Origin: a virus
Virus record (IMG/VR): IMGVR_UViG_3300046535_001092
Coordinates: 1 to 64,000 of that record
Direction: 5' to 3' (one strand)
Length of the DNA stretch: 64,000 nt
Position numbers and translations under genes: made by a program. The stretch's first letter is position 1. Every line of letters begins with the position of its first letter. This document shows positions 1 through 64,000 of this stretch, in pieces. The notes beneath the pieces were generated by a model that did no database searches, had not been told where the DNA came from, and saw nothing but the letters and a program-made list of their open reading frames with translations.

Positions 1-28
1 ACCGAGGCAATAAAACTATATGCCATAG

Positions 29-1105
29 TTATCTACGCCTACCATAATGCATAATGGTGGTGGGGATCGAACTTACACTAGCGCGAAGAGCAGAGGTTAG
101 GGGACCAAAAGTAAAGAAGGTTGATCCAGGTTTCTGGTTGTTGTACTCAGAAAGCATCCAAGAGGTTGAGCGTACCACACTCGACTGTCTGATCTCGTCG
201 TAACTTCCTTCCCAGTTATTACCGAGACCACTAGGACTCGTTCCAAAAAAGGACTGTGCAGCTGATCCTACAGTAGCTGTAAGTGCTGCAGTAGTGTTGT
301 CGAGGACTCCATCAATATAGTAGGAGGTTGTTCCACCAACACCAGCCACTACTGGTCTCGTAATATGAAGCAGATGCCAATTGCCTGTTGTAACAGTGAT
401 TGTACCTGTGATGGTTGCACTACTCGTACCCATAGCACCAATACTAAGGAGATTGCTATTAATGAAGACTCCTAGGGATTTATCAAGGTTATCGGCGACT
501 GCACGATTGGTGCCTGAGGAGGTAGGCTTGATCCACACTCCTAGAGTAAAGTTGTTGTCCGTATAGTTAAACACTGCAGCAGGGAAACTAACTGAGGTGC
601 CTCCTGTAACTGCTGCTCCCCCTCCACCTTGAACCCCTGTGACGGCTGTAGCACTATTATTGGTGCCATCAAAACCGTTTAATGCGGAATCCGCCACACT
701 GACTGAGGAACCATTTCCTAAGTGACAGACAAGGCCATAGTCATTAATGGACCAGAGTGTAAAGGTACCATCGGTACCATCTGTATTAAGACTGGGATTT
801 CCTACAGCGAGGTAGAAGACTGTGTCAGTAGAAGCAGAGAGTGTAGGAATCCTAATATGCATCTCAAATGCACCTGTCGAGGCGACGTAGGTGCTTGGGA
901 CTAGTTCAAAGAGTAGTGGTATACTTAAAGCTATATCTGCATAAGGACGGATATCATAACCGCTCGTGTTCTGGGCTTTTCCTCCGTTAGCAATCGTGGC
1001 GAAGGCACTGTCCGAAGACCAGAGAGCTGCAACGAAGTTCGTAGAATTGATCGATCCACATTGCGTGTGATCGATGGTAACCTTTTTATAGTGAGTGAAT
1101 GCCAC
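29..1105 (-). CDS. LamG/DUF2341-type virion surface protein
   Basis: 358 aa, GTG start 3 nt after the upstream stop. The N-terminal ~110 residues look like the DUF2341 lectin-like fold (short hydrophobic strands ending in FYLAVGNPS). Residues ~120-330 look like a LamG/concanavalin A-like jelly roll (NFTLGVWIKPTSSG, then WHLLHITR, YYIDGVLDN, GSYDEIRQS). In phages this pair usually occurs on tail fibres, spikes or capsid decorations that bind glycans. It is the last gene of the virion run before the window edge. The ligand is unknown. The family call is fairly firm; the exact virion location is inference. Confidence 0.75.
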   Translation of the reverse strand: MAFTHYKKVTIDHTQCGSINSTNFVAALWSSDSAFATIANGGKAQNTSGYDIRPYADIALSIPLLFELVPSTYVASTGAFEMHIRIPTLSASTDTVFYLAVGNPSLNTDGTDGTFTLWSINDYGLVCHLGNGSSVSVADSALNGFDGTNNSATAVTGVQGGGGAAVTGGTSVSFPAAVFNYTDNNFTLGVWIKPTSSGTNRAVADNLDKSLGVFINSNLLSIGAMGTSSATITGTITVTTGNWHLLHITRPVVAGVGGTTSYYIDGVLDNTTAALTATVGSAAQSFFGTSPSGLGNNWEGSYDEIRQSSVVRSTSWMLSEYNNQKPGSTFFTFGPLTSALRASVSSIPTTIMHYGRRR

Positions 1106-1108
1106 TAT

Positions 1109-1456
1109 CTATCCATTCAATACAACTATACCTGAGGGGAGGACTTTGTATCTAGGATCATGATCATAAGCGTCACGCTGACGCTCGACTACGTCAGTGA
1201 ATGGGATGCAGTGGCGGTCAGTGGAACCGTGGAGGTGAGAGAACTGAGCTAGGAGACGCTTCTGCTGGATCTCACATTCATCTCTACCACACAAATGGGC
1301 ATCGCACCGCAGGCAGTAGCCTCGGCGTATACCAGAACCAGGTTGGGGAGTCCATGTGTACTGACAATGGCAACACTGCTCCTGCTCGCCTTCAATCTTA
1401 TTTCCGTCTCCATCATAGGTGACGAAGTAGGCTGAAGGTTTATGTCCTCTTATCAA
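1109..1456 (-). CDS. Cys-rich zinc-binding protein of the virion operon
   Basis: 115 aa from a TTG start that follows an AGGAG site by 5 nt and lies just after the stop of the upstream gene. A longer reading from 1552 would overlap that gene by 80 bp without a ribosome site. It has paired cysteines (CCHC, CLRC, then C and H residues at GRDEC and DRHC), consistent with a zinc ribbon or RING-like knuckle. I do not recognise the family. The position suggests a minor structural or assembly role. Confidence 0.65.
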   Translation of the reverse strand: MIRGHKPSAYFVTYDGDGNKIEGEQEQCCHCQYTWTPQPGSGIRRGYCLRCDAHLCGRDECEIQQKRLLAQFSHLHGSTDRHCIPFTDVVERQRDAYDHDPRYKVLPSGIVVLNG

Positions 1457-1472
1457 GGGAACTCCTGAATTG

Positions 1473-1781
1473 TTATTGGGGATCTGGGACTGAGTTGGGG
1501 GCGGGGTCGGGGACTGAGGATCTGATATCGATACGATCTGGTCCTGCTGCAATTGCTAGTGTGATAGCTTCTCTCTGTTCGTCCTCTGAGAGGAATGACA
1601 TGAGAGTAGGGTTACTAGCAAAGACAGCTTTGATGGTGAGCGGCTTTCCCATTGATGGACACTTGCCACAACAGAATCTACGCTCACCCTCGGGCATGGT
1701 TGGAGATCCACAAGGGAAATCCATATATTCGTCCGCATGGAGCTTCATGTCCATGCGGTCGTGCTTTAAACAGCAACTCAT
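1473..1781 (-). CDS. small Cys-rich protein
   Basis: 102 aa from an ATG preceded by GAAAGG. The N-terminal half carries two CC pairs and further Cys/His residues (MSCCLKHDRMDMKLH, FCCGKC), suggesting a metal-bound knuckle. The C-terminal tail is rich in Pro and Asp. It lies directly upstream of another Cys-rich gene in the same operon. Function unknown. Confidence 0.6.
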   Translation of the reverse strand: MSCCLKHDRMDMKLHADEYMDFPCGSPTMPEGERRFCCGKCPSMGKPLTIKAVFASNPTLMSFLSEDEQREAITLAIAAGPDRIDIRSSVPDPAPNSVPDPQ

Positions 1782-1905
1782 ATTTAACCTTTCCACACTC
1801 TGGGTTCTCTAAATACCCATCTGAATACCTTAGCGAAGAATGAATTAGTTCTATCGAACCAAATATCCCCACCTGTGTGATGGGCTGAATAATGATGGTT
1901 AAACA

Positions 1906-2364
1906 TTATTCGTCGAAGTAGATGGACCAGTTGAGGACGTCTGAACCCTGGGCGAAGGTTGTAACCCAATCGATTCCGTTTGAGAAGGTCAATGGAACGA
2001 CTAGTTCTCCGCCTGGGATTGAGACCCACCGATAGCCACCACGCATATGGAAGCCCCAACGACCAAGCTCAACGCCTAGGGTTGGTGCAGTTGTCTGTGT
2101 GTTGTTGGCTAGGGTGACTGAGGCACCTGCCTTAGCGTCAAGGGGCGATGGGGTGATTGCGTTGGTAAAGACGCCGACAGTTGACTGACGACTTGCTTTG
2201 ATGGTGTAGGTGTTGTCTGCTGAGTTTGCAGCAGGGCCTGCCGACCACTCATAGACCTTCGACGCAGCCATTGTTGCTGAAGCTGGGTTGAGGATGTTAA
2301 CGTTACCGGCTGTTGCTGCTGTGGTGTTCATGCCAGGGCCGATTGTTGATGAGACGTAGCGCAT
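1906..2364 (-). CDS. putative virion structural protein
   Basis: 152 aa. The ATG at 2364 is chosen because AGGAG sits 7 nt upstream. The sequence is rich in Ala, Thr, Ser and Gly with alternating hydrophobics, typical of beta-sandwich virion proteins, and ends with aromatic strands (WVTTFAQGSDVLNWSIYFDE). No family recognised. It sits between the LamG gene and other small structural genes. Confidence 0.6.
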   Translation of the reverse strand: MRYVSSTIGPGMNTTAATAGNVNILNPASATMAASKVYEWSAGPAANSADNTYTIKASRQSTVGVFTNAITPSPLDAKAGASVTLANNTQTTAPTLGVELGRWGFHMRGGYRWVSIPGGELVVPLTFSNGIDWVTTFAQGSDVLNWSIYFDE

Positions 2365-2392
2365 GTAATTCTCCTGAAAGTTGTGAAGGGGA

Positions 2393-2734
2393 TTAGGTCC
2401 AGATGAGGCGAACACCCTCTACGTCAATATCTACGTTAAGGATGATGGGAGCGAGAGGGTCAATAGCAATGCTTGATGGGTGAGTTGCGTGGAGGACTAT
2501 GCCTGTGTCGCCTGAGGAACCTTTGAGTGTGAGGACTGCTGCATTGCTTGCTGGAGGAACAAGAGTAAGAGCAACTGCATCAAGAGGAACATCAAGGGTA
2601 TTATCTCCTGCTGCGAAGAACATTAATTCAGCCTGGACTGGGCTGGTTGGATTGGTAGCTCCGAAGGGAAACTCTGTACCGTTGAGATCTCCTGAGTAGG
2701 AGATGTTGATAACTCGGCGGGATGTGGTGGACAT
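2393..2734 (-). CDS. putative small structural protein
   Basis: 113 aa. The start overlaps the upstream stop (TAATG). The composition is beta-rich (DLNGTEFPFGATNPTSPVQAE near the start, then several hydrophobic strands). It is compatible with a neck, completion or decoration protein, but no motif decides this. Confidence 0.6.
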   Translation of the reverse strand: MSTTSRRVINISYSGDLNGTEFPFGATNPTSPVQAELMFFAAGDNTLDVPLDAVALTLVPPASNAAVLTLKGSSGDTGIVLHATHPSSIAIDPLAPIILNVDIDVEGVRLIWT

Positions 2735-2949
2735 TACTTTCTACCGATTCCGGAGTCTACTTTGATAGCTGGATACTTGGCTTTGACTTTGGCTCGGACT
2801 GTGGCTTTCTCCTGAGCAGATCCGAAGGAGGCTACGCGGGCTAGAGCGTTTCTGGCGTGGTTAGCGTCTTCGATAGGGTATCTGCCACCAGCCAGGGCGA
2901 AGGAGGAGCTTGGAATCTTTTTGCGGGCTGCTGCTGTTAGCTTAGCCAT
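2734..2949 (-). CDS. DUF6582-like small phage protein
   Basis: 71 aa. It has the phage pattern AARKKIPSSSFALAGGRYPIED followed by HARNALARVASFGS and a basic end with KAKYPAI. I know this pattern as DUF6582, found alone or as the tail of prohead protease-type proteins. Here it is a stand-alone unit within the structural run, with no protease domain nearby. The family call is from memory of the motif; the role is unknown. Confidence 0.75.
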   Translation of the reverse strand: MAKLTAAARKKIPSSSFALAGGRYPIEDANHARNALARVASFGSAQEKATVRAKVKAKYPAIKVDSGIGRK

Positions 2950-2951
2950 GA

Positions 2952-3386
2952 CTAGTTCTTAACCACACCTGTAAGGGTGATAGAAGAGGCTCCTGTGTAG
3001 GTGCCTACAGTTGTGTACTTGACTCTAAGCTGTGATCCTAGGAGACCTGTGAGGATAGTGTTGACTGTGAGGGCGCCGTCGCCTGGGGTGATTGCTGGAG
3101 CTAGGGCGATGCAGGTAACAACCGCTGAGACCTTCGTGGCTGTTGTGGTTGCGAAGCTAAACTCCATGATATCGATCCAGGTGTGACCGTTATCGAGGGT
3201 GGTTTGGACGAAGAAGTCTGCTGAGGTTCCACCACCAACACGCACGAAAGTAGCCTGAACAGCAAGATAGTTCATGCCATCAAGGTTCAGGATTGGAGTA
3301 GAGGTTGATCCAGTTACAGCAGCTGCTAAGGTTGTAGTAGGGAGAAGTGTGAGAAACCTTCCACCTGAGATTGTATGTGATAGCAT
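2952..3386 (-). CDS. putative structural protein
   Basis: 144 aa, Thr/Ala/Val rich, with predicted beta strands and no charged coiled coil. It contains a FFVQTTLDNGHTWIDIMEF-like strand pair as seen in phage virion proteins of unknown role. It is 2 nt from the downstream gene. Confidence 0.55.
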   Translation of the reverse strand: MLSHTISGGRFLTLLPTTTLAAAVTGSTSTPILNLDGMNYLAVQATFVRVGGGTSADFFVQTTLDNGHTWIDIMEFSFATTTATKVSAVVTCIALAPAITPGDGALTVNTILTGLLGSQLRVKYTTVGTYTGASSITLTGVVKN

Positions 3387-3395
3387 TACTAAACC

Positions 3396-3629
3396 TTATG
3401 TGAGGTTAATGAAGGTCTTCCAAACTGAGCCGTCGAAGATAGCTACTGAGGTGTGGGATGAGCCGCCTGCCGAGATTGTACCTGAGGTTGTAGTAGCGTC
3501 TGTTACTAGGGTGATGGTGCCAATTGTGGGAGCTGTTGGGAGCTTTGTAAAGGTACGACCCTTAAGACGTAGAAGCCCACGTAGGAAGACGTTTCCTAGG
3601 ATGGTTGGATTCTTAGTCGATGTTGACAT
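3396..3629 (-). CDS. small putative structural protein
   Basis: 77 aa with an ATG start. The basic N-terminal third (NVFLRGLLRLKGRTF) is followed by Thr/Ser/Gly-rich beta sequence ending in VAIFDGSVWKTFINL, which resembles the end of a fibre or decoration repeat. It is the first gene after a terminator, so it must be reached by read-through or by a promoter I did not find. Confidence 0.5.
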   Translation of the reverse strand: MSTSTKNPTILGNVFLRGLLRLKGRTFTKLPTAPTIGTITLVTDATTTSGTISAGGSSHTSVAIFDGSVWKTFINLT

Positions 3630-3640
3630 GAATAGGTCCT

Positions 3641-3677
3641 AAATAAAAATGGGCCTACCTTTCTAGAAGATAGGCCC
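3641..3677 (-). terminator. rho-independent terminator after gene 3712-4203
   Basis: On the minus strand GGGCCTA and TAGGCCC form a 7-bp stem (3651-3657 with 3671-3677) around a 13-nt loop. It is followed by an ATTTTTATTT run (3650-3641). Confidence 0.75.
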
Positions 3678-3711
3678 GTGACGTGGGAAACGTCAAGTTG
3701 GTAGATGGAGG

Positions 3712-4203
3712 TTAGTCGTCTAGTTCGTCAAGATTCTCGGAGAATCTGGGCTTAGCGGCTTCGTCAATACAATGGGCAGCAATCTCTTTTAGATTTCTTA
3801 ATCCCCATACAGAGATTAACTTGAGACGCTGCGAGACTTCCTTTACCGGCCAGTCAATGTCGATTCCCTTATCTCTACGCCTTGTAACTTTGACTAGGCC
3901 ACCGCAGAAGGAGCCTGGTTTGAGCTTGTTGATAAGGTTGATCTCTTCGCTATCGAGGAAGGCAGGATCAACTATGAGGCCGTGCTGGTGAAATACTCTC
4001 TTGAGCTTTGGTTTGGGTGAGCCATCCTTATTGTCCCAAGGAGTCTTACCCTTACGAGTAAAGATGTTAAGTTTGGTAGGACGGGCTGTTTCAATAGCCT
4101 GTGTGAGGGCGGAGGCGAGTTCGTTGACTGTGGTCTGGTTGTTTGTCGGGTTTGTCGGAGCGACTACGGGTTCGACGACGGCGATTGCTTTCTTACGTGG
4201 CAT
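3712..4203 (-). CDS. hypothetical protein of the virion operon
   Basis: 163 aa from the ATG at 4203; a GTG at 4239 would add 12 residues, and neither has a good Shine-Dalgarno site. The N-terminus is basic (MPRKKAIAVVEPVV). The middle has positively charged patches and VTRRRDKGIDIDWPVKEV. The C-terminus is helical and acidic. No family recognised. Confidence 0.6.
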   Translation of the reverse strand: MPRKKAIAVVEPVVAPTNPTNNQTTVNELASALTQAIETARPTKLNIFTRKGKTPWDNKDGSPKPKLKRVFHQHGLIVDPAFLDSEEINLINKLKPGSFCGGLVKVTRRRDKGIDIDWPVKEVSQRLKLISVWGLRNLKEIAAHCIDEAAKPRFSENLDELDD

Positions 4204-4310
4204 GGTGTGGATGGAGGAAATGAGCCTTAGGGTTCCCACCCTACCGGCACAGTTGTCTCAATATGAGACGGTATGGGGCTAGTTAGAGTCCAGCCCCAAG
4301 ACTGAGGTTA

Positions 4311-4811
4311 TTAGCCAGCACCGTTCATGAATGGGTAGCTTAGGTATACTGCACCTGCTCCCGAACCTGAAACGGTTGTGCCTACAACTGCACCATCTAT
4401 CTGGTCGCCCGACACAACTGCGTCGTCGATTTTGCCAGTTGAGGCCGAGTAGACCTTAGCGTTTGCAACTGCAGCACCGTTGTAGAGTGCAGTTGTTGAT
4501 AGGCCATAGATCTGATACCAACCAGCTTTCGCTGTGGTGTCTACGATGGCGTTGGCAATGGCTACTGGACCACGAACGCCAGTGACCGAGAGAGCGGACT
4601 GGAATACGTTGGTTGTTGAGAGGCCAAAGCTGACAAGTGAGCCGTCTACAGTGGAGGCAACTCCCTGTAGGAAGACATACTCGTTGCCTGCAGCATCTTT
4701 CTTTCTAGTGCCTAGGCGGAAGTCATAGACTGTGGTTCCGTGCGAACCGATTGCTGTTGGTGGGTGTTCCCACTGTGTGTAGACGGTTGTTACCCAAGCT
4801 GGACGTGCCAT
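4311..4811 (-). CDS. capsid decoration-like structural protein
   Basis: 166 aa. The C-terminal half reads like phage head-decoration or capsid-stabilising proteins, with the run GWYQIYGLSTT, then AKVYSASTGKIDD and SGDQIDGAVV, a pattern of short beta strands around Gly/Asp turns. It is located between the capsid gene and minor structural genes. The assignment is by pattern and context, so moderate. Confidence 0.55.
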   Translation of the reverse strand: MARPAWVTTVYTQWEHPPTAIGSHGTTVYDFRLGTRKKDAAGNEYVFLQGVASTVDGSLVSFGLSTTNVFQSALSVTGVRGPVAIANAIVDTTAKAGWYQIYGLSTTALYNGAAVANAKVYSASTGKIDDAVVSGDQIDGAVVGTTVSGSGAGAVYLSYPFMNGAG

Positions 4812-4875
4812 GTGATGAGCCTTTCTGTCTAGACAATCAGGGACACCTAATGGTGTTTAGACTAGAGTAAGAAGT

Positions 4876-4893
4876 GGGGGGCCGAAGCCCCCC
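4876..4893 (-). terminator. GC hairpin with UUCG loop
   Basis: On the minus strand GGGGGGC-TTCG-GCCCCCC makes a 7-bp stem closed by the extra-stable UUCG tetraloop. It is followed by a weakly T-rich stretch (ACTTCTTACTCT). It separates genes 4904-5107 and 4311-4811. Confidence 0.65.
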
Positions 4894-4903
4894 TGAGTGA
4901 GGG

Positions 4904-5107
4904 TTATAGAGTACCGAGTGAAGCGAGGATTGCATCAGCTTCTGCCTTGAGAGCGTCTAGCTGATCCTGAGAGACCGGAGTGCCTGCAGCAATCTGTGCC
5001 TGAAGGTCTACAATGGTCTGGTTTAGGGCTGAGAATCTTGCAGGTAGTGCGTCAACGGCAGCTTTGATTGCATCTAGATCTGCCTGGAGTTCCTGTTCTG
5101 TTGCCAT
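4904..5107 (-). CDS. small coiled-coil protein
   Basis: 67 aa from the ATG at 5107, which has AGGTGG upstream; the open frame extends to 5200 without a convincing site. Heptads with Leu/Ile/Ala run almost through the whole protein (MATEQELQADLDAIKAAVDA), so it is a trimeric or dimeric coiled coil. Such small proteins are common among virion and spike-support genes; the role is unknown. Confidence 0.6.
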   Translation of the reverse strand: MATEQELQADLDAIKAAVDALPARFSALNQTIVDLQAQIAAGTPVSQDQLDALKAEADAILASLGTL

Positions 5108-5276
5108 AATCTTATCCACCTTTCTATGGAGTGTTAGTAGTAGTTCTAAGACAAGTATTAGAGGATCATGTTGACTGAACTTGTTGCCATGATCATTCAC
5201 ATAGTCTCTACACTTTCTAAACCACTGTTGTGGTTGGTTATGGTGAGTGACAGTGCGACGACGACGAGGAGAGAGG

Positions 5277-6041
5277 TTATGTTCCGACTGCTACCCAGGC
5301 TACGTTTTCTGTGCCTGCGGAAGCTGAACCTGCGAGTACCCATCCATATACGTCTACCGAGCCACCAGTGATGGTGCCGTAGGTTACGAATGCTGTACCT
5401 GCTGAGACTGCTGTAGAACGGTTGAGAGCGACTGCGAAGCCTAGGACAGTTGTTAGACCTGTTGCGACTGGGGTTGGGTTGGAGCCGTCAAGAGCTGTGA
5501 TACCACGAGCAACCTTATAGCCTGCGGCTACACCTGTGGTTAGGAGGTTTGTTGTGATACCTGTGGCGATTGAGGAGACACCAGCGTTGGTGATAGCAAC
5601 GTCGCCTGTGAGGGGTACGTCTGTGGCTACGTTAGAGCCATTACCGACAAAGAGGTGGGCTGAGGTTAGAGTTGAGGTTAGAGCCGAACCACCACCTGAA
5701 GTTGAGGAGATGGAGTGCCAGGCTAGCTTGTCGCAATAGAAGATGACAGAGGCTGATGCTCCCTGTGCGAAGGCAGCGTTTGTACCACCACCATCTACTG
5801 TTCCACCAATTGGTGGATAGACTTTGAGGATAGCTGCGTTAACGTTGAGGATGATTACGAATTTTCCACCAACAGTTGGGGGAACCTTAGGGAGTCGAAC
5901 TCCTTTAGCAGCATCTGCGCCTGTGACGCGATAAACGGTTTCAGAGAATGGGGTGAGTGAGGTTGCGTCGGTGTTAACTGTTCCTAACGCTGCTACCGTT
6001 CTTACTCCCATCGTCTGACCCATCATTGGAGCGAAATTCAT
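5277..6041 (-). CDS. fibre-like or decoration structural protein
   Basis: 254 aa with low charge, rich in Ala, Thr, Gly and Val. Its middle contains a fibre-type stretch (SAHLFVGNGSNVATDVPLTG, then DVAITNAGVSSIATG) that is widespread in phage tail and head fibre proteins. The C-terminus forms another small beta domain. It is the first gene after the capsid terminator. Confidence 0.6.
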   Translation of the reverse strand: MNFAPMMGQTMGVRTVAALGTVNTDATSLTPFSETVYRVTGADAAKGVRLPKVPPTVGGKFVIILNVNAAILKVYPPIGGTVDGGGTNAAFAQGASASVIFYCDKLAWHSISSTSGGGSALTSTLTSAHLFVGNGSNVATDVPLTGDVAITNAGVSSIATGITTNLLTTGVAAGYKVARGITALDGSNPTPVATGLTTVLGFAVALNRSTAVSAGTAFVTYGTITGGSVDVYGWVLAGSASAGTENVAWVAVGT

Positions 6042-6060
6042 GTTGAGTCCTTATAAAGAG

Positions 6061-6095
6061 AGTCCTCCCCACCTAGTTTATAGATGAGGAGGACT
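6061..6095 (-). terminator. terminator of the major capsid gene
   Basis: AGTCCTCC (6061-6068) pairs with GGAGGACT (6088-6095), 8 bp. On the minus strand it is followed by CTCTTTATAA. Together with the promoter at 7521-7549 it makes the capsid gene a separate transcription unit. Confidence 0.65.
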
Positions 6096-6109
6096 GTTGG
6101 AGTTAAGAG

Positions 6110-7057
6110 TTACGGAGCCTGCGAGATAACTGCTAGACGTGACTTGTTATTGGTCACGAACTGTAGTGCAGAGTAGATCTTGAACACGAATGCGTTCTGA
6201 TCTGGGATCTCGATGGTGTTACCCTTGTCGCGGAAGTACTGCTTCGAGCAGACTAGGTTGTACGACTTGGGGTTGAGGAAGTAGATCTTGTCTGCACCGT
6301 ACTGAGAGTAGACATAGCGGCTGGTCTTGAACGCGAGGACCTTGAAGCCTGCGTCGGCTTCGCTGGTGTCGTTGAACCGCTGTAGGGTCTGTAGCTGCGA
6401 CTCGTAGAGAGCCTGAGCTGTTGCACCCGAGATTAGGAACTTAGGTGCGAGAGTTGACCCGCTACCCTTTGCCGCTGTATCCCACGCTGTTGTCATTGTG
6501 GCTTCGATATCAGTTGCATCGGTGTATGTGGTTGCGTAGTTTCTCCACCATGTTTCCACGGCTGAGTCGATGGCTCCGACAACGCCCTGACCTGTGGTAG
6601 GTACTAGGTTGTCTAGACCCTGGAGTTCGTCTCCACCTGCAGTCGAGGTTGTGAAGATGTTGCGCTCGATGAGGTCGTCATGGGTATTGATTGCATTCTC
6701 AAGGATCTGCTTGACTAGTGCAATCTTCTGGTTCTCGGAGGGGTTCTTTGCGTCATCGCCCTTGGTCCAGACCACGGGAACTGAAAGCTGAGCAACTGGG
6801 TAAGATGCCGAGGTGACTACGATTGTCTTTAGGAGCGAAGCCGTGTCCTGGTCTGAGGCGAGGATGGCTGCGTCTGGGTTCGGACGGTAGTCTAGGGGTG
6901 CTTCGATGTGGTCGCCTAGTGAGACACGAGTAACGGCGCCCTGGCGCTCTAGTTCTCGCATTGCGGCAGACTCAACCCACTGGTTGGCAGCCTTTCTCAT
7001 CTCCGCTAGAACAGCTGGGTAGCTGACTGCGACAATCTGTTCAATATCTAATGCCAT
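6110..7057 (-). CDS. major capsid protein
   Basis: 315 aa, the usual size for an unprocessed HK97-fold capsid subunit. Features include an N-terminal helical arm (YPAVLAEMRKAANQWVES), an E-loop-like segment at residues ~63-90, then VPVVWTKGDD (93-102) and ENAINTHDDL (120-129). Later comes ISGATAQALYESQLQTLQRF and a C-terminal strand set (FVFKIYSALQFVTNNKSRL). The scaffold gene lies immediately upstream and candidate decoration genes downstream. It is set apart from them by its own promoter, long leader RNA and terminator. A half-length paralogue lies at 47985-48470. Confidence 0.88.
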   Translation of the reverse strand: MALDIEQIVAVSYPAVLAEMRKAANQWVESAAMRELERQGAVTRVSLGDHIEAPLDYRPNPDAAILASDQDTASLLKTIVVTSASYPVAQLSVPVVWTKGDDAKNPSENQKIALVKQILENAINTHDDLIERNIFTTSTAGGDELQGLDNLVPTTGQGVVGAIDSAVETWWRNYATTYTDATDIEATMTTAWDTAAKGSGSTLAPKFLISGATAQALYESQLQTLQRFNDTSEADAGFKVLAFKTSRYVYSQYGADKIYFLNPKSYNLVCSKQYFRDKGNTIEIPDQNAFVFKIYSALQFVTNNKSRLAVISQAP

Positions 7058-7079
7058 GTGTGTAGGTACCTATAGAAAA

Positions 7080-7515
7080 AGGGTTGTTAAAGGTTAACTT
7101 TTGGCTCATTGACGGGGAGTAGAACCCGATAGTTGAACTTTTAACCCTAGTTCTAGGGCACTAACAAGGAAGGACTCGGTCGCAAGCTACTCGCTATGGT
7201 TGGCTTTGGCTATATTAACGTCCCGTACCGAGGGAAGGACGAAGAGATTATCTAAACAGGGTTCCCTGTCTATTGAAGCAGGTTAGCAGCCTTTAGCCGG
7301 GTATGCCGGTCTACCCACTGATCAGTTTAGATAAGGTGGCGGTCCATCCCCGGCAAGCCGCCGTTCCAGCATCCCTTTCGGGACCGGATATGGCAAACCA
7401 AGGATGGGCCATATAAAATTTGTTCACTGTAACCCGGTGAGGGGGCGGTAAAGGCTTTATCGGGTGGGGTTTGGGTGATAAAGCCCGTACCTGGAGGAAG
7501 GAGGAGGGGGAGCTT
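7080..7515 (-). ncRNA. large structured RNA / capsid-gene leader
   Basis: About 440 nt with no gene, transcribed on the minus strand from the promoter at 7521-7549. It holds many perfect helices: 7453-7461/7477-7485 (9 bp), 7388-7394/7408-7414 (7 bp), 7338-7342/7358-7362 (5 bp) and 7175-7180/7227-7232 (6 bp). There is also a long-range 10-bp helix 7248-7257/7325-7334 and hairpins at 7145-7158, 7256-7269 and 7297-7309. Stem 7372-7375/7380-7383 has a GAAA tetraloop only when read on the minus strand, which fixes the sense. An 8-bp self-complementary site (CTGATCAG, 7318-7325) could allow dimer contacts. It resembles ornate phage RNAs of the GOLLD/ROOL kind in style, but I cannot match a known family. 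It may be free RNA, a cis leader, or both. Confidence 0.7.
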
Positions 7516-7520
7516 TATAC

Positions 7521-7549
7521 ATAGTAGCACATCTAGTACTAAATGTCAA
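7521..7549 (-). promoter_or_regulatory. promoter for leader RNA and major capsid gene
   Basis: Minus strand TTGACA (7549-7544), 17-bp spacer, TACTAT (7526-7521), with TG one base upstream of the -10 (extended -10). The start would fall near 7514. Confidence 0.8.
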
Positions 7550-7571
7550 GTCCCCTACCATTAGGAGTGTG

Positions 7572-8642
7572 TTATTTGAGGGTCTGCACCTGCTCTGTGA
7601 TGATATCCTCTAGACTACGATTGCCCTTAGACTGCGAGGGGGATGGTCTTGAGGCTGAGGTGGGGGCTGAGGTGGAGGTTGGGGCAGCCTTGAGTTCTGC
7701 AAGGACCTTCTTACGGGTTGCAGTCTCGACTTCCTTGACCTTCTTGTCGAATTCTGCCTGGGCTGAGGCTAGCTTCGGTAGGACTACGCGGCGGTAGGCT
7801 CCTTCTAGAGAGAGGCGTCCGTCATGCTGCAAGGCTCGGACGATGTCGCCTTCGTTCTCGTTGAAGTGGGGCCACCGACGGGCTTCATCGATCTCGGCCT
7901 GGACTTTGGGAATGAGCTGCTGAACCTGCTGATGGGCACGATACTCCTGCTCGATTGGACCGAAACGTTTGTCCACTTCCTGGAGGGTTTCCTGGCGGGC
8001 TTGCATGCGATTCCAGGCGTTGAGGGCCTTGAGTCCGTCCATGGAGTAGACCATGGAGCCATCTGAGAGGCGCTGGTCGGGCTGAGGCATGTCGTCTACG
8101 ACTGGGCCTATGGGCTGCTGTGTCTGGACTACTGGGGGCTGGGCTGCTGCCTGGGATTGTGAGGCGATGGCCTGGAAGATCTCCCGATAGGCTGGGATGG
8201 TTGCTAGCATCTCTAGGAATCGCTGAGGATCGTTGGCTAGAACCTGCTCGAACTGGGCTACCTTTGTTAGTCTACCTTCGTAGTCCTTGACCTTAGCCTC
8301 ATATTGGTCGAGCTGGGGCTTGTAGGTGGACTCGACCTCCTTGGCCTGGCGTTCAACGATCTTCTTGACGCGTGAGTAGGGGATCCTGTTCTCACGGCCT
8401 GGGGAAGACTGGGAGGGGATACCGAACTTCTTGGAGAACTCGTCTTCCTCCTTAGGCTCGGCTGCCTGGGCTACAGGAGAGGCGGCTTCGGGAGCTGGGT
8501 CAGGGGTAGGAGTGTCGGAGAGAGAGGCATCTGGGGCAGCCTCGACGGTTTCAGGGGTATCTGAGGAGGTGTCGTCGGCTGGGGTGACGGCATCTTCAAT
8601 GGAGCCTGTGATGACGTCTTCGAGGTCGATTGGGTCTGACAT
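7572..8642 (-). CDS. capsid scaffolding protein
   Basis: 356 aa, located just before the capsid gene, as scaffolds are. The N-terminal ~80 residues are acidic and Pro/Ala/Thr rich (MSDPIDLEDVITGSIEDAVT). Residues ~100-330 are long charged helices with heptads (VKDYEGRLTKVAQFEQVLAN; ASAQAEFDKKVKEVETATRK), and the end is a Ser/Pro linker plus a short helix. This composition is typical of scaffold proteins; there is no visible protease domain. The capsid-unit promoter lies at its 3' end. Confidence 0.75.
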   Translation of the reverse strand: MSDPIDLEDVITGSIEDAVTPADDTSSDTPETVEAAPDASLSDTPTPDPAPEAASPVAQAAEPKEEDEFSKKFGIPSQSSPGRENRIPYSRVKKIVERQAKEVESTYKPQLDQYEAKVKDYEGRLTKVAQFEQVLANDPQRFLEMLATIPAYREIFQAIASQSQAAAQPPVVQTQQPIGPVVDDMPQPDQRLSDGSMVYSMDGLKALNAWNRMQARQETLQEVDKRFGPIEQEYRAHQQVQQLIPKVQAEIDEARRWPHFNENEGDIVRALQHDGRLSLEGAYRRVVLPKLASAQAEFDKKVKEVETATRKKVLAELKAAPTSTSAPTSASRPSPSQSKGNRSLEDIITEQVQTLK

Positions 8643-8924
8643 TTGGTTTCCTTTTTGACGGGTTGGACCGTCTGGTTACGCTCAGTTGGCGATACGGTTG
8701 AGGTTGATGGGACTGAAGTACCTCAAAATGGAGCTGATGTACATCAAGTCTTAACTGACTTACGTTTACGATATGCAAAATTGTTAATGATTTTAACGAT
8801 TTGCGTGAGTGAGTTAACTCAACCCTAGTGTATGAGTGATTAACTCAAACTCACTAAAGCTACGGACAACCCTTTAGGAGGGTTGTCCTCGCAAAGAGCT
8901 AGTTAAGTAGAAAGTAAACTAGGA
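8643..8924. promoter_or_regulatory. intergenic region with palindromes
   Basis: About 280 gene-free bases between the scaffold start and the HNH promoter. Visible elements are the perfect palindrome TGATGTACATCA (8735-8746), the palindrome TGAGTTAACTCA (8810-8821), and a partial copy TGATTAACTCA just after it. The 15-mer 8807-8821 recurs exactly at 45111-45125. These look like protein-binding sites; I saw no gene here. Confidence 0.5.
8864..8888. terminator. 10-bp hairpin, weak terminator candidate
   Basis: GGACAACCCT pairs perfectly with AGGGTTGTCC around a 5-nt loop. Neither side has a strong T-run, so it may act as a transcript-stabilising hairpin between the minus-strand virion genes and the opposing HNH gene. 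Confidence 0.45.
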
Positions 8925-8953
8925 TTGACTTACGTAGAAATCTATGGTATGAT
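8925..8953 (+). promoter_or_regulatory. promoter of the HNH gene
   Basis: TTGACT (8925-8930), 17-bp spacer, TATGAT (8948-8953), with TG in the extended -10 position. An AAGGAG site and the HNH start codon follow. Confidence 0.8.
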
Positions 8954-8975
8954 CCTTTCTTTTTAAGGAGTTTAT

Positions 8976-9392
8976 ATGACCGAAGCTAAGAAACTATGTA
9001 TTAAGTGTGAGCTACGAGAAGTAATGATGGACTATGTGAGACAGAAGCCTGGAGTATATTGCCATAAGTGTCAAGATGAGATATACCGGGAAGAGTACAA
9101 AAGAAATAGACCAGGGCGATTAGTTAAGTTGAGAAATAAGAGCAAGGAGAATAAAGCTTTTATTCGGGAATTAAAGACTAATGCAGGATGTATGGACTGC
9201 GGAGAATGCTATCCTTTTTATGTTATGGAGTTTCATCATCTTAATCCGCAATTCAAAACTAAATCTATTTCACAAATGATGGGGTATACACGAGAGACAC
9301 TCCTAAAAGAAATTAGTAAATGTGTATTACTATGCTCTAACTGTCATAGGATTAGATCCTACAGTGAAGGTTATGATGATAGTGTAGATTAG
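8976..9392 (+). CDS. HNH homing-type endonuclease
   Basis: 138 aa with ATG after AAGGAG. It has a zinc-knuckle HNH layout: N-terminal CIKCELRE and YCHKC pairs, a basic linker, then CMDCGE, EFHHLNP (the His pair of the metal-finger active site) and CSNCHR. Such stand-alone enzymes nick or cut DNA and spread as selfish genes. It is inserted against the direction of the virion operon, carries its own promoter, and is more AT-rich than its neighbours, all signs of invasion. The 3' end overlaps the next gene by 4 bp on the other strand. Confidence 0.88.
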   Translation: MTEAKKLCIKCELREVMMDYVRQKPGVYCHKCQDEIYREEYKRNRPGRLVKLRNKSKENKAFIRELKTNAGCMDCGECYPFYVMEFHHLNPQFKTKSISQMMGYTRETLLKEISKCVLLCSNCHRIRSYSEGYDDSVD

Positions 9393-9721
9393 TTAATGGA
9401 GCCGGTGGCCTTGGCGATAATCTGGGTCCATTCGGCACGTTGTTCGGGGGATAGTTCGGTGACTTGCTTGACACGATGGGAGATGGTGAGGACGTGAGCA
9501 CGTTGGACGAAGATCTCCTCGCCTTGTAATAGGATGTCGGGGTTAGCAGGTGATGGCTTGGAGACTAGGGTGATGGTGATTTGGGTACCACCGAAGACGA
9601 TGGAGTCTCCGGCATCATGGTCGATGGAGACTGGGAGGAGATAGCCGTTCTCAAAGAGGAAGTCGTAGTCGTCAATGAGGTGGGTGGGGAGGTCTCCAGT
9701 TGTGATGAACATCTCAGACAT
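9389..9721 (-). CDS. hypothetical protein of the virion operon
   Basis: 110 aa, overlapping the HU-like gene by 8 bp. It is acidic, with a beta-rich middle (SIVFGGTQITITLVSKPS) and a helical end with TELSPEQRAEWTQIIAKAT. No family recognised. Confidence 0.6.
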   Translation of the reverse strand: MSEMFITTGDLPTHLIDDYDFLFENGYLLPVSIDHDAGDSIVFGGTQITITLVSKPSPANPDILLQGEEIFVQRAHVLTISHRVKQVTELSPEQRAEWTQIIAKATGSIN

Positions 9722-10094
9722 TCTCTTTGTCCTTCTCTCGGATGTATTCGTAGCACTTGTAGGCGTAGGTGGGATTGAGGGGGGTGAACTCGTCGGCCTT
9801 GCCTAGGTAGGCGTCGTTGACTAGGTAGTTGACGTAGGTGCCTGGTTTGAACTTAACCTTCTTTCGCCTGGGAACCTTGATAACCTTAGGCATGAGAGGG
9901 GTATGAATTTTAACGGCCTTGTAGGTGACGAGGGAGAAGGTTCCGAAGCCCTTGATTTGGACATAGTCCCCACGCCTGAGGGCTTTGATCATGGCCTGGC
10001 CTATGATGTACATGATCTTGCGGACTTCGTGGTCGGATAGGCCAGTGAGGGCTGAGATCTCTGAGACAAGATTGTAGTTGGCTTTACTTGGCAC
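9714..10094 (-). CDS. HU/IHF-like DNA-binding protein
   Basis: 126 aa. The N-terminal helix pair (LVSEISALTGLSDHEVRKIM) and the motif DYVQIKGFGTFSLV, followed by VPRRKKVKFKPG, match the bacterial histone-like HU fold. That fold normally has about 90 residues. A 30-residue C-terminal extension is extra. HU proteins bend and compact DNA. Lying between the portal/TerL genes and the scaffold, it may coat packaged DNA or act in packaging (inference). Confidence 0.8.
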   Translation of the reverse strand: MPSKANYNLVSEISALTGLSDHEVRKIMYIIGQAMIKALRRGDYVQIKGFGTFSLVTYKAVKIHTPLMPKVIKVPRRKKVKFKPGTYVNYLVNDAYLGKADEFTPLNPTYAYKCYEYIREKDKENV

Positions 10095-10432
10095 TATCTT
10101 CTAGACCTTCTAGATTCTTTCTCCATCTGTCTTTGTTCTACTATACGGGGATTGGGGTTCGGGGTGTCTCCATGGACGGAGTAACCTGTATCATAGGCTA
10201 CTCGTTTGAGTTCTGACTTTGATCGGAATCGTCGGGGGGAGCCGTCAGGGTTGCAAATTCCATGACGGATTTCAATATCGATTTCGTCACCATCAATTTG
10301 TGGGGAGTAGGGTAGCCATAGGTTGTCCAGAGGCTCACCACAAGTGGGACACTGGGGGTGTGGGGTGTAGATGGAGTGGACATAGTCTAGGAATTGGTGG
10401 CCGTTAGAGCAGCCGAGGTCATAAGTTGGCAT
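10094..10432 (-). CDS. FmdB-like zinc-ribbon protein
   Basis: 112 aa, overlapping both neighbours. It begins MPTYDLGCSNGHQF and continues to CPTCGEPLDNLW, the C-x-x-x-H...C-P-x-C-G zinc ribbon of the FmdB family. A basic, Ser/Arg-rich tail ends in SRRSRR. FmdB-like ribbons occur often next to phage portal genes. Function unknown, possibly nucleic-acid binding. Confidence 0.75.
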   Translation of the reverse strand: MPTYDLGCSNGHQFLDYVHSIYTPHPQCPTCGEPLDNLWLPYSPQIDGDEIDIEIRHGICNPDGSPRRFRSKSELKRVAYDTGYSVHGDTPNPNPRIVEQRQMEKESRRSRR

Positions 10433-12609
10433 TACTTCTGGTCTCCTCTACGCTTGTTGATCTTGCCCATGGTTGACCAGGTTGGGTGAGCGTTACCTGG
10501 GGTTGGAGGTGGGGGCGGAGGGTTAGGAGGGATTGGGGTGGACATCGGCGGAGGGGCCTGAGGAAGTGGAGGTGGACCTCCTGGACCCTGCGGAGCGCCT
10601 GGAGGTGGGGGCATGCCAGGAGGTGGGGGTTGTCCAGGCATTCCTGGGGGAGGAGGCATGCCTGGGGTACCTGGTGGGACAGCGGGTGGGGTGACTGCCT
10701 CCTGGATGAGCTTCTTGGCCTGGTCGATGAGTTCCTGCTCGGGAGCCTGGCCTGATTTGATAAGGAAGGCTAGGGCGAGTGGGTTCATCATGTCCTCGAC
10801 TCCGGTGAGACGGAGGGAGATGTTGGGTTCGACTGGAGGCTTTGGAGATGGGGCCTGGATGACGACGGCAGGGTCTAGACCGGATAGGGTGGCAATCTCC
10901 TTGAGGACGGGTTCAAGGTTGATGAAGCCTGACTTGGCTGTGAAGTTGATGAACTGGAGTAGCCGCTGTAGACGCTGATTGGAGTCTAGGAGGACTGTGG
11001 AGTCAGCGAGGACGGAGTAGGCGAGGGTGCGGCAGACTGCAGGATCAAAGCCCTGACCGAATGACTCTGGTGGTTCGTAGAGACAGAGGAGGCCACCTAG
11101 GATCTCGGCGATGGTGACTAGGAACTTGGCTACCTTTGCACGTTCACGGGCAATCTGAGATTTGGGTGAGGGCGAAGCACCTTCTTCTCCAACCTTGGAG
11201 GAGGCTGAGACTTCAGAGGTCTCTTGGTTGTCGGAGAGTTGCCATGCTTCTAGGAGGTCGGTCTTGGCAATCTTGTCGAAGGTGAAGTTTTCTGTGGGCA
11301 TAGCGGCACGAGAGACTTCGGTGATGATCTTGTCGCCTGCTCCTTGGACTGGGATGAAGGCCTGCCAAACTCCGCGCATGAGTCCTTGCATAATAGCGGG
11401 GTCGACTCGGTTGACATCTACGGTGCGGACGGGGAGGGATCTCTGGCGCTGGAGGATCATCTGGGTACGAGCGGCGTTGATCTCGTTGACCTGTGGACGA
11501 CCGATAGCGGTGTCGGATGGGGGGATTGTTTCGTCTGTGAGATAGGCTAGGGTGAGGACGGGGATGGGGAACTTCATTGCCCCGATTAGTTGGCCTGAGT
11601 TTGGGTCAGTCTTCTGTCCCTTCCAGGGTTCGTCGATGACTGGTTCGGTCTTGCCCTGGATGAAGACAAGGTGGTGGATGGAGAAGTAGGACTTCGCAGC
11701 TTCGTCGTACTGGAACTCCTTATAGAAGACCTCATCGAATCCAACCATCTCGTCTGCGATGGTCTTGTCTTTGTCGATGTCGTGGACTAGGCGGTCGAGG
11801 GTGTTACGTTCCTCACCTAGGATAGCATCTCTGTCTGAGTCTTTGAGCTTGAACCTTTGAACGGCCTGTGCCCAGGTGATTCTACCTGAGCGTCCGATCC
11901 ATGGGGCCTGCTGGAAGTCTGAGCCTGTGAAGTTGATAGGCCAGAGGAGATCGGCAGGGGAGATTCTAGAGATAGTGTAGCGGTGATCGAGGATGCGGGG
12001 GATGGTGGTGGTAGGGATGGGGGAGCCGTCAGGCATAGTGGTGGGAGGGATACCATCTGGGCCTGCTGCGAGGGTGGAGGGATCGAGGACGGGCATCTCT
12101 ACGTCTTCGGTGATGGCTTCGTGGGCGATAAGGACAGCACCTATGCCCGAGGCGTTGATGACATCGGGGAGAACTTCATCTGTGGCTGCTTCTATGCCTG
12201 CGACGACTAGGGTATCGTTGAGGCGTTGTTCGAAGGAATGCAGCCATGGGCCTGCATCTAAGGTTTGTGGTGGGTGATTGACATGGACTACAGGGACCTG
12301 GGAGAAGAGGGCTGCAACCTTAGCCTTCGTGAGTGACCAATCTAGGTTGACTACGACTCGGTCTTCGTCGGTCTGGGACTGGAAAGGTTTGCCTCTGCGG
12401 TAGTCGATGTTGATGGTCCAGTTCTGAATAAGCTTCCTGCGATATTGTTTGCAGGCGTCGATCCTAGTCATGAACTCTGACCATAGCTTCTTCTTAGCTG
12501 GGTCTACATCGGCAGACTTCTCGGCTGTAGGAGCGGTGGGGTTTTTCTGTGGGCCTGGGACGGATTCGTCTGAGGTTTGGGTTAGGTTAGTTCCGAAGTC
12601 TGATGGCAT
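10432..12609 (-). CDS. portal protein
   Basis: 725 aa, directly downstream of TerL. Residues ~40-560 carry the wing/stem/clip-type helical and beta layout (DACKQYRRKLIQNWTINIDY near the start; NEINAARTQMILQRQ near the middle). The C-terminal ~90 residues are a Pro/Gly low-complexity tail of repeated PPGMP-type units, and the coding DNA there is correspondingly G-rich. The size fits podovirus-type portals. It forms the dodecameric DNA channel at the head vertex. The portal call rests mainly on position, length and architecture. Confidence 0.8.
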   Translation of the reverse strand: MPSDFGTNLTQTSDESVPGPQKNPTAPTAEKSADVDPAKKKLWSEFMTRIDACKQYRRKLIQNWTINIDYRRGKPFQSQTDEDRVVVNLDWSLTKAKVAALFSQVPVVHVNHPPQTLDAGPWLHSFEQRLNDTLVVAGIEAATDEVLPDVINASGIGAVLIAHEAITEDVEMPVLDPSTLAAGPDGIPPTTMPDGSPIPTTTIPRILDHRYTISRISPADLLWPINFTGSDFQQAPWIGRSGRITWAQAVQRFKLKDSDRDAILGEERNTLDRLVHDIDKDKTIADEMVGFDEVFYKEFQYDEAAKSYFSIHHLVFIQGKTEPVIDEPWKGQKTDPNSGQLIGAMKFPIPVLTLAYLTDETIPPSDTAIGRPQVNEINAARTQMILQRQRSLPVRTVDVNRVDPAIMQGLMRGVWQAFIPVQGAGDKIITEVSRAAMPTENFTFDKIAKTDLLEAWQLSDNQETSEVSASSKVGEEGASPSPKSQIARERAKVAKFLVTIAEILGGLLCLYEPPESFGQGFDPAVCRTLAYSVLADSTVLLDSNQRLQRLLQFINFTAKSGFINLEPVLKEIATLSGLDPAVVIQAPSPKPPVEPNISLRLTGVEDMMNPLALAFLIKSGQAPEQELIDQAKKLIQEAVTPPAVPPGTPGMPPPPGMPGQPPPPGMPPPPGAPQGPGGPPPLPQAPPPMSTPIPPNPPPPPPTPGNAHPTWSTMGKINKRRGDQK

Positions 12610-12633
12610 GATGTCCTATAATATGAAGGGAGG

Positions 12634-14055
12634 TTACTTGACGCTCTCACTGCCGAGAGTAAACTTCTGTCCACGCTTCTCTCTCATCCAGGGACGCATA
12701 GGTGAGCCACCTGAGCCTGGGCCACGACGTTCCATGGAGGATGAGGAGATGAGGAAGTAGGCGAGGGCTACGACTGCATGGTCTTCCTTGTGATCTGCCA
12801 TAGCAAGGGGACGCTTGGGATTGTAGCGCATCTGTGGGATGGTCTTGACGAGGTAGGGACAGCCGTCACGACCGTGGTTGTAGATTTGTAGGCGGGGGAG
12901 ACTATCACCAGCTTCTTCGGCCAAGGCAGTGTGGACGGCAGCGGCGAACATCTCCCTATCGTTAATGGACTTTTCCATGGGAATTCCACAGGCTTCGTAC
13001 ATATCCTTGATAGTACGGATATCAGCGGTGGTATTGATGTCCATTGTGGGGTCACAGTAGGTAATAGCGACTCGTTTGACCCCGAGTTGGTGGTCGATTT
13101 CCTTGATTTCCTCTGCAATCTCTGAGGCAACCTTCTTATACCAGAGCTTTTCGTGAAAGACGATGTAACGGTTGCCGAGATGGGCGATCCAGAGGCAGAT
13201 TGTGGGGTCGGGGAACCATCCAGCATCGATTGCACGGTAGACAGTGGCATGTTTGAGGAGGGTTTCTAGGTCAATGTCGGGGATTACGTGGTAGGGTTTG
13301 CCCATGTTGGTGGGATGGAAGTCAAAGAGGGCATTCTCGAGGACGAATTCTCCATCTACCCAGGCCTTACGGACGTGTGCAGCGAGACCAGCGAACCTCT
13401 TGCGGTATTGGACAGCATCGATGGCGAGGTTATCCTCAAGGTTTGCGTGGATGGCGTACCAATCCTCAGGATTGTAGTCCATATCCTCTTCAGGATCGAC
13501 GTCTTTGGCTACGAAGTACTGGAGGACTTGGGATGCAGAGGGTCCGAGGGGGTTAGTAGCCGCCCTAACCATTGCAGTAAGGCCAGATCCCTTGGTGACT
13601 CGCACCGAAGCTGCAAGTTTAGTGAACATATCCCACTCGAAGGTGGAGAGTTCGTCGAATCCCATCCAGGCGAATTCAGTTGATAGGAGATTGAGGACAT
13701 CGGCGTCTGATTGACAATGAGAGAACCAGCCAGTAGAACCATTAGGATACCTTGCAATGTGTTTGGTGGAGTTATAGGTACCACCGATTGCCTTCATCTC
13801 TCTGGGAACGTGGATGAGGTGGGACTTTTCTAGCTCAGGGAAGGTACGACGGAGGATGAGGTAGCGGAATCCTGGGTGGGAAAGCGCACGCATGTGGGCA
13901 TCCCATCGGAGGGCCTCGCTTTTGCCTGAACCTCGGCCTCCCCAGAAGAGTACGTTAGGTTCCTGGCGGGAGTGGAACTCTAACTGCTTGGGGAATGGAG
14001 TGTAGAGGATCTTCTCAACTCCTAGGTCGTCAGTGATTATGATGGAGTTACTCAT
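12634..14055 (-). CDS. terL: terminase large subunit
   Basis: 473 aa from the ATG at 14055 with GGAG upstream (an ATG five codons earlier overlaps the previous gene further). The ATPase has Walker A GGRGSGKS at residues 39-46 and a Walker B-like hydrophobic strand ending in MGFDELS (~135-145). The RNase H-like nuclease shows the acidic motifs RAIDAGW, ITYCDPTMD and a late ADHKEDHAVVA. It drives DNA into the prohead and cuts the concatemer. It overlaps the candidate small subunit by 8 bp. Confidence 0.93.
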   Translation of the reverse strand: MSNSIIITDDLGVEKILYTPFPKQLEFHSRQEPNVLFWGGRGSGKSEALRWDAHMRALSHPGFRYLILRRTFPELEKSHLIHVPREMKAIGGTYNSTKHIARYPNGSTGWFSHCQSDADVLNLLSTEFAWMGFDELSTFEWDMFTKLAASVRVTKGSGLTAMVRAATNPLGPSASQVLQYFVAKDVDPEEDMDYNPEDWYAIHANLEDNLAIDAVQYRKRFAGLAAHVRKAWVDGEFVLENALFDFHPTNMGKPYHVIPDIDLETLLKHATVYRAIDAGWFPDPTICLWIAHLGNRYIVFHEKLWYKKVASEIAEEIKEIDHQLGVKRVAITYCDPTMDINTTADIRTIKDMYEACGIPMEKSINDREMFAAAVHTALAEEAGDSLPRLQIYNHGRDGCPYLVKTIPQMRYNPKRPLAMADHKEDHAVVALAYFLISSSSMERRGPGSGGSPMRPWMREKRGQKFTLGSESVK

Positions 14056-14401
14056 CTTCCTTCTCCACATCTATCACATTAACTGCTGGTAGCTCCTTAG
14101 GCTTCTCTATGCCACCGATCTTGAAACCAATATTGATGGATGGACCGATTCTATTCTGGTCTACCTGCTTAGGTTTGTCGACTGAGATGTCTACCATGGT
14201 CACCCCATCCTCATTAGGCATGTGTTCTATGAGAAAGGAGGTAGCCTTATTAGCTGTCTCATGATCCTTATTAGCCATAGCTGCCCGAGCATTCTCCATA
14301 TGGAGTTCGAACACCTCCATAGCTCTCTCCATGATGGCCTCTCTAGCCTCCCTAACCTTGGAGAAGAAAGGATTCTTAATAGGTTCCTTATGGATAGCCA
14401 T
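14048..14401 (-). CDS. candidate terminase small subunit
   Basis: 117 aa, immediately upstream of terL with a short overlap, the normal place for terS. It is helical and charged (KVREAREAIMERAMEVFELH; ENARAAMANKDHETANKA), with an acidic tail. I do not see a clear helix-turn-helix, so the assignment is by position only. Confidence 0.5.
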   Translation of the reverse strand: MAIHKEPIKNPFFSKVREAREAIMERAMEVFELHMENARAAMANKDHETANKATSFLIEHMPNEDGVTMVDISVDKPKQVDQNRIGPSINIGFKIGGIEKPKELPAVNVIDVEKEDE

Positions 14402-14529
14402 TACTTCTTACCTTCCTGGTCACTCATAGCGGGCTTCTTTGGGCCTGATGCATGCACTTGAGGTTTCCTTAGGGAGATAGCAAGCTTGTCTAATTGGGAT
14501 TTAAAAAATTCTAAAAGGAGGTCAGACAT
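14401..14529 (-). CDS. small first gene of the virion operon
   Basis: 42 aa starting MSDLLLEFFKSQLDKLA, a short amphipathic helix followed by a basic Lys/Pro tail. The open frame runs upstream to 14625, but that part lies in the promoter, so the inner ATG is chosen. No clear Shine-Dalgarno site is present. Confidence 0.45.
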   Translation of the reverse strand: MSDLLLEFFKSQLDKLAISLRKPQVHASGPKKPAMSDQEGKK

Positions 14530-14604
14530 TGGAAAGGGGGTGGGGGGTCGAAGGCGGGCCGAGATTGAGACTGAGAGGAGGGATGTACCTAATTTGTAAT
14601 GCGT

Positions 14605-14633
14605 AGTATAACACAAGCATGCCAATAAGTCAA
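14605..14633 (-). promoter_or_regulatory. promoter of the virion (packaging) operon
   Basis: Minus strand TTGACT (14633-14628), 17-bp spacer, TATACT (14610-14605), with TG in the extended -10 position. The start would be near 14598. Confidence 0.82.
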
Positions 14634-14689
14634 GTCTTATCTACTGTTTAGGGTATAATTAGGTCATTTAGCTATATACTTGGTCCCGC

Positions 14690-15482
14690 CCCGCCCGCCG
14701 AACGGACACAGGCGTACTCCAACGGACACGGGCCGACATAGGCGCACCCTAACGGACACCATATGACACCACCCGCCACGATGTCCGTCTGGCGACCATA
14801 GCCTGCCAGTGTGACTGCCGAGCTAACCCATAGTAGGCGTGAGACTTACGCCGAACGGACTAGCAGCCCGATATGACAGCGCCGACGCCGGCCAATGTGA
14901 CAAGACTGTGAAAACAGGGGGATCTACCTACTTCGGGGTATAGACAGACTATTCAATCCGCCATAGGCTGAGCACTCGGTCGGGCAAGACGGCGGCAAGG
15001 TCGCCAAGGCAAGCCAGCAAGACAAGCGGTTGACAACCGGAGCGCAGAAGGGGCAAGTCGATTACCTTCCGCCAAATACCACGATGGATAGCAGCACGAA
15101 GGGCCGAGAGCCGGACGGATACGGGAGCCTTCTCCTCATCGCCAGCCGCCTCTAAGCGCCTAACTTCCCCCATAGGGACGCCAGACAGATCAGCCTCTTT
15201 TCAGCGTCTAGGGCCAACGACGACGCCATGCACCGCGCACCGACTGTGACAACCGACCGACTAGCTAGCGGCGGGAACCCTACAGCGGACACGGCAAGCG
15301 GCCTCTAACATCGCCCTAGCCTGCAACAACGCGCAACTCTACCCAGTGGCCTACCCTATCGGGCTAAGTTCACTAACGCGGAATATGCCGATGCCGGATA
15401 CCACGCTCCGGCCTTTCGTCCTGCTACCCATCCCCATGTAAGCGCCTCATAGGGCCGTCTAAGGTTCGACCTGGAGCAACCA
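14690..15482. other. GC-rich gene-free region, candidate origin or island edge
   Basis: Nearly 800 bases far richer in G+C than either flank. I see no open frame with a credible ribosome site; minus-strand frames such as 14949-15173 look like composition shadows. It contains AACGGACAC direct repeats and related GCGGACACGG and GACACC words. It lies between divergent transcription units, a usual place for an origin or a control locus, but no AT-rich unwinding element or known origin motif is visible. Confidence 0.45.
14701..14759 (+). repeat. iteron-like direct repeats
   Basis: AACGGACAC occurs exactly at 14701-14709, 14721-14729 and 14751-14759, spaced by 20 and 30 bp (whole helical turns). 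Copies two and three are each preceded by a similar GGCGyAC word. This suggests a protein that binds on one face of the helix. Confidence 0.6.
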
Positions 15483-15716
15483 ATGGACCGAACCAAGACG
15501 TTAAGCAGCCTGCCCCCTGCCGAACTTCCCATGCAGCTAGACAGCGCCTCACACAACATTGACGAATATCTACACAGCACACCGAAAGCCGGACAAACCA
15601 TCGGAGAGATCGTCCGCATGGCACAACCGGCAATCGTCGCCTTGCAGATCCTTCGCGGCGAACTGGACGTAACCGACGCACGGATCACCCTAGAACGCGC
15701 AGAGAGACAACAGTAA
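15483..15716 (+). CDS. hypothetical protein of the GC-rich island
   Basis: 77 aa with ATG preceded by CTGGAG. It is a helical, acidic/amphipathic protein (GQTIGEIVRMAQPAIVALQI; then LDVTDARITLERAERQ). Codon use is GC-ending, unlike the AT-rich early genes. Not recognised. It is followed by the promoter of the next island gene. Confidence 0.6.
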   Translation: MDRTKTLSSLPPAELPMQLDSASHNIDEYLHSTPKAGQTIGEIVRMAQPAIVALQILRGELDVTDARITLERAERQQ

Positions 15717-15777
15717 ACACTTGAGATCCTTAGACGGTCGTATCAGTCGCTTACATGGACATAACATGAGACCCCGG

Positions 15778-15807
15778 TTGACACGCCAGCCGGGACGGAG
15801 CTACAGT
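15778..15807 (+). promoter_or_regulatory. promoter of island gene 15893-16426
   Basis: TTGACA (15778-15783), 18-bp spacer, TACAGT (15802-15807), about 85 bp upstream of the ATG. Confidence 0.55.
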
Positions 15808-15892
15808 CCGCAAGTCGGCCACGGCATCCCGCCGAGCCGAGCGCAACCGAGCCGGGACCACGGACCCCGGCACTTGATAGGAGTTAGTTATT

Positions 15893-16426
15893 ATGGCTGG
15901 AGAAGTAGCGCGACAGATGGCCGCGACCCCCTTGCAGAAGGACGAAGCCGCCAAGCCGGAAGCCAAGACAGAGAAGAATCCGATCTTCGCCTTGCTTGGA
16001 CGCCCGAAGATCGTAGCAGGACCGGGAACCCGCTACGCGCGGACGGAAGGATGGGGCAAGGACAAGAAACCCCACCGGGACGGCGGAACCAACGAGACAA
16101 TCGCTTTCGCCGTGTTCACGCCGTTTAAGGGCTTGGAATTGCCCCTTGTCGCCACGGTCTACTGCGAACGCTTCACCGCAACTGTTACCGAAGGCGGGAA
16201 AACGGTTGTCAAGAATCGTCGCAAGCTGAACGTGTCGATTCCGTTCCTGAAGCCTGAGAAGCGCGACGGGGACGGCAACAAGGCAGCGGCGCTGGCAAAG
16301 GCGGAAATCGAAACCATGTTCCGCAACTGGGAAAAGACCACGGACCCCACCGAACGCGCCAAGGGGACCGCATCCAGCTCCGACGCCGGAGAGGATGACC
16401 CCGACGCGCCGACCGCAACCGAGTAA
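15893..16426 (+). CDS. unrecognised protein of the GC-rich island
   Basis: 177 aa with an AGGAG site upstream. Residues ~28-150 form a compact domain with alternating strands (ETIAFAVFTPFKGLELPLVA, then ATVTEGGKTVVKNRRKLNVS) and a helix (AALAKAEIETMFRNW). The C-terminal 30 residues are an acidic disordered tail (SSSDAGEDDPDAPTATE), as in ssDNA-binding proteins. A ssDNA-binding or replication role is possible, but no motif proves it. It has its own promoter and a strong terminator and so is expressed independently. Confidence 0.65.
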   Translation: MAGEVARQMAATPLQKDEAAKPEAKTEKNPIFALLGRPKIVAGPGTRYARTEGWGKDKKPHRDGGTNETIAFAVFTPFKGLELPLVATVYCERFTATVTEGGKTVVKNRRKLNVSIPFLKPEKRDGDGNKAAALAKAEIETMFRNWEKTTDPTERAKGTASSSDAGEDDPDAPTATE

Positions 16427-16450
16427 CACTCTCACACCTACCTCACCAAA

Positions 16451-16487
16451 GGCTCTATAAGGATTCGTCCTTATAGGGCCTTTTCCT
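16451..16487 (+). terminator. strong rho-independent terminator
   Basis: CTATAAGGA-TTCG-TCCTTATAG forms a perfect 9-bp stem with a UUCG loop, extended by GGC/GCC, and is followed by TTTTCCTATTT. Confidence 0.9.
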
Positions 16488-16490
16488 ATT

Positions 16491-16780
16491 TATACCCATG
16501 TATCTATCAATTAGCCGACGGTCGTCAGGGCTGCCGAGGATGCCCCAAGACGCGAGCCGAACCGCCCAACGGGGCAAGGTGGCGGGGGGCCTGTGGAAAA
16601 CCCCACCGGGCGAACGCTGGACCCCTTCCCGGCCCGCCGTGGTGCGGTTCCCGAACCGGTTCGACGGCAGTTGACAGCCGGCCGGGAGCCGTGCGAGGAT
16701 TCGCAGGTCGGGCGGCGCTGCCGCTCGGCGGTCGGGGGCCAGGTCGAACGGCTGACCCGAACCGTAACCCAAACCAATAC
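16491..16780. other. GC-rich intergenic stretch with inverted repeats
   Basis: About 300 gene-free bases ending the GC-rich island. They include the 12-bp palindrome CGAACCGGTTCG, the hairpin GCGGC-GCT-GCCGC and several CGAACSG words. Composition switches to AT-rich at about 16765. I found no convincing promoter for the early operon here, although TTGACA occurs near 16672 with a poor -10. It may be part of an origin or the island boundary. Confidence 0.4.
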
Positions 16781-16830
16781 TTAATAGTTAATAACTACTA
16801 AGTAACTTATTGAGAAGGGAGTTAGATACA

Positions 16831-17622
16831 ATGAATTGCATCGAATGTTCTAATGACCTTGGAGATAAGGGATTTGGGATCTTCACTTGTGATCAGTGCC
16901 TCACATTGTTGAAGTTCTCAGCTATTGAAGGATTGACACTCTATTCCAAGTCTATTGGAACTAAGAGTGGATTGACACTCCAAGAGAAAGAGGAACGATG
17001 GAATAACCTTACTCCTAAAGTTGGGATCTTGTATGACGATGGTATCAATGTTGAGGCTACTGAAGCTCTTAACTTTGATCCCAAGTGCATTAGTTGTTAT
17101 AACCGTCTTGAGAGTGTCAACAATGTCTACGGTAGAATAATTGTTGGTAGTTTCAAGGTTGTTAAACAGTATCTTGAGACTGTCTCACTTAATCCATTGG
17201 TTGAAGTTCCTACCATGAGGATTTATGGCGTCCCTGTTTATAAGAAGGGATGGGCTTGTAAGTCCTGCTTTGATATGCTCTATGGTTCCACTTATCTTAA
17301 TGATAAGTTGGTTGTCATGAGAATGTTTGAGACAATAGAACTTCCCCAAGTGAAGATTAGTGATAGAGCTACTACGATCAATGGTGCCATTGGTAGAGAG
17401 AGAATCTCCCGTCCTAAAGTAAGTATCGTTAGGACTGGTCCTGATGGGACTGAAGATGAATGGCCTGATTATCGTGGTATGGCTACTGCTAAGCCTAAGG
17501 TAGAGGAACCCGTAGATATTAAGTCTTATGGGTACTTCATGAAGCCTAAGGATAGACGTAAGAATATCCTGGAGGATGACTCAATCATCGTAGATGAGAG
17601 ATCAAACTGGAGGAACAAGTGA
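16831..17622 (+). CDS. first early gene, Cys-rich hypothetical protein
   Basis: 263 aa from the ATG at 16831 (GAAGGGAG upstream). It has three CxxC pairs: IECSN/CDQC near the N-terminus, CISCYN at ~88 and CKSCFD at ~146. These suggest two zinc ribbons in the first 160 residues, followed by a basic, Lys/Asp-rich disordered tail. It opens the long plus-strand early operon. No family recognised. Confidence 0.7.
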   Translation: MNCIECSNDLGDKGFGIFTCDQCLTLLKFSAIEGLTLYSKSIGTKSGLTLQEKEERWNNLTPKVGILYDDGINVEATEALNFDPKCISCYNRLESVNNVYGRIIVGSFKVVKQYLETVSLNPLVEVPTMRIYGVPVYKKGWACKSCFDMLYGSTYLNDKLVVMRMFETIELPQVKISDRATTINGAIGRERISRPKVSIVRTGPDGTEDEWPDYRGMATAKPKVEEPVDIKSYGYFMKPKDRRKNILEDDSIIVDERSNWRNK

Positions 17623-17801
17623 GATTCACAACTCCTAAGTTTTATAGTCTCTACAATCTCCTATGGTACATTCCACGTCCCATAGTGAGATATGAGGCTG
17701 TACGATTTGGTACTGAGTTGTACACTCGTGTATGGTTGTTGGGTATTGTTGTTGGCACTTATGTCGATGAGATATTCGACGACTACTATTGCAAGAGCTA
17801 A
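17619..17801 (+). CDS. small hydrophobic/aromatic protein
   Basis: 60 aa with a GTG start overlapping the upstream TGA and GGAGG 5 nt upstream. It is rich in Tyr/Trp/Arg with a possible membrane-dipping stretch (YTRVWLLGIVVGTYVDEIF). Translational coupling supports expression. Unknown function. Confidence 0.6.
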   Translation: MRFTTPKFYSLYNLLWYIPRPIVRYEAVRFGTELYTRVWLLGIVVGTYVDEIFDDYYCKS

Positions 17802-17855
17802 CTGGAGGAACAATAGATGAAGTTCTAATCTAACTACGTCATGTGACTCTGTTGG

Positions 17856-18065
17856 GCAGGTAAAACAGGGACGTACTAATACCTGCTTAGTGTATACTTG
17901 AAATGAAAAGTATATAGTCCCGAACACGATAAGTATAAGAACTTAAAGACTTGTGGCTTTGGTATACGGAAGCCACACCTATTTAGTCTCTAAGTAATCC
18001 TATCACTGGTACACTAACACCAGTCGGTATATACCTAATAGACCAGTTTGATGGGATTTCTTAGA
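17856..18065 (+). ncRNA. structured intergenic RNA element 1
   Basis: The gene-free space 17802-18084 holds hairpin 17856-17862/17880-17886 (7 bp) and hairpin 17952-17959/17970-17977 (8 bp, followed by a CCTATTT tail). A long interrupted stem 17989-17994+17996-18000+18002-18005 pairs with 18049-18052+18054-18058+18060-18065 (15 bp, two mismatches). Its sense is assumed to be that of the operon. Unknown function. Confidence 0.5.
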
Positions 18066-18084
18066 CACTAACTTGGAGGTCACC

Positions 18085-18264
18085 TTGAGACTTGCTAAGA
18101 GTGAGACAGTTGGGACAGGTAGGAAACGTGGGATGTATGAGACTGAGTATGGCAATGTTTGCTATGTCTCTGGTCCCAATGCTAAATCAGCATATGACAT
18201 AGATGCTGATCAGAGAATCCCTATCGCCCTTGTCACCTTCAAGTACATTGGTCCTGCTCACTAG
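18085..18264 (+). CDS. small hypothetical protein, TTG start
   Basis: 59 aa. The TTG at 18085 is chosen because GGAGGT lies 4 nt upstream. It is a mainly beta, basic small protein (SETVGTGRKRGMYETEYGNV). Not recognised. Confidence 0.55.
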   Translation: MRLAKSETVGTGRKRGMYETEYGNVCYVSGPNAKSAYDIDADQRIPIALVTFKYIGPAH

Positions 18265-18273
18265 GAGGGTCGC

Positions 18274-18519
18274 ATGCTACAAATCATCGAAGCAGACAAG
18301 ACTGTGACTGTGTATCACAGAATCACAGCCATTCACAACGATCTCACTGTCAACCTTGATCCTCAGACAAGAGTGGTTGCAGCCTTTGTTGAGGGTGATG
18401 TTGAACTGTGGAGAGTGATTGACGGTGATCGTGGAGTTGACGAGTTGAAGAACTACTACAACTTCCAGCGTGAGGAAGTTGGCATGGTCAACTACAAGAT
18501 CATGGTGGTGGTTGAATGA
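18274..18519 (+). CDS. hypothetical protein
   Basis: 81 aa after AGGAGGG. Beta-rich N-terminal half (TVTVYHRITAIHNDLTVNLD) and acidic helical end. Its stop overlaps the next start (ATGA), so translation is coupled. Unknown. Confidence 0.6.
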   Translation: MLQIIEADKTVTVYHRITAIHNDLTVNLDPQTRVVAAFVEGDVELWRVIDGDRGVDELKNYYNFQREEVGMVNYKIMVVVE

Positions 18520-18695
18520 ACATGATCATTGCTTGTGATGGCAAGCTCTACCTTGTCAATGAAGCTGCCTATATGGAGCTTGAAGGAGAGCCAATCACCA
18601 CTATCATTGGATGGGTCAAGTCCAATGGTATCCTCATGGACACCAAGTTCATGGATCTTGACGCCTTCATCCTTGAATTAGAGAGGGGCAAATGA
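18516..18695 (+). CDS. small hypothetical protein
   Basis: 59 aa, linked by ATGA overlaps on both sides. It begins MNMIIACDGKLYLVNEAAYM and ends with an acidic helix. Unknown, but the tight coupling argues it is translated. Confidence 0.6.
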   Translation: MNMIIACDGKLYLVNEAAYMELEGEPITTIIGWVKSNGILMDTKFMDLDAFILELERGK

Positions 18696-18889
18696 ACGTC
18701 ACAATCAACTTCGATTACGTTACCTCTGAGTGGAGAGTAACGTATATTGAGACTGACAAGACCTGTATCTCTGCCACTGGTAAGACTCTCAAAGAGGCTC
18801 TAGAAGGTCTTAAGAGTGACCAGTTGATGTGGCAGATCATTATCTGGTTTGGTATTCACCCTCTCTTTATGATGGAGCATAAGAAGTGA
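18692..18889 (+). CDS. small protein with HicB-like strand pattern
   Basis: 65 aa. The first 45 residues (MNVTINFDYVTSEWRVTYIE, then GKTLKEALEGLKS) resemble the beta-beta-alpha core of HicB-like antitoxin domains, but the fold is incomplete and ends in a hydrophobic tail. No HicA partner is nearby, so no toxin-antitoxin role is claimed. Confidence 0.55.
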   Translation: MNVTINFDYVTSEWRVTYIETDKTCISATGKTLKEALEGLKSDQLMWQIIIWFGIHPLFMMEHKK

Positions 18890-19050
18890 CCGCCATCATC
18901 ATCGACAAGACCACTAACCAGGTGCTTGACATTCGATGTGAAAGGGTTGAGTCAATTGATGACTACTTTTTCACAGTCCACTTCAAGGGAGTGATACTTC
19001 CTAGATACTTCCCTAGGACGGAGTTCAGACTTGCAGGTACAACTTACTAG
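18886..19050 (+). CDS. small hypothetical protein
   Basis: 54 aa, GTG start overlapping the upstream stop. Pattern of beta strands (TAIIIDKTTNQVLDIRCE; FFTVHFKGVILPRYF). Unknown. Confidence 0.5.
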   Translation: MTAIIIDKTTNQVLDIRCERVESIDDYFFTVHFKGVILPRYFPRTEFRLAGTTY

Positions 19051-19216
19051 TCCCCCTATCTGGACTTGCAAGCTCTGTCTCAATCCTAAGACTTGCCACC
19101 TCTACTATCCTTCAGAGCGTAAGAAGAATGAAGGTCGTAGAGTGTGTATTGCTTGTTGTAGGACAAGGGACAGACAAGCAGACCAGATCTACGTCAAGAG
19201 GTTAGATGATGCTTAG
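19031..19216 (+). CDS. small zinc-ribbon protein
   Basis: Up to 61 aa; the start is uncertain (TTG at 19031). Two Cys pairs (WTCKLC and CIAC) separated by ~30 residues with a YPSERKKNEGR turn suggest a treble-clef or ribbon like small phage nuclease-related fingers, but no HNH residues are present. Confidence 0.5.
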   Translation: MQVQLTSPPIWTCKLCLNPKTCHLYYPSERKKNEGRRVCIACCRTRDRQADQIYVKRLDDA

Positions 19217-19421
19217 TTTCTTTGAGCAGATGCAGACCTGGCCTAACGCTAGACTCAAGCATGCCTATGAGACTGGCGATAGAGCCGTCAAACGCTATGT
19301 GATCTACATACTTGAACATCGTCCAGAACACACTCCAGTGTGGGGAGCATCATTGTATGTTAGGCCAAGACCCTTTGCCATCGCCATCCCCAAAGAAACC
19401 GAAAGCACAAAGGTTTCATAA
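19206..19421 (+). CDS. small hypothetical protein
   Basis: 71 aa, ATG overlapping the previous gene by 11 bp. Helical N-terminus (FFEQMQTWPNARLKHAYETG). Unknown. Confidence 0.5.
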   Translation: MMLSFFEQMQTWPNARLKHAYETGDRAVKRYVIYILEHRPEHTPVWGASLYVRPRPFAIAIPKETESTKVS

Positions 19422-19596
19422 TCCCACTGTTGGGATTCAGTATCCCTATGGGCAATCCCTTAGGTTTGCCTATGACGTAGAGTTCGGGCTTGTTGTGATT
19501 GTCTCGGGGAGAATCACAGTAGGAGGGATTGAGGAGATGGAGTTCATTGATATGTTTGGAATTGAAGCCTTCCAACAGATCATCTCGGGGAAGTGA
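19357..19596 (+). CDS. small hypothetical protein
   Basis: 79 aa from the ATG at 19357 with GGGGAG 9 nt upstream. It overlaps the previous gene by 65 bp, so one of the two starts may be wrong. The core from ~30 onward is beta-rich (SLRFAYDVEFGLVVIVSGRI). Unknown. Confidence 0.45.
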   Translation: MLGQDPLPSPSPKKPKAQRFHNPTVGIQYPYGQSLRFAYDVEFGLVVIVSGRITVGGIEEMEFIDMFGIEAFQQIISGK

Positions 19597-19715
19597 TGAT
19601 TAAGATTAGATGGTACGGAAAATGGTACTGGTCTGTACGTAAGATCGTACCCTTCTACGTGCGGCTCAACGAGAAGTGTTTCTTTCTTGGTCCCCTTGGG
19701 ATCAACTGGTGGTAG
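19596..19715 (+). CDS. Trp-rich micro-protein
   Basis: 39 aa, TGATG overlap with the upstream stop. Begins MIKIRWYGKWYWSVRKIV and ends in NWW; strongly aromatic and basic, as in membrane-active or nucleic-acid binding peptides. Compare 32604-32738 (WYGK) and 35740-35841 (KKWYWK). Confidence 0.45.
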   Translation: MIKIRWYGKWYWSVRKIVPFYVRLNEKCFFLGPLGINWW

Positions 19716-19717
19716 TA

Positions 19718-19888
19718 ATGACCCTTACAGGTGGTTTTGCCTCATTCTCTGAAGAACGTAGATTGAGGTTCCAACTGGAGACTAGAACCCTTGAAGAATT
19801 GCGAGGGATGCTAGAGAAGTTTCCAGAGGGATCAGCAATCCGTACACTTGTCGCTGAGATCATTGAAACAAGGGAGAAGAAGTCATGA
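19718..19888 (+). CDS. small helical protein
   Basis: 56 aa, charged helix-rich (RRLRFQLETRTLEELRGMLE). Unknown. Coupled by ATGA to the next gene. Confidence 0.5.
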   Translation: MTLTGGFASFSEERRLRFQLETRTLEELRGMLEKFPEGSAIRTLVAEIIETREKKS

Positions 19889-20088
19889 TCCAACAGAAGG
19901 GTGCAGTGATTGAAGGTTATGTGAAGAATGAAGAGGATGCAAACAATCCTGAACTCTTTGCAGAAGCCTTGCAAGCTCTTATTGACAAACGTCCCAACGA
20001 CAAGATGGTGATGTTTGCTGGCATGTTCAGCACAGAGATGGCTCACAAGATCATTGGCATGCTGACACCACACGGGAAGAGGATGTAA
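19885..20088 (+). CDS. small hypothetical protein
   Basis: 67 aa with an ATGA overlap at its start. Acidic N-terminus followed by helices (ELFAEALQALIDKRPNDKMV). Unknown. Confidence 0.5.
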   Translation: MIQQKGAVIEGYVKNEEDANNPELFAEALQALIDKRPNDKMVMFAGMFSTEMAHKIIGMLTPHGKRM

Positions 20089-20098
20089 GGGAGGTCAA

Positions 20099-20449
20099 AT
20101 GTTGAAGGTGATTGTTGATCGTGAGAGGTGGTTGAGAGGTGAGGGATCTAATGCCTCAGCTCTCTACAGAGAGGATGGCAAGATGTGCTGCATGGGATTT
20201 GCAGCCATCGCTGCGGGCTACAAGAAGTCTGACTTGCTCGGTCTCAAGTCCATTCACTCCTTGGAGATTGCTACTAGACAGAGAGTAATTGTGGCACCTG
20301 AGAATTGCTCGATTACAGAGGATGAGAATAATCTGAAGTATCATCCTCTCTACGTGCAGAACGATGCAGGCTTGACCACAGATGCAGAGAAGGAAGAGAC
20401 TCTGATCCGCATGGGCAAGAAGGTTGGCATCGAGTTCTCTTTCGTCTAA
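20099..20449 (+). CDS. CCLG-family hypothetical protein, copy 1
   Basis: 116 aa after GGGAGGTC. It contains the motif MCCMGFAAIAAG and a late YVQNDAGLTTDAEK. It is a divergent relative of 22413-22808 and 24934-25260, which carry YCCLGV and end in ADWIE. This family is common in tailed phages and has no known function. The block is followed by a large structured gap. Confidence 0.65.
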   Translation: MLKVIVDRERWLRGEGSNASALYREDGKMCCMGFAAIAAGYKKSDLLGLKSIHSLEIATRQRVIVAPENCSITEDENNLKYHPLYVQNDAGLTTDAEKEETLIRMGKKVGIEFSFV

Positions 20450-20450
20450 T

Positions 20451-20820
20451 TCACAGTCAAACAAGATTGCCACACGGTAGTTGCAACTAGTTGTGTGGTA
20501 GGCTGTGAGACTCGACTAAGCGAGTATAAATAGCTTTTAGGCTTAGTGCGCTCCATTCACCTTAGGGTGGATGGGGGTAAAGTCCGTATACTTGCTCACA
20601 CAAGTATAACAGCATAACGGACAAGGTGAGTAAGGACGTTATGCCTGTATGGATGTTGGGACTATGTTATGGGCTTGCTTGTTACGTCCCTCCTATAAAT
20701 AAAGCGGGTCTGTGCCTCTGGATCAATTGCTAGTCTGACGCTAGAGGCGAGATAGTGACTAGCCAAAGGGTGGCTGTGTTAGGAACCTTGGTAGTGGTGC
20801 AAGCCACATAAACTACCAGC
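20451..20820 (+). ncRNA. large structured intergenic RNA with pseudoknot (element 2)
   Basis: The 380-base gap holds no gene. Helices seen: 20451-20456/20503-20508 enclosing 20470-20475/20493-20498; 20515-20521/20541-20547; 20553-20561/20566-20574 (9 bp, one G-T); 20582-20587/20617-20622; 20587-20594/20601-20608; 20761-20765/20771-20775; and 20789-20794/20813-20818. Helices 20714-20719/20743-20748 and 20729-20735/20757-20763 interleave as an H-type pseudoknot. The density of helices suggests a folded RNA. Sense assumed. Confidence 0.55.
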
Positions 20821-20831
20821 TATTTAATCAT

Positions 20832-21083
20832 ATGACTAGCGATACACTCCTAGACCACCTCCTTGATAGGATCAAGTCCTATAGGGATTGCAGGCATCAG
20901 TGGCTCAGAATGGGGCATCTAGAACGTGCTCTATTCTATGAGACTAAGCTTGTAGGTGTAGTTGAGTTATTGGAGGTATATGATTGCAGATCTGTAGGAG
21001 GTTTTGGTAAGGGTCAGCCTAAAGGTCAAGACCTTATGCAACGAGTTAGGTGGCTCTTAAAGAAATATGAAGAAAGGGTTTGA
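20832..21083 (+). CDS. small helical protein
   Basis: 83 aa. Helical throughout, with LLDHLLDRIKSYRDCRHQWL and ERALFYETKLVGVVELLEVY, typical of small phage regulators or adaptor proteins. No ribosome site is obvious before the ATG. Its stop codon lies in the first base pairs of the next RNA stem. Confidence 0.55.
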   Translation: MTSDTLLDHLLDRIKSYRDCRHQWLRMGHLERALFYETKLVGVVELLEVYDCRSVGGFGKGQPKGQDLMQRVRWLLKKYEERV

Positions 21084-21389
21084 CCATAGGCAGCTGTGAT
21101 GGGTAATTGGTTATTGAAGGTAGTAACAAGTCTACTTTACCCGGAGTAAAACGCTACCTACCCTATGGTCAATTAGGTTTAGCCTCTCACATAATCAACA
21201 CGATAGCCATGCTGGGAAAGTCTAATAGTTGGTCCTGCAATTGCTGGTGCTCGTAATCAACATAAGGCCTTAGGCGTTGGGCTTAGGAACCTTATACAGT
21301 AATTGTTGCCCATTAATGGTTCTCGCCATGGGGCAGTTAGATGGTGTGGAATCCGTGTCCTGAGTGTGTTACTTGGGGTGTGAGAGGCT
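21082..21389 (+). ncRNA. structured intergenic RNA element 3 (two closed domains)
   Basis: Domain one: 21082-21090 pairs with 21162-21170 (9 bp), enclosing 21119-21123/21154-21158 and 21136-21140/21146-21150. Domain two: an 11-bp perfect stem 21181-21191/21379-21389 encloses about 190 nt with further hairpins (an ATAAGG/CCTTAT pair, a TGCCC/GGGCA pair and an ATGG/CCAT pair). The 336-base gap has no gene. Unknown function. Confidence 0.6.
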
Positions 21390-21419
21390 ATCACAGATTG
21401 TTGGGATAGGAAATGGTAT

Positions 21420-21656
21420 ATGGGCCTGGCCGACTTCTACCGGCAGCATTGTCCATATCGTAGAGAAGCCTATCCTGACAATATAATCACGCTAAAGGGA
21501 GGGTTGCAAGTGCAGTCCAAAGAACAGAAGCGTAAGGATGGTGAGGAGCGCAATAAGCAGTGGCAAGAGATGTCTACTGCTGACAAGATTGCCTCCTTGA
21601 AGGGTCGCAGAGGAAAGTCAAAGCGTCAGATGAAGAAGTTGGAGGAGTCCAAGTGA
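21420..21656 (+). CDS. small basic protein
   Basis: 78 aa. N-terminal MGLADFYRQHCPYRREAYPD, then highly charged Lys/Glu-rich helices ending RGKSKRQMKKLEESK. Possibly nucleic-acid binding. Unknown. Confidence 0.5.
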   Translation: MGLADFYRQHCPYRREAYPDNIITLKGGLQVQSKEQKRKDGEERNKQWQEMSTADKIASLKGRRGKSKRQMKKLEESK

Positions 21657-21892
21657 ATCTCCACCAGTTCTACTTTGACAGTTGGATACTGGCTAAGAAG
21701 ATGAGGTGGAGAATTGGGCAAGCATTGTTCAATAACCTCATGGATGTGAGGCCAGAGCTTGCAGAGAAGTTGAGGGGAACTAAGAATGATCCCTTCTTCT
21801 CTGAGTCTCCAACAGATCCCCGCTACGACGCAGCTATCAAGATCATCGAGAAGGAGTGGTTTGAAGATGCCAGTCCACGCCAAGACTCCTGA
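21653..21892 (+). CDS. small hypothetical protein
   Basis: 79 aa, GTG start overlapping the upstream TGA, with GGAGGAG upstream. Hydrophobic/aromatic N-terminus (LHQFYFDSWILAKKMRWRIG) and a C-terminal helix (AIKIIEKEWFED). Unknown. Confidence 0.55.
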   Translation: MNLHQFYFDSWILAKKMRWRIGQALFNNLMDVRPELAEKLRGTKNDPFFSESPTDPRYDAAIKIIEKEWFEDASPRQDS

Positions 21893-22211
21893 GGACTGTA
21901 AACATCTCAGGAACTTTGGTTTCCCCATCTTTGAAAGTCCTGTAACCCATATCGAGTCCATAACTCTTGGGTCACTTGCTGGTTTGTATGCTAGCCATAG
22001 TAAGAGTGATATCCTTTGTCCATACTGTAAAGTGGCATTGGATGAGGCTACTTCTCTTACTATGTTAGTGAGAGTAGTCAAGATAACTGGCGATTGTATA
22101 GGACTTGTAGAGGTAGCTCCAGAAGGTCAAAGGGCTCTTAAGTGTTCTGAATGTGAATCCAGATTCACCTTACCAAAAGGTGGAGGTTACGATGCCAGTT
22201 CCAGTTCATAA
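21867..22211 (+). CDS. zinc-ribbon protein
   Basis: 114 aa from MPVHAKTPEDCKH. CPYC at ~62 and CSEC at ~97 form a classic four-cysteine ribbon. Might bind DNA or RNA. It overlaps the previous gene by 26 bp, so the start could be later. Confidence 0.55.
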   Translation: MPVHAKTPEDCKHLRNFGFPIFESPVTHIESITLGSLAGLYASHSKSDILCPYCKVALDEATSLTMLVRVVKITGDCIGLVEVAPEGQRALKCSECESRFTLPKGGGYDASSSS

Positions 22212-22413
22212 GCTCTCGTCAGTGCTTGAACAACAGCTTGCACCACGTCTATCAACCTCATTGGCTGATAGATTGATCTGTGGGGCAATCGACATCTCAC
22301 AACATGTCCTTGATCGTAAGGACCGACAGGGGTCCAACAAGCGTACCAGGTCATCCATCACAGTCACCTTGGGCCATTTGAAGGACTATGAGGAACGTGG
22401 AGGGAAGCTCTAA
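22192..22413 (+). CDS. small basic protein
   Basis: 73 aa, ATG 4 nt after GGAGGT. Middle is helical (SSVLEQQLAPRLSTSLADRL) and the end basic (KDRQGSNKRTRSSITVTL). Unknown. Confidence 0.55.
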   Translation: MPVPVHKLSSVLEQQLAPRLSTSLADRLICGAIDISQHVLDRKDRQGSNKRTRSSITVTLGHLKDYEERGGKL

Positions 22414-22808
22414 TGGACGAAGGCAAGACGTTAAGTGAGAGCATTGACTATGGGAAGCTCAACCCAGACGTTAAGGCTGCATGGATTGCTGCTCTGAGAT
22501 CTGGATCTTATGAGCAGGGAACATCTGTCATGAAACAAGTAAAGAGCCTCAGTGGTAGCCTAGATGACTGCAAGTACTGCTGCCTTGGAGTCTTGCTTGA
22601 GATCAAGGGAGTTCCATCACGATTGGCTGGGATGGTTTCTTACTGCTTCCAAGACAAGAACGGCTTCAACCTGAGAACTGCCTTGGACGATACCCTGAGA
22701 CATAGGTATGGACTTACTATCTTAGCTCAGGGTAAGCTCATTCAGATGAATGACAGTGATGCCAAGTCATTCCCTGCTATTGCAGACTGGATTGAGGAGA
22801 CGCTGTGA
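22413..22808 (+). CDS. CCLG-family hypothetical protein, copy 2
   Basis: 131 aa, TAATG overlap. It has the family signature: AAWIAALRSGSYEQG near the start, KYCCLGVLLEI in the middle, and LIQMNDSDAKSFPAIADWIE at the end. 24934-25260 shares all three blocks. The two cysteines and the C-terminal DWIE helix are the conserved features. Function unknown; the family is common in phages. Confidence 0.7.
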   Translation: MDEGKTLSESIDYGKLNPDVKAAWIAALRSGSYEQGTSVMKQVKSLSGSLDDCKYCCLGVLLEIKGVPSRLAGMVSYCFQDKNGFNLRTALDDTLRHRYGLTILAQGKLIQMNDSDAKSFPAIADWIEETL

Positions 22809-22906
22809 GTCGTATCACTGTGGGCAAGTGGATGATTGTACTAGGCATCATAGGCCTTGTAGTCTTCCACTTTGCCCTATTTATCAAAGTTGAGGGAGTA
22901 AAGTGA
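22805..22906 (+). CDS. single-span membrane micro-protein
   Basis: 33 aa, GTG overlapping the previous stop. One hydrophobic span (MIVLGIIGLVVFHFALFI) with a positive N-terminus. Coupled to the next gene (GTGA). Confidence 0.5.
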   Translation: MSRITVGKWMIVLGIIGLVVFHFALFIKVEGVK

Positions 22907-23064
22907 AGTCTAACTTCTGCAAGCACGATGAGCATGCTGGATGTGCTCCACATGGTAGGATGATCTCTCCTGAAGGTAAGCACTTCCGATGTGATTGCAC
23001 TTGCCATCCCAAACCATCTCTTGTTAAGAGGATGGTTGAGGATGAAGATGACGACGATGACTAA
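22903..23064 (+). CDS. small Cys/His protein
   Basis: 53 aa, GTG start. FCKHDEHAGC and FRCDCTCH could bind zinc; the tail is a run of acidic residues (EDEDDDDD). Unknown. Confidence 0.5.
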   Translation: MKSNFCKHDEHAGCAPHGRMISPEGKHFRCDCTCHPKPSLVKRMVEDEDDDDD

Positions 23065-23254
23065 GGAGTGGAAAGAGGTTCCACAGGTTATGTTCTTCTC
23101 GTGGTCAGCTAAGGCACAGTGGACATATCTTGCTAAGAGAGACCTAAACTCGGCTGAACTCGCATTAGAACATGGGGACTTGAAGTCTGCTAAGTGGTAT
23201 AGGGAGCGGGCTGAGACCTACATGGATGAGGCTAAAGATGCTAAGGAAGGCTAA
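23057..23254 (+). CDS. small helical protein
   Basis: 65 aa, starting MTKEWKEVPQVMFFSWSAK inside the acidic tail codons of the previous gene. Mostly helix (SAKWYRERAETYMDEAKDAK). Unknown. Confidence 0.5.
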   Translation: MTKEWKEVPQVMFFSWSAKAQWTYLAKRDLNSAELALEHGDLKSAKWYRERAETYMDEAKDAKEG

Positions 23255-23381
23255 CACCTGGCTACATCGTCTGTTCTGCATGCATGTTGACACAGCTAAG
23301 AAGACCGACACGGGTAAGACAAGAGTGTGGTTGGAGTGTATGAGTTGTGGTTGGACATCTACTGGTTGGCAAGTCAAGTGA
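23238..23381 (+). CDS. small zinc-finger-like protein
   Basis: 47 aa. Pattern H-x2-F-C-M-H at the start and WLECMSCGWTSTGW near the end, a Cys/His knuckle that recurs as a short phage protein. Overlaps both neighbours by 4 to 17 bp. Confidence 0.5.
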   Translation: MLRKANTWLHRLFCMHVDTAKKTDTGKTRVWLECMSCGWTSTGWQVK

Positions 23382-23572
23382 GACTCCACACCACTAAACC
23401 AGTGCTTGTCACCCTACTTGGAGCTATAGCATTTGCTATCTTCGGGTATGGAGGGTTTCTACTCGTATGGATGACTCAGTTGGAGTTCAATCATGGCAGT
23501 AAACGGTTGGACTCTCCCACCTTGGATAGTAGAGGCCATAGAAGCTGGTACCGTGAAGGTAGTCAAAGTTAA
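23378..23572 (+). CDS. single-span membrane protein
   Basis: 64 aa, GTG overlapping the upstream TGA. One strong transmembrane helix (VLVTLLGAIAFAIFGYGGFL) then a hydrophilic tail. Its 3' half overlaps 23493-23651 in another frame, so one of them may be spurious. Confidence 0.45.
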   Translation: MRLHTTKPVLVTLLGAIAFAIFGYGGFLLVWMTQLEFNHGSKRLDSPTLDSRGHRSWYREGSQS

Positions 23573-23651
23573 GGATAAGAGGTTTGGGGAGTATGAGTGC
23601 CTGTATGGGTCAGTGATTGGCCCACATGGAGTGCTTGTTAACTTCCTTTGA
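23493..23651 (+). CDS. small hypothetical protein
   Basis: 52 aa, ATG with GGAG upstream. Beta-rich (IEAGTVKVVKVKDKRFGEYE; SVIGPHGVLVNFL). Overlaps the previous frame by 80 bp. Confidence 0.45.
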   Translation: MAVNGWTLPPWIVEAIEAGTVKVVKVKDKRFGEYECLYGSVIGPHGVLVNFL

Positions 23652-23657
23652 GGTGTT

Positions 23658-24104
23658 ATGAGTGTTCCAGGTCTAGTTAAAGTTATTAGCGGTGGGCAAA
23701 CAGGGGTAGATAGGGTAGGCCTAGAGGTTGCAAAAGAGAAGGGACTTGAGACAGGTGGAACCGCTCCAAGGGGCTACAAGACTGAGAAGGGCTTCGATGT
23801 CTCCCTCAAGGACTATGGGCTTGTTGAAGATACTTCGTACGACTATAATCCACGGACTCGTGCGAATGTCAGAGATAGTGATGGAACTGTCATATTTGGT
23901 AATACTACCAGTGTTGGCAGCAAGCTTACTATTAGACTTTGCAAGGACTACAAGAGGCCCTATCTTGAGAACCCTTCTATCACTGAGCTACGTCAGTGGC
24001 TCTTGTTTAATAAGATTGCTGTCCTTAACGTGGCAGGCAATAGGTTGAGCCAGAATGCGACGGCTGCCCATTATGCTAGAGGCATCCTCATGGAGGTGTT
24101 ATGA
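23658..24104 (+). CDS. SLOG/molybdenum-carrier-like nucleotide-binding protein
   Basis: 148 aa. The start VISGGQTGVDRVGLEVAKEK, then GGTAPRGYKTEKG, DGTVIFGN and TIRLCKDYKRPYL match the Rossmann-like 'putative molybdenum carrier' (PF12694) branch of the SLOG superfamily, which binds nucleotide ligands. Family members act as nucleoside/nucleotide hydrolases or sensors; the ligand here is unknown. It may belong with the deoxyribosyltransferase-like genes of this phage. Confidence 0.75.
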   Translation: MSVPGLVKVISGGQTGVDRVGLEVAKEKGLETGGTAPRGYKTEKGFDVSLKDYGLVEDTSYDYNPRTRANVRDSDGTVIFGNTTSVGSKLTIRLCKDYKRPYLENPSITELRQWLLFNKIAVLNVAGNRLSQNATAAHYARGILMEVL

Positions 24105-24292
24105 AGGATATTGTGTTTGGGATTATCACTCTGCTTATAGTATGTGTACTAGCTGGTACCGCAGTTAGTGCTTGCTATATCACTACCTTTCTGCCCCTCA
24201 AGAATGGCTATTGTCAGACCTATATTCAGCCTACAAGCTGGAGTGGTAGTGGTTTCTGGAGTTGGCAGCCATGCCATAAGGTGAATCCCTAA
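24101..24292 (+). CDS. small membrane protein
   Basis: 63 aa, ATGA overlap. N-terminal hydrophobic helix (IVFGIITLLIVCVLAGTAVS), then a Cys/Trp/Ser-rich exposed part (GSGFWSWQPCHK). It could be a signal-anchored periplasmic peptide. Unknown. Confidence 0.55.
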   Translation: MKDIVFGIITLLIVCVLAGTAVSACYITTFLPLKNGYCQTYIQPTSWSGSGFWSWQPCHKVNP

Positions 24293-24489
24293 TGGAAAAG
24301 ATCATTGTAGCAGAGATGAAACCTGACTGGCTTGAGCCATATAGGACTATGGGACAGGATATCCCAGTCGTAGTTGCTCGACTCAATGCTAGTCCTAACT
24401 ACATGCCAAGGACTAGACTTGATTGGGGCATGATTAGTTGTGCTCTAAGAGATGGCTATGAGGTTAGGATTAGACCGAGAAAGAAGTGA
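24292..24489 (+). CDS. small hypothetical protein
   Basis: 65 aa, TAATG overlap. Basic C-terminus (ALRDGYEVRIRPRKK). Its stop codon lies inside the next RNA stem. Unknown. Confidence 0.5.
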   Translation: MEKIIVAEMKPDWLEPYRTMGQDIPVVVARLNASPNYMPRTRLDWGMISCALRDGYEVRIRPRKK

Positions 24490-24600
24490 GACTCTAAGTG
24501 AGCCATCTAATCCCTTGTATGAGACATTCCGGTATCTGGCGACCTCCATACTGGTTTAGTTTCTCCTAGGTGCTTTAGATGGCTCTCTTAGGTTCTCACT
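24485..24600 (+). ncRNA. structured intergenic RNA element 4, long interrupted stem
   Basis: A 23-bp stem: 24485-24491/24594-24600 (7 bp), 24494-24498/24587-24591 (5 bp) and 24500-24510/24575-24585 (11 bp), separated only by a 2x2 and a 1x1 internal loop. An inner hairpin is 24529-24535/24548-24554. It begins within the last codons of the upstream gene. It resembles an RNase III substrate in shape. Confidence 0.6.
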
Positions 24601-24610
24601 GAGACTCTAG

Positions 24611-24753
24611 GAATACCATTGAACAGCCTCGAAAAAGCGAACACTCATAAGTCTAATTAGCTCAGTATGGTAGAGCATCAGCTAAAACCTGAGGGTCGGT
24701 GGTTCGATCCCACCATTAGACAGCGACGTGGGTGATTAGGTTCAATGGTATTC
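24611..24753 (+). repeat. 14-bp perfect inverted repeat cradling a tRNA
   Basis: GAATACCATTGAAC (24611-24624) and its exact reverse complement (24740-24753) flank the tRNA-like gene at 24651-24722. In RNA this forms a 14-bp stem closing the tRNA as a side domain, suggesting a processing stem. Confidence 0.75.
24651..24722 (+). tRNA. tRNA-like gene, apparent AAA anticodon
   Basis: 72 nt. Acceptor GTCTAAT/ATTAGAC (7 bp), D arm GCTC-AGTATGGTA-GAGC, T arm GGTGG-TTCGATC-CCACC. The anticodon arm is only 4 bp (TCAG/CTGA) around CTAAAAC, which would put AAA at the anticodon (Phe, a very rare choice). No CCA is encoded. It may be a diverged tRNA-Phe, or a tRNA decoy. Structure confident, identity not. 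Confidence 0.75.
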
Positions 24754-24755
24754 TT

Positions 24756-24968
24756 ATGGTCTTACATCTCCATCGCTACACAAAGTTGCAAGACAATGCC
24801 TTCGTCCGAACATGCAAGAAGTGTGGTAAGAAGCAGGGGTTGTCTACCATAATTGCATGCCCGATGTTGGTTGTACGTTGTTGGAAGACGCTAAGGAATC
24901 TACCTAGACAGTCGTATGATAAGGGAGGTCAAAGTGCCACAGACATATACAAAGATGGATCCCACTGA
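24756..24968 (+). CDS. small zinc-knuckle protein
   Basis: 70 aa from the ATG at 24756, just after the inverted repeat. HLHRYTKLQDNAFVRTCKKC is a phage knuckle seen also at 29175-29336. It overlaps the next gene by 35 bp, so its end may be the doubtful part. Confidence 0.45.
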   Translation: MVLHLHRYTKLQDNAFVRTCKKCGKKQGLSTIIACPMLVVRCWKTLRNLPRQSYDKGGQSATDIYKDGSH

Positions 24969-25260
24969 GAAGGCTAAGTGGGTTGCAGCTCTGAGGTCTG
25001 GAGACTACAAGCAGTGTACACAGGTTCTCTACAGTCCTAAGTCTAACTCCTATTGCTGTCTTGGAGTTAAGCTTGAAGTAGTAAATAGGCTTACTCGTGC
25101 TGATGGAATTTATATGCCAACTTTCAAGGAGCTTGCTACTTTAGATTGGAAGCGGGTTGTAGGCATTGATTATGGTGCAATCGGCAGGCTTATCAACATG
25201 AATGACAAAGAGGACCAGAACTTCAATCAGATCGCTGATTGGATTGAGGCTAACCTCTAA
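24934..25260 (+). CDS. CCLG-family hypothetical protein, copy 3
   Basis: 108 aa from the GTG at 24934 (GGAGGT 5 nt upstream). AKWVAALRSGDYKQC, SYCCLGVKLEVV and LINMNDKEDQNFNQIADWIE match copy 2 (22413-22808) block by block. Unknown function. Confidence 0.7.
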   Translation: MPQTYTKMDPTEKAKWVAALRSGDYKQCTQVLYSPKSNSYCCLGVKLEVVNRLTRADGIYMPTFKELATLDWKRVVGIDYGAIGRLINMNDKEDQNFNQIADWIEANL

Positions 25261-25278
25261 CACTTGCGGAGGTCAAAG

Positions 25279-25320
25279 ATGGAGTTAGGTGCAGATAAGG
25301 CCTTAGAGATTACTCGATAG
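25279..25320 (+). CDS. possible 13-codon peptide
   Basis: ATG 5 nt after GGAGGT, then 13 codons (MELGADKALEITR) and TAG. The good ribosome site makes translation plausible, perhaps as a leader coupling to the next gene 8 nt away. Confidence 0.3.
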   Translation: MELGADKALEITR

Positions 25321-25328
25321 GAGAAGGC

Positions 25329-25601
25329 ATGCCACAGAACCTTATGGTCCATCGAGGCTTGTTCACAGGCTATCACTATGCTGTGCATGCTTCTTACCAC
25401 AATCGTAGACCTACCTTGGAGTTCTTTGAGAGGGAGCCTGAGGCTATCAAGGATGCCAAGCTCAAACTCTACAATTGTAGTAGAGTAACAGTATACTCGC
25501 TTGAGGACTGTACCTTTGTAGGTAAGGCAATACTTGAGTCCAGGTCAGCTAAGAAGAAGCTGGTCAAGTTGAAGGAATATCAGATAAAGGACGGAGAGTA
25601 A
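25329..25601 (+). CDS. small hypothetical protein
   Basis: 90 aa. Aromatic and His-rich start (LFTGYHYAVHASYHNRRPTL), basic helical end. AGGAGAAGG upstream. Unknown. Confidence 0.55.
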   Translation: MPQNLMVHRGLFTGYHYAVHASYHNRRPTLEFFEREPEAIKDAKLKLYNCSRVTVYSLEDCTFVGKAILESRSAKKKLVKLKEYQIKDGE

Positions 25602-25605
25602 GAAG

Positions 25606-25965
25606 ATGGCATCAGCTAGAGGGATGAGTTGTTGTGGGCTTGCGGAGATTGCTGGTATCTCCTATGGTACTCCTGAGGAGGCTATGCGGACTATTGTCCT
25701 ATATAGCTCTCACAACGAATATAGGATCCAACCAGTAATGATCTTCACTGGTGCCTCAACTACTAAGACTCCGCCAGCCTACTCTGAGAAGTTCAAGGCC
25801 CTCATTGAGAAGGAGAAGCTTGGTGATGTGACTGTGATTGAGGCCTCTGCAAAGAATCCTAACAGTCATAACTATATCACCACGTATGTGTGGCGTACCA
25901 ATAAGAAGAACTTGAAGGCTTGGTACACAGGGGCTAAGAAGAAGGCTCCAAGGGTCGTTAACTAG
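25606..25965 (+). CDS. SCG-family paralogue 1
   Basis: 119 aa. It shares with 31068-31442 and 38674-39390 the order: (S/T)-C-(C/G)-x-x-E-(I/V) at the start (MSCCGLAEIAG), a central FTG/FSD turn, LGDVTVIEASAKNP, and a final VW/IW...WY (TTYVWRTNKKNLKAWY). Unknown function. The conserved Cys and Trp-Tyr end could be an active site or interface. Confidence 0.65.
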   Translation: MASARGMSCCGLAEIAGISYGTPEEAMRTIVLYSSHNEYRIQPVMIFTGASTTKTPPAYSEKFKALIEKEKLGDVTVIEASAKNPNSHNYITTYVWRTNKKNLKAWYTGAKKKAPRVVN

Positions 25966-26046
25966 AGATTGTGGTCCCTCAAATCATCTGGGGGCGTAAG
26001 CTGGCATGGGAACTCAACTAGCCCAAACTACACAAGGGCACATATG

Positions 26047-26110
26047 TCTACCGAGTAGTAACTAGGTGTCTATTAATTTAGTGTAACATCCTAGTGAATA
26101 GTAAGGTAGA
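26047..26110 (+). ncRNA. structured intergenic RNA element 5
   Basis: In the 25966-26168 gap, 26047-26052 pairs with 26105-26110 and encloses 26061-26066/26090-26095; a hairpin CTATCA-TT-TGATAG follows. Weaker than the other elements. Confidence 0.35.
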
Positions 26111-26168
26111 TGGCGTCTATCATTTGATAGTAGAGATTGCATACAGGCCACATAACTTCGTCATCATC

Positions 26169-26264
26169 ATGCGCTACCTCATCTATGTCGTTGTCGGTGT
26201 TCCAGTGTTCATCTATTACACCCTCCTGAGTGCTTATGATGATTGGAGACTGTCTTGCAGATAA
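26169..26264 (+). CDS. possible membrane micro-protein
   Basis: 31 aa (MRYLIYVVVGVPVFIYYTLL then a charged end), one membrane span. No Shine-Dalgarno site seen, so uncertain. Confidence 0.35.
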   Translation: MRYLIYVVVGVPVFIYYTLLSAYDDWRLSCR

Positions 26265-26617
26265 AGGCTGCTACACTCTACAAGAAGGGTCAGGCTCTCA
26301 TAGACAAGTTCAACCCCTGCAATATCACCACAGATGATAAGGGCTATATTCATTGTAGTCTAGGTAGAAAGCCTAGCCGACCAGGAACCACTTACTGTTG
26401 TGATGATTGTAAGTATGTCAGTGATGAGGGTTGTACTGTTAAGTCTCTGGGCTGTAAGTTGGGGATGTGCTTCCAAGGTCCGGTGAGAGACTTCTGGAAG
26501 CAGGAGACTCCATTCCCTCCAGAGTTTATCGTTGAGATGAACAAGCTCCAAGACAAGGCACATAAGGCTCGCTACAACCTAACCTGTCGAACCATCACTA
26601 AGGAGTTAAATGGGTAA
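26255..26617 (+). CDS. Cys-rich hypothetical protein
   Basis: 120 aa from the TTG at 26255 (GGAG 6 nt upstream; a TTG at 26243 is an alternative). Ten cysteines, among them TTYCCDDCKYVSDEGC and LGCKLGMCF in the middle, indicate a metal cluster. The C-terminal helix is basic. Unknown. Confidence 0.6.
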   Translation: MQIKAATLYKKGQALIDKFNPCNITTDDKGYIHCSLGRKPSRPGTTYCCDDCKYVSDEGCTVKSLGCKLGMCFQGPVRDFWKQETPFPPEFIVEMNKLQDKAHKARYNLTCRTITKELNG

Positions 26618-26714
26618 TCGTATTAGATTGAAGCCCCTCTCCAAGCGTCTATCGGTGGGGGAGAAGCGTCGTAGACTGGCTAGGATTGCAAGGAGAAAGC
26701 TGAAAAATGGCTAG
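26610..26714 (+). CDS. Arg/Lys-rich micro-protein
   Basis: 34 aa, AGGAG upstream, overlapping the previous stop. About half the residues are basic (VGEKRRRLARIARRKLK), like RNA-binding or antiterminator peptides. Unknown. Confidence 0.4.
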   Translation: MGNRIRLKPLSKRLSVGEKRRRLARIARRKLKNG

Positions 26715-26778
26715 AATCATCGTCGGTGGATCAACTAACCCCTTTGTTAGTGTGGGGCAAGCACAAGAAGGAGAGTAA
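26707..26778 (+). CDS. possible micro-protein
   Basis: 23 aa (MARIIVGGSTNPFVSVGQAQ...). Bridges two coupled genes. Weak evidence. Confidence 0.3.
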   Translation: MARIIVGGSTNPFVSVGQAQEGE

Positions 26779-26779
26779 C

Positions 26780-26998
26780 ATGCCAGCCTATGCAATCAAA
26801 TCATCACGCTATATCAGCGACAGGAAGACATTGTACTTCAAGACCAGTGTTCCTGCTGGAGACATTTGCGAAGCCATTGCAAACTTCAAGGAGGTACATA
26901 GACATGAAAGGGTAACTGGAATCGACTGTAACGATAACGAGAGGATTGTAAGACAGGATCGTGCCTGGTATATACCAAACACGGCTGCGGCTCGTTAA
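26780..26998 (+). CDS. small hypothetical protein
   Basis: 72 aa from the ATG with AGGAGAG upstream. Beta-rich and basic (SSRYISDRKTLYFKTSV; FKEVHRHERVTGIDC). Unknown. Confidence 0.55.
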   Translation: MPAYAIKSSRYISDRKTLYFKTSVPAGDICEAIANFKEVHRHERVTGIDCNDNERIVRQDRAWYIPNTAAAR

Positions 26999-27072
26999 TT
27001 GTAGGCCAGACTCAAGCCATATGTGTTTGAGTCTGCTCTAGAGATAACGAACAACCAACCTAAGGAGTGAGC

Positions 27073-27303
27073 ATGGCTGGATTGAGTGTGCGTAAGGACT
27101 ATAAGGATGCTGTTGAGAGGCACTTCAAGACCCTAGATGGGGCTGGAGACATTCTCAAGAAGGTGGCGGCGGGGGCAGAGTTTGAAGAGCTTGAGACTGG
27201 CGCAGAGGATGCTCTTAGAGGTGGAGAGAGACGAGAGATTCACTATGTCAAGCTGAAGAATGGCGAAGAGAAGATCCGGATTGAGGTCTACTACCTTTCT
27301 TAA
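27073..27303 (+). CDS. small hypothetical protein
   Basis: 76 aa after AAGGAG. Charged helix then beta hairpin (REIHYVKLKNGEEKIRIEVY). Unknown. A 12-bp stem element follows at once. Confidence 0.55.
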   Translation: MAGLSVRKDYKDAVERHFKTLDGAGDILKKVAAGAEFEELETGAEDALRGGERREIHYVKLKNGEEKIRIEVYYLS

Positions 27304-27306
27304 GGG

Positions 27307-27402
27307 TTTAGGCGGTCTAGCTGATTGTCCAGTGAATTCTGTCGCTAGTATGCTGCTACGCTGACAATGCCTAGTAAGCTCTGCGGGCAGAGACCGCCTA
27401 AA
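27307..27402 (+). ncRNA. structured intergenic RNA element 6, 12-bp closing stem
   Basis: TTTAGGCGGTCT (27307-27318) pairs perfectly with AGACCGCCTAAA (27391-27402), enclosing 72 nt that contain an ATTGTC/GACAAT pair and smaller hairpins. It fills the 130-bp gap and is followed by GTATTTATTAAC. The cleanest member of the stem-closed set. Confidence 0.7.
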
Positions 27403-27434
27403 GTATTTATTAACATTTGAGTGGAGATGGTCGC

Positions 27435-28229
27435 ATGAGATTACCACCGTTCAAGGATGAGATTGCAGACAAGAACACAGGGTCAGGCTACTACGGTACC
27501 AATGAGGAGCCTGCTGTGTTGAAGGAGTTGATTAGGGGAAGGATCTACAATAAGGCAGGGTCGATTGCAAGTGGTGGAGAGATGCCCATCCTTATACTCC
27601 TGCCTGTGTGTAAGGAAGTTGTGGCTATTGACCACAGCTATCGCTCCCTGGCCGCATGTTATCTCAAGGTGCTTCTATTGGATGCACTTGGTCCTGAGAA
27701 GCTCTATGAAGTGCTGAGGGTTAATAACTCTCCCCTCTTTATAGAGACTTGTAAGCAGTTTAACGACATGATTCCTGCTGGAATTATGAAGCATGCTGGG
27801 GCTGTAGCAGGCTATCCTGGGAACTATACAGTAGCTACTCTTGCTGGCTCTATCTATGGGGAGATGCGTAGGGAGTGGCTACTCCTGCCCAAGACCGTGC
27901 TTGCGGCTGCATACAGACGATTAGAGAGGCTCACGTTTGTGCATGGGGATCTGGTTAATGACTTGCCTAAGTATGGTAAGTTTAACCTGTTGTATATGTC
28001 TAATGCTCATGAGCATGCTAATCGTGATGCTAAGTATCCCAAGATTGACGACTTTGACAAGATTGTCAAGCCTAATGGATCTGTCCTGCATGTCACTACG
28101 AACTATACGACGATAGTTCCTAAGAAGTATCCTGGCTGGACGGTTGCAAAGACTCTGACAGGGATTCGTACTGCTTGGAACTACCATCTGTTTAAGAAGG
28201 ATCCTGCTGCCACACAAGTGACAGTGTAA
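27435..28229 (+). CDS. SAM-dependent transferase-like protein
   Basis: 264 aa from the ATG at 27435 (GGAG upstream). Residues ~40-75 read as Rossmann motif I and the acidic loop (GSIASGGEMPILILLP, then KEVVAIDHSYRSL), and ~175-210 as a catalytic strand (FNLLYMSNAHEH) before FDKIVKPNGSVLHVTTN. The layout resembles the DUF3419/BtaA-like aminocarboxypropyl transferases or class I methyltransferases. Substrate unknown. It is flanked on both sides by stem-closed RNA elements. Confidence 0.6.
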   Translation: MRLPPFKDEIADKNTGSGYYGTNEEPAVLKELIRGRIYNKAGSIASGGEMPILILLPVCKEVVAIDHSYRSLAACYLKVLLLDALGPEKLYEVLRVNNSPLFIETCKQFNDMIPAGIMKHAGAVAGYPGNYTVATLAGSIYGEMRREWLLLPKTVLAAAYRRLERLTFVHGDLVNDLPKYGKFNLLYMSNAHEHANRDAKYPKIDDFDKIVKPNGSVLHVTTNYTTIVPKKYPGWTVAKTLTGIRTAWNYHLFKKDPAATQVTV

Positions 28230-28233
28230 GGGG

Positions 28234-28346
28234 TTAGGAACCTCAGGTAATGTCTGCTTATTCATAGTGCGAGTCATTGCGACTCCATATACTATGGGCG
28301 GTAGGTAACGCACAAGTGGTGTAGATTACAGCACAGGGGTTCCTAA
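28234..28346 (+). ncRNA. structured intergenic RNA element 7
   Basis: TTAGGAACCTC (28234-28244) pairs with 28336-28346 (11 bp, one G-T), enclosing GTAAT/ATTAC, CATAGT/ACTATG and the hairpin GAGTC-ATTGC-GACTC. It is followed by TATTTGAGGG, which also holds the ribosome site of the next gene. Confidence 0.65.
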
Positions 28347-28362
28347 TATTTGAGGGTGTAAC

Positions 28363-28464
28363 ATGTGTATATTGATCATAGGTGGGTTGGTTGTGGCCTT
28401 CGCTATACTTGTAGCTGGAGGGCTGCTGTTCGCCTTTGAGATTGCAAAGAAGTTGGGACTTTAA
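28363..28464 (+). CDS. single-span membrane micro-protein
   Basis: 33 aa, nearly all one hydrophobic helix (MCILIIGGLVVAFAILVAGG) with a Lys end. TGAGGG upstream. Unknown. Confidence 0.55.
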   Translation: MCILIIGGLVVAFAILVAGGLLFAFEIAKKLGL

Positions 28465-28476
28465 CAAGGAGTGAGT

Positions 28477-28755
28477 ATGTTGACATTCTTAGGTAAGATT
28501 TTCACATTCCTTGGTTGGAGTAGGGACGATTGGAAGTGGATCTGGACCCAGTTAGTCGCTGCTATGGGACTTGTAACCTTAGGAGCAGTTGACGTACCTA
28601 TGTGGGTGATGTTCCTATTTGGTGTCACTATGTCTACCACGGCTATTCATTGGGTACAGTTTGTGTGCGGAGTTATCTTTTGGGTGTCTGGCAGGATGGC
28701 AACTAGTCCTCTTTATGGAAGAAATAACTTCCCCCCATCTAGTGCTGGTATGTAA
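28477..28755 (+). CDS. small membrane protein, possible holin
   Basis: 92 aa after AAGGAG. Two to three membrane segments (WTQLVAAMGLVTLGAV; WVMFLFGVTMSTTAIHWVQF; VCGVIFWVS) following a short amphipathic start with Trp/Asp. The size and topology fit a class II/III holin, but no endolysin is next to it and other roles are as likely. Confidence 0.5.
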   Translation: MLTFLGKIFTFLGWSRDDWKWIWTQLVAAMGLVTLGAVDVPMWVMFLFGVTMSTTAIHWVQFVCGVIFWVSGRMATSPLYGRNNFPPSSAGM

Positions 28756-28756
28756 T

Positions 28757-28912
28757 ATGACCTTCAATGAAATCAAGGCTAAGTGGAATGAGGAGCAGTT
28801 CCCCCCACAGGAGCCATATGTTGCTGGTAAGAAGATTGAGGAGCCGTCTGCTGATTTCTGGCTCCTCCTTGTCTATATTGCATTTGTGATATTTGTAATG
28901 GGGTTACTATGA
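28757..28912 (+). CDS. tail-anchored small membrane protein
   Basis: 51 aa. Soluble charged start (MTFNEIKAKWNEEQFPPQEP) and a C-terminal membrane helix (FWLLLVYIAFVIFVMGLL). Coupled to the next gene by ATGA. Confidence 0.55.
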   Translation: MTFNEIKAKWNEEQFPPQEPYVAGKKIEEPSADFWLLLVYIAFVIFVMGLL

Positions 28913-29175
28913 TCTTAACCTGCTGCGGCAAGAAGCATAATGGTGCTAAGGCAATCATCAAGCACCTTGGTACGACAGAGTTTACTGGAGATCGTAGGAT
29001 GATATTCCAGTGTGACAAGCATAGAAGATTTACTGCTAAGTGCTACAACTGTAAACTCTGCCGCTATATTCATAAGATTGACAAGAAGCTGTGGAAGAAG
29101 AAGCTAACCCTAGATCAGTACACCGGTATTTATTCAGGTGGAATGCCTGGAACTTGGTTTGAAGGTTGTGAATAA
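28909..29175 (+). CDS. small zinc-binding protein
   Basis: 88 aa. MILTCCGKKHNG, FQCDKH and CYNCKLCRYIH supply many Cys/His ligands; very basic middle (KIDKKLWKKKL). Probably nucleic-acid binding. Unknown. Confidence 0.55.
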   Translation: MILTCCGKKHNGAKAIIKHLGTTEFTGDRRMIFQCDKHRRFTAKCYNCKLCRYIHKIDKKLWKKKLTLDQYTGIYSGGMPGTWFEGCE

Positions 29176-29336
29176 TGAGTAAGTCTAAGTCACATCCTTG
29201 TAAGCATCCTGAGAAGGCCCTACGACATGAGGGGGCCTTCGTAGTGTGTAAGAAGTGCTCTAAGATTGTGTATGATGCAATTGAAGAGTATAAGAAGAAG
29301 CGAGAGGCTGAGGGGATGTCTACCTCAGGATTGTAA
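29175..29336 (+). CDS. small zinc-knuckle protein
   Basis: 53 aa, TAATG overlap. HPCKHPEKALRHEGAFVVCK forms a C-x2-H...C-x2-C knuckle; Lys/Glu-rich tail. Unknown. Confidence 0.55.
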   Translation: MSKSKSHPCKHPEKALRHEGAFVVCKKCSKIVYDAIEEYKKKREAEGMSTSGL

Positions 29337-29339
29337 GTT

Positions 29340-29606
29340 ATGCCTTATAAAGTTCGCATTAGGCGTAACAGTGACAATCTAATCAGAACCTATGATGACG
29401 ATTTAGATTGGCATGATAGCTCTATGTTCTGGTGGACTGAGGGTAACGCAGGGTGTGACTGTAATAGGGCCTTGTTCTTTGCTAGAGCGGTAGATGAAGA
29501 TGAGCCAGATTGGGATAATATCCCTTGTGGCGATAAACTTTACACTGTGTTAGATATTACTCTAGAAGATGGTCGAGTGATTGAGGTTGATGCTCCGGTA
29601 GCTTAA
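29340..29606 (+). CDS. hypothetical protein overlapping a tRNA
   Basis: 88 aa. Trp/Asp-rich, beta pattern (YDDDLDWHDSSMFWWTEG; then LYTVLDITLEDGRVIEV). Its last five codons, including the stop, are also the first 15 nt of tRNA-Arg (29592-29668), so tRNA processing would destroy this message's end. Confidence 0.6.
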   Translation: MPYKVRIRRNSDNLIRTYDDDLDWHDSSMFWWTEGNAGCDCNRALFFARAVDEDEPDWDNIPCGDKLYTVLDITLEDGRVIEVDAPVA

Positions 29607-29668
29607 CTGGAGAAAGCCTCGGACTTCTAATCCGATGACTGGGGGTTCGAATCCCCCCTGGAGCACCA
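29592..29668 (+). tRNA. tRNA-Arg (anticodon TCT)
   Basis: 77 nt: acceptor GCTCCGG/CTGGAGC, D arm closing on AGC/GC, anticodon arm TCGGA-CTTCTAA-TCCGA (anticodon TCT at 34-36), T arm GGGGG-TTCGAAT-CCCCC, and encoded ACCA end. It reads AGA, a codon used heavily in the plus-strand early genes. Confidence 0.93.
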
Positions 29669-29671
29669 TTT

Positions 29672-29854
29672 ATGCTTAACGGCAAGCAGCTAAAACGACT
29701 AGTAAGTAAGATCCCAGATGATGCTATTGTCCAAGTAGCTGGACCTGACTCTGGCGGCTATGATTGGACATATTGTGATAAGGCTCAGATCACAAAAAGG
29801 AAGAATATCTACTTCATTAGTGGGGTCTTTGACGAAAGAGTTTTTAAGGACTAG
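29672..29854 (+). CDS. small hypothetical protein
   Basis: 60 aa, starting 4 nt after the tRNA CCA end. LKRLVSKIPDDAIVQVAGPD then beta strands; this start is common in small phage proteins of unknown role. Confidence 0.55.
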   Translation: MLNGKQLKRLVSKIPDDAIVQVAGPDSGGYDWTYCDKAQITKRKNIYFISGVFDERVFKD

Positions 29855-29856
29855 TT

Positions 29857-30006
29857 ATGTCTACCTTCTATGACAGGCTTATGACTAAGAAGAATCTGCC
29901 TAGAGTCCCAGTCCCTAAGCCCTCTGTTGTACACAAGGTGAAGGTTAAGACTAAGCATCGTAAGCGCAAGCACAAGGGAGAGGTCGAGGACTTGTATGAC
30001 TACTGA
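29857..30006 (+). CDS. basic micro-protein
   Basis: 49 aa, strongly basic second half (KVKVKTKHRKRKHKGE). Probably binds nucleic acid. Unknown. Confidence 0.5.
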   Translation: MSTFYDRLMTKKNLPRVPVPKPSVVHKVKVKTKHRKRKHKGEVEDLYDY

Positions 30007-30199
30007 ACTAGATAAGCTACTAACCAGGCTGCTCCTTCTTGCAGTTGTAGGGATTGCTAAGCTTCTTCTTAGTAGATTCCCAGACGAGACTACTGGAACC
30101 AAGATTCTTGGCACTATTGCCCGCCTTAAGGTGCTTGGGCAGAACGAGATGACTGGTAAGGACTACAAAGAATACTTTGAAGACATTGATGAGGAGTAG
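29996..30199 (+). CDS. small hypothetical protein
   Basis: 67 aa, overlapping the previous gene by 11 bp. Leu-rich helix (LDKLLTRLLLLAVVGIAKLL) and acidic end. Unknown. Confidence 0.55.
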   Translation: MTTELDKLLTRLLLLAVVGIAKLLLSRFPDETTGTKILGTIARLKVLGQNEMTGKDYKEYFEDIDEE

Positions 30200-30202
30200 A
30201 AT

Positions 30203-30469
30203 ATGAAGATTAAAGATAAGTGTGAGGCTGCACCCGCTAGATGGATAAAGGATCTCCCAACTGGGGCTGTCTTTACTACTAGAGATGGAAGAACCCTAAT
30301 GAAGGTTAGACAGTATTCTGCAACCACTACTACTGTTCATTACCTTGTAGACCTTGCTAGAGGTGTGTTCTGTAACTGGTCCGAGAATCTTCAAGGCTCG
30401 GAGACTGACCGACCAGAGCTTGAGAGCTACTACCCCAATGTTGAGCTTATCTTGAATAAGAAAGAGTAG
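30203..30469 (+). CDS. hypothetical protein
   Basis: 88 aa with RWIKDLPTGAVFTTRDGRTL then VHYLVDLARGVFCNWS. The pattern (a threshold-like PxGxxF, then a small barrel) recurs at 32365-32592. Unknown function. Confidence 0.6.
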   Translation: MKIKDKCEAAPARWIKDLPTGAVFTTRDGRTLMKVRQYSATTTTVHYLVDLARGVFCNWSENLQGSETDRPELESYYPNVELILNKKE

Positions 30470-30496
30470 CACTAGCTAGATAAATATGTGGGGTTT

Positions 30497-30600
30497 GAGG
30501 TATCATGCGCAAAGGCCGTCTCTCACTACTGAGAGATTTGGTAAAGGTCCTTCGATACTCCTCTTTACAGGGTGAAAAGACCCTGGCCCTGCTCACCCCT
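30497..30600 (+). ncRNA. structured intergenic RNA element 8
   Basis: Gap 30470-30615. Hairpin 30519-30525/30530-30536 (7 bp) sits inside a GAGGTATC...GATACTCCTC stem with a small bulge. Hairpin 30568-30573/30580-30585 (6 bp, GAAAAG loop) follows, and its GGGTGA can alternatively pair with TCACCC downstream. Confidence 0.5.
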
Positions 30601-30615
30601 TCACCTTGAGGCTTT

Positions 30616-30816
30616 ATGCAACAAGACGTTAGAATCATCAGGTTCACTTGTGATAGATGTGGTAACCAAGAGGAGTTTAAAAGAGTTGGTTATACCTATC
30701 CAGCTAGGCCTGTAGGATGGTCAACTAGGATAACCTATGGCCATGGACTTACTAACCACTCACAAGACGAAGATATCTGCTCTGGTTGTACAGCAGCTCT
30801 AGGGGGGATATTATGA
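30616..30816 (+). CDS. small zinc-ribbon protein
   Basis: 66 aa. FTCDRCGNQEEF and ICSGC form a four-Cys ribbon. Coupled to the next gene (ATGA). Confidence 0.55.
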   Translation: MQQDVRIIRFTCDRCGNQEEFKRVGYTYPARPVGWSTRITYGHGLTNHSQDEDICSGCTAALGGIL

Positions 30817-31061
30817 TTGGAGACTTCAGCGATGGTCCACAAGGCTCGGAGACTGAGGGGGGTCCTTTTGACCATACATGCCCGTGGCCTTGGCAAGACA
30901 AAGAGTGTCTTGCGTGTGGGGTCAGAGATTGTCCAAGCAGGGAAGCTCTTCACTATAGTAAGTATGGCTGCCCTACCTGTTCGCTTGCTAAGGTTGAAGA
31001 ATCCCCTACACTGCCTTTCGGAGAGCCAGAGGAAACACAGAGTAACCTTGAAAAGGAGTAG
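30813..31061 (+). CDS. small Cys-rich protein
   Basis: 82 aa. HTCPWPWQDKECLACGVRDC and YGCPTC give six or more zinc ligands; acidic tail. A competing frame from 30817 has weaker coupling. Unknown. Confidence 0.5.
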   Translation: MIGDFSDGPQGSETEGGPFDHTCPWPWQDKECLACGVRDCPSREALHYSKYGCPTCSLAKVEESPTLPFGEPEETQSNLEKE

Positions 31062-31067
31062 ATTATA

Positions 31068-31442
31068 ATGGGTGAGTATATTAATTCACAGACGGCTAAG
31101 TTTGATAGATCGCATATCTCTTGTGGTGTGACTGAGGTTCATCACCTTCCTGCAAATACAGCTAAGACGGTGTTTGCTATCTCTAACTACTTCTACCATA
31201 AGGCCAATCCACGTCCTGGAGCCTTCATCATCTTCTCAGATGTGGTTGATCAGGGTGGAGAGAAGCGCGGTGAGCAGCTTGCAGCAGCTCTAAAGAAGCT
31301 TGATTGTGGTGAGATCATTGAGTCCGTTAAGGCTGTCAACCCACGTACAGGCAATGTCATTAGAGTATGGATCTTTACCCCAAATCATGAGACCTTCCGT
31401 AAGTGGTACCAGGAAGAGCTTGCAAACCGGATAGACGACTAA
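31068..31442 (+). CDS. SCG-family paralogue 2
   Basis: 124 aa. ISCGVTEVHHLPANTAKTV, then AFIIFSDVVDQGGEK, CGEIIESVKAVNPRTG and VWIFTPNHETFRKWY align with 25606-25965 and 38674-39390. It is the most compact member and likely shows the domain limits. Unknown function. Confidence 0.7.
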   Translation: MGEYINSQTAKFDRSHISCGVTEVHHLPANTAKTVFAISNYFYHKANPRPGAFIIFSDVVDQGGEKRGEQLAAALKKLDCGEIIESVKAVNPRTGNVIRVWIFTPNHETFRKWYQEELANRIDD

Positions 31443-31451
31443 GGAGGGAGT

Positions 31452-31811
31452 ATGAGGCCGCTACACTTCGTAGATGATGGTAAGGAGTATGCGATTGAGT
31501 TCAAGAGGAAGTTGTCTGATGTCACGTTACAGAGAATCGCTGGTGGTAACTCTGTCATGGGTCCTTCTACTTACCCTTATACTACCGTGGACATTGTGGA
31601 AGTGGATAAGTCTACGAGTCCATACACTCGTAGGGTACACCGTACGTTCACAGTAGGTTGTCACCATAAGGATAGATTCAATCGGGAGAAGGGTCGCATT
31701 AACGCTCTGCGCCAGGTCTCACGCACCGATAGCTTGAGTTATGAGTTTAAGGCTAAGCTGTGGCAGACCTACATGGAGCGGGCTAATGTCACCGACAGTC
31801 TTGAAGGTTAA
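31452..31811 (+). CDS. hypothetical protein
   Basis: 119 aa after GGAGGG. Basic, mixed alpha/beta (TVGCHHKDRFNREKGRINAL near the end of the core). Unknown. Confidence 0.6.
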   Translation: MRPLHFVDDGKEYAIEFKRKLSDVTLQRIAGGNSVMGPSTYPYTTVDIVEVDKSTSPYTRRVHRTFTVGCHHKDRFNREKGRINALRQVSRTDSLSYEFKAKLWQTYMERANVTDSLEG

Positions 31812-31849
31812 GTGTACACATCCATTGCATTGGACAGGAAAGGTTAAAC

Positions 31850-32035
31850 ATGGCGGCAAAGTCCTTCTCTACTGCCACAAGTGCAACTCTTACGTGTGAC
31901 AAGTGTGGGGGTGCTTGTACACGTCGAATTCTAACACAGACCCCACACATTGATGTAGTTGGCAAGTCTAGTGGAGTAAATGCACTACAGTGGATCTGCG
32001 GAGTCTGCCTTCAATATTTGATAGGTTATCGCTGA
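31850..32035 (+). CDS. small zinc-ribbon protein
   Basis: 61 aa. LTCDKCGGACTRR and WICGVC give a four-Cys ribbon. Coupled to the next gene (TGATG). Confidence 0.55.
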   Translation: MAAKSFSTATSATLTCDKCGGACTRRILTQTPHIDVVGKSSGVNALQWICGVCLQYLIGYR

Positions 32036-32244
32036 TGAAAGCTAAACTCACCATCACCCTCTCTGCCGAGTCTAAGGATGAGGTCATGAGTACCTTCCCT
32101 TCCGAGTACAAGTTTATAAGGGAATCGTTTGAGAAGGTGCTCAAGGATCATGGATTCATGGGAGTTGTCAAACCTGAACACACAGTTGTAAGGTGGCTAC
32201 TGGATTCAAGTTATGGGAATGAAGGATTACACGGGGAAGGCTAG
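32035..32244 (+). CDS. small hypothetical protein
   Basis: 69 aa. One beta strand (KLTITLSAESKDEV) and helices with FIRESFEKVLKDHGF. Unknown. Confidence 0.5.
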   Translation: MKAKLTITLSAESKDEVMSTFPSEYKFIRESFEKVLKDHGFMGVVKPEHTVVRWLLDSSYGNEGLHGEG

Positions 32245-32368
32245 GACTTGCGTGGGGGGTCTTAGTTGTTGTGGGACTAATTATGGCCCACAGAAGACTA
32301 AGAGAAGGACCCGCAGACATCAACGTAGAGTTGATAAGATGAAACTGAAGAAGGAGATTGAGGAATGA
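32219..32368 (+). CDS. basic Cys-containing micro-protein
   Basis: 49 aa. TCVGGLSCCG then a long basic helix (KTKRRTRRHQRRVDKMKLKK). Overlaps both neighbours. Nucleic-acid binding likely by charge only. Confidence 0.45.
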   Translation: MKDYTGKARTCVGGLSCCGTNYGPQKTKRRTRRHQRRVDKMKLKKEIEE

Positions 32369-32592
32369 AGGCTATCTTCACTGAGAGGTTAAAAGAACAG
32401 TTCGGCAATATTGGTGTGGGTGCTACCTTTATTGTAGGTCCAGATTCCAAAGTAGTCTGTGTTAAGACTGCCAGAGCATTTGACGAGTCATATAATGCCT
32501 TTGACTTAGTTAACAATGTACGACTTGAGATGAGTGCTGGAGATCCTGTGTTCTTGGTTGATTGTGAGCTTAGGGTTAAGAGGGAGGTTTAG
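32365..32592 (+). CDS. hypothetical protein
   Basis: 75 aa, ATGA overlap. Layout like 30203-30469 (IGVGATFIVGPDSKVVCVKT). Unknown. Confidence 0.55.
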   Translation: MKAIFTERLKEQFGNIGVGATFIVGPDSKVVCVKTARAFDESYNAFDLVNNVRLEMSAGDPVFLVDCELRVKREV

Positions 32593-32603
32593 AGGAGGCT
32601 GCG

Positions 32604-32738
32604 GTGAATAGCTTTAAGAAGTGGAAGTTTCGCAAGAGGCTAAAGAAGGTGGTCAAATGGTATGGAAAAAGGTCGGGACTAACGAAGGAACAGAGGTCGA
32701 CAGTCCTAGAGAAGATGCTCTTAAGCCTAGGGTTATAG
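32604..32738 (+). CDS. basic aromatic micro-protein
   Basis: 44 aa, GTG after GAGGAGG. MNSFKKWKFRKRLKKVVKWY followed by GKRSGLTKEQ and an amphipathic helix. Overlaps the next gene by 82 bp in another frame. Confidence 0.4.
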   Translation: MNSFKKWKFRKRLKKVVKWYGKRSGLTKEQRSTVLEKMLLSLGL

Positions 32739-32869
32739 AATACACAGATCATGACCATGAATGGGCCTTTTTTCGAGCTACACATCCCCACTACTACTGT
32801 CAGGCTCTAAAAGACTCCCCCAATTGGCCCTATGTCACCCAAGAGGAACTGAAGGAGTCCGTCCGATGA
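32657..32869 (+). CDS. small hypothetical protein
   Basis: 70 aa. His/Tyr-rich middle (DHDHEWAFFRATHPHYYCQA) with possible metal ligands. Coupled to the next gene by ATGA. Unknown. Confidence 0.5.
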   Translation: MVWKKVGTNEGTEVDSPREDALKPRVIEYTDHDHEWAFFRATHPHYYCQALKDSPNWPYVTQEELKESVR

Positions 32870-33075
32870 AGATCTACACTAAGATTCTTGCTGGAGATGA
32901 CAGAGATGATGCTTGTAGAGAGGCTATTAAACAGCATTGTACTCACATGTTCTTTAATGGTAGGCTGTATAGAGTATCCTACTCTATAACTGAGATGCCT
33001 GGCTATGACAGTCTAAGAACCTGGTTAGAGAATAGACCTAATCCAAACGGTCAGTCCTACATTGAGGTTGTGTGA
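32866..33075 (+). CDS. small hypothetical protein
   Basis: 69 aa starting MKIYTKILAGDDRDDACREA; alpha/beta pattern. Unknown. Confidence 0.5.
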   Translation: MKIYTKILAGDDRDDACREAIKQHCTHMFFNGRLYRVSYSITEMPGYDSLRTWLENRPNPNGQSYIEVV

Positions 33076-33440
33076 TGAGCTACATACGCATCCCATCTAA
33101 CCCTGAACGTCTCCATATATTCCACGACAACGATGGAAGGGTGAAGATTAATCGGGGTCCATTCACTAAGTTGTTGAGTGTGAAGGCTAGTGACTTCAAT
33201 GCCCTAATCAACGCATATAACGAGTTTGACATGATCCCTGAAGGGGGATTTGAGGCTGGCAGGCTCACCCTTAAAGAGGAGGGATCTTGTAAGGATGCTG
33301 ACTACGGGAAGGTTATCCTTGAGATTAAGGGAGAGCCTGACTTAGAGATGTGGCTTGTGACCTGGCACTACATTGCTAGTCGTAGAGGTAGATTTACTAA
33401 GTTGAAGTCTCGGTTTACAGTGGAGAAGAAGAATGGTTAG
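33075..33440 (+). CDS. hypothetical protein
   Basis: 121 aa. Beta-rich (RLHIFHDNDGRVKINRGPF; KVILEIKGEPDLEMWLVTW) with a basic end. Unknown. Confidence 0.55.
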   Translation: MSYIRIPSNPERLHIFHDNDGRVKINRGPFTKLLSVKASDFNALINAYNEFDMIPEGGFEAGRLTLKEEGSCKDADYGKVILEIKGEPDLEMWLVTWHYIASRRGRFTKLKSRFTVEKKNG

Positions 33441-33636
33441 AAGGACTTGCTATTCTATCGGATACACCTTAACTATTGGAGCTAATAGGTATGACAAACA
33501 TACCTTAGTAGCTGCTAATAGTCTTTCTGAGGTAGAAAGCTTATTCAGGGAGAGTGTTATTGGTCCTTGGACTTCCTTTAAGATAACCTCAGTCCAAAGT
33601 CAAGGTTCCATAGTTGTTGGAGGGGAAGATGCCTAA
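33433..33636 (+). CDS. small tandem paralogue A
   Basis: 67 aa. CYSIGYTLTIGANRYDKHTL, then VAANSLSEVESLFRE. The next gene shares the strand plus 'VxAxSxxEaExLF' helix, so the pair is a local duplication. Unknown. Confidence 0.55.
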   Translation: MVRRTCYSIGYTLTIGANRYDKHTLVAANSLSEVESLFRESVIGPWTSFKITSVQSQGSIVVGGEDA

Positions 33637-33835
33637 AGATGTCAAGAGCGTCTATAAGGTCTGCTACTACGCTAGTGATGGGTTTGGTCGTAGTGAGACT
33701 ACCTCTAAGAGCGTGTTGGTTATAGCAGAGAGCTTTGCAGAGGCAGAGGACTTGTTCTGGGATAATAAGCCTACTAAGGCTGAGACTGTCTGGTGGGTTG
33801 GGTGTGAGGGTAGAGTGCATGCAGGTAAGGTTTAG
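33629..33835 (+). CDS. small tandem paralogue B
   Basis: 68 aa from MPKDVKSVYKVCYYASDGFG; helix VIAESFAEAEDLFWDN matches paralogue A. GGAGGGG upstream. Unknown. Confidence 0.55.
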   Translation: MPKDVKSVYKVCYYASDGFGRSETTSKSVLVIAESFAEAEDLFWDNKPTKAETVWWVGCEGRVHAGKV

Positions 33836-33867
33836 GGAGATTCGTGTAAGTAAGATTGGAGGTTAGG

Positions 33868-35019
33868 ATGGCTAGTTGTTTACAGGCACACAACGTATAT
33901 CTAGGTTGTGACCCTGAACTTTTCGTCGTTCGGAATGGTAAGGTGATTGGAGGGGAGAAGGTTATTAGCGAGAATGGCCTCCCTTACATGAGTCGGAAGG
34001 ATCCTACTAAGCCATGGGGTGGGACCATGGACGATACTAAGTGTAAGTTTGTACTCGATGGAGTGCAGATTGAGATGACCACATCCCCCTTCAGTTGTAG
34101 GGAGGTTATGGGCGATACGATTGCATGCGCCTTTGCAACCCTCAAGGAGCATCTCAAGAAGTATGATGCAAAGCCATGCTTTGATGCGGTTGTTGAGGTT
34201 GATCCTGAGGAGATGGCTACCCTGAGTGAGAAGGCTAGAATCTTTGGATGTGCTCCTTCTGAGAACATCTATGGTCCTCAACCGATTGAAGTGGATCCTA
34301 CAGTCTATCTTAAGAGAGCTGCAGGTGGTCATATCCATCTTGGACTGTTCAATCCTATCTTTGCTGGGATCGACTCAAAGATTGACTACCGGACTAGACT
34401 GGTTCCTATCCTTGACATCCTTGTGGGTAATACCTCAGTCATGGTGGACAGAGATCCTGGGGCTGTGGAGCGTAGAAAGGCTTATGGCAGAGCGGGAGAG
34501 TTTAGACTGCCCAAGCATGGACTTGAGTACCGTACCCTGTCTAACTTCTGGATTAAGGACTATAGACTGTTGTCCTTTGTGATGGGACTGTCGAGACTGT
34601 CTGTGGCTGTGCTTGGTAGCACACTACAGCGGACTATGTTCGACAATCCTAAGTATAGAGGGATCGCTGAGTATGCTCAATACTTAGATCAGCCTGACTA
34701 TGAGGCTGAGTTGCTGAAGAAGGTTGACATTGAGCAGATTCGGGCTGCCATCAACAAGAATGACTTAGATTTGGCTCAGAAGAACTTCGAAGGCGTCAAA
34801 GCCTTCCTTGCTGATCATGTTAGACGTCATACAAACATGGGTTTGAATTGGGAGACTGTGCCTAACTTTGAGTACTTTGTGAGTGAGGTTAATCGTGAGG
34901 GTCTTGGGAGATTCTTCAAGGAGGATCCTATTGAACACTGGACTAACCTCCCACTAAGTTTGGACAGACAGAATAGAGGTTGGGAACACTTCATCTCTAC
35001 ACTACCACGACGAGGTTGA
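33868..35019 (+). CDS. COOH.NH2 ligase, phiEco32-like type 2
   Basis: 383 aa from the ATG with GGAGG upstream. It matches the glutamine-synthetase-fold ligases called 'phage phiEco32-like COOH.NH2 ligase-type 2' (PF14395): LGCDPELFVVRNGKVIGGEK, then FVLDGVQIEMTTSP, AAGGHIHLGLFN (metal-binding His pair), KAYGRAGEFRLP and GLEYRTLSNFWIKD. The fold joins a carboxyl to an amino group with ATP. Natural substrates are not known; the family was predicted to tag peptides or make peptide-like metabolites. It starts a four-enzyme cluster with an amidoligase, a class II amidotransferase and an ATP-grasp protein. Confidence 0.88.
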   Translation: MASCLQAHNVYLGCDPELFVVRNGKVIGGEKVISENGLPYMSRKDPTKPWGGTMDDTKCKFVLDGVQIEMTTSPFSCREVMGDTIACAFATLKEHLKKYDAKPCFDAVVEVDPEEMATLSEKARIFGCAPSENIYGPQPIEVDPTVYLKRAAGGHIHLGLFNPIFAGIDSKIDYRTRLVPILDILVGNTSVMVDRDPGAVERRKAYGRAGEFRLPKHGLEYRTLSNFWIKDYRLLSFVMGLSRLSVAVLGSTLQRTMFDNPKYRGIAEYAQYLDQPDYEAELLKKVDIEQIRAAINKNDLDLAQKNFEGVKAFLADHVRRHTNMGLNWETVPNFEYFVSEVNREGLGRFFKEDPIEHWTNLPLSLDRQNRGWEHFISTLPRRG

Positions 35020-35020
35020 T

Positions 35021-35743
35021 ATGGCAGACGCACTAAACATTGACAGATACCTTGGTAAGACCCTTAATAGGATCTCACTAGTGGGGATTGAGCTTGAAGG
35101 TGGGTGGCAAGTACTACCTCCAGGCACACAGCTTGCACATGATGGCAGTGTGAATCTGAGGAATGTGGATGTTCCTCTACAGGGAATTGGAGAACTGCCT
35201 AGCGAACCCATGCCGCCTATTAAGATGGCTTCATGGGTACGGAAGTTCTATCCGTCCCACACTAACTCCACTTGTGGCTTGCATATCCATATGAGCTTCA
35301 AGAGTGCTCTCCACTATGGTCAGTTGATGATCCCCGAATATCAGGAGACCATCTTTGACTACATGATTAAGTGGGCTAAGGAGGAGAAGCTTCCTAAGAC
35401 GCATGCCCTATGGAAGAGGCTTGATGGAACTAATCAGTACTGTAGGAAGATCTTTACTGCTGACCTACAGGCTCAGAAGACTAGCAAGTCTCACGACATG
35501 AATCTCCCAGGCAATAGATATACAGCGATTAACTATTGTCATGGTTTGCATGGGACGATGGAATGTAGACTATTGCCGATGCTGGAGAATGCTGAGACAG
35601 CTATTCGAGCTTTACGACATATCATGGATATTACTAATGCATGCCTTGTGGTAACAGCTAAGAAGGAGGCCAAGTTGAAGGCGAGTGCAGAGGTTAGAGG
35701 TGGAGAGGACGCTTGGGTGGAAGAAAGGAAGGTCATTGTATGA
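35021..35743 (+). CDS. amidoligase-family enzyme (Amidoligase_2-like)
   Basis: 240 aa, 1 nt after the previous gene. VGIELEGGW (first metal site), AHDGSVNL, GELPSEPMPP, STCGLHIHMSFK (His pair) and NRYTAINYCHGLHGTMECRL follow the order of the glutamine-synthetase-like 'putative amidoligase' family. It is the second, shorter ligase of the cluster, so two bond-forming steps or two subunits are possible (inference). Confidence 0.82.
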   Translation: MADALNIDRYLGKTLNRISLVGIELEGGWQVLPPGTQLAHDGSVNLRNVDVPLQGIGELPSEPMPPIKMASWVRKFYPSHTNSTCGLHIHMSFKSALHYGQLMIPEYQETIFDYMIKWAKEEKLPKTHALWKRLDGTNQYCRKIFTADLQAQKTSKSHDMNLPGNRYTAINYCHGLHGTMECRLLPMLENAETAIRALRHIMDITNACLVVTAKKEAKLKASAEVRGGEDAWVEERKVIV

Positions 35744-35841
35744 CAATGTTCACTCATAAGAAGTGGTATTGGAAGCCAACCATTTGTAGACGACCTAAGT
35801 ATACGTCACTGTGGTGGCTCAATCTTTATATTTCGTGGTAA
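35740..35841 (+). CDS. Trp-rich basic micro-protein
   Basis: 33 aa, ATG overlapping the previous stop. MTMFTHKKWYWKPTICRR then SLWWLNLYISW. Being translated with the ligase cluster, it could be a substrate or just a membrane-active peptide; no evidence decides. Confidence 0.45.
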   Translation: MTMFTHKKWYWKPTICRRPKYTSLWWLNLYISW

Positions 35842-35863
35842 CAACGAAGGGGAGGGTAAAAGT

Positions 35864-37000
35864 GTGTGCGTGATTATGTTGGTGCAAGACAAGCGCCCTA
35901 CTGAGGAGATGATTAAGAAGGCATACGAGACCAATAGTCATGGTGCTGGTATTGCCTGGAAGCGTAATGACGCTGTCATCTGGAGAAAGGGCCTTGATCT
36001 TGATGAGATTAAGAGAATGGCAAAGAGTGTGCCTACTCCCTATGTCCTACACTTTAGGATTGCAAGTGTGGGCGGTCAGGCTAAGCAACTCTGTCATCCC
36101 TTCCCGATTGAAGAGGAAGCTCCTCTAGCGACAGAGGGTAAGACTAAGGGCTATGTCCTATTCCATAATGGACATTGGGGCAAGTGGAGAGACACTCTTC
36201 TTGAGCATCTACCTGGTAAGATTCCTGCTGGTAAGTGGTCAGATACTCGTGCCATGGCTTGGATGACTGCCTACTATGGTCTTGGCTTCCTTGAGTTTGT
36301 GGATGAGAAGGCCATTGCATTCGGACCTGGTGGATTTGAGGTGTTCAAGGCTACCGATTGGACAACGATTGAGGGAGTCTATTGCTCTAATTCACTCTTT
36401 CAGTATCGTACCCACAGGTATCATGGTGCTCATGTCTCCATTGATCCCATTTGTACATTCGGTAACTGTACAGTTAGGTCAGGTCTGGATAGTGATAAGA
36501 GGTGTAAAGAACACCCTTTAGTTCCAAAGGGGTTGGAAGCGACGGTCAGTGGCCAGAAGGATGGGAATACGGATTCATCTAAGGCCATCGACATTCAGCC
36601 CCTTCTGATTAATGGGGTTGCTAATCCTAAATATAGGGATCCACAAAGGCTTGCAGATGCTGTTGCAGCCTTTGGTGGCCCTGACCTTAGTAAGGGTCCG
36701 GTGGTTGGGTCGTTCTCTCCTGATGCTAGACTGAGATTGCAAGAAGATAAGAGCGAGTCTGGAGGTACTCGCGGCATGACCCCTTTTGCGATAGCTCAGC
36801 AACTCTTCAACGCGGGGAAGCTGAGCAAAGGGGAGTTGAAGAAGGCACGGAAAGCGCAATCCAAGTTAGATCGCCAGAAACAGAAGCTCTTGATGAAGGC
36901 AGTCAAGAAGCAGGTGAAAGAGGAGAAGCGTCGTTTGAAGTTAGCGCAAGAACGGATGCAGCGAGAACTAATGACACAACCTTGTTTCACGAAGCACTAG
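35864..37000 (+). CDS. class II glutamine amidotransferase
   Basis: 378 aa, GTG start after GGGGAGG. MCVIMLVQ puts the catalytic Cys at residue 2 (after Met removal, an N-terminal nucleophile). Arg in YVLHFRIAS, the oxyanion loop FHNGHWGKW, the SDTRAMAW Asp and YCSNSLFQY complete the Ntn amidotransferase pattern. It supplies ammonia from glutamine, or cleaves an amide, for the neighbouring ligases. After ~190 a Cys-rich segment and a long basic coiled-coil tail (residues ~310-378) are extra to the usual domain. Confidence 0.85.
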   Translation: MCVIMLVQDKRPTEEMIKKAYETNSHGAGIAWKRNDAVIWRKGLDLDEIKRMAKSVPTPYVLHFRIASVGGQAKQLCHPFPIEEEAPLATEGKTKGYVLFHNGHWGKWRDTLLEHLPGKIPAGKWSDTRAMAWMTAYYGLGFLEFVDEKAIAFGPGGFEVFKATDWTTIEGVYCSNSLFQYRTHRYHGAHVSIDPICTFGNCTVRSGLDSDKRCKEHPLVPKGLEATVSGQKDGNTDSSKAIDIQPLLINGVANPKYRDPQRLADAVAAFGGPDLSKGPVVGSFSPDARLRLQEDKSESGGTRGMTPFAIAQQLFNAGKLSKGELKKARKAQSKLDRQKQKLLMKAVKKQVKEEKRRLKLAQERMQRELMTQPCFTKH

Positions 37001-37020
37001 CACCACAGGGGGCTAGAAAG

Positions 37021-37170
37021 TTGTGTATTGAGGATTTCACGTGGGCCTGTTCTCTCAATCCAAAAGGACCATCAAAAGGTGGGCGAGTTATTTTGGACGA
37101 GGAGGAGATTAAGCGAGAGTCTCGGAGAAAGCAGGCCGAACAGGGTATTCAGGTGATTGGGAGGCTCTAA
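37021..37170 (+). CDS. small hypothetical protein
   Basis: 49 aa if the TTG at 37021 is used (a TTG at 36982 is possible). Basic with a charged helix (LDEEEIKRESRRKQAEQG). Unknown; start unsure. Confidence 0.4.
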   Translation: MCIEDFTWACSLNPKGPSKGGRVILDEEEIKRESRRKQAEQGIQVIGRL

Positions 37171-37173
37171 GGC

Positions 37174-37512
37174 ATGAATCAAGAAGAATTTCTCGCTTTC
37201 ATGCAGAAGAAGGAGCCTTCCTCTCCACTTCCCACTCAGACTATTGATGGTGAGGTTGATGGTGAGGTTGTCTATCCTGATCAGCATGCAAAGGATGATG
37301 GGGAGTATGCAGATGAGTTTGACGACCCAGAGGCTGCATTGCTATTGACTGTGGAGACTCTAGAGGATGTAGGTAGGATGTTGGATATGCTAGCAGTCAA
37401 GCATACGATTACAGATAGTATTCGTAGGCAGATTGTAGATCAGGCTAATGAGGTGTATCAGGTTATACACTCCATTGATGGGACCAAGGAACTTGAAAGG
37501 TCGGAGGTTTAA
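37174..37512 (+). CDS. acidic hypothetical protein
   Basis: 112 aa. Disordered acidic middle (DGEVDGEVVYPDQHAKDDGE) then a helix bundle (LTVETLEDVGRMLDMLAVKH). It lies inside the ligase cluster between amidotransferase and ATP-grasp genes, so a carrier or substrate role is conceivable but unproven. Confidence 0.6.
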   Translation: MNQEEFLAFMQKKEPSSPLPTQTIDGEVDGEVVYPDQHAKDDGEYADEFDDPEAALLLTVETLEDVGRMLDMLAVKHTITDSIRRQIVDQANEVYQVIHSIDGTKELERSEV

Positions 37513-37514
37513 CT

Positions 37515-38276
37515 ATGTCATTCTATGTGTACTGTAATAGAGCGAGTGATGGGGCAGCCGAGCTTACGCGTGGGCTGGAAGGAACGCGGCTGCGCAGGTT
37601 TGATGGTATGGACTTCTGGCGTAAGGGCAAGCGGATTGTGCCTAAGAAGGGCGATATCATCATCTGTTGGGGATCTCCACTTCCTGAGATTGATGGAGTT
37701 AGAGTGTTGAATGGTGAGGATGACCATTACAATAAGTATCGGGCTGCGGAGTTTCTCAGCTTCAAGGGAATCCCCACAATCACAGCTGTTGCACAGTCCA
37801 GAAGACCTACCCCAGTAGACGCTAATGGTATGCCTATTGAGTGGGTTCCACGGACGTTCCATCATGTTGGTGGGAATGACCTGATTAAGCCTCCATATAA
37901 GCCTGACTTCTGGGTTAAAAAGGAGAACTTCGTTAGAGAGTTCAGGGTCCATAGCTTCGCCTCTAAGTCGATTAGAGCCGGTGTTAAGGTTCATAGAGAG
38001 GGGTTTGCTAATCCTAGTCCTTGGATTAGAAGCTTCGATGCAGGCTGGAGAATTAACTATGACAACTTCTCCTCTACTAAGCAGCTGAGAAGTCTTGCTC
38101 ATAAGGCTTGCAAGACCATGAATCTGGTGTTTGGAGCGGTAGACATCGCTGAGAAGGCTGATGGTACGATGGTGGTATTGGAGATTAATCGTGCTCCAGG
38201 GATTGAAGGTAACTCGATTCCTGCCTACTGTGCAGCTATTCAGAAGTGGGCTAAGGGAGAGAGCGAAGGAGAATAA
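37515..38276 (+). CDS. phage ATP-grasp ligase-like protein
   Basis: 253 aa. The N-terminal pre-ATP-grasp part is short (DIIICWGS, then VRVLNGED). ATP-grasp residues: FWVKKENFVREFRVHSF, then IRAGVKVHREG, WRINYDN, FGAVDIAEKADGTMVVLEIN and APGIEGNS (Mg-binding E/N loop). It activates a carboxylate as acyl-phosphate. Together with the two glutamine-synthetase-fold ligases and the amidotransferase it matches the phage cluster predicted from genome context to make peptide-like conjugates. Confidence 0.87.
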   Translation: MSFYVYCNRASDGAAELTRGLEGTRLRRFDGMDFWRKGKRIVPKKGDIIICWGSPLPEIDGVRVLNGEDDHYNKYRAAEFLSFKGIPTITAVAQSRRPTPVDANGMPIEWVPRTFHHVGGNDLIKPPYKPDFWVKKENFVREFRVHSFASKSIRAGVKVHREGFANPSPWIRSFDAGWRINYDNFSSTKQLRSLAHKACKTMNLVFGAVDIAEKADGTMVVLEINRAPGIEGNSIPAYCAAIQKWAKGESEGE

Positions 38277-38277
38277 T

Positions 38278-38670
38278 ATGAGTGTAAATTCGTTTGAGGA
38301 GCTAGATAAGGTCGTTAAGCCTGCAGAGAAGGCTAAAGAGGATCCTTGTGCCACTGCTCTAGTGGTTAGGACTAAGGAAGGGGAGGTTAGGTATCCGGCT
38401 GCTATCCCTTATACCCCAATTACTCGTCCTATCGTGCCTTATGCAGATAGTGGGCTTAGGGTGCATGATATTGACCTATATAAGCGTAGAAAGTCTAACG
38501 AGTATCGCCCAACGACCATTAGGTTTCCTAGAGAGGAACCACAGCAGATTAACATTCTAGGTACTCTGCCTGATGGGAAGGGGCATCTTATAGCTATGGT
38601 GGATGAGGACGGGATCATTAGACGGAGAATCATGAGCAGAGATGGTCACATTGGGAGTGTAGAGGATTAA
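38278..38670 (+). CDS. hypothetical protein of the ligase cluster
   Basis: 130 aa from MSVNSFEELDKVVKPAEKAK. Pro/Arg/Asp-rich extended middle (IPYTPITRPIVPYADSGLRV) and a small beta end. Two nt after the ATP-grasp gene. Unknown. Confidence 0.6.
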   Translation: MSVNSFEELDKVVKPAEKAKEDPCATALVVRTKEGEVRYPAAIPYTPITRPIVPYADSGLRVHDIDLYKRRKSNEYRPTTIRFPREEPQQINILGTLPDGKGHLIAMVDEDGIIRRRIMSRDGHIGSVED

Positions 38671-38673
38671 AGC

Positions 38674-39390
38674 ATGCTACTACAGAACATGACAAGTTGT
38701 GGTATTCAGGAGATAGGGTCTATCCATACCCATCCTACAGCTGAGGATGCCCTAATCTCCTTCTGTAAACAGAAGACAGGATATTCTCCATCTCCTGAGA
38801 AGCCTTGCTTGCAGAGTAATCTGCATGAGTTCTACGTGTTTAGTGGGTTTATTGGGATGGATGGAGCAATCCGAGAGACTGCTCCCTATAACATTGTGCC
38901 TGAGTTTGTCAAGCTAATTGAAGACAATAATCTTGGGGAAGTGTGGAAGACTAAGGTTGGACGGAATAGAGCGGTTCATCCCAATCATACATATCAGGCA
39001 TATATTTGGAGTCCTGACGTAGAGCGGCTACAGGAGTGGTATCGTGGTACCCTTGTCAAGCCTACAGTTAAGGTTGAGGTTAAGGTTGAGACTATGCCTC
39101 AGGTTGTTCAGCGTGATGTGATGAACGCAGTTAGAAATATCGCTATGCAGGCTATTCCTGAGTTTGACAGAGCAGCTAGACTTGGTGCTGCACATGGTAG
39201 ACAAGCTAATCTAGAGGAACAGACTCAGCATGTACCAGATGCACCTAAGGTTGCTAAGGCTGCTGTAAAAGAAGAGAGAAAGCTGCCTCAGGCCTACTAT
39301 GATATCCCTGACAAGCCTGTTAGACGTGCTACAGTAAAGCTGGGGCTGAAGCCAAGAAAGAGACTTTTTAGACGAGGAGGAGGGTTCTAA
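38674..39390 (+). CDS. SCG-family paralogue 3 with long tail
   Basis: 238 aa. Residues 1-130 are the family domain (TSCGIQEIGSIHTHPTAEDA, FSGFIGMDG, LGEVWKTKVGRN, AYIWSPDVERLQEWYRG). Residues 131-238 are an added basic, partly helical tail ending in RKRLFRRGGGF. Function unknown; next to the ligase cluster. Confidence 0.65.
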   Translation: MLLQNMTSCGIQEIGSIHTHPTAEDALISFCKQKTGYSPSPEKPCLQSNLHEFYVFSGFIGMDGAIRETAPYNIVPEFVKLIEDNNLGEVWKTKVGRNRAVHPNHTYQAYIWSPDVERLQEWYRGTLVKPTVKVEVKVETMPQVVQRDVMNAVRNIAMQAIPEFDRAARLGAAHGRQANLEEQTQHVPDAPKVAKAAVKEERKLPQAYYDIPDKPVRRATVKLGLKPRKRLFRRGGGF

Positions 39391-40196
39391 TGGCATTGCT
39401 AGGAAAGTCATTGAGTGTTGCTGAGACTGAGCCATGGGTGCTGGATGAGGGGCTTGCACTGATTCGAGCCATTCAGACTGACACTAGAAACTACGGCTAC
39501 CATATCGCATTGGGTGGTGGAGTTCTTAATAAGGGTAGATCAAGTAAGGATATTGATTTATTCTTCCTTCCTATGGAGGGTAAGGGTTTCACCATGCTCG
39601 ATAAGAAGCTGGTGGCATGGCTTATTAGTATGTGGGGTGAGCCTGAGGACATGACTAAGCCTTCTAAAGAAGGTCCTAAGTATAAGACTGTGAGATCACA
39701 GCCAGTGTTAAGAACGTCCCCATGGTCTCTTAACATTGATAACATTGTTGCTACTAATGCTCCACCACCCCCAGCCCCAGTAGCACCTAACAATCTAGGT
39801 GATGGTCTAACTGAAGCTCAGAGGGAGTATGCTAGATATCAGGAGCATGCTAGACAGATTAGGGATGAGAACAATAGGATAGAGGCCGAGAGACGAGCTA
39901 GACAAGCTGAGAATCTTATACCTGAACAACCTCTCCATCAGTACTATGTGGCTAACTATAATGCTGATGGGACTATGGACTTTAGAGTTAATCCAGTATT
40001 TGCTGAGACTGTAGCTGAGGGTCCAGCTCCTGATCCTATTCCTGGAACCATTGGTGCTGAGATGCAGGCAGCTAGTGCTGGTCTAGGTGTAATCACTGAG
40101 GCTTCTGTTGAGCCTTATAAGTCTGGAAGTTCTATCTATCGGTATAAGCTGAAGTTTCATCGTGGTGATGGTAGAATTGACGCGTTCATCGTTTAG
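39390..40196 (+). CDS. nucleotidyltransferase-fold protein
   Basis: 268 aa, TAATG overlap. Residues ~36-60 (HIALGGGVLNKGRSSKDIDL) match the GG...S-x-DxD motif of polymerase-beta-like nucleotidyltransferases. Then a Pro-rich linker (~122-133), a charged helix (~140-170) and a C-terminal beta domain. The first two catalytic acids (DID) are present; a third is not obvious. The same fold opens 54526-55230. Target unknown. Confidence 0.65.
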   Translation: MALLGKSLSVAETEPWVLDEGLALIRAIQTDTRNYGYHIALGGGVLNKGRSSKDIDLFFLPMEGKGFTMLDKKLVAWLISMWGEPEDMTKPSKEGPKYKTVRSQPVLRTSPWSLNIDNIVATNAPPPPAPVAPNNLGDGLTEAQREYARYQEHARQIRDENNRIEAERRARQAENLIPEQPLHQYYVANYNADGTMDFRVNPVFAETVAEGPAPDPIPGTIGAEMQAASAGLGVITEASVEPYKSGSSIYRYKLKFHRGDGRIDAFIV

Positions 40197-40208
40197 GAAG
40201 GGGAAGAA

Positions 40209-40694
40209 ATGGCTGAGACAATTAATATGATTAAGAGGGGTGAGACATGTATGCAGATCACCCTGCATCGGTCTGCGATTGGGCTAAGTGTCCATGTCAA
40301 GACCCATCCTGCTATTGAGGACTTCATGAGAAGTCTGGGAGATGGTCTTGTAAAACCAGTTGAGATCTATGGTAAGTCGTGGATCTCTATGCCTGGGTCC
40401 GAGAGAAGTCTGGAGATCTATAATATGGATCGTAGTCTGCCATATGATATGTATCGCCTAGATATCGCTGGTAGACCAATGGAGCAAGAGGGGCAGCTAA
40501 ATATGAGCTTCCTACGGCTTGCAGGTACAAGTGAGGGTAATGGGGTTACCTTTGGAGTGAAGGGCGTATATAGTTTGGAGTCCCTTAGAAATCTGAGAGA
40601 CAAGATTAGTGCCTCTGCTAGACAGCTCTATATCGAGTACCTCCGTCCGGTTGATCTCACTGTGACTGTGAGTACTCAGGAAATGGCAGGATAG
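40209..40694 (+). CDS. hypothetical protein
   Basis: 161 aa. Mixed alpha/beta with an arginine-rich middle (SLRNLRDKISASARQLYIEY near the end). GGGGAAG upstream. Unknown. Confidence 0.6.
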   Translation: MAETINMIKRGETCMQITLHRSAIGLSVHVKTHPAIEDFMRSLGDGLVKPVEIYGKSWISMPGSERSLEIYNMDRSLPYDMYRLDIAGRPMEQEGQLNMSFLRLAGTSEGNGVTFGVKGVYSLESLRNLRDKISASARQLYIEYLRPVDLTVTVSTQEMAG

Positions 40695-40695
40695 A

Positions 40696-40815
40696 ATGGG
40701 TAGAGAAGCAAACGTTACGAAGGAGCGGGTCTGTCCGCTGTGTGCCAAGATTCTAGTTGTTACTGGTAAGGAACTTCGGTCACATATTGCAAATTGTAAA
40801 GGGTTAGAGGCATGA
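40696..40815 (+). CDS. C2HC zinc-finger micro-protein
   Basis: 39 aa. VCPLCAKILVVTGKELRSH then IANC gives a C-x2-C...H-x3-C finger. ATGA overlap with the next gene. Confidence 0.55.
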   Translation: MGREANVTKERVCPLCAKILVVTGKELRSHIANCKGLEA

Positions 40816-41003
40816 ACTTTAGACAGTTTCTAAATCAGATTTCTGAGGTAGCTGGACATAGAAATGCTGCTACAGAGGTTAGGTTTCTGTTTTGGAATGA
40901 CATTTGTCCCTACACGGCAGGAGAGCCAGTGAAGGTGGAATGGGATAAGAAGAACAATGAAGTTACAGTCATTATCGGCCAAGAGCCGAAAGATTTCCTC
41001 TAA
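40812..41003 (+). CDS. small hypothetical protein
   Basis: 63 aa, FRQFLNQISEVAGHRNAATE then beta (VKVEWDKKNNEVTVIIG). Unknown. Confidence 0.5.
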   Translation: MNFRQFLNQISEVAGHRNAATEVRFLFWNDICPYTAGEPVKVEWDKKNNEVTVIIGQEPKDFL

Positions 41004-41361
41004 CCTAGAGTTAGAAGGTCTTAGGGTGTTTGCCCTGAGGATCGGAGCGGGCTGGGTGGAAATTAGAGCCTCTGAGACTAAGCCAACTGGATACATCTCT
41101 AAGGCTACTAAGATGGTGGAGACCCCTGAACTATACTTTGACTCCAATGGCCGTGAACGGTCAAAGCTTGTCAAGAAGGAATTAGTTATAGAGATGATCC
41201 ACCATGAGGGAGGGGAGATTCTGTGCTCGCTGAAGACTTCTAAGTTTTCAGCCCTGACCAGGCTCCCACTCCCACCTAAAGGACACATCACCGAAGTCCC
41301 TGCTGAGCAGGCGAGTCGGTTTCTTGACAAATCGTGGAGACGGAAGCATAATCTTTCCTAG
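40957..41361 (+). CDS. hypothetical protein
   Basis: 134 aa, overlapping the previous gene by 47 bp; a later start is possible. Basic, with a beta core (LRVFALRIGAGWVEIRASET). Unknown. Confidence 0.5.
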   Translation: MKLQSLSAKSRKISSNLELEGLRVFALRIGAGWVEIRASETKPTGYISKATKMVETPELYFDSNGRERSKLVKKELVIEMIHHEGGEILCSLKTSKFSALTRLPLPPKGHITEVPAEQASRFLDKSWRRKHNLS

Positions 41362-41404
41362 CCTGCGGTGCCGTGGAGGGTTAGGTTGAGAGGGAAGGAG
41401 AGGT

Positions 41405-41575
41405 ATGAGTGACTGTAAAGACAATGGTCTATATCATCAGAAGTTGGATCTGTTAATTAGTCTACAGAGAGAGTCAAACAGCCAACAGGCTGAGATTATA
41501 GAGCAGAATGAAGAGATTATCGAGAAACTGACTGAGATTAACTTGAGTGGCAGAGGGTATGACATTGAGAATTAA
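41405..41575 (+). CDS. small coiled-coil protein
   Basis: 56 aa after AAGGAGAGG. Heptads through QQAEIIEQNEEIIEKLTEI. Unknown. Confidence 0.55.
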   Translation: MSDCKDNGLYHQKLDLLISLQRESNSQQAEIIEQNEEIIEKLTEINLSGRGYDIEN

Positions 41576-41780
41576 AAGCGTCCAATGTTCATATAGTGGG
41601 TGTGGCGATAGACGTAGACACCATGAGAATCCAGAGCCAAGAGGCATTAGAAATACCTTCATCGTTCCTGGAGATTCTAAAGGACCGTGGTTTTGCTCTA
41701 TAGAGTGCTCAGCTTATTATAAAGCGGTAGGAGATAATGGAAGACCCAACGCGCCAACAGAAAATAGACCTTATCCGTAA
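41559..41780 (+). CDS. small zinc-binding protein
   Basis: 73 aa. QCSYSGCGDRRRHHE and FCSIEC provide Cys/His ligands like a treble clef. Overlaps both neighbours. Unknown. Confidence 0.5.
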   Translation: MTLRIKSVQCSYSGCGDRRRHHENPEPRGIRNTFIVPGDSKGPWFCSIECSAYYKAVGDNGRPNAPTENRPYP

Positions 41781-41889
41781 GCTAATGGATCGTGCTCTAG
41801 AGGCTATAGAAAGAGACTATCAAGAGGCTATGGCTAAGATCTACTTTAGTAAGGACTGGGGACCGAAAGAAGAGGAAGAGGATCATTAG
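41737..41889 (+). CDS. small helical protein
   Basis: 50 aa, ATG after GGAG. One long charged helix (LIRKLMDRALEAIERDYQEA) with an acidic end. Unknown. Confidence 0.5.
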   Translation: MEDPTRQQKIDLIRKLMDRALEAIERDYQEAMAKIYFSKDWGPKEEEEDH

Positions 41890-42237
41890 GTGGACAAATC
41901 GGTAGACCCTGGACAGCTGGCGATAGACCTACTGTCTAGGTCCATATGTTCCGTACAGGTCGCAGCGGTCATTGTGGATAGAAAAGGTAGCATATTCGCA
42001 TGGGGATGGAATTCCTGTGGTTCAGACGGGTATGGTGAACATGCAGAATGTGCTGCCATCAGGCGGGCAAATCAACGTAGGTTAAAGCATGCTACGATAT
42101 ATGTGGCTGCAAGGCGTAGGGATAGGAAGTGGGACAAGTGCGTAACTGCTAAGCCCTGTCTATCTTGTCAGTATAGACTTGATAGATGGGGTCTTAGCGT
42201 GGTATTTAGAGATGGTAAAGGAGTGTGGAATGGGTGA
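41890..42237 (+). CDS. cytidine/deoxycytidylate deaminase-family protein
   Basis: 115 aa, GTG directly after the previous stop. Zinc motifs HAECAAI (His51, Glu53) and PCLSC (Cys90, Cys93) are complete. It is shorter than typical dCMP deaminases (about 150 aa) and lacks an extra zinc site. It probably turns dCMP or a related base to the uracil form, feeding dUMP. No thymidylate synthase is seen in the window. Confidence 0.85.
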   Translation: MDKSVDPGQLAIDLLSRSICSVQVAAVIVDRKGSIFAWGWNSCGSDGYGEHAECAAIRRANQRRLKHATIYVAARRRDRKWDKCVTAKPCLSCQYRLDRWGLSVVFRDGKGVWNG

Positions 42238-42475
42238 GCCTAGATGGGAACCTAGATATAGTGGCCCTAAAAAGAGTGGAATCTGTGTTTGTGGTCACTC
42301 TTGGGAAGATCACCATCTAGGTATAGTTATGAACTCAGACTATGCAAGAGAGACACAAGAAGGGTATATACCCCAAGAGTGTGAGTTCTTTGGATTTAAC
42401 GAGAGTGGCGGATTAGATGATAAGGGTAACTATCATTGTGGTAGTTATAAGGATGTGGGAGTAGAAAATGGTTAA
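42230..42475 (+). CDS. small zinc-binding protein
   Basis: 81 aa from MGEPRWEPRYSGPKKSG. ICVCGHSWEDHHLG and later CEFFG follow a C-x-C-G-H...H...C pattern common in short phage proteins. Unknown. Confidence 0.55.
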   Translation: MGEPRWEPRYSGPKKSGICVCGHSWEDHHLGIVMNSDYARETQEGYIPQECEFFGFNESGGLDDKGNYHCGSYKDVGVENG

Positions 42476-42695
42476 TTATGTCTATTTGAGTTTGGCTATT
42501 GCTGCTGGTATGGTCCTAGAGGCCCTAATTCTAGGTGCTATCGGTGCAAGCTTTAGATATTGGCAGTGGAGACGGTCTGAGCCACAGCGCAAGCTAATGG
42601 AAGAGAAGATGAGACAGTATTTGGAACAGGCAAGCAAGGCTGCAAGTGAGCAGGACGATCTGCCCCTATTCCCAACCTCAGGCTCTGTGAACTAA
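42468..42695 (+). CDS. single-span membrane protein
   Basis: 75 aa. N-terminal helix (YLSLAIAAGMVLEALILGAI) then a charged coiled coil (LMEEKMRQYLEQASKAASEQ). The layout recalls spanin or membrane-adaptor proteins, but nothing specific. Confidence 0.5.
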   Translation: MVNYVYLSLAIAAGMVLEALILGAIGASFRYWQWRRSEPQRKLMEEKMRQYLEQASKAASEQDDLPLFPTSGSVN

Positions 42696-42696
42696 C

Positions 42697-42948
42697 ATGA
42701 ACTTCAACTCCAGTGGGCGTATTAAGACCTCTGTCTTAGCTAAGATGGCTAGGTTGAATGCATCTGTCTTGAGAGAAGATGGTAGGATTGAGAGGATGTG
42801 CAATCATGGGATTGGTCATACTGTTGGCAATGCTGCTGATACTCCTAGAGGTGAGTACTTCTGGAGCCATGGCTGCGACGGCTGTTGTACAGGATGGGAG
42901 AAGGATGATGGGACAGTCTATGAGGCTCTTCAACCTACTGAGGACTGA
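42697..42948 (+). CDS. Cys/His-rich phage protein
   Basis: 83 aa. MCNHGIGHTVGNAAD then WSHGCDGCCTGW is a conserved signature I associate with small phage proteins of unknown role; zinc binding likely. Confidence 0.55.
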   Translation: MNFNSSGRIKTSVLAKMARLNASVLREDGRIERMCNHGIGHTVGNAADTPRGEYFWSHGCDGCCTGWEKDDGTVYEALQPTED

Positions 42949-43126
42949 GGATGTCTCGGGTGTGAGTGGAGTGGGAAGGGTAGCTCAAGGAGTGCAATTC
43001 CATGATGGTCAGTGTGTTGTCTCATGGTTTGGGGTCTATCATAGTATAGAGGTACATCCCAATATTGAGACTGTAGAGAAGGTTCATGGACATGAAGGAA
43101 AGACTAAGGTTGAATGGTTAGACTAA
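42920..43126 (+). CDS. conserved small phage protein
   Basis: 68 aa from MRLFNLLRTEDVSGVSGVG. The rest (VAQGVQFHDGQCVVSWFG, then VEKVHGHEGKTKVEWLD) is a pattern seen in many tailed phages, without a known function. It may start at 42905 instead. Overlaps the previous gene. Confidence 0.6.
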   Translation: MRLFNLLRTEDVSGVSGVGRVAQGVQFHDGQCVVSWFGVYHSIEVHPNIETVEKVHGHEGKTKVEWLD

Positions 43127-43170
43127 CATCCCCCTGAGCAGGGGGTTAACCGATGGGTGAGGTGTAACTA

Positions 43171-43242
43171 TTGATTATAGTTGCTATTATCGTGGCGGTG
43201 ATTGGATTGAGAGTGGTGTTGGAGTATAGAGGAAAGATATAA
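43171..43242 (+). CDS. membrane micro-protein
   Basis: 23 aa, TTG after GAGGTG. One hydrophobic helix (MIIVAIIVAVIGLRVVLEY). Coupled to the next start (TAATG). Upstream is a small GC hairpin (CCCCCT-GAGC-AGGGGG, 43131-43146). Confidence 0.4.
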   Translation: MIIVAIIVAVIGLRVVLEYRGKI

Positions 43243-43451
43243 TGCAGTATAAGATAGTTTATACACATGGATCATGGTATACGTTTCCATATGAAGTGTA
43301 TAGAAAGTATAGTTTTGGGTGGGCTATAGTTAACACTTACCTTACTCTAAAAGGAGCCAAGCGTAAGGTAGCTAAGATCGCTAGAGAAGAAGCTAAAAAG
43401 AGTGGTAAGGACTCTGACAGTGAAACTATATGGGAAGGGGTTATCGTATGA
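43242..43451 (+). CDS. small basic protein
   Basis: 69 aa. Aromatic start (YKIVYTHGSWYTFPYEVYRK), then a Lys-rich helix. Unknown. Confidence 0.5.
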   Translation: MQYKIVYTHGSWYTFPYEVYRKYSFGWAIVNTYLTLKGAKRKVAKIAREEAKKSGKDSDSETIWEGVIV

Positions 43452-43621
43452 GATTAAAGGTTAGTAGAGACAGTAATCGTAAGGCGTATCTAAGGGTTCC
43501 ACGCTCACTTCTACGTAAGATTGGAGTTAAGAATGGAGACACCATTAAGGCCGAGTATGTTCAGTATAGCCTGCCGCATCCTTCAATTGGACCTGGCTAC
43601 ATCACTATCTTTAGAAAGTAA
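43448..43621 (+). CDS. AbrB/SpoVT-like DNA-binding domain 1
   Basis: 57 aa from MRLKVSRDSNRKAYLRVPRS. LRVPRSLLRKIGVKNGDTIK is the swapped-hairpin AbrB motif (strand, helix, GxKxGD turn). Such proteins bind promoter DNA as dimers. A second, more diverged copy follows. Confidence 0.65.
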   Translation: MRLKVSRDSNRKAYLRVPRSLLRKIGVKNGDTIKAEYVQYSLPHPSIGPGYITIFRK

Positions 43622-43629
43622 GGTATCTA

Positions 43630-43791
43630 ATGAACGCTAAGGTTAAGCTCGACTACAAGACAGGGGAGTACTATTTAGTACTCCCTCCAGAGGTTGTTAA
43701 TCTCCTTAAGTGGGGAGATGGGACTAAGCTTGTAGTGGATGTCCCTACTACACATAAGGATCAGATTGTGGTACATAGATATGGTAGCTGA
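43630..43791 (+). CDS. AbrB-like domain 2
   Basis: 53 aa. YYLVLPPEVVNLLKWGDGTK then LVVDVP repeats the strand-helix-GDG turn pattern of the previous gene. Possible heterodimer partner. Confidence 0.55.
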   Translation: MNAKVKLDYKTGEYYLVLPPEVVNLLKWGDGTKLVVDVPTTHKDQIVVHRYGS

Positions 43792-44008
43792 GTTTATCCT
43801 TAAGTATAATGACGGAAGGGAGGCTATGAGGTTTGCCTTCCACCCTAGGTCATTCTTTAGATGGTTAGCTACTCCTGGACAGGAGATTATCTGTGAGGAT
43901 GGATATAAGATTAATGAGATTAGTACTATGTGCCATACACCCCTACAAAGCTCTCTTATAACAGAGTATATACCTGAAGATCCTGAAGATGATTGGAGAG
44001 ACTATTAA
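43781..44008 (+). CDS. small hypothetical protein
   Basis: 75 aa from MVAEFILKYNDGREAMRFAF. Acidic end. Overlaps the previous gene by 11 bp. Unknown. Confidence 0.5.
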   Translation: MVAEFILKYNDGREAMRFAFHPRSFFRWLATPGQEIICEDGYKINEISTMCHTPLQSSLITEYIPEDPEDDWRDY

Positions 44009-44154
44009 TGTCTAAATCCTTATGTCCTACATGTAAATTACCGATTAAAAAGGGTGACATCCACGGTATAATGGATGCATCTTATTCTATCTACTGTATA
44101 GTGTCTATGATTACTACAAATCCTAAGAAACTAGGAGTTATTAAGAGTGAGTAG
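44008..44154 (+). CDS. small zinc-binding protein
   Basis: 48 aa. LCPTCKLPIKKGDIH then a single later Cys. TAATG overlap. Unknown. Confidence 0.45.
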   Translation: MSKSLCPTCKLPIKKGDIHGIMDASYSIYCIVSMITTNPKKLGVIKSE

Positions 44155-44374
44155 ACATAAATATGAGGTGTGGTGTAAGGAGTGTGGCTGCATCATGTCT
44201 AAGAGAGAAGGGAAGTATGGACAATTCTACGGTTGCACGGGCTATCCTAGATGCAGGAATACGAGAACTCTTAGGGACGCTGAGGTTGAGGAGACTGAAG
44301 AAGATCAATCGCGTCTACGATCAAGGCTGGAGCGTATGGATGACCTCGACACAAATGAAGGAGAAGAAAGATGA
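44147..44374 (+). CDS. topoisomerase-type C4 zinc-finger protein
   Basis: 75 aa, GTG start. WCKECGCIMSKREGKYGQFY then GCTGYPRCRNT is the C4 finger found at the C-terminus of type IA topoisomerases, here free-standing with a charged helical tail. It probably binds single-stranded nucleic acid. Confidence 0.75.
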   Translation: MSRHKYEVWCKECGCIMSKREGKYGQFYGCTGYPRCRNTRTLRDAEVEETEEDQSRLRSRLERMDDLDTNEGEER

Positions 44375-44559
44375 TAGACGTTACACAGAAGATTATTGAC
44401 CTCGCCATCAAGCGTGACATAGAAGGTATGAAGAACACATTAGAGATGGCTGGATGGGATCAGATCTCCGTGGAGGGCTTTCTAATCGGCTTCACCCGTG
44501 GTCAGTGGCGAGCTTCCTACCCCCTAGAAGTCTACTTTCAAGGAGCATCAAATGTCTGA
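44371..44559 (+). CDS. small hypothetical protein
   Basis: 62 aa, ATGA overlap. Helical (IDLAIKRDIEGMKNTLEMAG). Unknown. Confidence 0.5.
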   Translation: MIDVTQKIIDLAIKRDIEGMKNTLEMAGWDQISVEGFLIGFTRGQWRASYPLEVYFQGASNV

Positions 44560-44980
44560 GTCCCGCCCCCCTGACGACACCCCGCGCCCGAGTGATGGTG
44601 ATTCGATGGCGTCTGCCGAATATCCGAATAAGGCAGTCCGGTTGGCTCACGAGCCGACCGCGTGTAAAGCGCCCATCGAGTCGCCTTCCATCGCCCCTGA
44701 CGACACCCCCACACGCCTCGATGAGATAGAGAAGCGGTGGCAAGATCAGGCCGACATCAATACCGACGTGCAATTCCTGCTGGCCGAAGTCTCCCGTCTC
44801 CGCGAGGCAGGAAATGAAATAGCTAAGGAGCTACATGCGGCTATCAATGAGCCCATGTATGCCGGGACTCGGCGGGATTGGATATGGAGAGCACAAACAG
44901 CCGAGGCCGAAGTCTCCCGTCTCCAGCAGGAGAATGCCAGACTGTCTGACATCCTTGAACGTTACAGCATCGAAGACTAG
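44552..44980 (+). CDS. coiled-coil protein with internal DNA repeats
   Basis: 142 aa. Disordered Pro/Asp/Ser start (residues 1-50), then coiled coil. The words AEVSRLREAGNEIA and AEVSRLQQENARL are encoded by an exact 20-bp direct repeat (44782-44801 and 44905-44924). A 16-bp word starting at 44568 and 44694 is also repeated. The gene is GC-richer than its neighbours, which may mean recent acquisition. It ends the early run. Confidence 0.6.
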   Translation: MSESRPPDDTPRPSDGDSMASAEYPNKAVRLAHEPTACKAPIESPSIAPDDTPTRLDEIEKRWQDQADINTDVQFLLAEVSRLREAGNEIAKELHAAINEPMYAGTRRDWIWRAQTAEAEVSRLQQENARLSDILERYSIED

Positions 44981-45133
44981 GCTGAGGTGCCTGCCCCCGC
45001 AGGGGGCGAGGTGCATCAGCCGGGTCGCCCTCTCATCCTTACCCCACCCGCTCCGCAGCGTGGGGGGTCTGGGGGGAGCGGAGAAAGCTGGGGGGTACTT
45101 AGGGGGGTTTGAGTGAGTTAACTCACACAGTAG

Positions 45134-45201
45134 GGGTGATGGGTCACCCATCAGTGCTGCATGCCCTTTGTTTGCAGAGAGTTGTGGGTGATGGGTCACC
45201 C
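45134..45201. repeat. pair of identical operator-like inverted repeats
   Basis: GGGTGATGGGTCACCC at 45134-45149 and again at 45186-45201, 52 bp apart (about five helical turns). Each is a 6-bp inverted repeat with a 4-bp centre. Spacing on the same helix face suggests cooperative repressor binding or looping. Confidence 0.7.
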
Positions 45202-45264
45202 CTCAAAATGCTGATGTAACTCAAAGTGTACTGCGCAGTCGACACCACAACATATGGTGGTTTG

Positions 45265-45293
45265 TTGACATCTGTGGATGGTCGTGCTATCGT
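45265..45293 (+). promoter_or_regulatory. promoter of the replication operon
   Basis: TTGACA (45265-45270), 17-bp spacer, TATCGT (45288-45293), with TG at the extended -10 position. Downstream of the operator pair. Confidence 0.7.
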
Positions 45294-45373
45294 TTGAAAT
45301 TCGGAATTTGTAAAGATGTAAATATGCCAAATCAACCTATCGTTATCAACGTTCGACAAAGTGGGGAGAATGA

Positions 45374-46351
45374 TTGGCAGATACTAAAAGGTTTCTCACC
45401 CTTGATGACTTGACACATATGCCTCAACCTCAATGGCTTATCGAAGGTCTCTTCGAAGTTAATGGTTTGGTAATGTTGGCTGGTCCTCCAGGTAACTATA
45501 AGTCCTTCTTGGCCTTAGACTGGCTTCTTTGTATGTCCACGGGACTCAAGTGGTGTAACAGATTGACTACACCGGCAAAGACCCTATATGTGTTAGGTGA
45601 GGGTAAGGCATCATTGCTAAAGAGAATGGAGACATGGATCACCTACAATGACCTAGGAGAGCGAGAGATGGAGAGGCTAAAGGAGAACTTCAGAGTCACC
45701 TTTAATGTGCCTCAGATGGCATCCAAGGCCTCCACAGATAACCTCCTGAATGACTTAGAGAATGAGAACTTCCATCCCTCTGTCATCGTAATTGATACCT
45801 TCGCTAGGTCGTTCGTAGGCCTCGACGAAAATAGTCAAAAGGATACCGGCTTATGGATTGAGAGTGCTGAGCGTCTAAGGGAAAAGGGGATGGCTGTGAT
45901 ATTCCTACACCATACCAAGAAGAATATGGATTATGGCCTCCAGTATCGTGGTTCGTCTGCTATAATGGGAGCCATGGACACAGCTATGGTCCTATCTAAG
46001 GATGGTCAATCAGCTAGGGTTGTTCTTAAGGTTGTGAAGCAGAAGGACCATGAGGAAGCTAAGCCTATGACCTTCATTAGACAGGTCATTGGATCGTCTA
46101 GAGAAGAGGGATCAGTTGTGCTAGTCCCTGCCCCCTCTATTGACGAGAGGTTTACTGTCGAGGGTCAGCATATTGATGAGGTTATCAAGCAATTAATTAG
46201 AGATGATACCTTCGAATCCGATCGAGCTAGAAGTCGTATCCTAGTCACAAGTTATGGGTTTACTGATAGTGCTGCCCAAAGTCGAGTAGCAGCCATGAAG
46301 AAACGAATGGAGAAGGAGAAGGATAATGAGCAAGCCCTTGTCACCAGATGA
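45374..46351 (+). CDS. RecA-fold ATPase (AAA_25/RepA-like helicase)
   Basis: 325 aa, TTG start with GGGGAG upstream. Walker A GPPGNYKS (37-44), Walker B SVIVIDTFARS, then MAVIFLHHTKKN and QYRGSSAIMGAMDTAMVL (sensor/arginine region). This is the hexameric RepA/AAA_25 type used as replicative helicase or recombination motor. A C-terminal 70-residue part resembles a small winged helix (TFESDRARSRILVTSYGFTD). It is the first gene after the regulated promoter. Confidence 0.82.
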   Translation: MADTKRFLTLDDLTHMPQPQWLIEGLFEVNGLVMLAGPPGNYKSFLALDWLLCMSTGLKWCNRLTTPAKTLYVLGEGKASLLKRMETWITYNDLGEREMERLKENFRVTFNVPQMASKASTDNLLNDLENENFHPSVIVIDTFARSFVGLDENSQKDTGLWIESAERLREKGMAVIFLHHTKKNMDYGLQYRGSSAIMGAMDTAMVLSKDGQSARVVLKVVKQKDHEEAKPMTFIRQVIGSSREEGSVVLVPAPSIDERFTVEGQHIDEVIKQLIRDDTFESDRARSRILVTSYGFTDSAAQSRVAAMKKRMEKEKDNEQALVTR

Positions 46352-46463
46352 CCTAGATTGTCCTGACTGTGGAACGAAGATGAAGCATAAGTTTACTACG
46401 ACCTTTTGGACCCGCCACGATACTTATCAGTGTCCTAAATGTGGCAGATGGGAGATGAGATGA
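46326..46463 (+). CDS. small zinc-ribbon protein
   Basis: 45 aa. DCPDCGTKMKHKF and YQCPKCGRW form a textbook two-CPxCG ribbon. Coupled at both ends. Confidence 0.6.
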   Translation: MSKPLSPDDLDCPDCGTKMKHKFTTTFWTRHDTYQCPKCGRWEMR

Positions 46464-46786
46464 GTAAACACTACGTAAAGCCTGAGAGTTGCCGCCCCCC
46501 TCATAAGGTCACACACCCTGAAGCCGTAGATGACCTATATGAGTCTATTCTAAATGAGGGATGGAGGGTGGGAGCACCCTCCCTAGTAGGCTACATTGAT
46601 GACCATAAGATTCAGCTCCTAAGTGGCACACATCGGCATGCAGCTGCCTCTAGAATTAGTGGGTTCAGGATTCCAGTCTATATCATCAACAAGTCAGCCG
46701 TTCAACATTCTGTAGGCAATCCACTAGCGTGGAAGAGAATCATGGAGTTAGGTGATGAAGAAGGAACAATGGGAATCTTTAGTTAA
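46460..46786 (+). CDS. ParB-like nuclease-domain protein
   Basis: 108 aa from MSKHYVKPESCRPPHKVTHP. VDDLYESILNEGWRVGAPSL, then IQLLSGTHRHAAASR and FRIPVYII fit the ParB/Srx N-terminal fold, whose GxHRxxA-type motif binds a nucleotide. Used in DNA partition, nuclease or modification roles. No helix-turn-helix part is present. Confidence 0.72.
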   Translation: MSKHYVKPESCRPPHKVTHPEAVDDLYESILNEGWRVGAPSLVGYIDDHKIQLLSGTHRHAAASRISGFRIPVYIINKSAVQHSVGNPLAWKRIMELGDEEGTMGIFS

Positions 46787-46859
46787 GCTAGTTCTAGCTT
46801 TCCTAGTGGGTAACGTTCTCGGTCAAGCATTAGTATGGGGGATAAAGTATTGGAAATAA
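46755..46859 (+). CDS. membrane micro-protein
   Basis: 34 aa. One membrane helix (LVKLVLAFLVGNVLGQALVW). Overlaps both neighbours, so moderately likely. Confidence 0.4.
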   Translation: MKKEQWESLVKLVLAFLVGNVLGQALVWGIKYWK

Positions 46860-47983
46860 AGCAGCTTAGGCTATATTCTAAGTCAAGTGTTGGGGTGGAT
46901 TGGACCTGTCCTCGTAAGTACTACTATAACTATGAGTATGAAGGTAAGGGGATTGTCTCGCATAGTACGTCTTTGCAGTTATTCACTGGTACTAGCTTGC
47001 ATGATGGGCTGGCTGCTATTGCACTACAGCACATGGCTGGCTCTGTGGATATCGATCTTATTGGTGAGACTGCTCGGCAGCAGATGCTTGAGGCCCTCCT
47101 TCCTAAGACCCAAGGTGAAGTAGATGGTGAGGAATTTGCTATGGAGCAAGCTGCCCTTGTAGAGGGTCTCCTTAGGGGATTCTATTTGCATGCATGGCCC
47201 TTACTTATGCAGCAGTATCCTAATATTAAGATGCTTGAACAGCCCCTTGTGTATAAGCATGACGGGGTAGGGATGATGGCTAAACCAGACATTGTCCTCT
47301 CAGATAACGATGGAATCAATGTCTATGTCGAATATAAGTCTACGTCTAGTAAGAAAGATACATGGATTAATAGCTGGGATACTGCTATCCAGCTCCATTC
47401 TACTGTCAAAGCTATTGAAGCAAAGTTAGGAGAGAAGGTTGAAAGTGTCATTGTCCAAGGGCTTTATAAGGGTTATGAAAGCTACGGTAAGCAATCGTCT
47501 CCGTTCTGCTACGCATACAAACGCAACGGTAACCCTCCATTCACGCAGGATCAATACGAGTATGCTTACAAGGCCGGGTTCAAGCGGTACCCGACGTGGC
47601 AGCTTCCAGGCGGAGTGAAGGAGTGGGTGGAGACTATGCCCTCCCACGTCTTAGCTGAACAGTTCCCTCAAACTCCTCCTATCTTCATCAATGAACCATT
47701 GATTGAGGCCTTCTTTAAGCAGAGAGCCATCAGGGAACATGAGATTCTTACTGCCTCCCAACTTATGGAGAAGTATAAGGATGATCCTGGTCAGGTCCAA
47801 TACGAACTTGATAGAGTCTTCCCGCAGAAGTTTGACCAATGTCGTCCATCCTTTGGCTCCCCCTGCTCCTACCTTAAGTTGTGTCATGGGAGTGTGCAGG
47901 ATCCTATCGCACAGGGCTACAGTTGGAGAGACACCGAGCATCAGAGTGAGTTTAGAAAGATTGCAGAAGGGATGACAGACTAA
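46835..47983 (+). CDS. Cas4/RecB-like PD-(D/E)XK exonuclease
   Basis: 382 aa. N-terminal Cys (DWTCPRKYYYNYEYEG) pairs with a C-terminal cluster (FDQCRPSFGSPCSYLKLCHG), the four-cysteine iron-sulfur arrangement of Cas4/AddB-type nucleases. Active site in the middle: MMAKPDIVLS...VYVEYKSTSSK (D, E, K), with INSWDTAIQLHST as the QxxxY-like helix. It likely degrades or resects DNA ends in recombination, next to a RecA-fold ATPase and a resolvase. Confidence 0.83.
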   Translation: MGDKVLEIKQLRLYSKSSVGVDWTCPRKYYYNYEYEGKGIVSHSTSLQLFTGTSLHDGLAAIALQHMAGSVDIDLIGETARQQMLEALLPKTQGEVDGEEFAMEQAALVEGLLRGFYLHAWPLLMQQYPNIKMLEQPLVYKHDGVGMMAKPDIVLSDNDGINVYVEYKSTSSKKDTWINSWDTAIQLHSTVKAIEAKLGEKVESVIVQGLYKGYESYGKQSSPFCYAYKRNGNPPFTQDQYEYAYKAGFKRYPTWQLPGGVKEWVETMPSHVLAEQFPQTPPIFINEPLIEAFFKQRAIREHEILTASQLMEKYKDDPGQVQYELDRVFPQKFDQCRPSFGSPCSYLKLCHGSVQDPIAQGYSWRDTEHQSEFRKIAEGMTD

Positions 47984-47984
47984 G

Positions 47985-48470
47985 ATGCCTACTATTGCAG
48001 AGCTATTTACTGTAGGGTTTCCTGCAGTTCTTCAAAATATGAAGGGTGGAAGGAGATGGGTTGACCGTGACCTAGAGGCCCTCCAACAGCGTGGGAGAAT
48101 CCTCCTCCTGCATCATCTAGGTATTCATGTAGAGCTATATAATGATAGGGGACCTAATAGAATCTATCCAATAGTAGAAGTTAGAGTCCCTATTGTGTGG
48201 ACTAAGAGGGATGACAATCAGACTGATAATGAGATTATCAGTCTTACCGCTCGGCTAATTGAGAATGGTATACACTCCCATGATGATATCCTCCTGGAGA
48301 GAATTAGGAATCATAGGGCATATGTAGCTGAGCAATATCGCTACATGATCTCTCAACCTGTAGAGGTTGAGGGTACTAATGGAGGTATTATGTGCATGCT
48401 ATCTACAGCTGCAGCCTTTGTCCCAGATGAGACCTCCCTAGACATACCAGAAGAATTTGAGGATTACTAA
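47985..48470 (+). CDS. truncated paralogue of the major capsid protein
   Basis: 161 aa, ATG 1 nt after the nuclease gene. It follows the first half of the capsid protein (6110-7057): FPAVLQNM with YPAVLAEM, WVDRDLEALQQRG with the WVES...LERQG helix, LGIHVE with LGDHIE, VPIVWTKRDD (68-77) with VPVVWTKGDD (93-102), and ENGIHSHDDI (93-102) with ENAINTHDDL (120-129). About 25 residues of the E-loop region are missing, and everything after ~130 (most of the A and P domains) is replaced by a short unrelated tail. Not a capsid subunit by itself; an assembly modulator or inhibitor is possible. Confidence 0.75.
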   Translation: MPTIAELFTVGFPAVLQNMKGGRRWVDRDLEALQQRGRILLLHHLGIHVELYNDRGPNRIYPIVEVRVPIVWTKRDDNQTDNEIISLTARLIENGIHSHDDILLERIRNHRAYVAEQYRYMISQPVEVEGTNGGIMCMLSTAAAFVPDETSLDIPEEFEDY

Positions 48471-48772
48471 TGTCACCAAACCGTAACTATATCGCAGGGA
48501 GAGCGTTTGAGTATAAGATCATGGCTCAATGGAAGGCTAAAGATAATATTGTCATGCGAACTGCTGGCAGTCATGGGCCTTTTGACGTTATTGCTATTGA
48601 CCCAGGACATGTTTGTACCCTGATCCAATGCAAAAGGGTCGCTAAGATGGGTCAGGCTAATGCTCTTATTGAGAAGTGGAAGACCAATCCCCCTATCAAA
48701 CAGGGGAACTATCATTTGTGTCTGGAGGTATATGTGAGTGAGGATAGGGAGCAGATGAGGGTGGTGCTATGA
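48470..48772 (+). CDS. Hjc-like Holliday junction resolvase
   Basis: 100 aa, TAATG overlap. YIAGRAFEYKI (first acid), VMRTAGSHGPFDVIAID (S and D) and TLIQCKR (Q-x-K) are the PD-(D/E)XK residues of archaeal Hjc-type resolvases, whose usual size is 110-140 aa. It cuts four-way junctions before packaging. Confidence 0.78.
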   Translation: MSPNRNYIAGRAFEYKIMAQWKAKDNIVMRTAGSHGPFDVIAIDPGHVCTLIQCKRVAKMGQANALIEKWKTNPPIKQGNYHLCLEVYVSEDREQMRVVL

Positions 48773-48858
48773 TTAAAGGTATATTATTTGTTATAGCTGT
48801 AGTAGTGTGGGTTTATGTCTTGGTTACTGGAATTGATGGTGAGGAGTCAGATGTTTAA
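48769..48858 (+). CDS. membrane micro-protein
   Basis: 29 aa, ATGA overlap. Single span (GILFVIAVVVWVYVLVTG). Coupled to the next membrane gene. Confidence 0.45.
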   Translation: MIKGILFVIAVVVWVYVLVTGIDGEESDV

Positions 48859-49768
48859 GTTTATTATGAGTAGAGTTGGGTTAGAAGTGTTGGGTGGGGT
48901 TGCGGCTACTGTGTTAGGTGTGTGGCTACACTCCCACTTTGGACCTGTTGCTATGCAGGTTGTGCAGACCACTCCCACAGTTCAGACAGTGTATGTGGAT
49001 AGACCTACTATTGACACTAAGGTGGTTAATCAGGTAGTGAAGGACCCTAAGGAACAGGCTATCATTAAGGAACTATTGTCAGAGAATAGGGCTTTGAAGG
49101 TGACTGTTACCACACTTACTGATACTGTGGCTGAGCTTAAACAGACAGGCGGGACTACGAATGGTGGGGTGATTACCCCTGTTCCAGTGGACACTGCTGC
49201 AACAGAACCACTTCCTGCCCATCCCCTGTTCAACTTTAAGGATTGGCAGTTATCAGCCACCTATAATGATATTCAGTTTAGTTACACTCTAGATCAGAAG
49301 TTTCATATCATCTCCACAACTGGTAGGGAGGTTGATGGTAGGAAGGTTAGTATTGTACAGTTGTTCCAGGAGGGGCCTAATGGGGAGAGGCTAGCTATCC
49401 CGGCCACCACTACAGCCATTCAGTCTGACCTAACTACTAACCATTGGATGTTCAATCCTAGAATCCAGGGTGGATTGGCTCTTACCTTTAAGGATAAAGT
49501 TAATGAGGCAGGTGGAATCGTAGGCCTACAGTGGCTCAAGTATGGTAAGGGATCATCTGCCGAGGATGTCTCCCTCTCTCTGCTCACACCTACAGTGTTC
49601 CTGTCTAAGTCTATTAGGGAGCTAGGGGTTATGCCTATCTCATATAATCTAGGTCAACTCCCTCATCAGCCCTTCACCAACTTGTGGGTATCCCCATATA
49701 TCGGTGTAGTGGATAGCGGGGGTGTGGATATTAGTAGGGTTGGTGTGGTGCTAAGTGCTACATTCTAA
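48851..49768 (+). CDS. membrane-anchored hypothetical protein
   Basis: 305 aa from the ATG with GAGGAG upstream. One N-terminal span (LEVLGGVAATVLGVWLHSH). A coiled coil at ~70-105 (IIKELLSENRALKVTVTTLT) is followed by a Thr/Pro linker and a C-terminal ~170-residue beta-barrel-like domain (alternating strands, ending VVLSATF). It would sit in the inner membrane facing the periplasm. Unknown; perhaps envelope sensing or lysis. Confidence 0.6.
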   Translation: MFKFIMSRVGLEVLGGVAATVLGVWLHSHFGPVAMQVVQTTPTVQTVYVDRPTIDTKVVNQVVKDPKEQAIIKELLSENRALKVTVTTLTDTVAELKQTGGTTNGGVITPVPVDTAATEPLPAHPLFNFKDWQLSATYNDIQFSYTLDQKFHIISTTGREVDGRKVSIVQLFQEGPNGERLAIPATTTAIQSDLTTNHWMFNPRIQGGLALTFKDKVNEAGGIVGLQWLKYGKGSSAEDVSLSLLTPTVFLSKSIRELGVMPISYNLGQLPHQPFTNLWVSPYIGVVDSGGVDISRVGVVLSATF

Positions 49769-49780
49769 AGGAGAAAAAGG

Positions 49781-50233
49781 ATGAACGAACTATTACAGGC
49801 GACGTTGGATTGGAAGAAGGCTAACCCAGACCCAGAGGATGACTTCTTCTTTGAGAAGGAAGCTCTAACATTAGGCCAGTGGAACACGGGATCTACTACA
49901 GACGAGGCTAGAACCATGACTTGGGGCTACCAATCCCCACACTACGAGGATATCACCAGGTCTACTAATCCCTTCTGGAGAAATACTCAGGTTGAGCCTC
50001 CTGGTCCTATTGTTCACCTTGACTGGTCTGGCTGGCGGGAGCGAGATAATCTTCCCGGCTTCAGAGGGAACTGGCAGGCAGTCCTACCAGACGGTGATCT
50101 AGTCAACTCTCCAGTAAACATTAGTGCTAGCGACTATAACAATGTTCCCTTTAGGGAGAGAGCCTATATGAATGCCTTTGAGATTGCTACTAACCTAGTT
50201 AGGGAAGCTTACCCTAATGCTAGAATCGGCTAA
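49781..50233 (+). CDS. hypothetical protein
   Basis: 150 aa after AAGGAG. Acidic and Trp-rich (DPEDDFFFEKEALTLGQW; HLDWSGWRERDNLPGFRG). No family recognised. A promoter follows directly. Confidence 0.6.
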   Translation: MNELLQATLDWKKANPDPEDDFFFEKEALTLGQWNTGSTTDEARTMTWGYQSPHYEDITRSTNPFWRNTQVEPPGPIVHLDWSGWRERDNLPGFRGNWQAVLPDGDLVNSPVNISASDYNNVPFRERAYMNAFEIATNLVREAYPNARIG

Positions 50234-50235
50234 GA

Positions 50236-50265
50236 TTGACCCCCTAGCATGCGATGTGCTATAAT
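50236..50265 (+). promoter_or_regulatory. promoter of the exported-protein genes
   Basis: TTGACC (50236-50241), 18-bp spacer, TATAAT (50260-50265) with extended TG. It gives two exported proteins their own control. Confidence 0.8.
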
Positions 50266-50301
50266 ATAGGTCTTTCGTTAACCTTAAGGAGATAGCTAAG
50301 A

Positions 50302-50628
50302 ATGAAGAAACTGTTTGTTATGTTGATGTTACTGGTAAGCACAGCTGTATGTGCTCAAAGTATGGTCGTTACTGGAAAGGTTACAAACCTAGTCGCTGTA
50401 GCAGTAACTACAGCCGAGGGAGATCAGGTTATTGAGACAGATGTTACAGTTGTCGATTCTAAGGGGAAGGGTACTACATTTAGGGTTAGAGGAGGAGATC
50501 TGAATGGCCTAACCTTAAGAGCTAGTTACGAACAGGTTCCCAAGAAGGGCGAGAATATGAAAGTTCACCTTGCTATGAAGAACGGTCACTATAGACTAGA
50601 GCATGGTCAACAGAGTGTGGAGAAGTAA
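50302..50628 (+). CDS. small exported protein
   Basis: 108 aa. Signal peptide: Lys at 2-3, hydrophobic LFVMLMLLVSTAV, cleavage likely after CAQ (residues 17-19). The mature part is a small beta barrel (VTGKVTNLVAVAVTTAEGDQ; TTFRVRGGDLNGLTLRA). Periplasmic or secreted. Unknown; paired with the metalloprotease. Confidence 0.65.
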   Translation: MKKLFVMLMLLVSTAVCAQSMVVTGKVTNLVAVAVTTAEGDQVIETDVTVVDSKGKGTTFRVRGGDLNGLTLRASYEQVPKKGENMKVHLAMKNGHYRLEHGQQSVEK

Positions 50629-51761
50629 TGTTTAAGAAACTACTACCGATTGCTATGCTCCTAAGCTGTGTCGTTGGGCTTGGGGCTTATGTCTCAAATG
50701 GTGTATTTTGGCCCAATGTTCCTGTAAAGTATTATATTAATACGGCTAATACTTCAGGAATGAATCCTGCCACAGTTGTCTCAGATATTCAGGCAGGAGG
50801 TAATGCTTGGGCTACACAGGCTAGCTCAGGTGCTACCCTATCTTATCAAGGTACAACAAGTGATCCTTGCACATTTGCTTATGATCAGAAGAATCATGTG
50901 TGCTTTAGGGTAGATTCTGGTGGGTGGATTGCTTATACCCAAATCTACACATTCACTGGTCAGACAGCTATTCTTGATGCTGATATGATTGTGAACACTA
51001 CCTATCCATTATTTACAGATGATCAACAATGTAATGGTGGATATTCTATTAAGAATACAGTTACACATGAGTTTGGACATCTGTTTGGTCTAGGTCACTC
51101 AGCTGATCCTACAGCTACAATGTATCCTACTGCTAATGCTTGTGAGACAAGCAAAGAGGTGCTATCAGCCGATGATATTGCTGGTATCCTTTCTCTATAC
51201 CCTACAGCTGGACCTCCTCCACCTGCTGCACCAGTCTTAACCTCTGTTTCTCCATCTAGTGGCGCTCAGGGTACTACAGTTCCAGTAACATTGAGTGGTT
51301 CTAACTTTGTTATTAGTGGGACCTCTCCAAATATTAGTGGTAGTGGAGTTACATTTAGCAATATTGTAGCAAATAACACTACATCTATGACGGCTAACTT
51401 TGTGATTAGCTCAGCAGCAGTTGCAGGTGCAAGAACAGTCACTGTAACCACATCAAGTGGAACGAGTGGAACACAGCCATTTACAGTCACGGTTCCTCCT
51501 CCACCATCTGCTCCAGCTACCCCATCTAACCCCTCACCTGCCAACATGGGTACGGTTAGACATAACTCCAACACTACTCTCACATGGGTTGCTGCGGGAG
51601 CTACCAGATACACAGTTGTACTTGATGGAGTTGCCCACGCAGTCACCCCCGCCAGTTATAAGGCCGGTAAGGTTAGCGTAGGAGTACATACATGGTCAGT
51701 TACAGCTACTAATAACACTGGTAGCACGAATGGTCCAACCTGGACATTTACATCTAACTAA
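50628..51761 (+). CDS. secreted matrixin-like zinc metalloprotease
   Basis: 377 aa, TAATG overlap. Signal peptide (KKLLPIAMLLSCVVGLGAYV). Catalytic domain ~25-195: W-x-x-PVKYYIN start typical of M10 matrixins, zinc site HEFGHLFGLGHS (~147-158) and the Met-turn TMYPTAN. Then an IPT/TIG-like beta sandwich (~208-290) and an Fn3-like domain (~300-377), joined by Pro linkers. It cleaves extracellular protein. Such a gene is rare on a phage; it may serve release or virion exit, or act as a host-benefit gene. Confidence 0.88.
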   Translation: MFKKLLPIAMLLSCVVGLGAYVSNGVFWPNVPVKYYINTANTSGMNPATVVSDIQAGGNAWATQASSGATLSYQGTTSDPCTFAYDQKNHVCFRVDSGGWIAYTQIYTFTGQTAILDADMIVNTTYPLFTDDQQCNGGYSIKNTVTHEFGHLFGLGHSADPTATMYPTANACETSKEVLSADDIAGILSLYPTAGPPPPAAPVLTSVSPSSGAQGTTVPVTLSGSNFVISGTSPNISGSGVTFSNIVANNTTSMTANFVISSAAVAGARTVTVTTSSGTSGTQPFTVTVPPPPSAPATPSNPSPANMGTVRHNSNTTLTWVAAGATRYTVVLDGVAHAVTPASYKAGKVSVGVHTWSVTATNNTGSTNGPTWTFTSN

Positions 51762-51778
51762 GGAACCTAGGGAGTTAA

Positions 51779-51850
51779 ATGTTCACCTTAAATAATCTAT
51801 TGATTGTGTTAGCTGTTCTAGGGATTATCTACTTATTCCGTAGACTCTAA
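51779..51850 (+). CDS. membrane micro-protein
   Basis: 23 aa after GGGAG. One hydrophobic stretch (LLIVLAVLGIIYLFRRL). Unknown. Confidence 0.45.
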   Translation: MFTLNNLLIVLAVLGIIYLFRRL

Positions 51851-51862
51851 CTTCTTATGTAT

Positions 51863-52004
51863 GGTCGTGTGAGGACCCCCCACTGGGGGTGATACCTCTC
51901 AAACCATGGGGCTAAATGCCCTGGACGACCCCGGAGGTACTGAGACCCTCCACCTATTGTGTCCCCAACCTCTTGCACCACGAGGGGTTGGGGATTGTTA
52001 TTTG
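51863..52004 (+). terminator. structured gap ending in a terminator
   Basis: GGTCGT/ACGACC (51863-51868/51925-51930) encloses smaller hairpins including CCCCC-ACT-GGGGG. Then CCCCAACCTC/GGGGTTGGGG (51963-51972/51984-51993) with ATTGTTATTTG behind it looks like a terminator for the exported-protein unit. Confidence 0.6.
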
Positions 52005-52036
52005 TGGGCAGATCGTGGTAAGATTGGAGAGTGAAA

Positions 52037-52219
52037 ATGAGCAAGGTTCCTGAGGTCCTCCCCACCTTCTTAGTGAAGGCTATGTGGAGAGCGACAGCGA
52101 TTAAAATGAAGGTAGTAGCTAAGGATGAAGAGGATGCTTGGGACAAGGCTGCGAAACTTGTAAAGAAGATGGAAGGGGGAAGTTCTTGTATAGAGATAAA
52201 GGTAATGGGGACGATCTAG
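52037..52219 (+). CDS. small helical protein
   Basis: 60 aa, GGAG upstream. KVVAKDEEDAWDKAAKLVKK helix; basic/acidic mix. Unknown. Confidence 0.5.
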   Translation: MSKVPEVLPTFLVKAMWRATAIKMKVVAKDEEDAWDKAAKLVKKMEGGSSCIEIKVMGTI

Positions 52220-52245
52220 CACAAACTCCAATCACCTTAGGGTTT

Positions 52246-52422
52246 ATGGTTGCTATTGAAACTACAATTCTTGACTCAGAGAGGGTCATTGCTGAAGTAG
52301 TAAGCCAAGCTATTATGAAAGAGTTTGGTTTGAGAGGTATTGATATTAAGAGTCTAGATGTAGCTGAACTCGGTCCAATTGATTGTTATAATGATGACGA
52401 ATTAGATGAAGAGGATGAATGA
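52246..52422 (+). CDS. small hypothetical protein
   Basis: 58 aa from MVAIETTILDSERVIAEVVS (start unsure). Acidic end. Coupled to the next gene by ATGA. Confidence 0.5.
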   Translation: MVAIETTILDSERVIAEVVSQAIMKEFGLRGIDIKSLDVAELGPIDCYNDDELDEEDE

Positions 52423-53315
52423 GAAAACGTACCATTCTGATGTACTCCCGCTCTAGAGGGGGTAAGACTACTCAGATAGCTGAGCTTGCTGAGTATGTCT
52501 ACAAGACCACAGGTAAGAAAACCCTCGTCTACTCGATTGACAAGGGCGGCATTGGGCCTATGATCCCCCATATTGAAGTGGGCATGGTAGACTTGGTCTT
52601 ACTAGAGAATAGTGACCCATGGATTTTCCTCTCAAAGTTGTCTAAGGGACATGTTAGGGATGCTAGTGGTAAGTGGGTTGAAGCTGACCTCTCTAAGTAT
52701 GGTATGATTGCTAACGAATCCCTAACCGGATTTGGTGATGCATTCATGAACTCCCTCGCAGACAAGAGTGCCCAAGGAGTTAACATTGGAGGACAAGCTA
52801 ATGTCTCCTTCAATATCCAAGACGGGACCGAGAGTTTGAAGATTGGTGGTTCCAACATGGCCCACTACAACGTAGTTCAGACTAGAATCTTAGACGAAGT
52901 ATGGCGCTCACAGAAGTTGAATGTCCCATACATTGTATGGACAGCCTCGGCATCCAAAGAGGATGATGAGAATGCAGGCGGGAAAGTGATTGGGCCAGCC
53001 GTAGTTGGTAAGAAATTGACTGCGGAGATGCCTAGACACTTCGACCTAACCTTCAGATTGGATTGTCTCCCTGCTCAAATGGGCAAACCAGAGCGACATA
53101 TCCTCTACCTCGGGAACACCGTTGACCTAGCTGCAGGTAATGCAGTAGGCTTAGGTAACACCCGAGTCCCCCTGAATCCTGGGGTGAAGGAAATGGATTC
53201 AAGCATTGAACCGGCTTCGCTCGTGAAGGCACTCTCGATGATTGAACAGGCAGAAGGTGCAGCGAAGGAAGCACTGATTAAGAGAATGGAGGCATCGAAG
53301 TTTGTAGCTAAGTAG
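52419..53315 (+). CDS. RecA-fold phage ATPase (AAA_24-like)
   Basis: 298 aa. Walker A YSRSRGGKTTQ (9-19), a beta strand with KTLVYSIDKGG, and YIVWTASASKEDD as the Walker B/sensor region, then HILYLGN. This is the phage AAA_24 ATPase type often found beside an ssDNA-binding-like gene, thought to act in recombination or repair. The gene for its likely partner follows under a separate promoter. Confidence 0.78.
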   Translation: MRKRTILMYSRSRGGKTTQIAELAEYVYKTTGKKTLVYSIDKGGIGPMIPHIEVGMVDLVLLENSDPWIFLSKLSKGHVRDASGKWVEADLSKYGMIANESLTGFGDAFMNSLADKSAQGVNIGGQANVSFNIQDGTESLKIGGSNMAHYNVVQTRILDEVWRSQKLNVPYIVWTASASKEDDENAGGKVIGPAVVGKKLTAEMPRHFDLTFRLDCLPAQMGKPERHILYLGNTVDLAAGNAVGLGNTRVPLNPGVKEMDSSIEPASLVKALSMIEQAEGAAKEALIKRMEASKFVAK

Positions 53316-53318
53316 GTC

Positions 53319-53347
53319 TTGACAACGTGTGAAGTTGTGAGTATGAT
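53319..53347 (+). promoter_or_regulatory. promoter of gene 53386-53964
   Basis: TTGACA (53319-53324), 17-bp spacer, TATGAT (53342-53347). Confidence 0.8.
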
Positions 53348-53385
53348 AGTCAAATCGTAAACATTGTTTAGGAGAGTAGAAAAAT

Positions 53386-53964
53386 ATGGCAGATCTAAGC
53401 GCACTAGGCGGTCTACAGGCAGTTGAACCACTCGACCTCGCAAACTACGTTGATGCGAAGGAGTCGACTTTTCGTCTTGCCCCCAAGGGTGTCTATACCC
53501 TCCAGGCCCCACCATCGTTCCCAACGGCTGCGTTCTCTAGAACTAAGTCAGGGAACCTCTCAATCCAGGTTGATCCGACGATTGCTGGACCCTCGAACGA
53601 AGGTTACACAATCCGGTTCGTAAAGATTTCTGGCAAGCAGTTCGACCGCTCAGGCCAGAAGGTCTCCCAGATTGGTGACTATCTCCGTGCTTGTGGGTAC
53701 AAGGGTACTCTTCGTAATGAGCAGGAGCAGGCTGACGCAGTTGAGTCAACAGCGAATCAGGTCTATCAGGCCAAGATTGATTGGAGAGCCTTTAACAAGA
53801 AGACCGGCTTCACAGTTGAGGGTATGGAGCGTTTCCCAAAGCGGGAAGACGGCACCTACCAGTCATGGATTGAGGACCCCACAGATAAGGATGAGAATGG
53901 TAAGGCTGTCAGAGTGCCTGCTAGACTCTACATCCCACTCAATGGGTTCATTCCCGCCCTCTAA
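53386..53964 (+). CDS. candidate ssDNA-binding protein
   Basis: 192 aa, between a strong promoter and double hairpins. Basic beta-rich core (FPTAAFSRTKSGNLSIQVDP; TIRFVKISGKQFDRSGQKVS) and aromatic residues, as in OB-fold proteins of AAA_24-linked phage loci. It lacks the usual acidic SSB tail. Independent strong expression suits a stoichiometric DNA-coating protein; the call is by context. Confidence 0.55.
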   Translation: MADLSALGGLQAVEPLDLANYVDAKESTFRLAPKGVYTLQAPPSFPTAAFSRTKSGNLSIQVDPTIAGPSNEGYTIRFVKISGKQFDRSGQKVSQIGDYLRACGYKGTLRNEQEQADAVESTANQVYQAKIDWRAFNKKTGFTVEGMERFPKREDGTYQSWIEDPTDKDENGKAVRVPARLYIPLNGFIPAL

Positions 53965-54032
53965 TAGCTTCGCTGTTAGAGTCGTGTAAGGTTGACGGGG
54001 TAGGGGAATTGTCCTCTACCCCATTTGTGTCT
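53959..54032 (+). terminator. tandem hairpins with terminator
   Basis: Stem 53959-53967/53973-53981 (9 bp, one G-T) overlaps the stop codon. Then 53997-54007/54012-54022 (11 bp, one G-T) is followed by ATTTGTGTCTT. Confidence 0.7.
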
Positions 54033-54053
54033 TAGGGGGTCCTAAAGGTAAAG

Positions 54054-54317
54054 ATGGATAACATTGGAAAAAGTGAAGCAACAGGTGAGGATATTGAGAA
54101 GATTATTTCTAAGTTAGAGCCAGTTCTAGAGAAGGAACCCCGTACCCATGTTCTCATGGCCTGTCTAGCCATTGCATTGATTGCTAATGACCCAGACATT
54201 ACCACCGAGAGGCTCGTGACTGGGGTAAGGGACTTGAGTCAGTGGATTTGCCTCTACCTAGATGATTCTAGTGGAGCTACCCAGTTCATCCCTACAGATA
54301 AAGCTAAACTAAACTAA
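54054..54317 (+). CDS. small hypothetical protein
   Basis: 87 aa. Helical (DIEKIISKLEPVLEKEP; HVLMACLAIALIANDPDI), a layout seen in small phage regulators. Unknown. Confidence 0.55.
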   Translation: MDNIGKSEATGEDIEKIISKLEPVLEKEPRTHVLMACLAIALIANDPDITTERLVTGVRDLSQWICLYLDDSSGATQFIPTDKAKLN

Positions 54318-54324
54318 GGTTAAT

Positions 54325-54426
54325 ATGATATTATTTGGAGTTGGGTTCGTAGTTGGAACACTTCTAGGAGGATTCGTAGCTATTGTAGCTATAGATAACT
54401 CTATTGGCCTGTTAAGAAGGAGATAG
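54325..54426 (+). CDS. membrane micro-protein
   Basis: 33 aa, Gly-rich single span (LFGVGFVVGTLLGGFVAIVA) with an RRR end. Followed by another membrane peptide. Confidence 0.5.
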   Translation: MILFGVGFVVGTLLGGFVAIVAIDNSIGLLRRR

Positions 54427-54428
54427 AT

Positions 54429-54524
54429 ATGTTTTATATTGTTATGTTAGTGTTAGGTATTGCTATTGGTTACTATGGTGTCGAGACAATCATCACCTAC
54501 ATTAAGAGTCTATTGAGTAAATAG
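54429..54524 (+). CDS. membrane micro-protein
   Basis: 31 aa, single span (MFYIVMLVLGIAIGYYGVE), AAGGAG upstream. Confidence 0.5.
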   Translation: MFYIVMLVLGIAIGYYGVETIITYIKSLLSK

Positions 54525-54525
54525 T

Positions 54526-55230
54526 ATGCATGTAGATCTAGAGTTAGTCTTCAACTTGATGAGGTTCTACCAAGTAGGTATTATAGGTAGTGCTACAAGA
54601 AACTATGAGGGTGCTAAGGATATTGATGTCCTCTTCCTCCACTTCTCAGAGTTTAGTGATGCATGTATAAGGTTTGGGGTTAAGTATCAGGGATGGGATG
54701 CTCATAATGGTCACATTAGGATAACTAAACTTGAGCGACCTGAGATTGATAAGCCTATCCAACTCATTAACCTTGCATCTGTGTCTAGTTTTGAGGAGCA
54801 TCCCCACCAAGTCCTTCTACCTGATGGCTCTCTCCTAAATGAGGGCCATTATTATGTTAAGGAAGATGGATGGAAGTATGACAAAGTGATTAAACTAGAT
54901 AGGCGTAAGGAGTCTAAGCAGGTGATTGCGATGGACTTCGATGGAACCATTAGGGACTGGGACACCTCCAAGCCCCTACCTGGGGTGAAGGATGCCATCA
55001 ACCTCCTCAGGGAGCATGGCTTTAAGGTCCTCATACACAGTGCAAACACTGTCAAGTTCATCGAGCAGTGGATGAATGATAATGATATTAGATATGATGG
55101 GATCTGGTCTGGAGCGGGTAAGCCCGTTGCAAGCATATATGTGGATGACCGAGGATTTAAGCTGCAGGACTGGTCTACAGATCTAGCACATATCCTAGAG
55201 ACTCTAGCTAATGAAGGGGTTAGGTGGTAA
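54526..55230 (+). CDS. nucleotidyltransferase-HAD phosphatase fusion
   Basis: 234 aa. Residues ~1-115: nucleotidyltransferase fold with IGSATRNYEGAKDIDVLFLH (DxD). Residues ~130-234: HAD hydrolase with VIAMDFDGTIRDW (nucleophile Asp, DxD), VLIHSAN (motif II Ser) and GKPVASIYVDDRG (Lys and acidic motifs). The HAD part is like small phage phosphatases of nucleotides or RNA ends. The fusion suggests one domain adds and the other removes a phosphoryl or nucleotidyl group (inference). Confidence 0.78.
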   Translation: MHVDLELVFNLMRFYQVGIIGSATRNYEGAKDIDVLFLHFSEFSDACIRFGVKYQGWDAHNGHIRITKLERPEIDKPIQLINLASVSSFEEHPHQVLLPDGSLLNEGHYYVKEDGWKYDKVIKLDRRKESKQVIAMDFDGTIRDWDTSKPLPGVKDAINLLREHGFKVLIHSANTVKFIEQWMNDNDIRYDGIWSGAGKPVASIYVDDRGFKLQDWSTDLAHILETLANEGVRW

Positions 55231-55236
55231 CAAGAA

Positions 55237-55437
55237 ATGATAGATAGTGCTAATCAGTCTATGGGCGATAGAGTTTTTGATATCGTGGAGAAGATTCATC
55301 GACTTAGGAATGATGTTACTATGGCTAAGTTAAATGCAGCCTTTACTATGGAGTTAGAAGAAAGGCTACAGATAGCAGCTGACATTCTAACTAAGGTTGA
55401 GAAGGTCCTTATGGAAATTGAAGGCAATAATGAATGA
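55237..55437 (+). CDS. small helical protein
   Basis: 66 aa, coiled-coil-like (RVFDIVEKIHRLRNDVTMAK; MELEERLQIAADILTKVEKV). Overlaps the methyltransferase start. Unknown. Confidence 0.5.
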   Translation: MIDSANQSMGDRVFDIVEKIHRLRNDVTMAKLNAAFTMELEERLQIAADILTKVEKVLMEIEGNNE

Positions 55438-55918
55438 GCCTAAACATAATCGTGGGAGGAGTGTTCAAGAGGTCTGTACCCCTCATGAGTTTCTAGAAGC
55501 TCTCAAGAAGAAGCTAGGAATGAATGGCGGTAACTTCTATTATGACCTAGCAGCGACAGAGGAGAATAAGGTTACACGACTATGCTATACACCCGAGCAG
55601 GATTCCCTGGTTCAGAGTTGGTACAGTTATGGTATATGGAACTTCTGCAATCCTCCATATGGAGATATCACTCCTTGGGTCCAGAAGGCCTATCTGGAAT
55701 GTAGAAACCATAATGCTCATACTGCCATGCTTGTGCCAGCAAGTGTGGGATCTAATTGGTGGAGAGATAATGTGGATGGCAAAGCCGATGTCCTCTTCCT
55801 CAATGGTCGTATTACATTCGTAGGCCATAATGCTCCCTATCCTAAGGACTGTGCTATACTTCTCTATGCTCCCTTCTTAAATGGTAACTATAGTGTATGG
55901 AGTTGGAACAATGACTAA
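55430..55918 (+). CDS. Dam-like DNA N6-adenine methyltransferase
   Basis: 162 aa from MNEPKHNRGRSVQEVCTPHE. The phage Dam type (PF05869) has YYDLAATEEN, NFCNPPYGDITPWVQKAYLE with the catalytic NPPY, and AMLVPASVGSNWW. It methylates adenine in the phage's DNA, protecting it from restriction. Length is normal. Confidence 0.88.
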   Translation: MNEPKHNRGRSVQEVCTPHEFLEALKKKLGMNGGNFYYDLAATEENKVTRLCYTPEQDSLVQSWYSYGIWNFCNPPYGDITPWVQKAYLECRNHNAHTAMLVPASVGSNWWRDNVDGKADVLFLNGRITFVGHNAPYPKDCAILLYAPFLNGNYSVWSWNND

Positions 55919-56153
55919 GAAGCATGATGATTATGACTATGGTGATAACTTCGATGTCGATAGTGACTACGAAGCCTACAATGATTATATGGACTACCTA
56001 GACGAGAACGCGGAAAGATATGACCATGTAGATGGCTATAGTGTTGACCAGTATAAGGCTGAGATTACCCTAAGACTCGTTGAGGCTATTGATGATTTCC
56101 TAACCGTAGGCACCGTCTCCGAGCTATTAAAGATTGTAGCGGAAAACACTTAA
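55911..56153 (+). CDS. acidic small protein
   Basis: 80 aa from MTKKHDDYDYGDNFDVDSDY. Very rich in Asp and Tyr, then a helix (ITLRLVEAIDDFLTVG). It resembles DNA-mimic proteins by composition only. Coupled to the polymerase gene. Confidence 0.55.
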   Translation: MTKKHDDYDYGDNFDVDSDYEAYNDYMDYLDENAERYDHVDGYSVDQYKAEITLRLVEAIDDFLTVGTVSELLKIVAENT

Positions 56154-58948
56154 TGCTGCCTAAACCATCTTCGTGTATTGGTTGTAGTTTATATGAGAAG
56201 CCCCACGGTAAGACTATGGGCTTCTCCATACCCTGTGGGACAGGTAGGAACGGAGTACTTATTGTAGCAGAGGCCTTGGGAGAGCACGAAGAGAAAGAAG
56301 GAATGGCCCTAGTTGGGAAGACTGGTCAGACCCTCTTCCAACAGCTAGCTAGGGTAGGGATCGAGAGGGATGACTTCACCATCTTCAACACAGTTGCATG
56401 CAGACCCCCCAATAATAAGCTTGCTAAGATGGTCTATGAGCAGGATGCTATTGCCCACTGTGCTCCTAACCTCGACAAAGCCATTGAGGATGCCCACACA
56501 ATCGCTAAGGCTAATGGTAAGAACTTCGTAATATTAACTCTCGGAGTCATCGCCTTTAAGAGGGTGATGGGATTGGACTATAAGAAGGATGCGAACTTCC
56601 TTAAAGCGGATTATATTGGATACCCTCATTGGAGTGACAAGTATGCTTGCTGGGTTATGGCTACTGACCATCCCTCTTACCTCCTACGCGGGAATACTCA
56701 TCTATGGCCTGTCCTGCAGTTTGTATTTAAGCGGGCTTTGGAGATTGCTGATGGGGGCCTTACACTCTACGACCGACCATACGATCTAGACCCTACCCCC
56801 ACAGGATTCGATGAGTGGATCAAAGGCTACGAACGTAGTCTAGTAGAGGACAAAGAGAATCCCCTCTCCTATGACATTGAAACCCCATATAAGAAGAAGA
56901 AGTCTGAGGATGACCTAGCTAATGAGGATGATGCTGATCATACAATTCTTAGGATATCTTTTAGTTATTTTAGCAGTGGAAGTACTCATACTTGTAGTAT
57001 TAAATGGAGTGCTGAGTATCTGGCAGGGATTGAACGACTATTTAAAATAGCCCCTTTCGTCCTGGGGTGGAACAGTGATAATTATGATTACCCCAGAGTC
57101 TCGCGCCACGTTAAGATTCATGGCATTAGCGTTGATGGCATGGTTGCTTGGCATATTCTTAATTCGTCTCTCCCTAAAGGACTGGGGTTCGTTACTCCAT
57201 ACTATGTTCAGAACACTCTGATGTGGAAGCATCTGTCAGAGTCTCAGCCTGCCTTCTACAATGCGAAGGATGCTGATATGGCCCTACAGAACTACCTAGG
57301 GATTAAGAAGGATCTGATTAGGAATAAGCTGTGGGAAGTGTTTGAGATCCATGTCCTCAGGATCAATGAGGCCCTCAACTATATGACAGGGATTGGGGTG
57401 TTGAGAGACACCAAGATGAGGGATGAAGCAGAGCTTCGCCTGCAGGGTGTGTTAGATGGTATTGAGAAGAAGATGGAGGACGTGGTTCCTGTCGAGGCCA
57501 GGAAGCTGAAGTTCTATAAGAAGACTCCTAAGGTTATCAAGGAAGGGATGTTTGAAGTTGAGAAAGACTATCCAGTCAAATACTGCGGAGTATGTGGGGT
57601 CTATAGACCAACTAAAGGACATGCTAAAGTTTGTCCTACTTATGTTGTTGTTGAGATACTTGAGAGACAAAAGGTCTGGGCAGAACCCTTAGAGTTTAAG
57701 ATCTCTAAGCTAGGCATGACCAACTACCAGAAGTCTCTCAGGCATATGGCAGTTGTTAATAGGAGAGAGCAGAAGGTTACGTTCGATGAGGATGCTATTG
57801 TTAGACTAATGAAGGACTATCCTAAGGATCCCCTTTATCCCCTCATTATTAGCCATAGGAAGACTCAGAAACTCCTCTCCACCTATGTAGGTGTAACTCA
57901 GGAGAGTGGGAGAGTAAGGGGAGGGATGCCAGTAGGTAAGGACGGACGCATTCATGCCACCTACACCCATAACCCATCAACATTGAGGTTTGCATGTGAA
58001 GATCCTAATTTACAGAATCTACCGAGACCTAATCCGAGTGATCCTAACGATCCTGTTAATATCATTAGGAATCTTATTATTGCCTCTCCTGGCAATATAC
58101 TTTATGCTAGAGACTTCTCTGGCATCGAGGCTGTACTCACGGGATACTTTGCCATGGACCCCAAATACATTCGTATTGCTAAGAGGGATATCCATACGTA
58201 TTACACGGTGCATGCCTTATATGAGCTTGAGGGTGGGGCTAGAATAAAGGCTAGCGACCTCCCCGACCTAGACTGGCCTGATGACCGTCTATTCCCCTAC
58301 CTAGAACAGCTCAAGAAAGAGTTCAAGCGGGAGAGAAATAGTCTATATAAGCATCTGGTTCATGCTGCTAACTTCATGCAGAGTCCTAAGGGTGCTCAGG
58401 AGAAGATCTTCTCAGAGACCAGGATTGAGTATCCTATTAAGACAGTAGCAAAGGTAATGGATGTCTACTACTCTCTATTCCCGTCTATTCGTAGATGGCA
58501 TAAGGCAGTGTTAGATGAGGCCGAGAAGGATGGATACTTACGCAACCCGTACGGTTACGTCCATAGATTTTCAAAAGTCTACGACTATACGAGAGAGTAT
58601 GGTGAATGGGTTAAGAAAAGTGGCCCGGATAGTAACAAGGTAATCGCGTTTAAGCCTCAGTCTACTGCAGCTGGTATTATCAAGGAGGCTATCCTAGAGC
58701 TATTCTTCAATCGGTTTGAAGAGGCTGGTCAATACCTTAGGTTGCAGGTCCATGACGAGCTTCTTAGTGAGATTCCTAGAGGAGAGTGGGAGAGGGTAGA
58801 CGGGATTATGAGAGAGGTTATGGAGAGACCTAACCCACAGATGAGGATGCCTGAGAGTTGGGGTATGGGCGAATACCTCTCAATATTGACTGAGGCTAAG
58901 GCTGACCTTTCTGAGGTTAGTCGGTGGGGGAGTATGAAAGGACTATGA
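56153..58948 (+). CDS. uracil-DNA glycosylase-DNA polymerase A fusion
   Basis: 931 aa. Residues 1-200: family 4-type UDG with iron-sulfur cysteines SCIGC, TVACRPPNNK and HCAPNL, and the HPS motif (ATDHPSYLL). Residues ~235-410: 3'-5' exonuclease (SYDIETP, LGWNSDNYDYP, AKDADMAL). Inserted near ~480 is a possible zinc knuckle (YCGVCGVYR...AKVC). Residues ~600-925: family A polymerase with motif A (ARDFSGIEAVL), an unusual motif B (ERNSLYKHLVHAANFMQSP) and motif C (QVHDELL). One protein that removes uracil and copies DNA. It is the replicative polymerase of this phage. Confidence 0.88.
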   Translation: MLPKPSSCIGCSLYEKPHGKTMGFSIPCGTGRNGVLIVAEALGEHEEKEGMALVGKTGQTLFQQLARVGIERDDFTIFNTVACRPPNNKLAKMVYEQDAIAHCAPNLDKAIEDAHTIAKANGKNFVILTLGVIAFKRVMGLDYKKDANFLKADYIGYPHWSDKYACWVMATDHPSYLLRGNTHLWPVLQFVFKRALEIADGGLTLYDRPYDLDPTPTGFDEWIKGYERSLVEDKENPLSYDIETPYKKKKSEDDLANEDDADHTILRISFSYFSSGSTHTCSIKWSAEYLAGIERLFKIAPFVLGWNSDNYDYPRVSRHVKIHGISVDGMVAWHILNSSLPKGLGFVTPYYVQNTLMWKHLSESQPAFYNAKDADMALQNYLGIKKDLIRNKLWEVFEIHVLRINEALNYMTGIGVLRDTKMRDEAELRLQGVLDGIEKKMEDVVPVEARKLKFYKKTPKVIKEGMFEVEKDYPVKYCGVCGVYRPTKGHAKVCPTYVVVEILERQKVWAEPLEFKISKLGMTNYQKSLRHMAVVNRREQKVTFDEDAIVRLMKDYPKDPLYPLIISHRKTQKLLSTYVGVTQESGRVRGGMPVGKDGRIHATYTHNPSTLRFACEDPNLQNLPRPNPSDPNDPVNIIRNLIIASPGNILYARDFSGIEAVLTGYFAMDPKYIRIAKRDIHTYYTVHALYELEGGARIKASDLPDLDWPDDRLFPYLEQLKKEFKRERNSLYKHLVHAANFMQSPKGAQEKIFSETRIEYPIKTVAKVMDVYYSLFPSIRRWHKAVLDEAEKDGYLRNPYGYVHRFSKVYDYTREYGEWVKKSGPDSNKVIAFKPQSTAAGIIKEAILELFFNRFEEAGQYLRLQVHDELLSEIPRGEWERVDGIMREVMERPNPQMRMPESWGMGEYLSILTEAKADLSEVSRWGSMKGL

Positions 58949-59355
58949 TTTATTTAATAGGTAGTCTAAGGAATCCTAAGATCCCTGAGATAACTAATAG
59001 ACTAAGTGAGGCTGGACATGAAGTGTTCTCGGATTGGTATGCTGCTGGAGAGCATGCTGATGATGCTTGGAGGGATTATGAAAAAGGTAGAGGTAGAAGT
59101 TACATCCAGGCTCTTAGAGGATATGCTGCGAAGAACGTATATGAGTTCGATAGAAGGCACTTGGAGAGAGCGGATACTGTTATCCTGGCTGCCCCTGCCG
59201 GTAAGTCTGGTCATCTTGAACTTGGCTGGGCGTTGGGACAGGGTAAGAATGGTTATTACCTCCTTGACTCGCCGGATAGATGGGATGTAATGCTACAGTT
59301 CTGCACAGGAGTATACACAGATATTGAGGACTTAATAGATGAACTTAAAGATTGA
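58945..59355 (+). CDS. nucleoside 2-deoxyribosyltransferase-like protein 1
   Basis: 136 aa from MIYLIGSLRNPKIPEITNRL. Then HEVFSDWY, DADDAWRDYE-like helix, EFDRRHLERADTVILAAPAG and SGHLELGWALGQGK fit the NDT fold, which transfers or hydrolyses deoxyribose-base bonds. The catalytic Glu would be that of HLELG. A second member is 61524-61937. Confidence 0.75.
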   Translation: MIYLIGSLRNPKIPEITNRLSEAGHEVFSDWYAAGEHADDAWRDYEKGRGRSYIQALRGYAAKNVYEFDRRHLERADTVILAAPAGKSGHLELGWALGQGKNGYYLLDSPDRWDVMLQFCTGVYTDIEDLIDELKD

Positions 59356-59485
59356 CCTCCTCCCTATTGCAATGAACACATGTATGACCTTTGGTTATGC
59401 CTATAAAGGTAATGAGCCTGGGAAGACAGTCTATTGGTTAGGTGCGACTGTGATTACCCTCGGTCTATATATGATGAAAGGATAA
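59339..59485 (+). CDS. small membrane protein
   Basis: 48 aa with two short hydrophobic stretches (LLPIAMNTCMTFGYAY; YWLGATVITLGLYMM). Overlaps the previous gene by 17 bp. Confidence 0.45.
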   Translation: MNLKIDLLPIAMNTCMTFGYAYKGNEPGKTVYWLGATVITLGLYMMKG

Positions 59486-59487
59486 GC

Positions 59488-59733
59488 ATGCCGTATATTG
59501 GAGTGGATAGAAGGGCGGCTCTAATTAATGGAGCACCTATGGAGACCCCAGGCGAATTAAACTATATGATTACCAGCCTAATATTAGAGTATCAGGGGCT
59601 GAAGGGGTTGTCGTACCAGACAATTAATGATATAATCGGTGCCCTAGGCGGGGCCTCCCATGAGTATTATCGAAGAGTGGCTGTGCCCTACGAGTATCAG
59701 AAACAGTTAGATAATGGAGATGTATTTCTATGA
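59488..59733 (+). CDS. DUF6899-like phage protein
   Basis: 81 aa. MPYIGVDRRAALINGAPMET, then GELNYMITSLILEYQG, YQTINDIIGALGGASHEYYR and an end with NGDV follow a signature I know as DUF6899. Very common in phages near nucleotide genes; role unknown. Confidence 0.75.
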   Translation: MPYIGVDRRAALINGAPMETPGELNYMITSLILEYQGLKGLSYQTINDIIGALGGASHEYYRRVAVPYEYQKQLDNGDVFL

Positions 59734-60068
59734 AGATTGCATTCAGTTCTGCACCGTTCGGTAAGGTTGGAAGTGATGACTTTAAACAGGTAGGGGAGCT
59801 TATTGCTCAGCCTAATGGCTACTCGATTCTTAAGTGGGGTCCAACCACAGGGAATGGACAGTCTCCCATCAACCCAGGCACCATCTTAGGAATCAATCCT
59901 GAGGGGGTATATTCGGCAGGGGATGCCTCCCTTATTGGTAATGGGCAGCAGTTCAAGCTTGTGAGCGGCTCACTTGTTATTAGGCCTAATATTAACATTA
60001 ATGATGGGTCTATTCTTATTCCTGGGGCACCTACGGTAGCGTATGTGATTGCCGCTAGGGAGCTATAA
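59730..60068 (+). CDS. small beta protein, tandem copy A
   Basis: 112 aa, ATGA overlap. MKIAFSSAPFGKVGSDDFKQ, LKWGPTTGNG, GINPEGVYS and YVIAAREL recur in copy B. Looks like a compact beta sandwich, maybe a surface adaptor to the hydrolase that follows. Confidence 0.65.
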   Translation: MKIAFSSAPFGKVGSDDFKQVGELIAQPNGYSILKWGPTTGNGQSPINPGTILGINPEGVYSAGDASLIGNGQQFKLVSGSLVIRPNININDGSILIPGAPTVAYVIAAREL

Positions 60069-60373
60069 TGAAGCTCCTCTTTAGTTCAGTGCCATTTGGT
60101 AAGGCCGGGAGCGATGATTTCAAACAAGTAGGGGATACTCAGCCTAATGGAACAGTGCAGTGGGGACCTACTGATGCGAATGGCAGGGTACCTAATAACC
60201 CCCAAACGGTGTTAAGTGTCCAGCCTGATGGGGCTTATCAGACGAGACCACTAGGGTCTAATGGCCCATTTGAGGTCATGAAGTTTACCGGCTCTGAGTT
60301 GATTGTTAGACCTAATACAGGGGACTTTGGTGGCCCCACCACTGGGTATGTGATTGCAGCGAGGACATTATGA
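60068..60373 (+). CDS. small beta protein, tandem copy B
   Basis: 101 aa. MKLLFSSVPFGKAGSDDFKQ, VQWGPTDANG, VQPDGAYQ and YVIAARTL match copy A. Overlaps both neighbours by 1-4 bp. Confidence 0.65.
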   Translation: MKLLFSSVPFGKAGSDDFKQVGDTQPNGTVQWGPTDANGRVPNNPQTVLSVQPDGAYQTRPLGSNGPFEVMKFTGSELIVRPNTGDFGGPTTGYVIAARTL

Positions 60374-61524
60374 GTAATAGTTTGATTCTTCTATCAGGGG
60401 GTAGTGGGGGAGGGGGTGGAAATGCAGGTCAAAAGGGTAGGATCTGGATTGATAACCTAGTCTTCAGGGATGCCTCAGGAGCCATTTGGCCTTGGAGAGG
60501 GGTAACAGCCTTTACCCTCTATTTGAAGTGGCTACAGGGCAGGGAAGGGGCTGTAGACCCCCTCCTAAGCAACTGGCTAGCCAACTGTCCAGGTCTCAAC
60601 GTGGTTAGGGTCCTAGGGATGGTCAATAGCTTCGCACACCTCCATCCTCAGGAGTGGCCTGACTACTACTCCCAACTTAAGCCCTTCGCCGACCACCTAC
60701 TCAATGTGTGGGGGATCCGGGTGGAGTTCGTTATCTTTGCAGATAGCGGGGATATCATGCCAGATCCTAACCAGCAGAATGTTCATGCCTCCATTATAGT
60801 AGATACCCTAAGTGGGTGTGAGAATGTCTTCATCGAGGTTGCTAACGAGCCTTCACAGCATACTAACCTGGATGGTGGGGATGCTAGAGCCTTTGATATC
60901 TACTATAGTATTAGAAGTAGAGGGTTGCTGGTGGCTACAGGGGCTGGAGATGGAGATTATCCTGGTGACTATATCACTGTCCATACTCCTAGAGATGATC
61001 AGTGGCCTAGAAAGGCTAAGGATCTCCTAGATGTCAGAGACATTACTCATAGTCCATGTGTGGGGGATGAGCCTATGGGCTGTGCAGAGGTCTTCATTGA
61101 TGGTAAGAGAGACACCAACCCACGCAACTTTGCTGATTATGCCGCTACTGCTCAGTTAGAGGGAGCAGGAGCCACCTTCCACTCAGACGCAGGGATCAAT
61201 GGGGAAGTCTTTGGACCTGTGACGGCTGCATGCGCTAAGGCATGGTTCGCAGCGGCTGCCTGGGTACCACCTCAGGCTCAGCTGGAGCAGTTCCTACGTG
61301 GACAGGTCAACACCCCATGTATGTGGACTCATGCCCCAGGAGATGAACCTGGACCCTGCCAGCACGATGATAGTATCGAGATTAGAAGCTATGGTAAGAT
61401 CATCGGGAGTGAGTGCTGGGTTACTCAGGTTCAGACCCAGAGAGCTAGTCCTACCGTATGTGGTGGGTGGGCTATTGATAGTGTTGGACCCTCAACTGGT
61501 CTGACTAAGTTTAGGAGAGTTTGA
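60370..61524 (+). CDS. glycoside hydrolase-like protein (GH-A clan pattern)
   Basis: 384 aa. Gly-rich start (GGSGGGGGNAGQ). A barrel-like order follows: WPWRGVTAFTLYLKWL, LNVVRVLGM, FVIFADSGD, VFIEVANEPSQHTN (NEP, the acid/base Glu of clan GH-A), then GATFHSDAGINGEVFGP with the second Glu candidate, and a Cys-containing end. It should act on a polysaccharide. Its place among early genes with two adaptor-like proteins is unusual for a virion depolymerase. Confidence 0.65.
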   Translation: MSNSLILLSGGSGGGGGNAGQKGRIWIDNLVFRDASGAIWPWRGVTAFTLYLKWLQGREGAVDPLLSNWLANCPGLNVVRVLGMVNSFAHLHPQEWPDYYSQLKPFADHLLNVWGIRVEFVIFADSGDIMPDPNQQNVHASIIVDTLSGCENVFIEVANEPSQHTNLDGGDARAFDIYYSIRSRGLLVATGAGDGDYPGDYITVHTPRDDQWPRKAKDLLDVRDITHSPCVGDEPMGCAEVFIDGKRDTNPRNFADYAATAQLEGAGATFHSDAGINGEVFGPVTAACAKAWFAAAAWVPPQAQLEQFLRGQVNTPCMWTHAPGDEPGPCQHDDSIEIRSYGKIIGSECWVTQVQTQRASPTVCGGWAIDSVGPSTGLTKFRRV

Positions 61525-61937
61525 TGAAAATATATATTGCAGGGCCTTGGGTCCAGAAAGAGGACATTGCTAAGATTGCTTTACAGGTTGAAGCCGAAGG
61601 CCATAAGATTACCCATAAGTGGTGGGAAGTAGAGAATGGTGAAGAGTTAGAGGCTAATAGAGAGCCTGCAGAGCTAAGAAGGCAGGGACAGCTAGACCTA
61701 GCAGGTGTAATGAATGCTGATACTGTTCTGCTAATTAATAGTATGAAGAGTGAGGGTAAGGCTGTTGAACAGGGTATTGCCTTAGGGCAGGATATACCTA
61801 TCATTGCTGTGGGTAAGAGAGGGGAACACTCTAATAACGTATTTCATTACCTACCTAACTATAGATGGGTTGATGATGTTGAACATGCCATTGAAGAACT
61901 TCAGTGGATTGATGCTGTAAAGGGGATGAATGTCTAA
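61524..61937 (+). CDS. nucleoside 2-deoxyribosyltransferase-like protein 2
   Basis: 137 aa. MKIYIAGPWVQKEDIAKIAL, then HKITHKWWEVE, DLAGVMNADTVLLINS, SEGKAVEQGIALGQDIPIIA match the NDT fold with the Glu in AVEQG. Diverged from 58945-59355. Confidence 0.8.
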   Translation: MKIYIAGPWVQKEDIAKIALQVEAEGHKITHKWWEVENGEELEANREPAELRRQGQLDLAGVMNADTVLLINSMKSEGKAVEQGIALGQDIPIIAVGKRGEHSNNVFHYLPNYRWVDDVEHAIEELQWIDAVKGMNV

Positions 61938-62250
61938 GGATCTATTAGCTAAACATTATGACGAAGTCGTGAGTAAGACCTGGAACTATGCACATAGATG
62001 TGAGACCGAGAGGGACCATACTACTAATGCAGTCCTAGGGTTGGTGGGTGAGGCTGGTGAGGTAGCTGATGCCCATAAGAAGCTATGGTTCCATGCCCCC
62101 AAGGATAGATTACATGATATCAAGCTAGAGTTAGGGGATGTTCTCTACTATCAGTCCAAGCTCCATAATATTTATGGGGTGACTATGGAGGAGTTGCTGG
62201 CTATGAACAAGGCTAAGTTGTTTGAGCGATATGAGGTTATTTCCATTTGA
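61930..62250 (+). CDS. MazG-like nucleotide pyrophosphohydrolase
   Basis: 106 aa. VLGLVGEAGEVADAHKKLWF (EExxE-type metal site) and DIKLELGDVLYYQSKLHN (second acids) are the all-alpha NTP-PPase motif. It hydrolyses (d)NTPs to the monophosphates. Phage MazG has been linked to nucleotide supply and ppGpp control. Confidence 0.85.
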   Translation: MSKDLLAKHYDEVVSKTWNYAHRCETERDHTTNAVLGLVGEAGEVADAHKKLWFHAPKDRLHDIKLELGDVLYYQSKLHNIYGVTMEELLAMNKAKLFERYEVISI

Positions 62251-62266
62251 AGGTAGGAGGATGTCG

Positions 62267-62755
62267 ATGGCGTACACACAGGATCTAGAGAGAATCACTA
62301 ACCCCAAGCAAGATGAGACCTCCAAACCTTCCAACCCTAAGGACATCATAGGGAGTGATAAGCTCCCTTTACACCTTTGGCCGGAGACAGCTACCGCGAT
62401 GGGCTGCCTCGGCCTTTTGGATGGGATGCTCAAGTATGGCAGGAACAACTGGAGAGCCGTGGGAGTCAGGCCATCTATCTATGTAGATGCTTTGAAGAGA
62501 CATGTGAATGCGTGGTTCGACGAGGGGGAGGAGATGGACCCAGACTCTGGCCTACCTCACTTAGCGCATGCACTAGCCTGCCTAGCAATCATCGTAGACT
62601 CCCAAGCTACAGGTAATATGAATGATGATAGGATGATTAGGGGAGGCTACCGAAGGTTGGTGAACACCCTCACCCCTCATGTTAAGCGCCTAAAGGATCT
62701 ACATAAGGACAAGAGTCCATATCACTATAGTATTAAGGATAACAAAGATGTTTGA
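62267..62755 (+). CDS. dATP/dGTP diphosphohydrolase-like protein
   Basis: 162 aa from the ATG 6 nt after AGGAGG. SNPKDIIGSDKLPLHLWPET, MLKYGRNNWRAVGVRPSIYV, DALKRHVNAWFDEGEEMDPD and GLPHLAHALACLAIIVDS match the phage 'dATP/dGTP diphosphohydrolase N-terminal' family (DUF5664-like). It adjusts purine dNTP pools and overlaps the MazG region in function. Confidence 0.8.
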   Translation: MAYTQDLERITNPKQDETSKPSNPKDIIGSDKLPLHLWPETATAMGCLGLLDGMLKYGRNNWRAVGVRPSIYVDALKRHVNAWFDEGEEMDPDSGLPHLAHALACLAIIVDSQATGNMNDDRMIRGGYRRLVNTLTPHVKRLKDLHKDKSPYHYSIKDNKDV

Positions 62756-62873
62756 AATCGTACGAGTCGGTGACTATGTATTTAGAATTGACCTAAGATC
62801 TGGTCAGACTTGGAAGCTTATGGGATACGGTCTAGAGGCTCCAGTTTGGGTAGAGGTAAAGGAAAAAGGATGA
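62748..62873 (+). CDS. small hypothetical protein
   Basis: 41 aa. Beta pattern (MFEIVRVGDYVFRIDLRSG). Coupled at both ends. Confidence 0.5.
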   Translation: MFEIVRVGDYVFRIDLRSGQTWKLMGYGLEAPVWVEVKEKG

Positions 62874-62974
62874 GCGATGACAAAGGTATCCGAGACCACC
62901 TAAAGGATCTCACAGATAGAATTAGAGAGACAGATCTACTGGAGCGTATTAAGAAGTTGGAGAGAAAGAAATGA
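62870..62974 (+). CDS. small helical protein
   Basis: 34 aa, charged helix (IRDHLKDLTDRIRETDLLER). ATGA overlaps. Confidence 0.45.
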   Translation: MSDDKGIRDHLKDLTDRIRETDLLERIKKLERKK

Positions 62975-63135
62975 CTGATGAACAGCTGTTAGAGGTAGTA
63001 GAGGCCATCGAGGAGAGACTCGATAGGCTAGAGTACAAAGTGTTTATGCGCCTATGGGATAGTCCTAAGCGTGTAAGGGAGGACCTAGAGAAGATTAAGA
63101 AGATCCAATCTAGGGTTAAGAAAGTCAGTAGATAA
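62971..63135 (+). CDS. small coiled-coil protein
   Basis: 54 aa, charged heptads (LLEVVEAIEERLDRLEYKVF). Last gene of the plus-strand operon. Confidence 0.5.
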   Translation: MTDEQLLEVVEAIEERLDRLEYKVFMRLWDSPKRVREDLEKIKKIQSRVKKVSR

Positions 63136-63139
63136 TAAA

Positions 63140-63173
63140 AAAGGCCCCAACCAAGTTAATGGAAGGGGCCTTT
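63140..63173. terminator. bidirectional terminator between convergent genes
   Basis: AAAGGCCCC (63140-63148) pairs with GGGGCCTTT (63165-63173). It has T-runs on both sides (TTTAGTTTTT on plus, AAAAAA on plus = T-run on minus). Confidence 0.9.
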
Positions 63174-63196
63174 AGTTTTTGTAGGGTGCGTCTAGG

Positions 63197-63868
63197 TTAC
63201 TTACGCTCGGTGATGAACTTGATTAGGGTGTCCTGGGGGATTCCTGCAGACATCGAGCAGAACCCTTGATACTCAATAGGCACACCGAAGGGGTTACTGA
63301 TTCTGCAGAACCCTCCAGTAATCATACCCACCAACTCACCTCTCTGATTAAGAACAGGTGCCCCACTATTTCCATTAGCAGATGCGAGGTTAAGGATCAT
63401 GCGACCTCCAGGCCAGTTGGTTGCCTGGAAGCCGATATGGGCAATAGTGCCTGGGGTAAAGATGAGTTCGCTGAAGAATAGAGGGAAGCCTAGGACATAG
63501 ACTGAGTCTCCCTGCTTAACCTTCTTATCTGCTAGCTCAAGACGAGGAGTAGACTTCCCACCCTTGAACATCGCTATGTCTTTAGGAATATTAGCTACAA
63601 TAACCTGTGCTGGAACCCCACCTATCTTATAGCCGTCCATAAGGACAACTGAGGGGGCCTCCTCGGTGGTTACACAGTGTCCCGCACTCATCCAGACAAT
63701 CTCTCCCTGTGATACGGTGGAGTAGGCTGTACACATAGCTTGTAGTTCGCCCATATCGTTGAACCTCTCTAGGAGAGCAACAGACTCTGAGGGCTGTCCT
63801 GCTGAAAGATTAAGGGGCTGAAGGGCAAGGGCAATTCCAAGGAGCAGGGAGAAGAGTCTGAACTTCAA
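63197..63868 (-). CDS. exported trypsin-like serine protease
   Basis: 223 aa, TTG start 5 nt after AGGAGG. Signal peptide (KFRLFSLLLGIALALQPL, cleavage near SAG). Catalytic triad readable: His64 in SAGHC, Asp97 in PKDIAMF, Ser168 in NGNSGAPV. It is a small chymotrypsin/HtrA-fold protease without a PDZ domain. A secreted protease on a phage is unusual; a second (matrixin) is at 50628-51761. Confidence 0.85.
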   Translation of the reverse strand: MKFRLFSLLLGIALALQPLNLSAGQPSESVALLERFNDMGELQAMCTAYSTVSQGEIVWMSAGHCVTTEEAPSVVLMDGYKIGGVPAQVIVANIPKDIAMFKGGKSTPRLELADKKVKQGDSVYVLGFPLFFSELIFTPGTIAHIGFQATNWPGGRMILNLASANGNSGAPVLNQRGELVGMITGGFCRISNPFGVPIEYQGFCSMSAGIPQDTLIKFITERK

Positions 63869-63890
63869 GGGGGCCTCCTTTCAGGAGGTG

Positions 63891-64000
63891 TCAACTGGCT
63901 GGGGGAACGCTTGTCGAGGGGGATCGCTTCTTTCTGGGCTTAGTTAGATTGAATGGGGTAACGGACTTAATCATAGCCCGAGGAATGAAGGTACGGCCAC
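63891..64000 (-). CDS. partial gene, C-terminal end
   Basis: Open frame entering from beyond the window edge. 35 visible residues (RTFIPRAMIKSVTPFNLT then a basic KPRKKRSPS tail) end at TGA 63891. Likely the gene upstream of the serine protease. Unknown. Confidence 0.45.
   Translation of the reverse strand, partial: GRTFIPRAMIKSVTPFNLTKPRKKRSPSTSVPPAS

What the first reader, a model, noticed from the sequence alone, without database searches (positions are those of the whole stretch)
7080..7549. Large ornate RNA with its own promoter in front of the capsid gene
Seen: a perfect extended -10 promoter, then ~440 gene-free nt with at least eight perfect helices, a 10-bp long-range pairing, a GAAA tetraloop that exists only on the minus strand, and a self-complementary CTGATCAG. 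Known: phages carry large structured RNAs (GOLLD, ROOL) of unknown or multimer-forming nature. Inference: it may be a new RNA family, either free or a leader controlling capsid synthesis, possibly one that is packaged.
Basis: partly seen in the sequence, partly recalled or inferred. Interest (0 to 1): 0.85.

Follow-up and report, generated by a model that had tools for sequence, protein, structure and literature searches.

The report
Structured capsid-gene leader with eroded tRNAs
In front of the main shell-protein gene of an uncultivated phage lies a promoter and a folded 460-base untranslated leader, a slot that in its relatives carries a recurring C/U-rich hairpin and often tRNA and tRNA-like genes; it is most likely a control region for making shell protein rather than a giant free-standing RNA.

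Summary
The promoter and gene-free stretch are real. On the minus strand a near-consensus extended -10 promoter (7549-7521) precedes a 463-nt untranslated leader, the capsid gene (7057-6110) and a terminator-like hairpin (6095-6061). The leader folds better than shuffles only on the sense strand (z about -2.5 to -3). It matches no Rfam family. Its sequence is unique apart from one identical sibling contig, so its own helices cannot be tested by covariation.

Close capsid relatives (60% identity or more) explain the slot. Promoter, long leader and capsid recur, usually with a terminator. Seven leaders share a hairpin with a C/U-rich, anti-Shine-Dalgarno-like apical loop and covarying stems. Eight carry tRNAs or tRNA-like genes, including 49-51-nt 'mini-tRNAs' without an anticodon arm. 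The capsid SD is masked more than chance in the family.

The window keeps the C/U motif (UCCUUCC three times) and shows two weak tRNA remnants (7194-7165, 7170-7102).

Best reading: a cis-acting leader of a one-gene capsid transcript whose tRNA cargo has eroded. GOLLD/ROOL-like or packaged RNA is unsupported. The C/U-loop hairpin and the mini-tRNAs look new. A trans-acting SD-targeting RNA remains possible.

The parts
7521..7549 (-). Extended -10 sigma-70-type promoter TTGACA-N17-TACTAT with TGn; contains the imperfect palindrome ACATTTAGT/ACTAGATGT (7546-7529)
   Evidence: extended -10 promoters in the same place in most close relatives. Palindrome in the window alone P 0.21
7058..7520 (-). 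463-nt untranslated, moderately structured capsid leader
   Evidence: no Rfam match
7493..7512 (-). C/U tract CUCCCCCUCCUCCUUCCUCC, anti-SD-like; holds the 9-mer CUCCUUCCU that is the apical loop in L025 and L028; predicted loop of an early 5' hairpin (7518-7512 with 7484-7478)
   Evidence: the strict hairpin form is absent in the window
7453..7485 (-). Later, stronger hairpin GGCUUUAUC/GAUAAAGCC that competes with the early 5' hairpin
   Evidence: pair probability 1.0; replaces the early hairpin between 60 and 75 nt of transcript
7337..7410 (-). 74-nt strongly folded element ending in GCCA, with a GAAA-capped arm; tRNA-sized but not recognised as tRNA
   Evidence: tRNA model scores it only 1.5 bits
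7248..7334 (-). 87-nt element closed by the 10-bp repeat UUAUCUAAAC/GUUUAGAUAA; role unknown
   Evidence: Forms locally but about 3% in the full ensemble
7233..7239 (-). Second UCCUUCC copy
7165..7194 (-). Probable tRNA remnant 1 (GCGAGTA..GCTTGC..GTCCTTCCTTG), includes the third UCCUUCC copy
   Evidence: family-wise P 0.007; ordinary alignment not significant
7102..7170 (-). Probable tRNA remnant 2, T-arm and terminal GCCA
   Evidence: 13.1 bits, E 0.0023 in 531 nt (0.96 over 226 kb); T-arm like the tRNA-Gly of L011 (P 0.019)
7067..7072 (-). Weak capsid Shine-Dalgarno UAGGUA
6110..7057 (-). Major capsid gene
   Evidence: phrog_9953, E 7.9e-30
6061..6095 (-). Terminator-like hairpin behind the capsid gene

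Best explanation
This is the 5' leader of a one-gene capsid transcription unit: promoter 7549-7521, 463-nt leader, capsid gene, terminator. The leader slot is a modular RNA island. In relatives it begins with a C/U-loop hairpin, then holds tRNA, mini-tRNA or endonuclease cargo, and ends in a structured capsid ribosome-binding region. In this phage the tRNA cargo has largely eroded and a structured leader remains. Inferred mechanism: the folded leader stabilises the transcript and tunes capsid translation in cis, with the exposed C/U (anti-SD-like) motifs as an interaction site for an SD or a protein. Shown computationally: the promoter-leader-capsid-terminator layout; recurrence of the C/U hairpin with covarying stems in relatives; SD masking as a family average. 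Inferred: that it is one transcript, that the remnants are former tRNAs, and any regulation.
For: Promoter and terminator-like sites bracket leader plus capsid, none lies between them, and the layout recurs in relatives. C/U-loop hairpin in 7 of 13 leaders, null mean 0.86, maximum 4 of 300; stems covary. Anti-SD-like motifs 43 against 15.6 expected; the window has UCCUUCC three times. tRNAs or tRNA-like genes in eight relatives and remnants in the window. SD masking in the family, p about 0.005. Tightly folded leaders even without recognisable tRNAs.
Against: No transcript data. The window's SD is not masked more than chance and its C/U hairpin is not the strict family form. The tRNA remnants are weak; E 0.96 over all sequence searched and no signal in ordinary alignment. 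The middle of the leader (about 7450-7230) is unexplained. The covariation register was set by hand.
Confidence: 0.6

Rival explanations
1. The leader, or its 5' part after processing, acts in trans as a small RNA whose C/U motifs pair with Shine-Dalgarno sequences of other mRNAs, while the capsid's weak UAGGUA SD escapes.
For: C/U loops pair with a canonical SD at -8 to -16 kcal/mol; in the window the capsid RBS is among the weakest partners of 17. Small RNAs with C-rich loops that block SDs are known: LhrC with three UCCC sites (PMC4132741), sX13 with three C-rich loops (PMC3771888). The window has three UCCUUCC copies.
Against: No sign of a free 3' end; no terminator before capsid. Any C/U loop pairs with an SD by composition. 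Targets were not tested beyond one set of RBSs.
Confidence: 0.15
2. The stretch is mostly a decaying tRNA array with no present function beyond being a 5' UTR; the fold is residual.
For: tRNA remnants; the middle part alone is little more stable than shuffles (z -1.7); helix counts near chance.
Against: Close relatives without recognisable tRNAs have z below -4; C/U motifs are retained three times in the window and the hairpin covaries in relatives.
Confidence: 0.18
3. A large free or packaged ornate RNA of GOLLD/ROOL type.
For: Own promoter, about 440 gene-free nt, fold z about -3.
Against: No Rfam match even at permissive threshold; not conserved in any relative; leads straight into the capsid gene without a terminator; the slot holds other cargo in relatives.
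Confidence: 0.04

Closest known systems
Phage T7 gene 10 (capsid) transcription unit (layout from own knowledge; its RBS with enhancer is the subject of PMC8748333)
   Same: A capsid gene with its own promoter, an untranslated leader with a special ribosome-binding region, and a terminator behind it
   Different: Here a host-type extended -10 promoter, a leader several times longer, anti-SD-like hairpins and tRNA cargo; no evolutionary relation shown
Phage tRNA gene arrays
   Same: Relatives carry genuine tRNAs (Gly, Ala, Asn, Pro and others) in this slot on the capsid strand
   Different: The array sits inside the capsid transcript leader and includes tRNA-like genes with altered or missing anticodon arms; in the window only remnants are left
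C-rich-loop SD-targeting small RNAs (S. aureus RNAIII/RsaE, Listeria LhrC PMC4132741, Xanthomonas sX13 PMC3771888)
   Same: Several exposed C/U motifs complementary to SD sequences
   Different: No evidence of a free RNA or of targets; located as a 5' leader; no sequence relation tested
GOLLD and ROOL RNAs (Rfam)
   Same: Gene-free, structured RNA in a phage genome
   Different: No covariance-model match; not conserved; leads into a coding gene

Membership tests
GOLLD / ROOL (Rfam) | Match to the family covariance model | tested here: not met
   Searches (gathering; E up to 5): no such match
GOLLD / ROOL (Rfam) | Discrete abundant non-coding transcript | not testable with these tools
   No expression data
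tRNA (RF00005) | Cloverleaf recognised by Rfam or ARAGORN in 7058-7520 | tested here: not met
   none
tRNA-derived remnant | Significant similarity to leader tRNAs of relatives | tested here: inconclusive
   Model 13.1 bits, E 0.0023 in the leader but 0.96 over 226 kb; deletion-tolerant alignment P 0.007; ordinary alignment not significant
C/U-loop leader hairpin of the capsid relatives (defined here) | C/U-rich 8-10-nt apical loop on a 5-bp inner stem near the promoter | tested here: not met
   7 of 13 leaders have it, the window (L020) does not in strict form
C/U-loop leader hairpin of the capsid relatives (defined here) | C/U motif (UCCUUCC or similar) just behind the promoter | tested here: met
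   tract at 7512-7493, UCCUUCC three times in the leader against 0.08 expected
Capsid monocistron (T7 gene 10-like layout) | Promoter, leader, capsid gene, terminator | tested here: met
   (sequence-level only)
Capsid monocistron (T7 gene 10-like layout) | Leader enhances or controls capsid translation | tested here: inconclusive
   SD masked in the family on average, not in the window; no experiment
C-rich-loop SD-targeting small RNA | Exposed C-rich motifs able to pair with SD sequences | tested here: met
   (prediction only)
C-rich-loop SD-targeting small RNA | Free small RNA that represses targets | not testable with these tools
   Needs RNA-seq and reporter assays

The most novel reading that the evidence does not exclude
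An undescribed phage regulatory RNA class: the capsid transcript begins with an RNA that displays anti-Shine-Dalgarno loops and, in relatives, carries CCA-ended mini-tRNAs that cannot decode. After processing, these parts act in trans, damping competing mRNAs or serving as decoys, while the capsid mRNA is spared.
Probability: 0.13. Interest if true: 0.8.

Novelty: new variant of a known kind. Interest (0 to 1): 0.5.

Why it matters
It turns an odd gene-free stretch into a testable model: capsid synthesis in a group of uncultivated phages appears to run from its own promoter through a modular leader that is also a landing site for tRNA genes and endonuclease genes. The C/U-loop hairpin with covarying stems and the 50-nt mini-tRNAs match no Rfam family searched here. 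If the anti-SD loops act on translation, these phages would be using a mimic of the ribosome's own mRNA-selecting sequence to favour shell protein.

Tried and rejected
Homologues of the leader by DNA: none in 50,697 phage records, in 18 relatives' records beyond the identical sibling, or by two exact-pattern scans of IMG/VR. Capsid relatives in GTDB genomes: none confirmed; host unknown. A search with the upstream, scaffold-position protein gave no closer relative. Mini-tRNA in the window leader: no convincing sense-strand hit; an antisense hit over the promoter (13.2 bits) was set aside as chance or the local inverted repeat. Ordinary local alignment to leader tRNAs was not significant; only a deletion-tolerant test was, so that test was chosen after the first failed. 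Cis pairing between C/U loops and the phage's own capsid RBS: P 0.05, driven by one locus, not relied on. Operator palindrome: family signal, but not significant in the window. Literature searches found no description of this leader type in the held library. MAFFT alignment of the hairpin misplaced the outer stems, so covariation was counted on a hand-made register. The file of the whole record was not available.

Full report
OBSERVATION. On the minus strand the 463 bases between the promoter and the capsid gene (7057-6110, phrog_9953) hold no credible gene. The gene upstream (8642-7572) lies where a scaffold gene would, but matched no family. A promoter TTGACA-17-TACTAT with TGn lies at 7549-7521; patterns of this kind occur twice in 64 kb against 0.13 expected. 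The leader is more stable than shuffles on the sense strand only (z -2.96 against +0.20). Individual helices are close to chance in number (P 0.07-0.09), and the 10-bp pairing has about 3% probability in the full ensemble. There is no Rfam match.

NO DIRECT HOMOLOGUES. The only other copy is an identical contig, L001, 100% over 6945 bases. Phage records, relatives' records and pattern scans give nothing else. Covariation of the window's own helices is therefore untestable at present.

POSITIONAL HOMOLOGUES. Searches with the capsid protein found 61 loci encoding relatives in IMG/VR, none in GTDB genomes, and only remote ones (about 30% identity or less) in named phages such as Mx8. In close relatives a TTGACA promoter, mostly with an extended -10, sits just behind the upstream gene and a leader of about 230-990 nt precedes capsid. 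A terminator-like hairpin follows the capsid gene in the window and in most close relatives examined. The unit therefore looks like a dedicated capsid transcript.

WHAT RELATIVES CARRY IN THE SLOT. tRNAs on the capsid strand in L005, L006, L009 and L011, and tRNA-like genes found by a covariance model built from the leader tRNAs in L007, L008, L010 and L025 (L007 and L008 were among its training sequences). In L008, L010 and L025 the anticodon arm is enlarged (sequence), and L005 and L006 carry UUA (stop) anticodons. Four relatives have 49-51-nt mini-tRNAs: a 7-bp acceptor, a 14-16-nt linker, a 5/7/5 T-arm and NCCA, with no anticodon arm. The four distinct strict hits in leaders contrast with two chance-like hits in the rest of 556 kb; a model of them finds only these in 284 kb (they are its training set). 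Apparent HNH-type and other endonuclease frames also occur there (read from the sequence; not searched against families).

A RECURRING HAIRPIN. Near the promoter seven leaders have an outer stem (6-8 bp), a short 5' bulge, an inner stem (4-5 bp), an apical C/U loop such as CACCUCCU or CUCCUUCCU, and a 4-6-nt 3' internal loop. All pairs but one form, and every position shows at least two pair types (hand-made register). A strict search finds such C/U-loop hairpins in 7 of 13 leaders, null mean 0.86, maximum 4 of 300. Anti-SD-like motifs are enriched nearly threefold over all leaders (43 against 15.6), while SD-like motifs are not. In L028 the hairpin lies behind an endonuclease frame inserted after the promoter, as its near-sibling L089 shows, so the hairpin behaves as a module of its own.

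THE WINDOW'S VERSION. It has the tract CUCCCCCUCCUCCUUCCUCC at 7512-7493 and UCCUUCC three times (0.08 expected), but no strict hairpin. The tract lies in the loop of an early hairpin that is predicted to be replaced by a stronger one once about 75 nt are made, leaving it single-stranded.

tRNA REMNANTS. The leader-tRNA model scores 13.1 bits at 7170-7102 (E 0.0023 in the leader, 0.96 over all loci), with a T-arm and terminal GCCA. A deletion-tolerant alignment matches 7194-7165 to the L008 tRNA (family-wise P 0.007). The T-arm in the first matches the tRNA-Gly of L011 (P 0.019), and a tRNA-Gly is last in the arrays of L006, L009 and L011. Ordinary alignment was not significant. I regard erosion of a former tRNA array as likely, not proven.

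FUNCTION. Across 13 leaders the capsid SD is less accessible than in shuffles (0.19 against 0.33, p about 0.005), although not in the window (0.47 against 0.35). Close relatives without recognisable tRNAs are strongly folded (z below -4 in L021-L023), so structure is kept when tRNAs are absent. The best-supported function is cis control of capsid mRNA stability or translation. The C/U loops pair well with a canonical SD and weakly with the window's capsid SD, so a trans role like that of LhrC or sX13 (PMC4132741, PMC3771888) cannot be excluded.

VERDICT. A real, moderately structured capsid leader in an unusual modular slot; not a GOLLD/ROOL-like RNA. The C/U hairpin and the mini-tRNAs of relatives are the parts that look new.

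Noticed in passing
L005 2767-2815; L008 241-291; L009 2524-2574; L010 2218-2266: Mini-tRNAs of 49-51 nt: acceptor stem, tiny linker hairpin, T-arm and encoded NCCA, no anticodon arm; all in capsid leaders and not called by Rfam or ARAGORN.
   Followed up: partly
L011 145-nt region of the leader (GGGTTCTGTGACCGTAAGGTTGTGGGGCCCACCA); L034 leader (AGGGCGGGAGTCAGAAATGGTTGTCGCCCTGCCA): 34-nt CCA-ended minihelices, possibly still smaller tRNA-like elements.
   Followed up: partly
L005 2821-2896; L006 2422-2496: tRNAs with anticodon UUA, which would read the stop codon UAA.
   Followed up: no
L007 about 3087-3370; L029 and L035 upstream of the capsid match: Insertions near the start of the capsid gene that resemble group I introns by eye; Rfam did not call them.
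   Followed up: partly
window 20510-20582 +: Pistol self-cleaving ribozyme (RF02679, 57.4 bits) in the phage genome.
   Followed up: no
window 45265-45293 +: The only other TTGACA/extended -10 promoter match in the window; an ORF of 325 aa with an ATPase-like motif starts at 45374.
   Followed up: partly
promoters of L034, L037, L038, L041, L046, L049 and others: Inverted repeats of differing sequence overlap or flank the capsid-leader promoters more than expected (combined P about 1e-6, coarse shuffles): operators or RNA hairpins.
   Followed up: partly
L030 leader start (and L089): The RNA just after the promoter (AGACUUUAGGAAG) is nearly complementary to the C/U loop plus inner stem (CUUCCUAUAAGUCU), suggesting an alternative pairing that would mask the loop; a similar pairing with other letters is seen in L089. 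Seen by eye.
   Followed up: no
L037, L041, L050 leaders: More distant relatives have short leaders that begin with a hairpin carrying a CGUAA loop.
   Followed up: no
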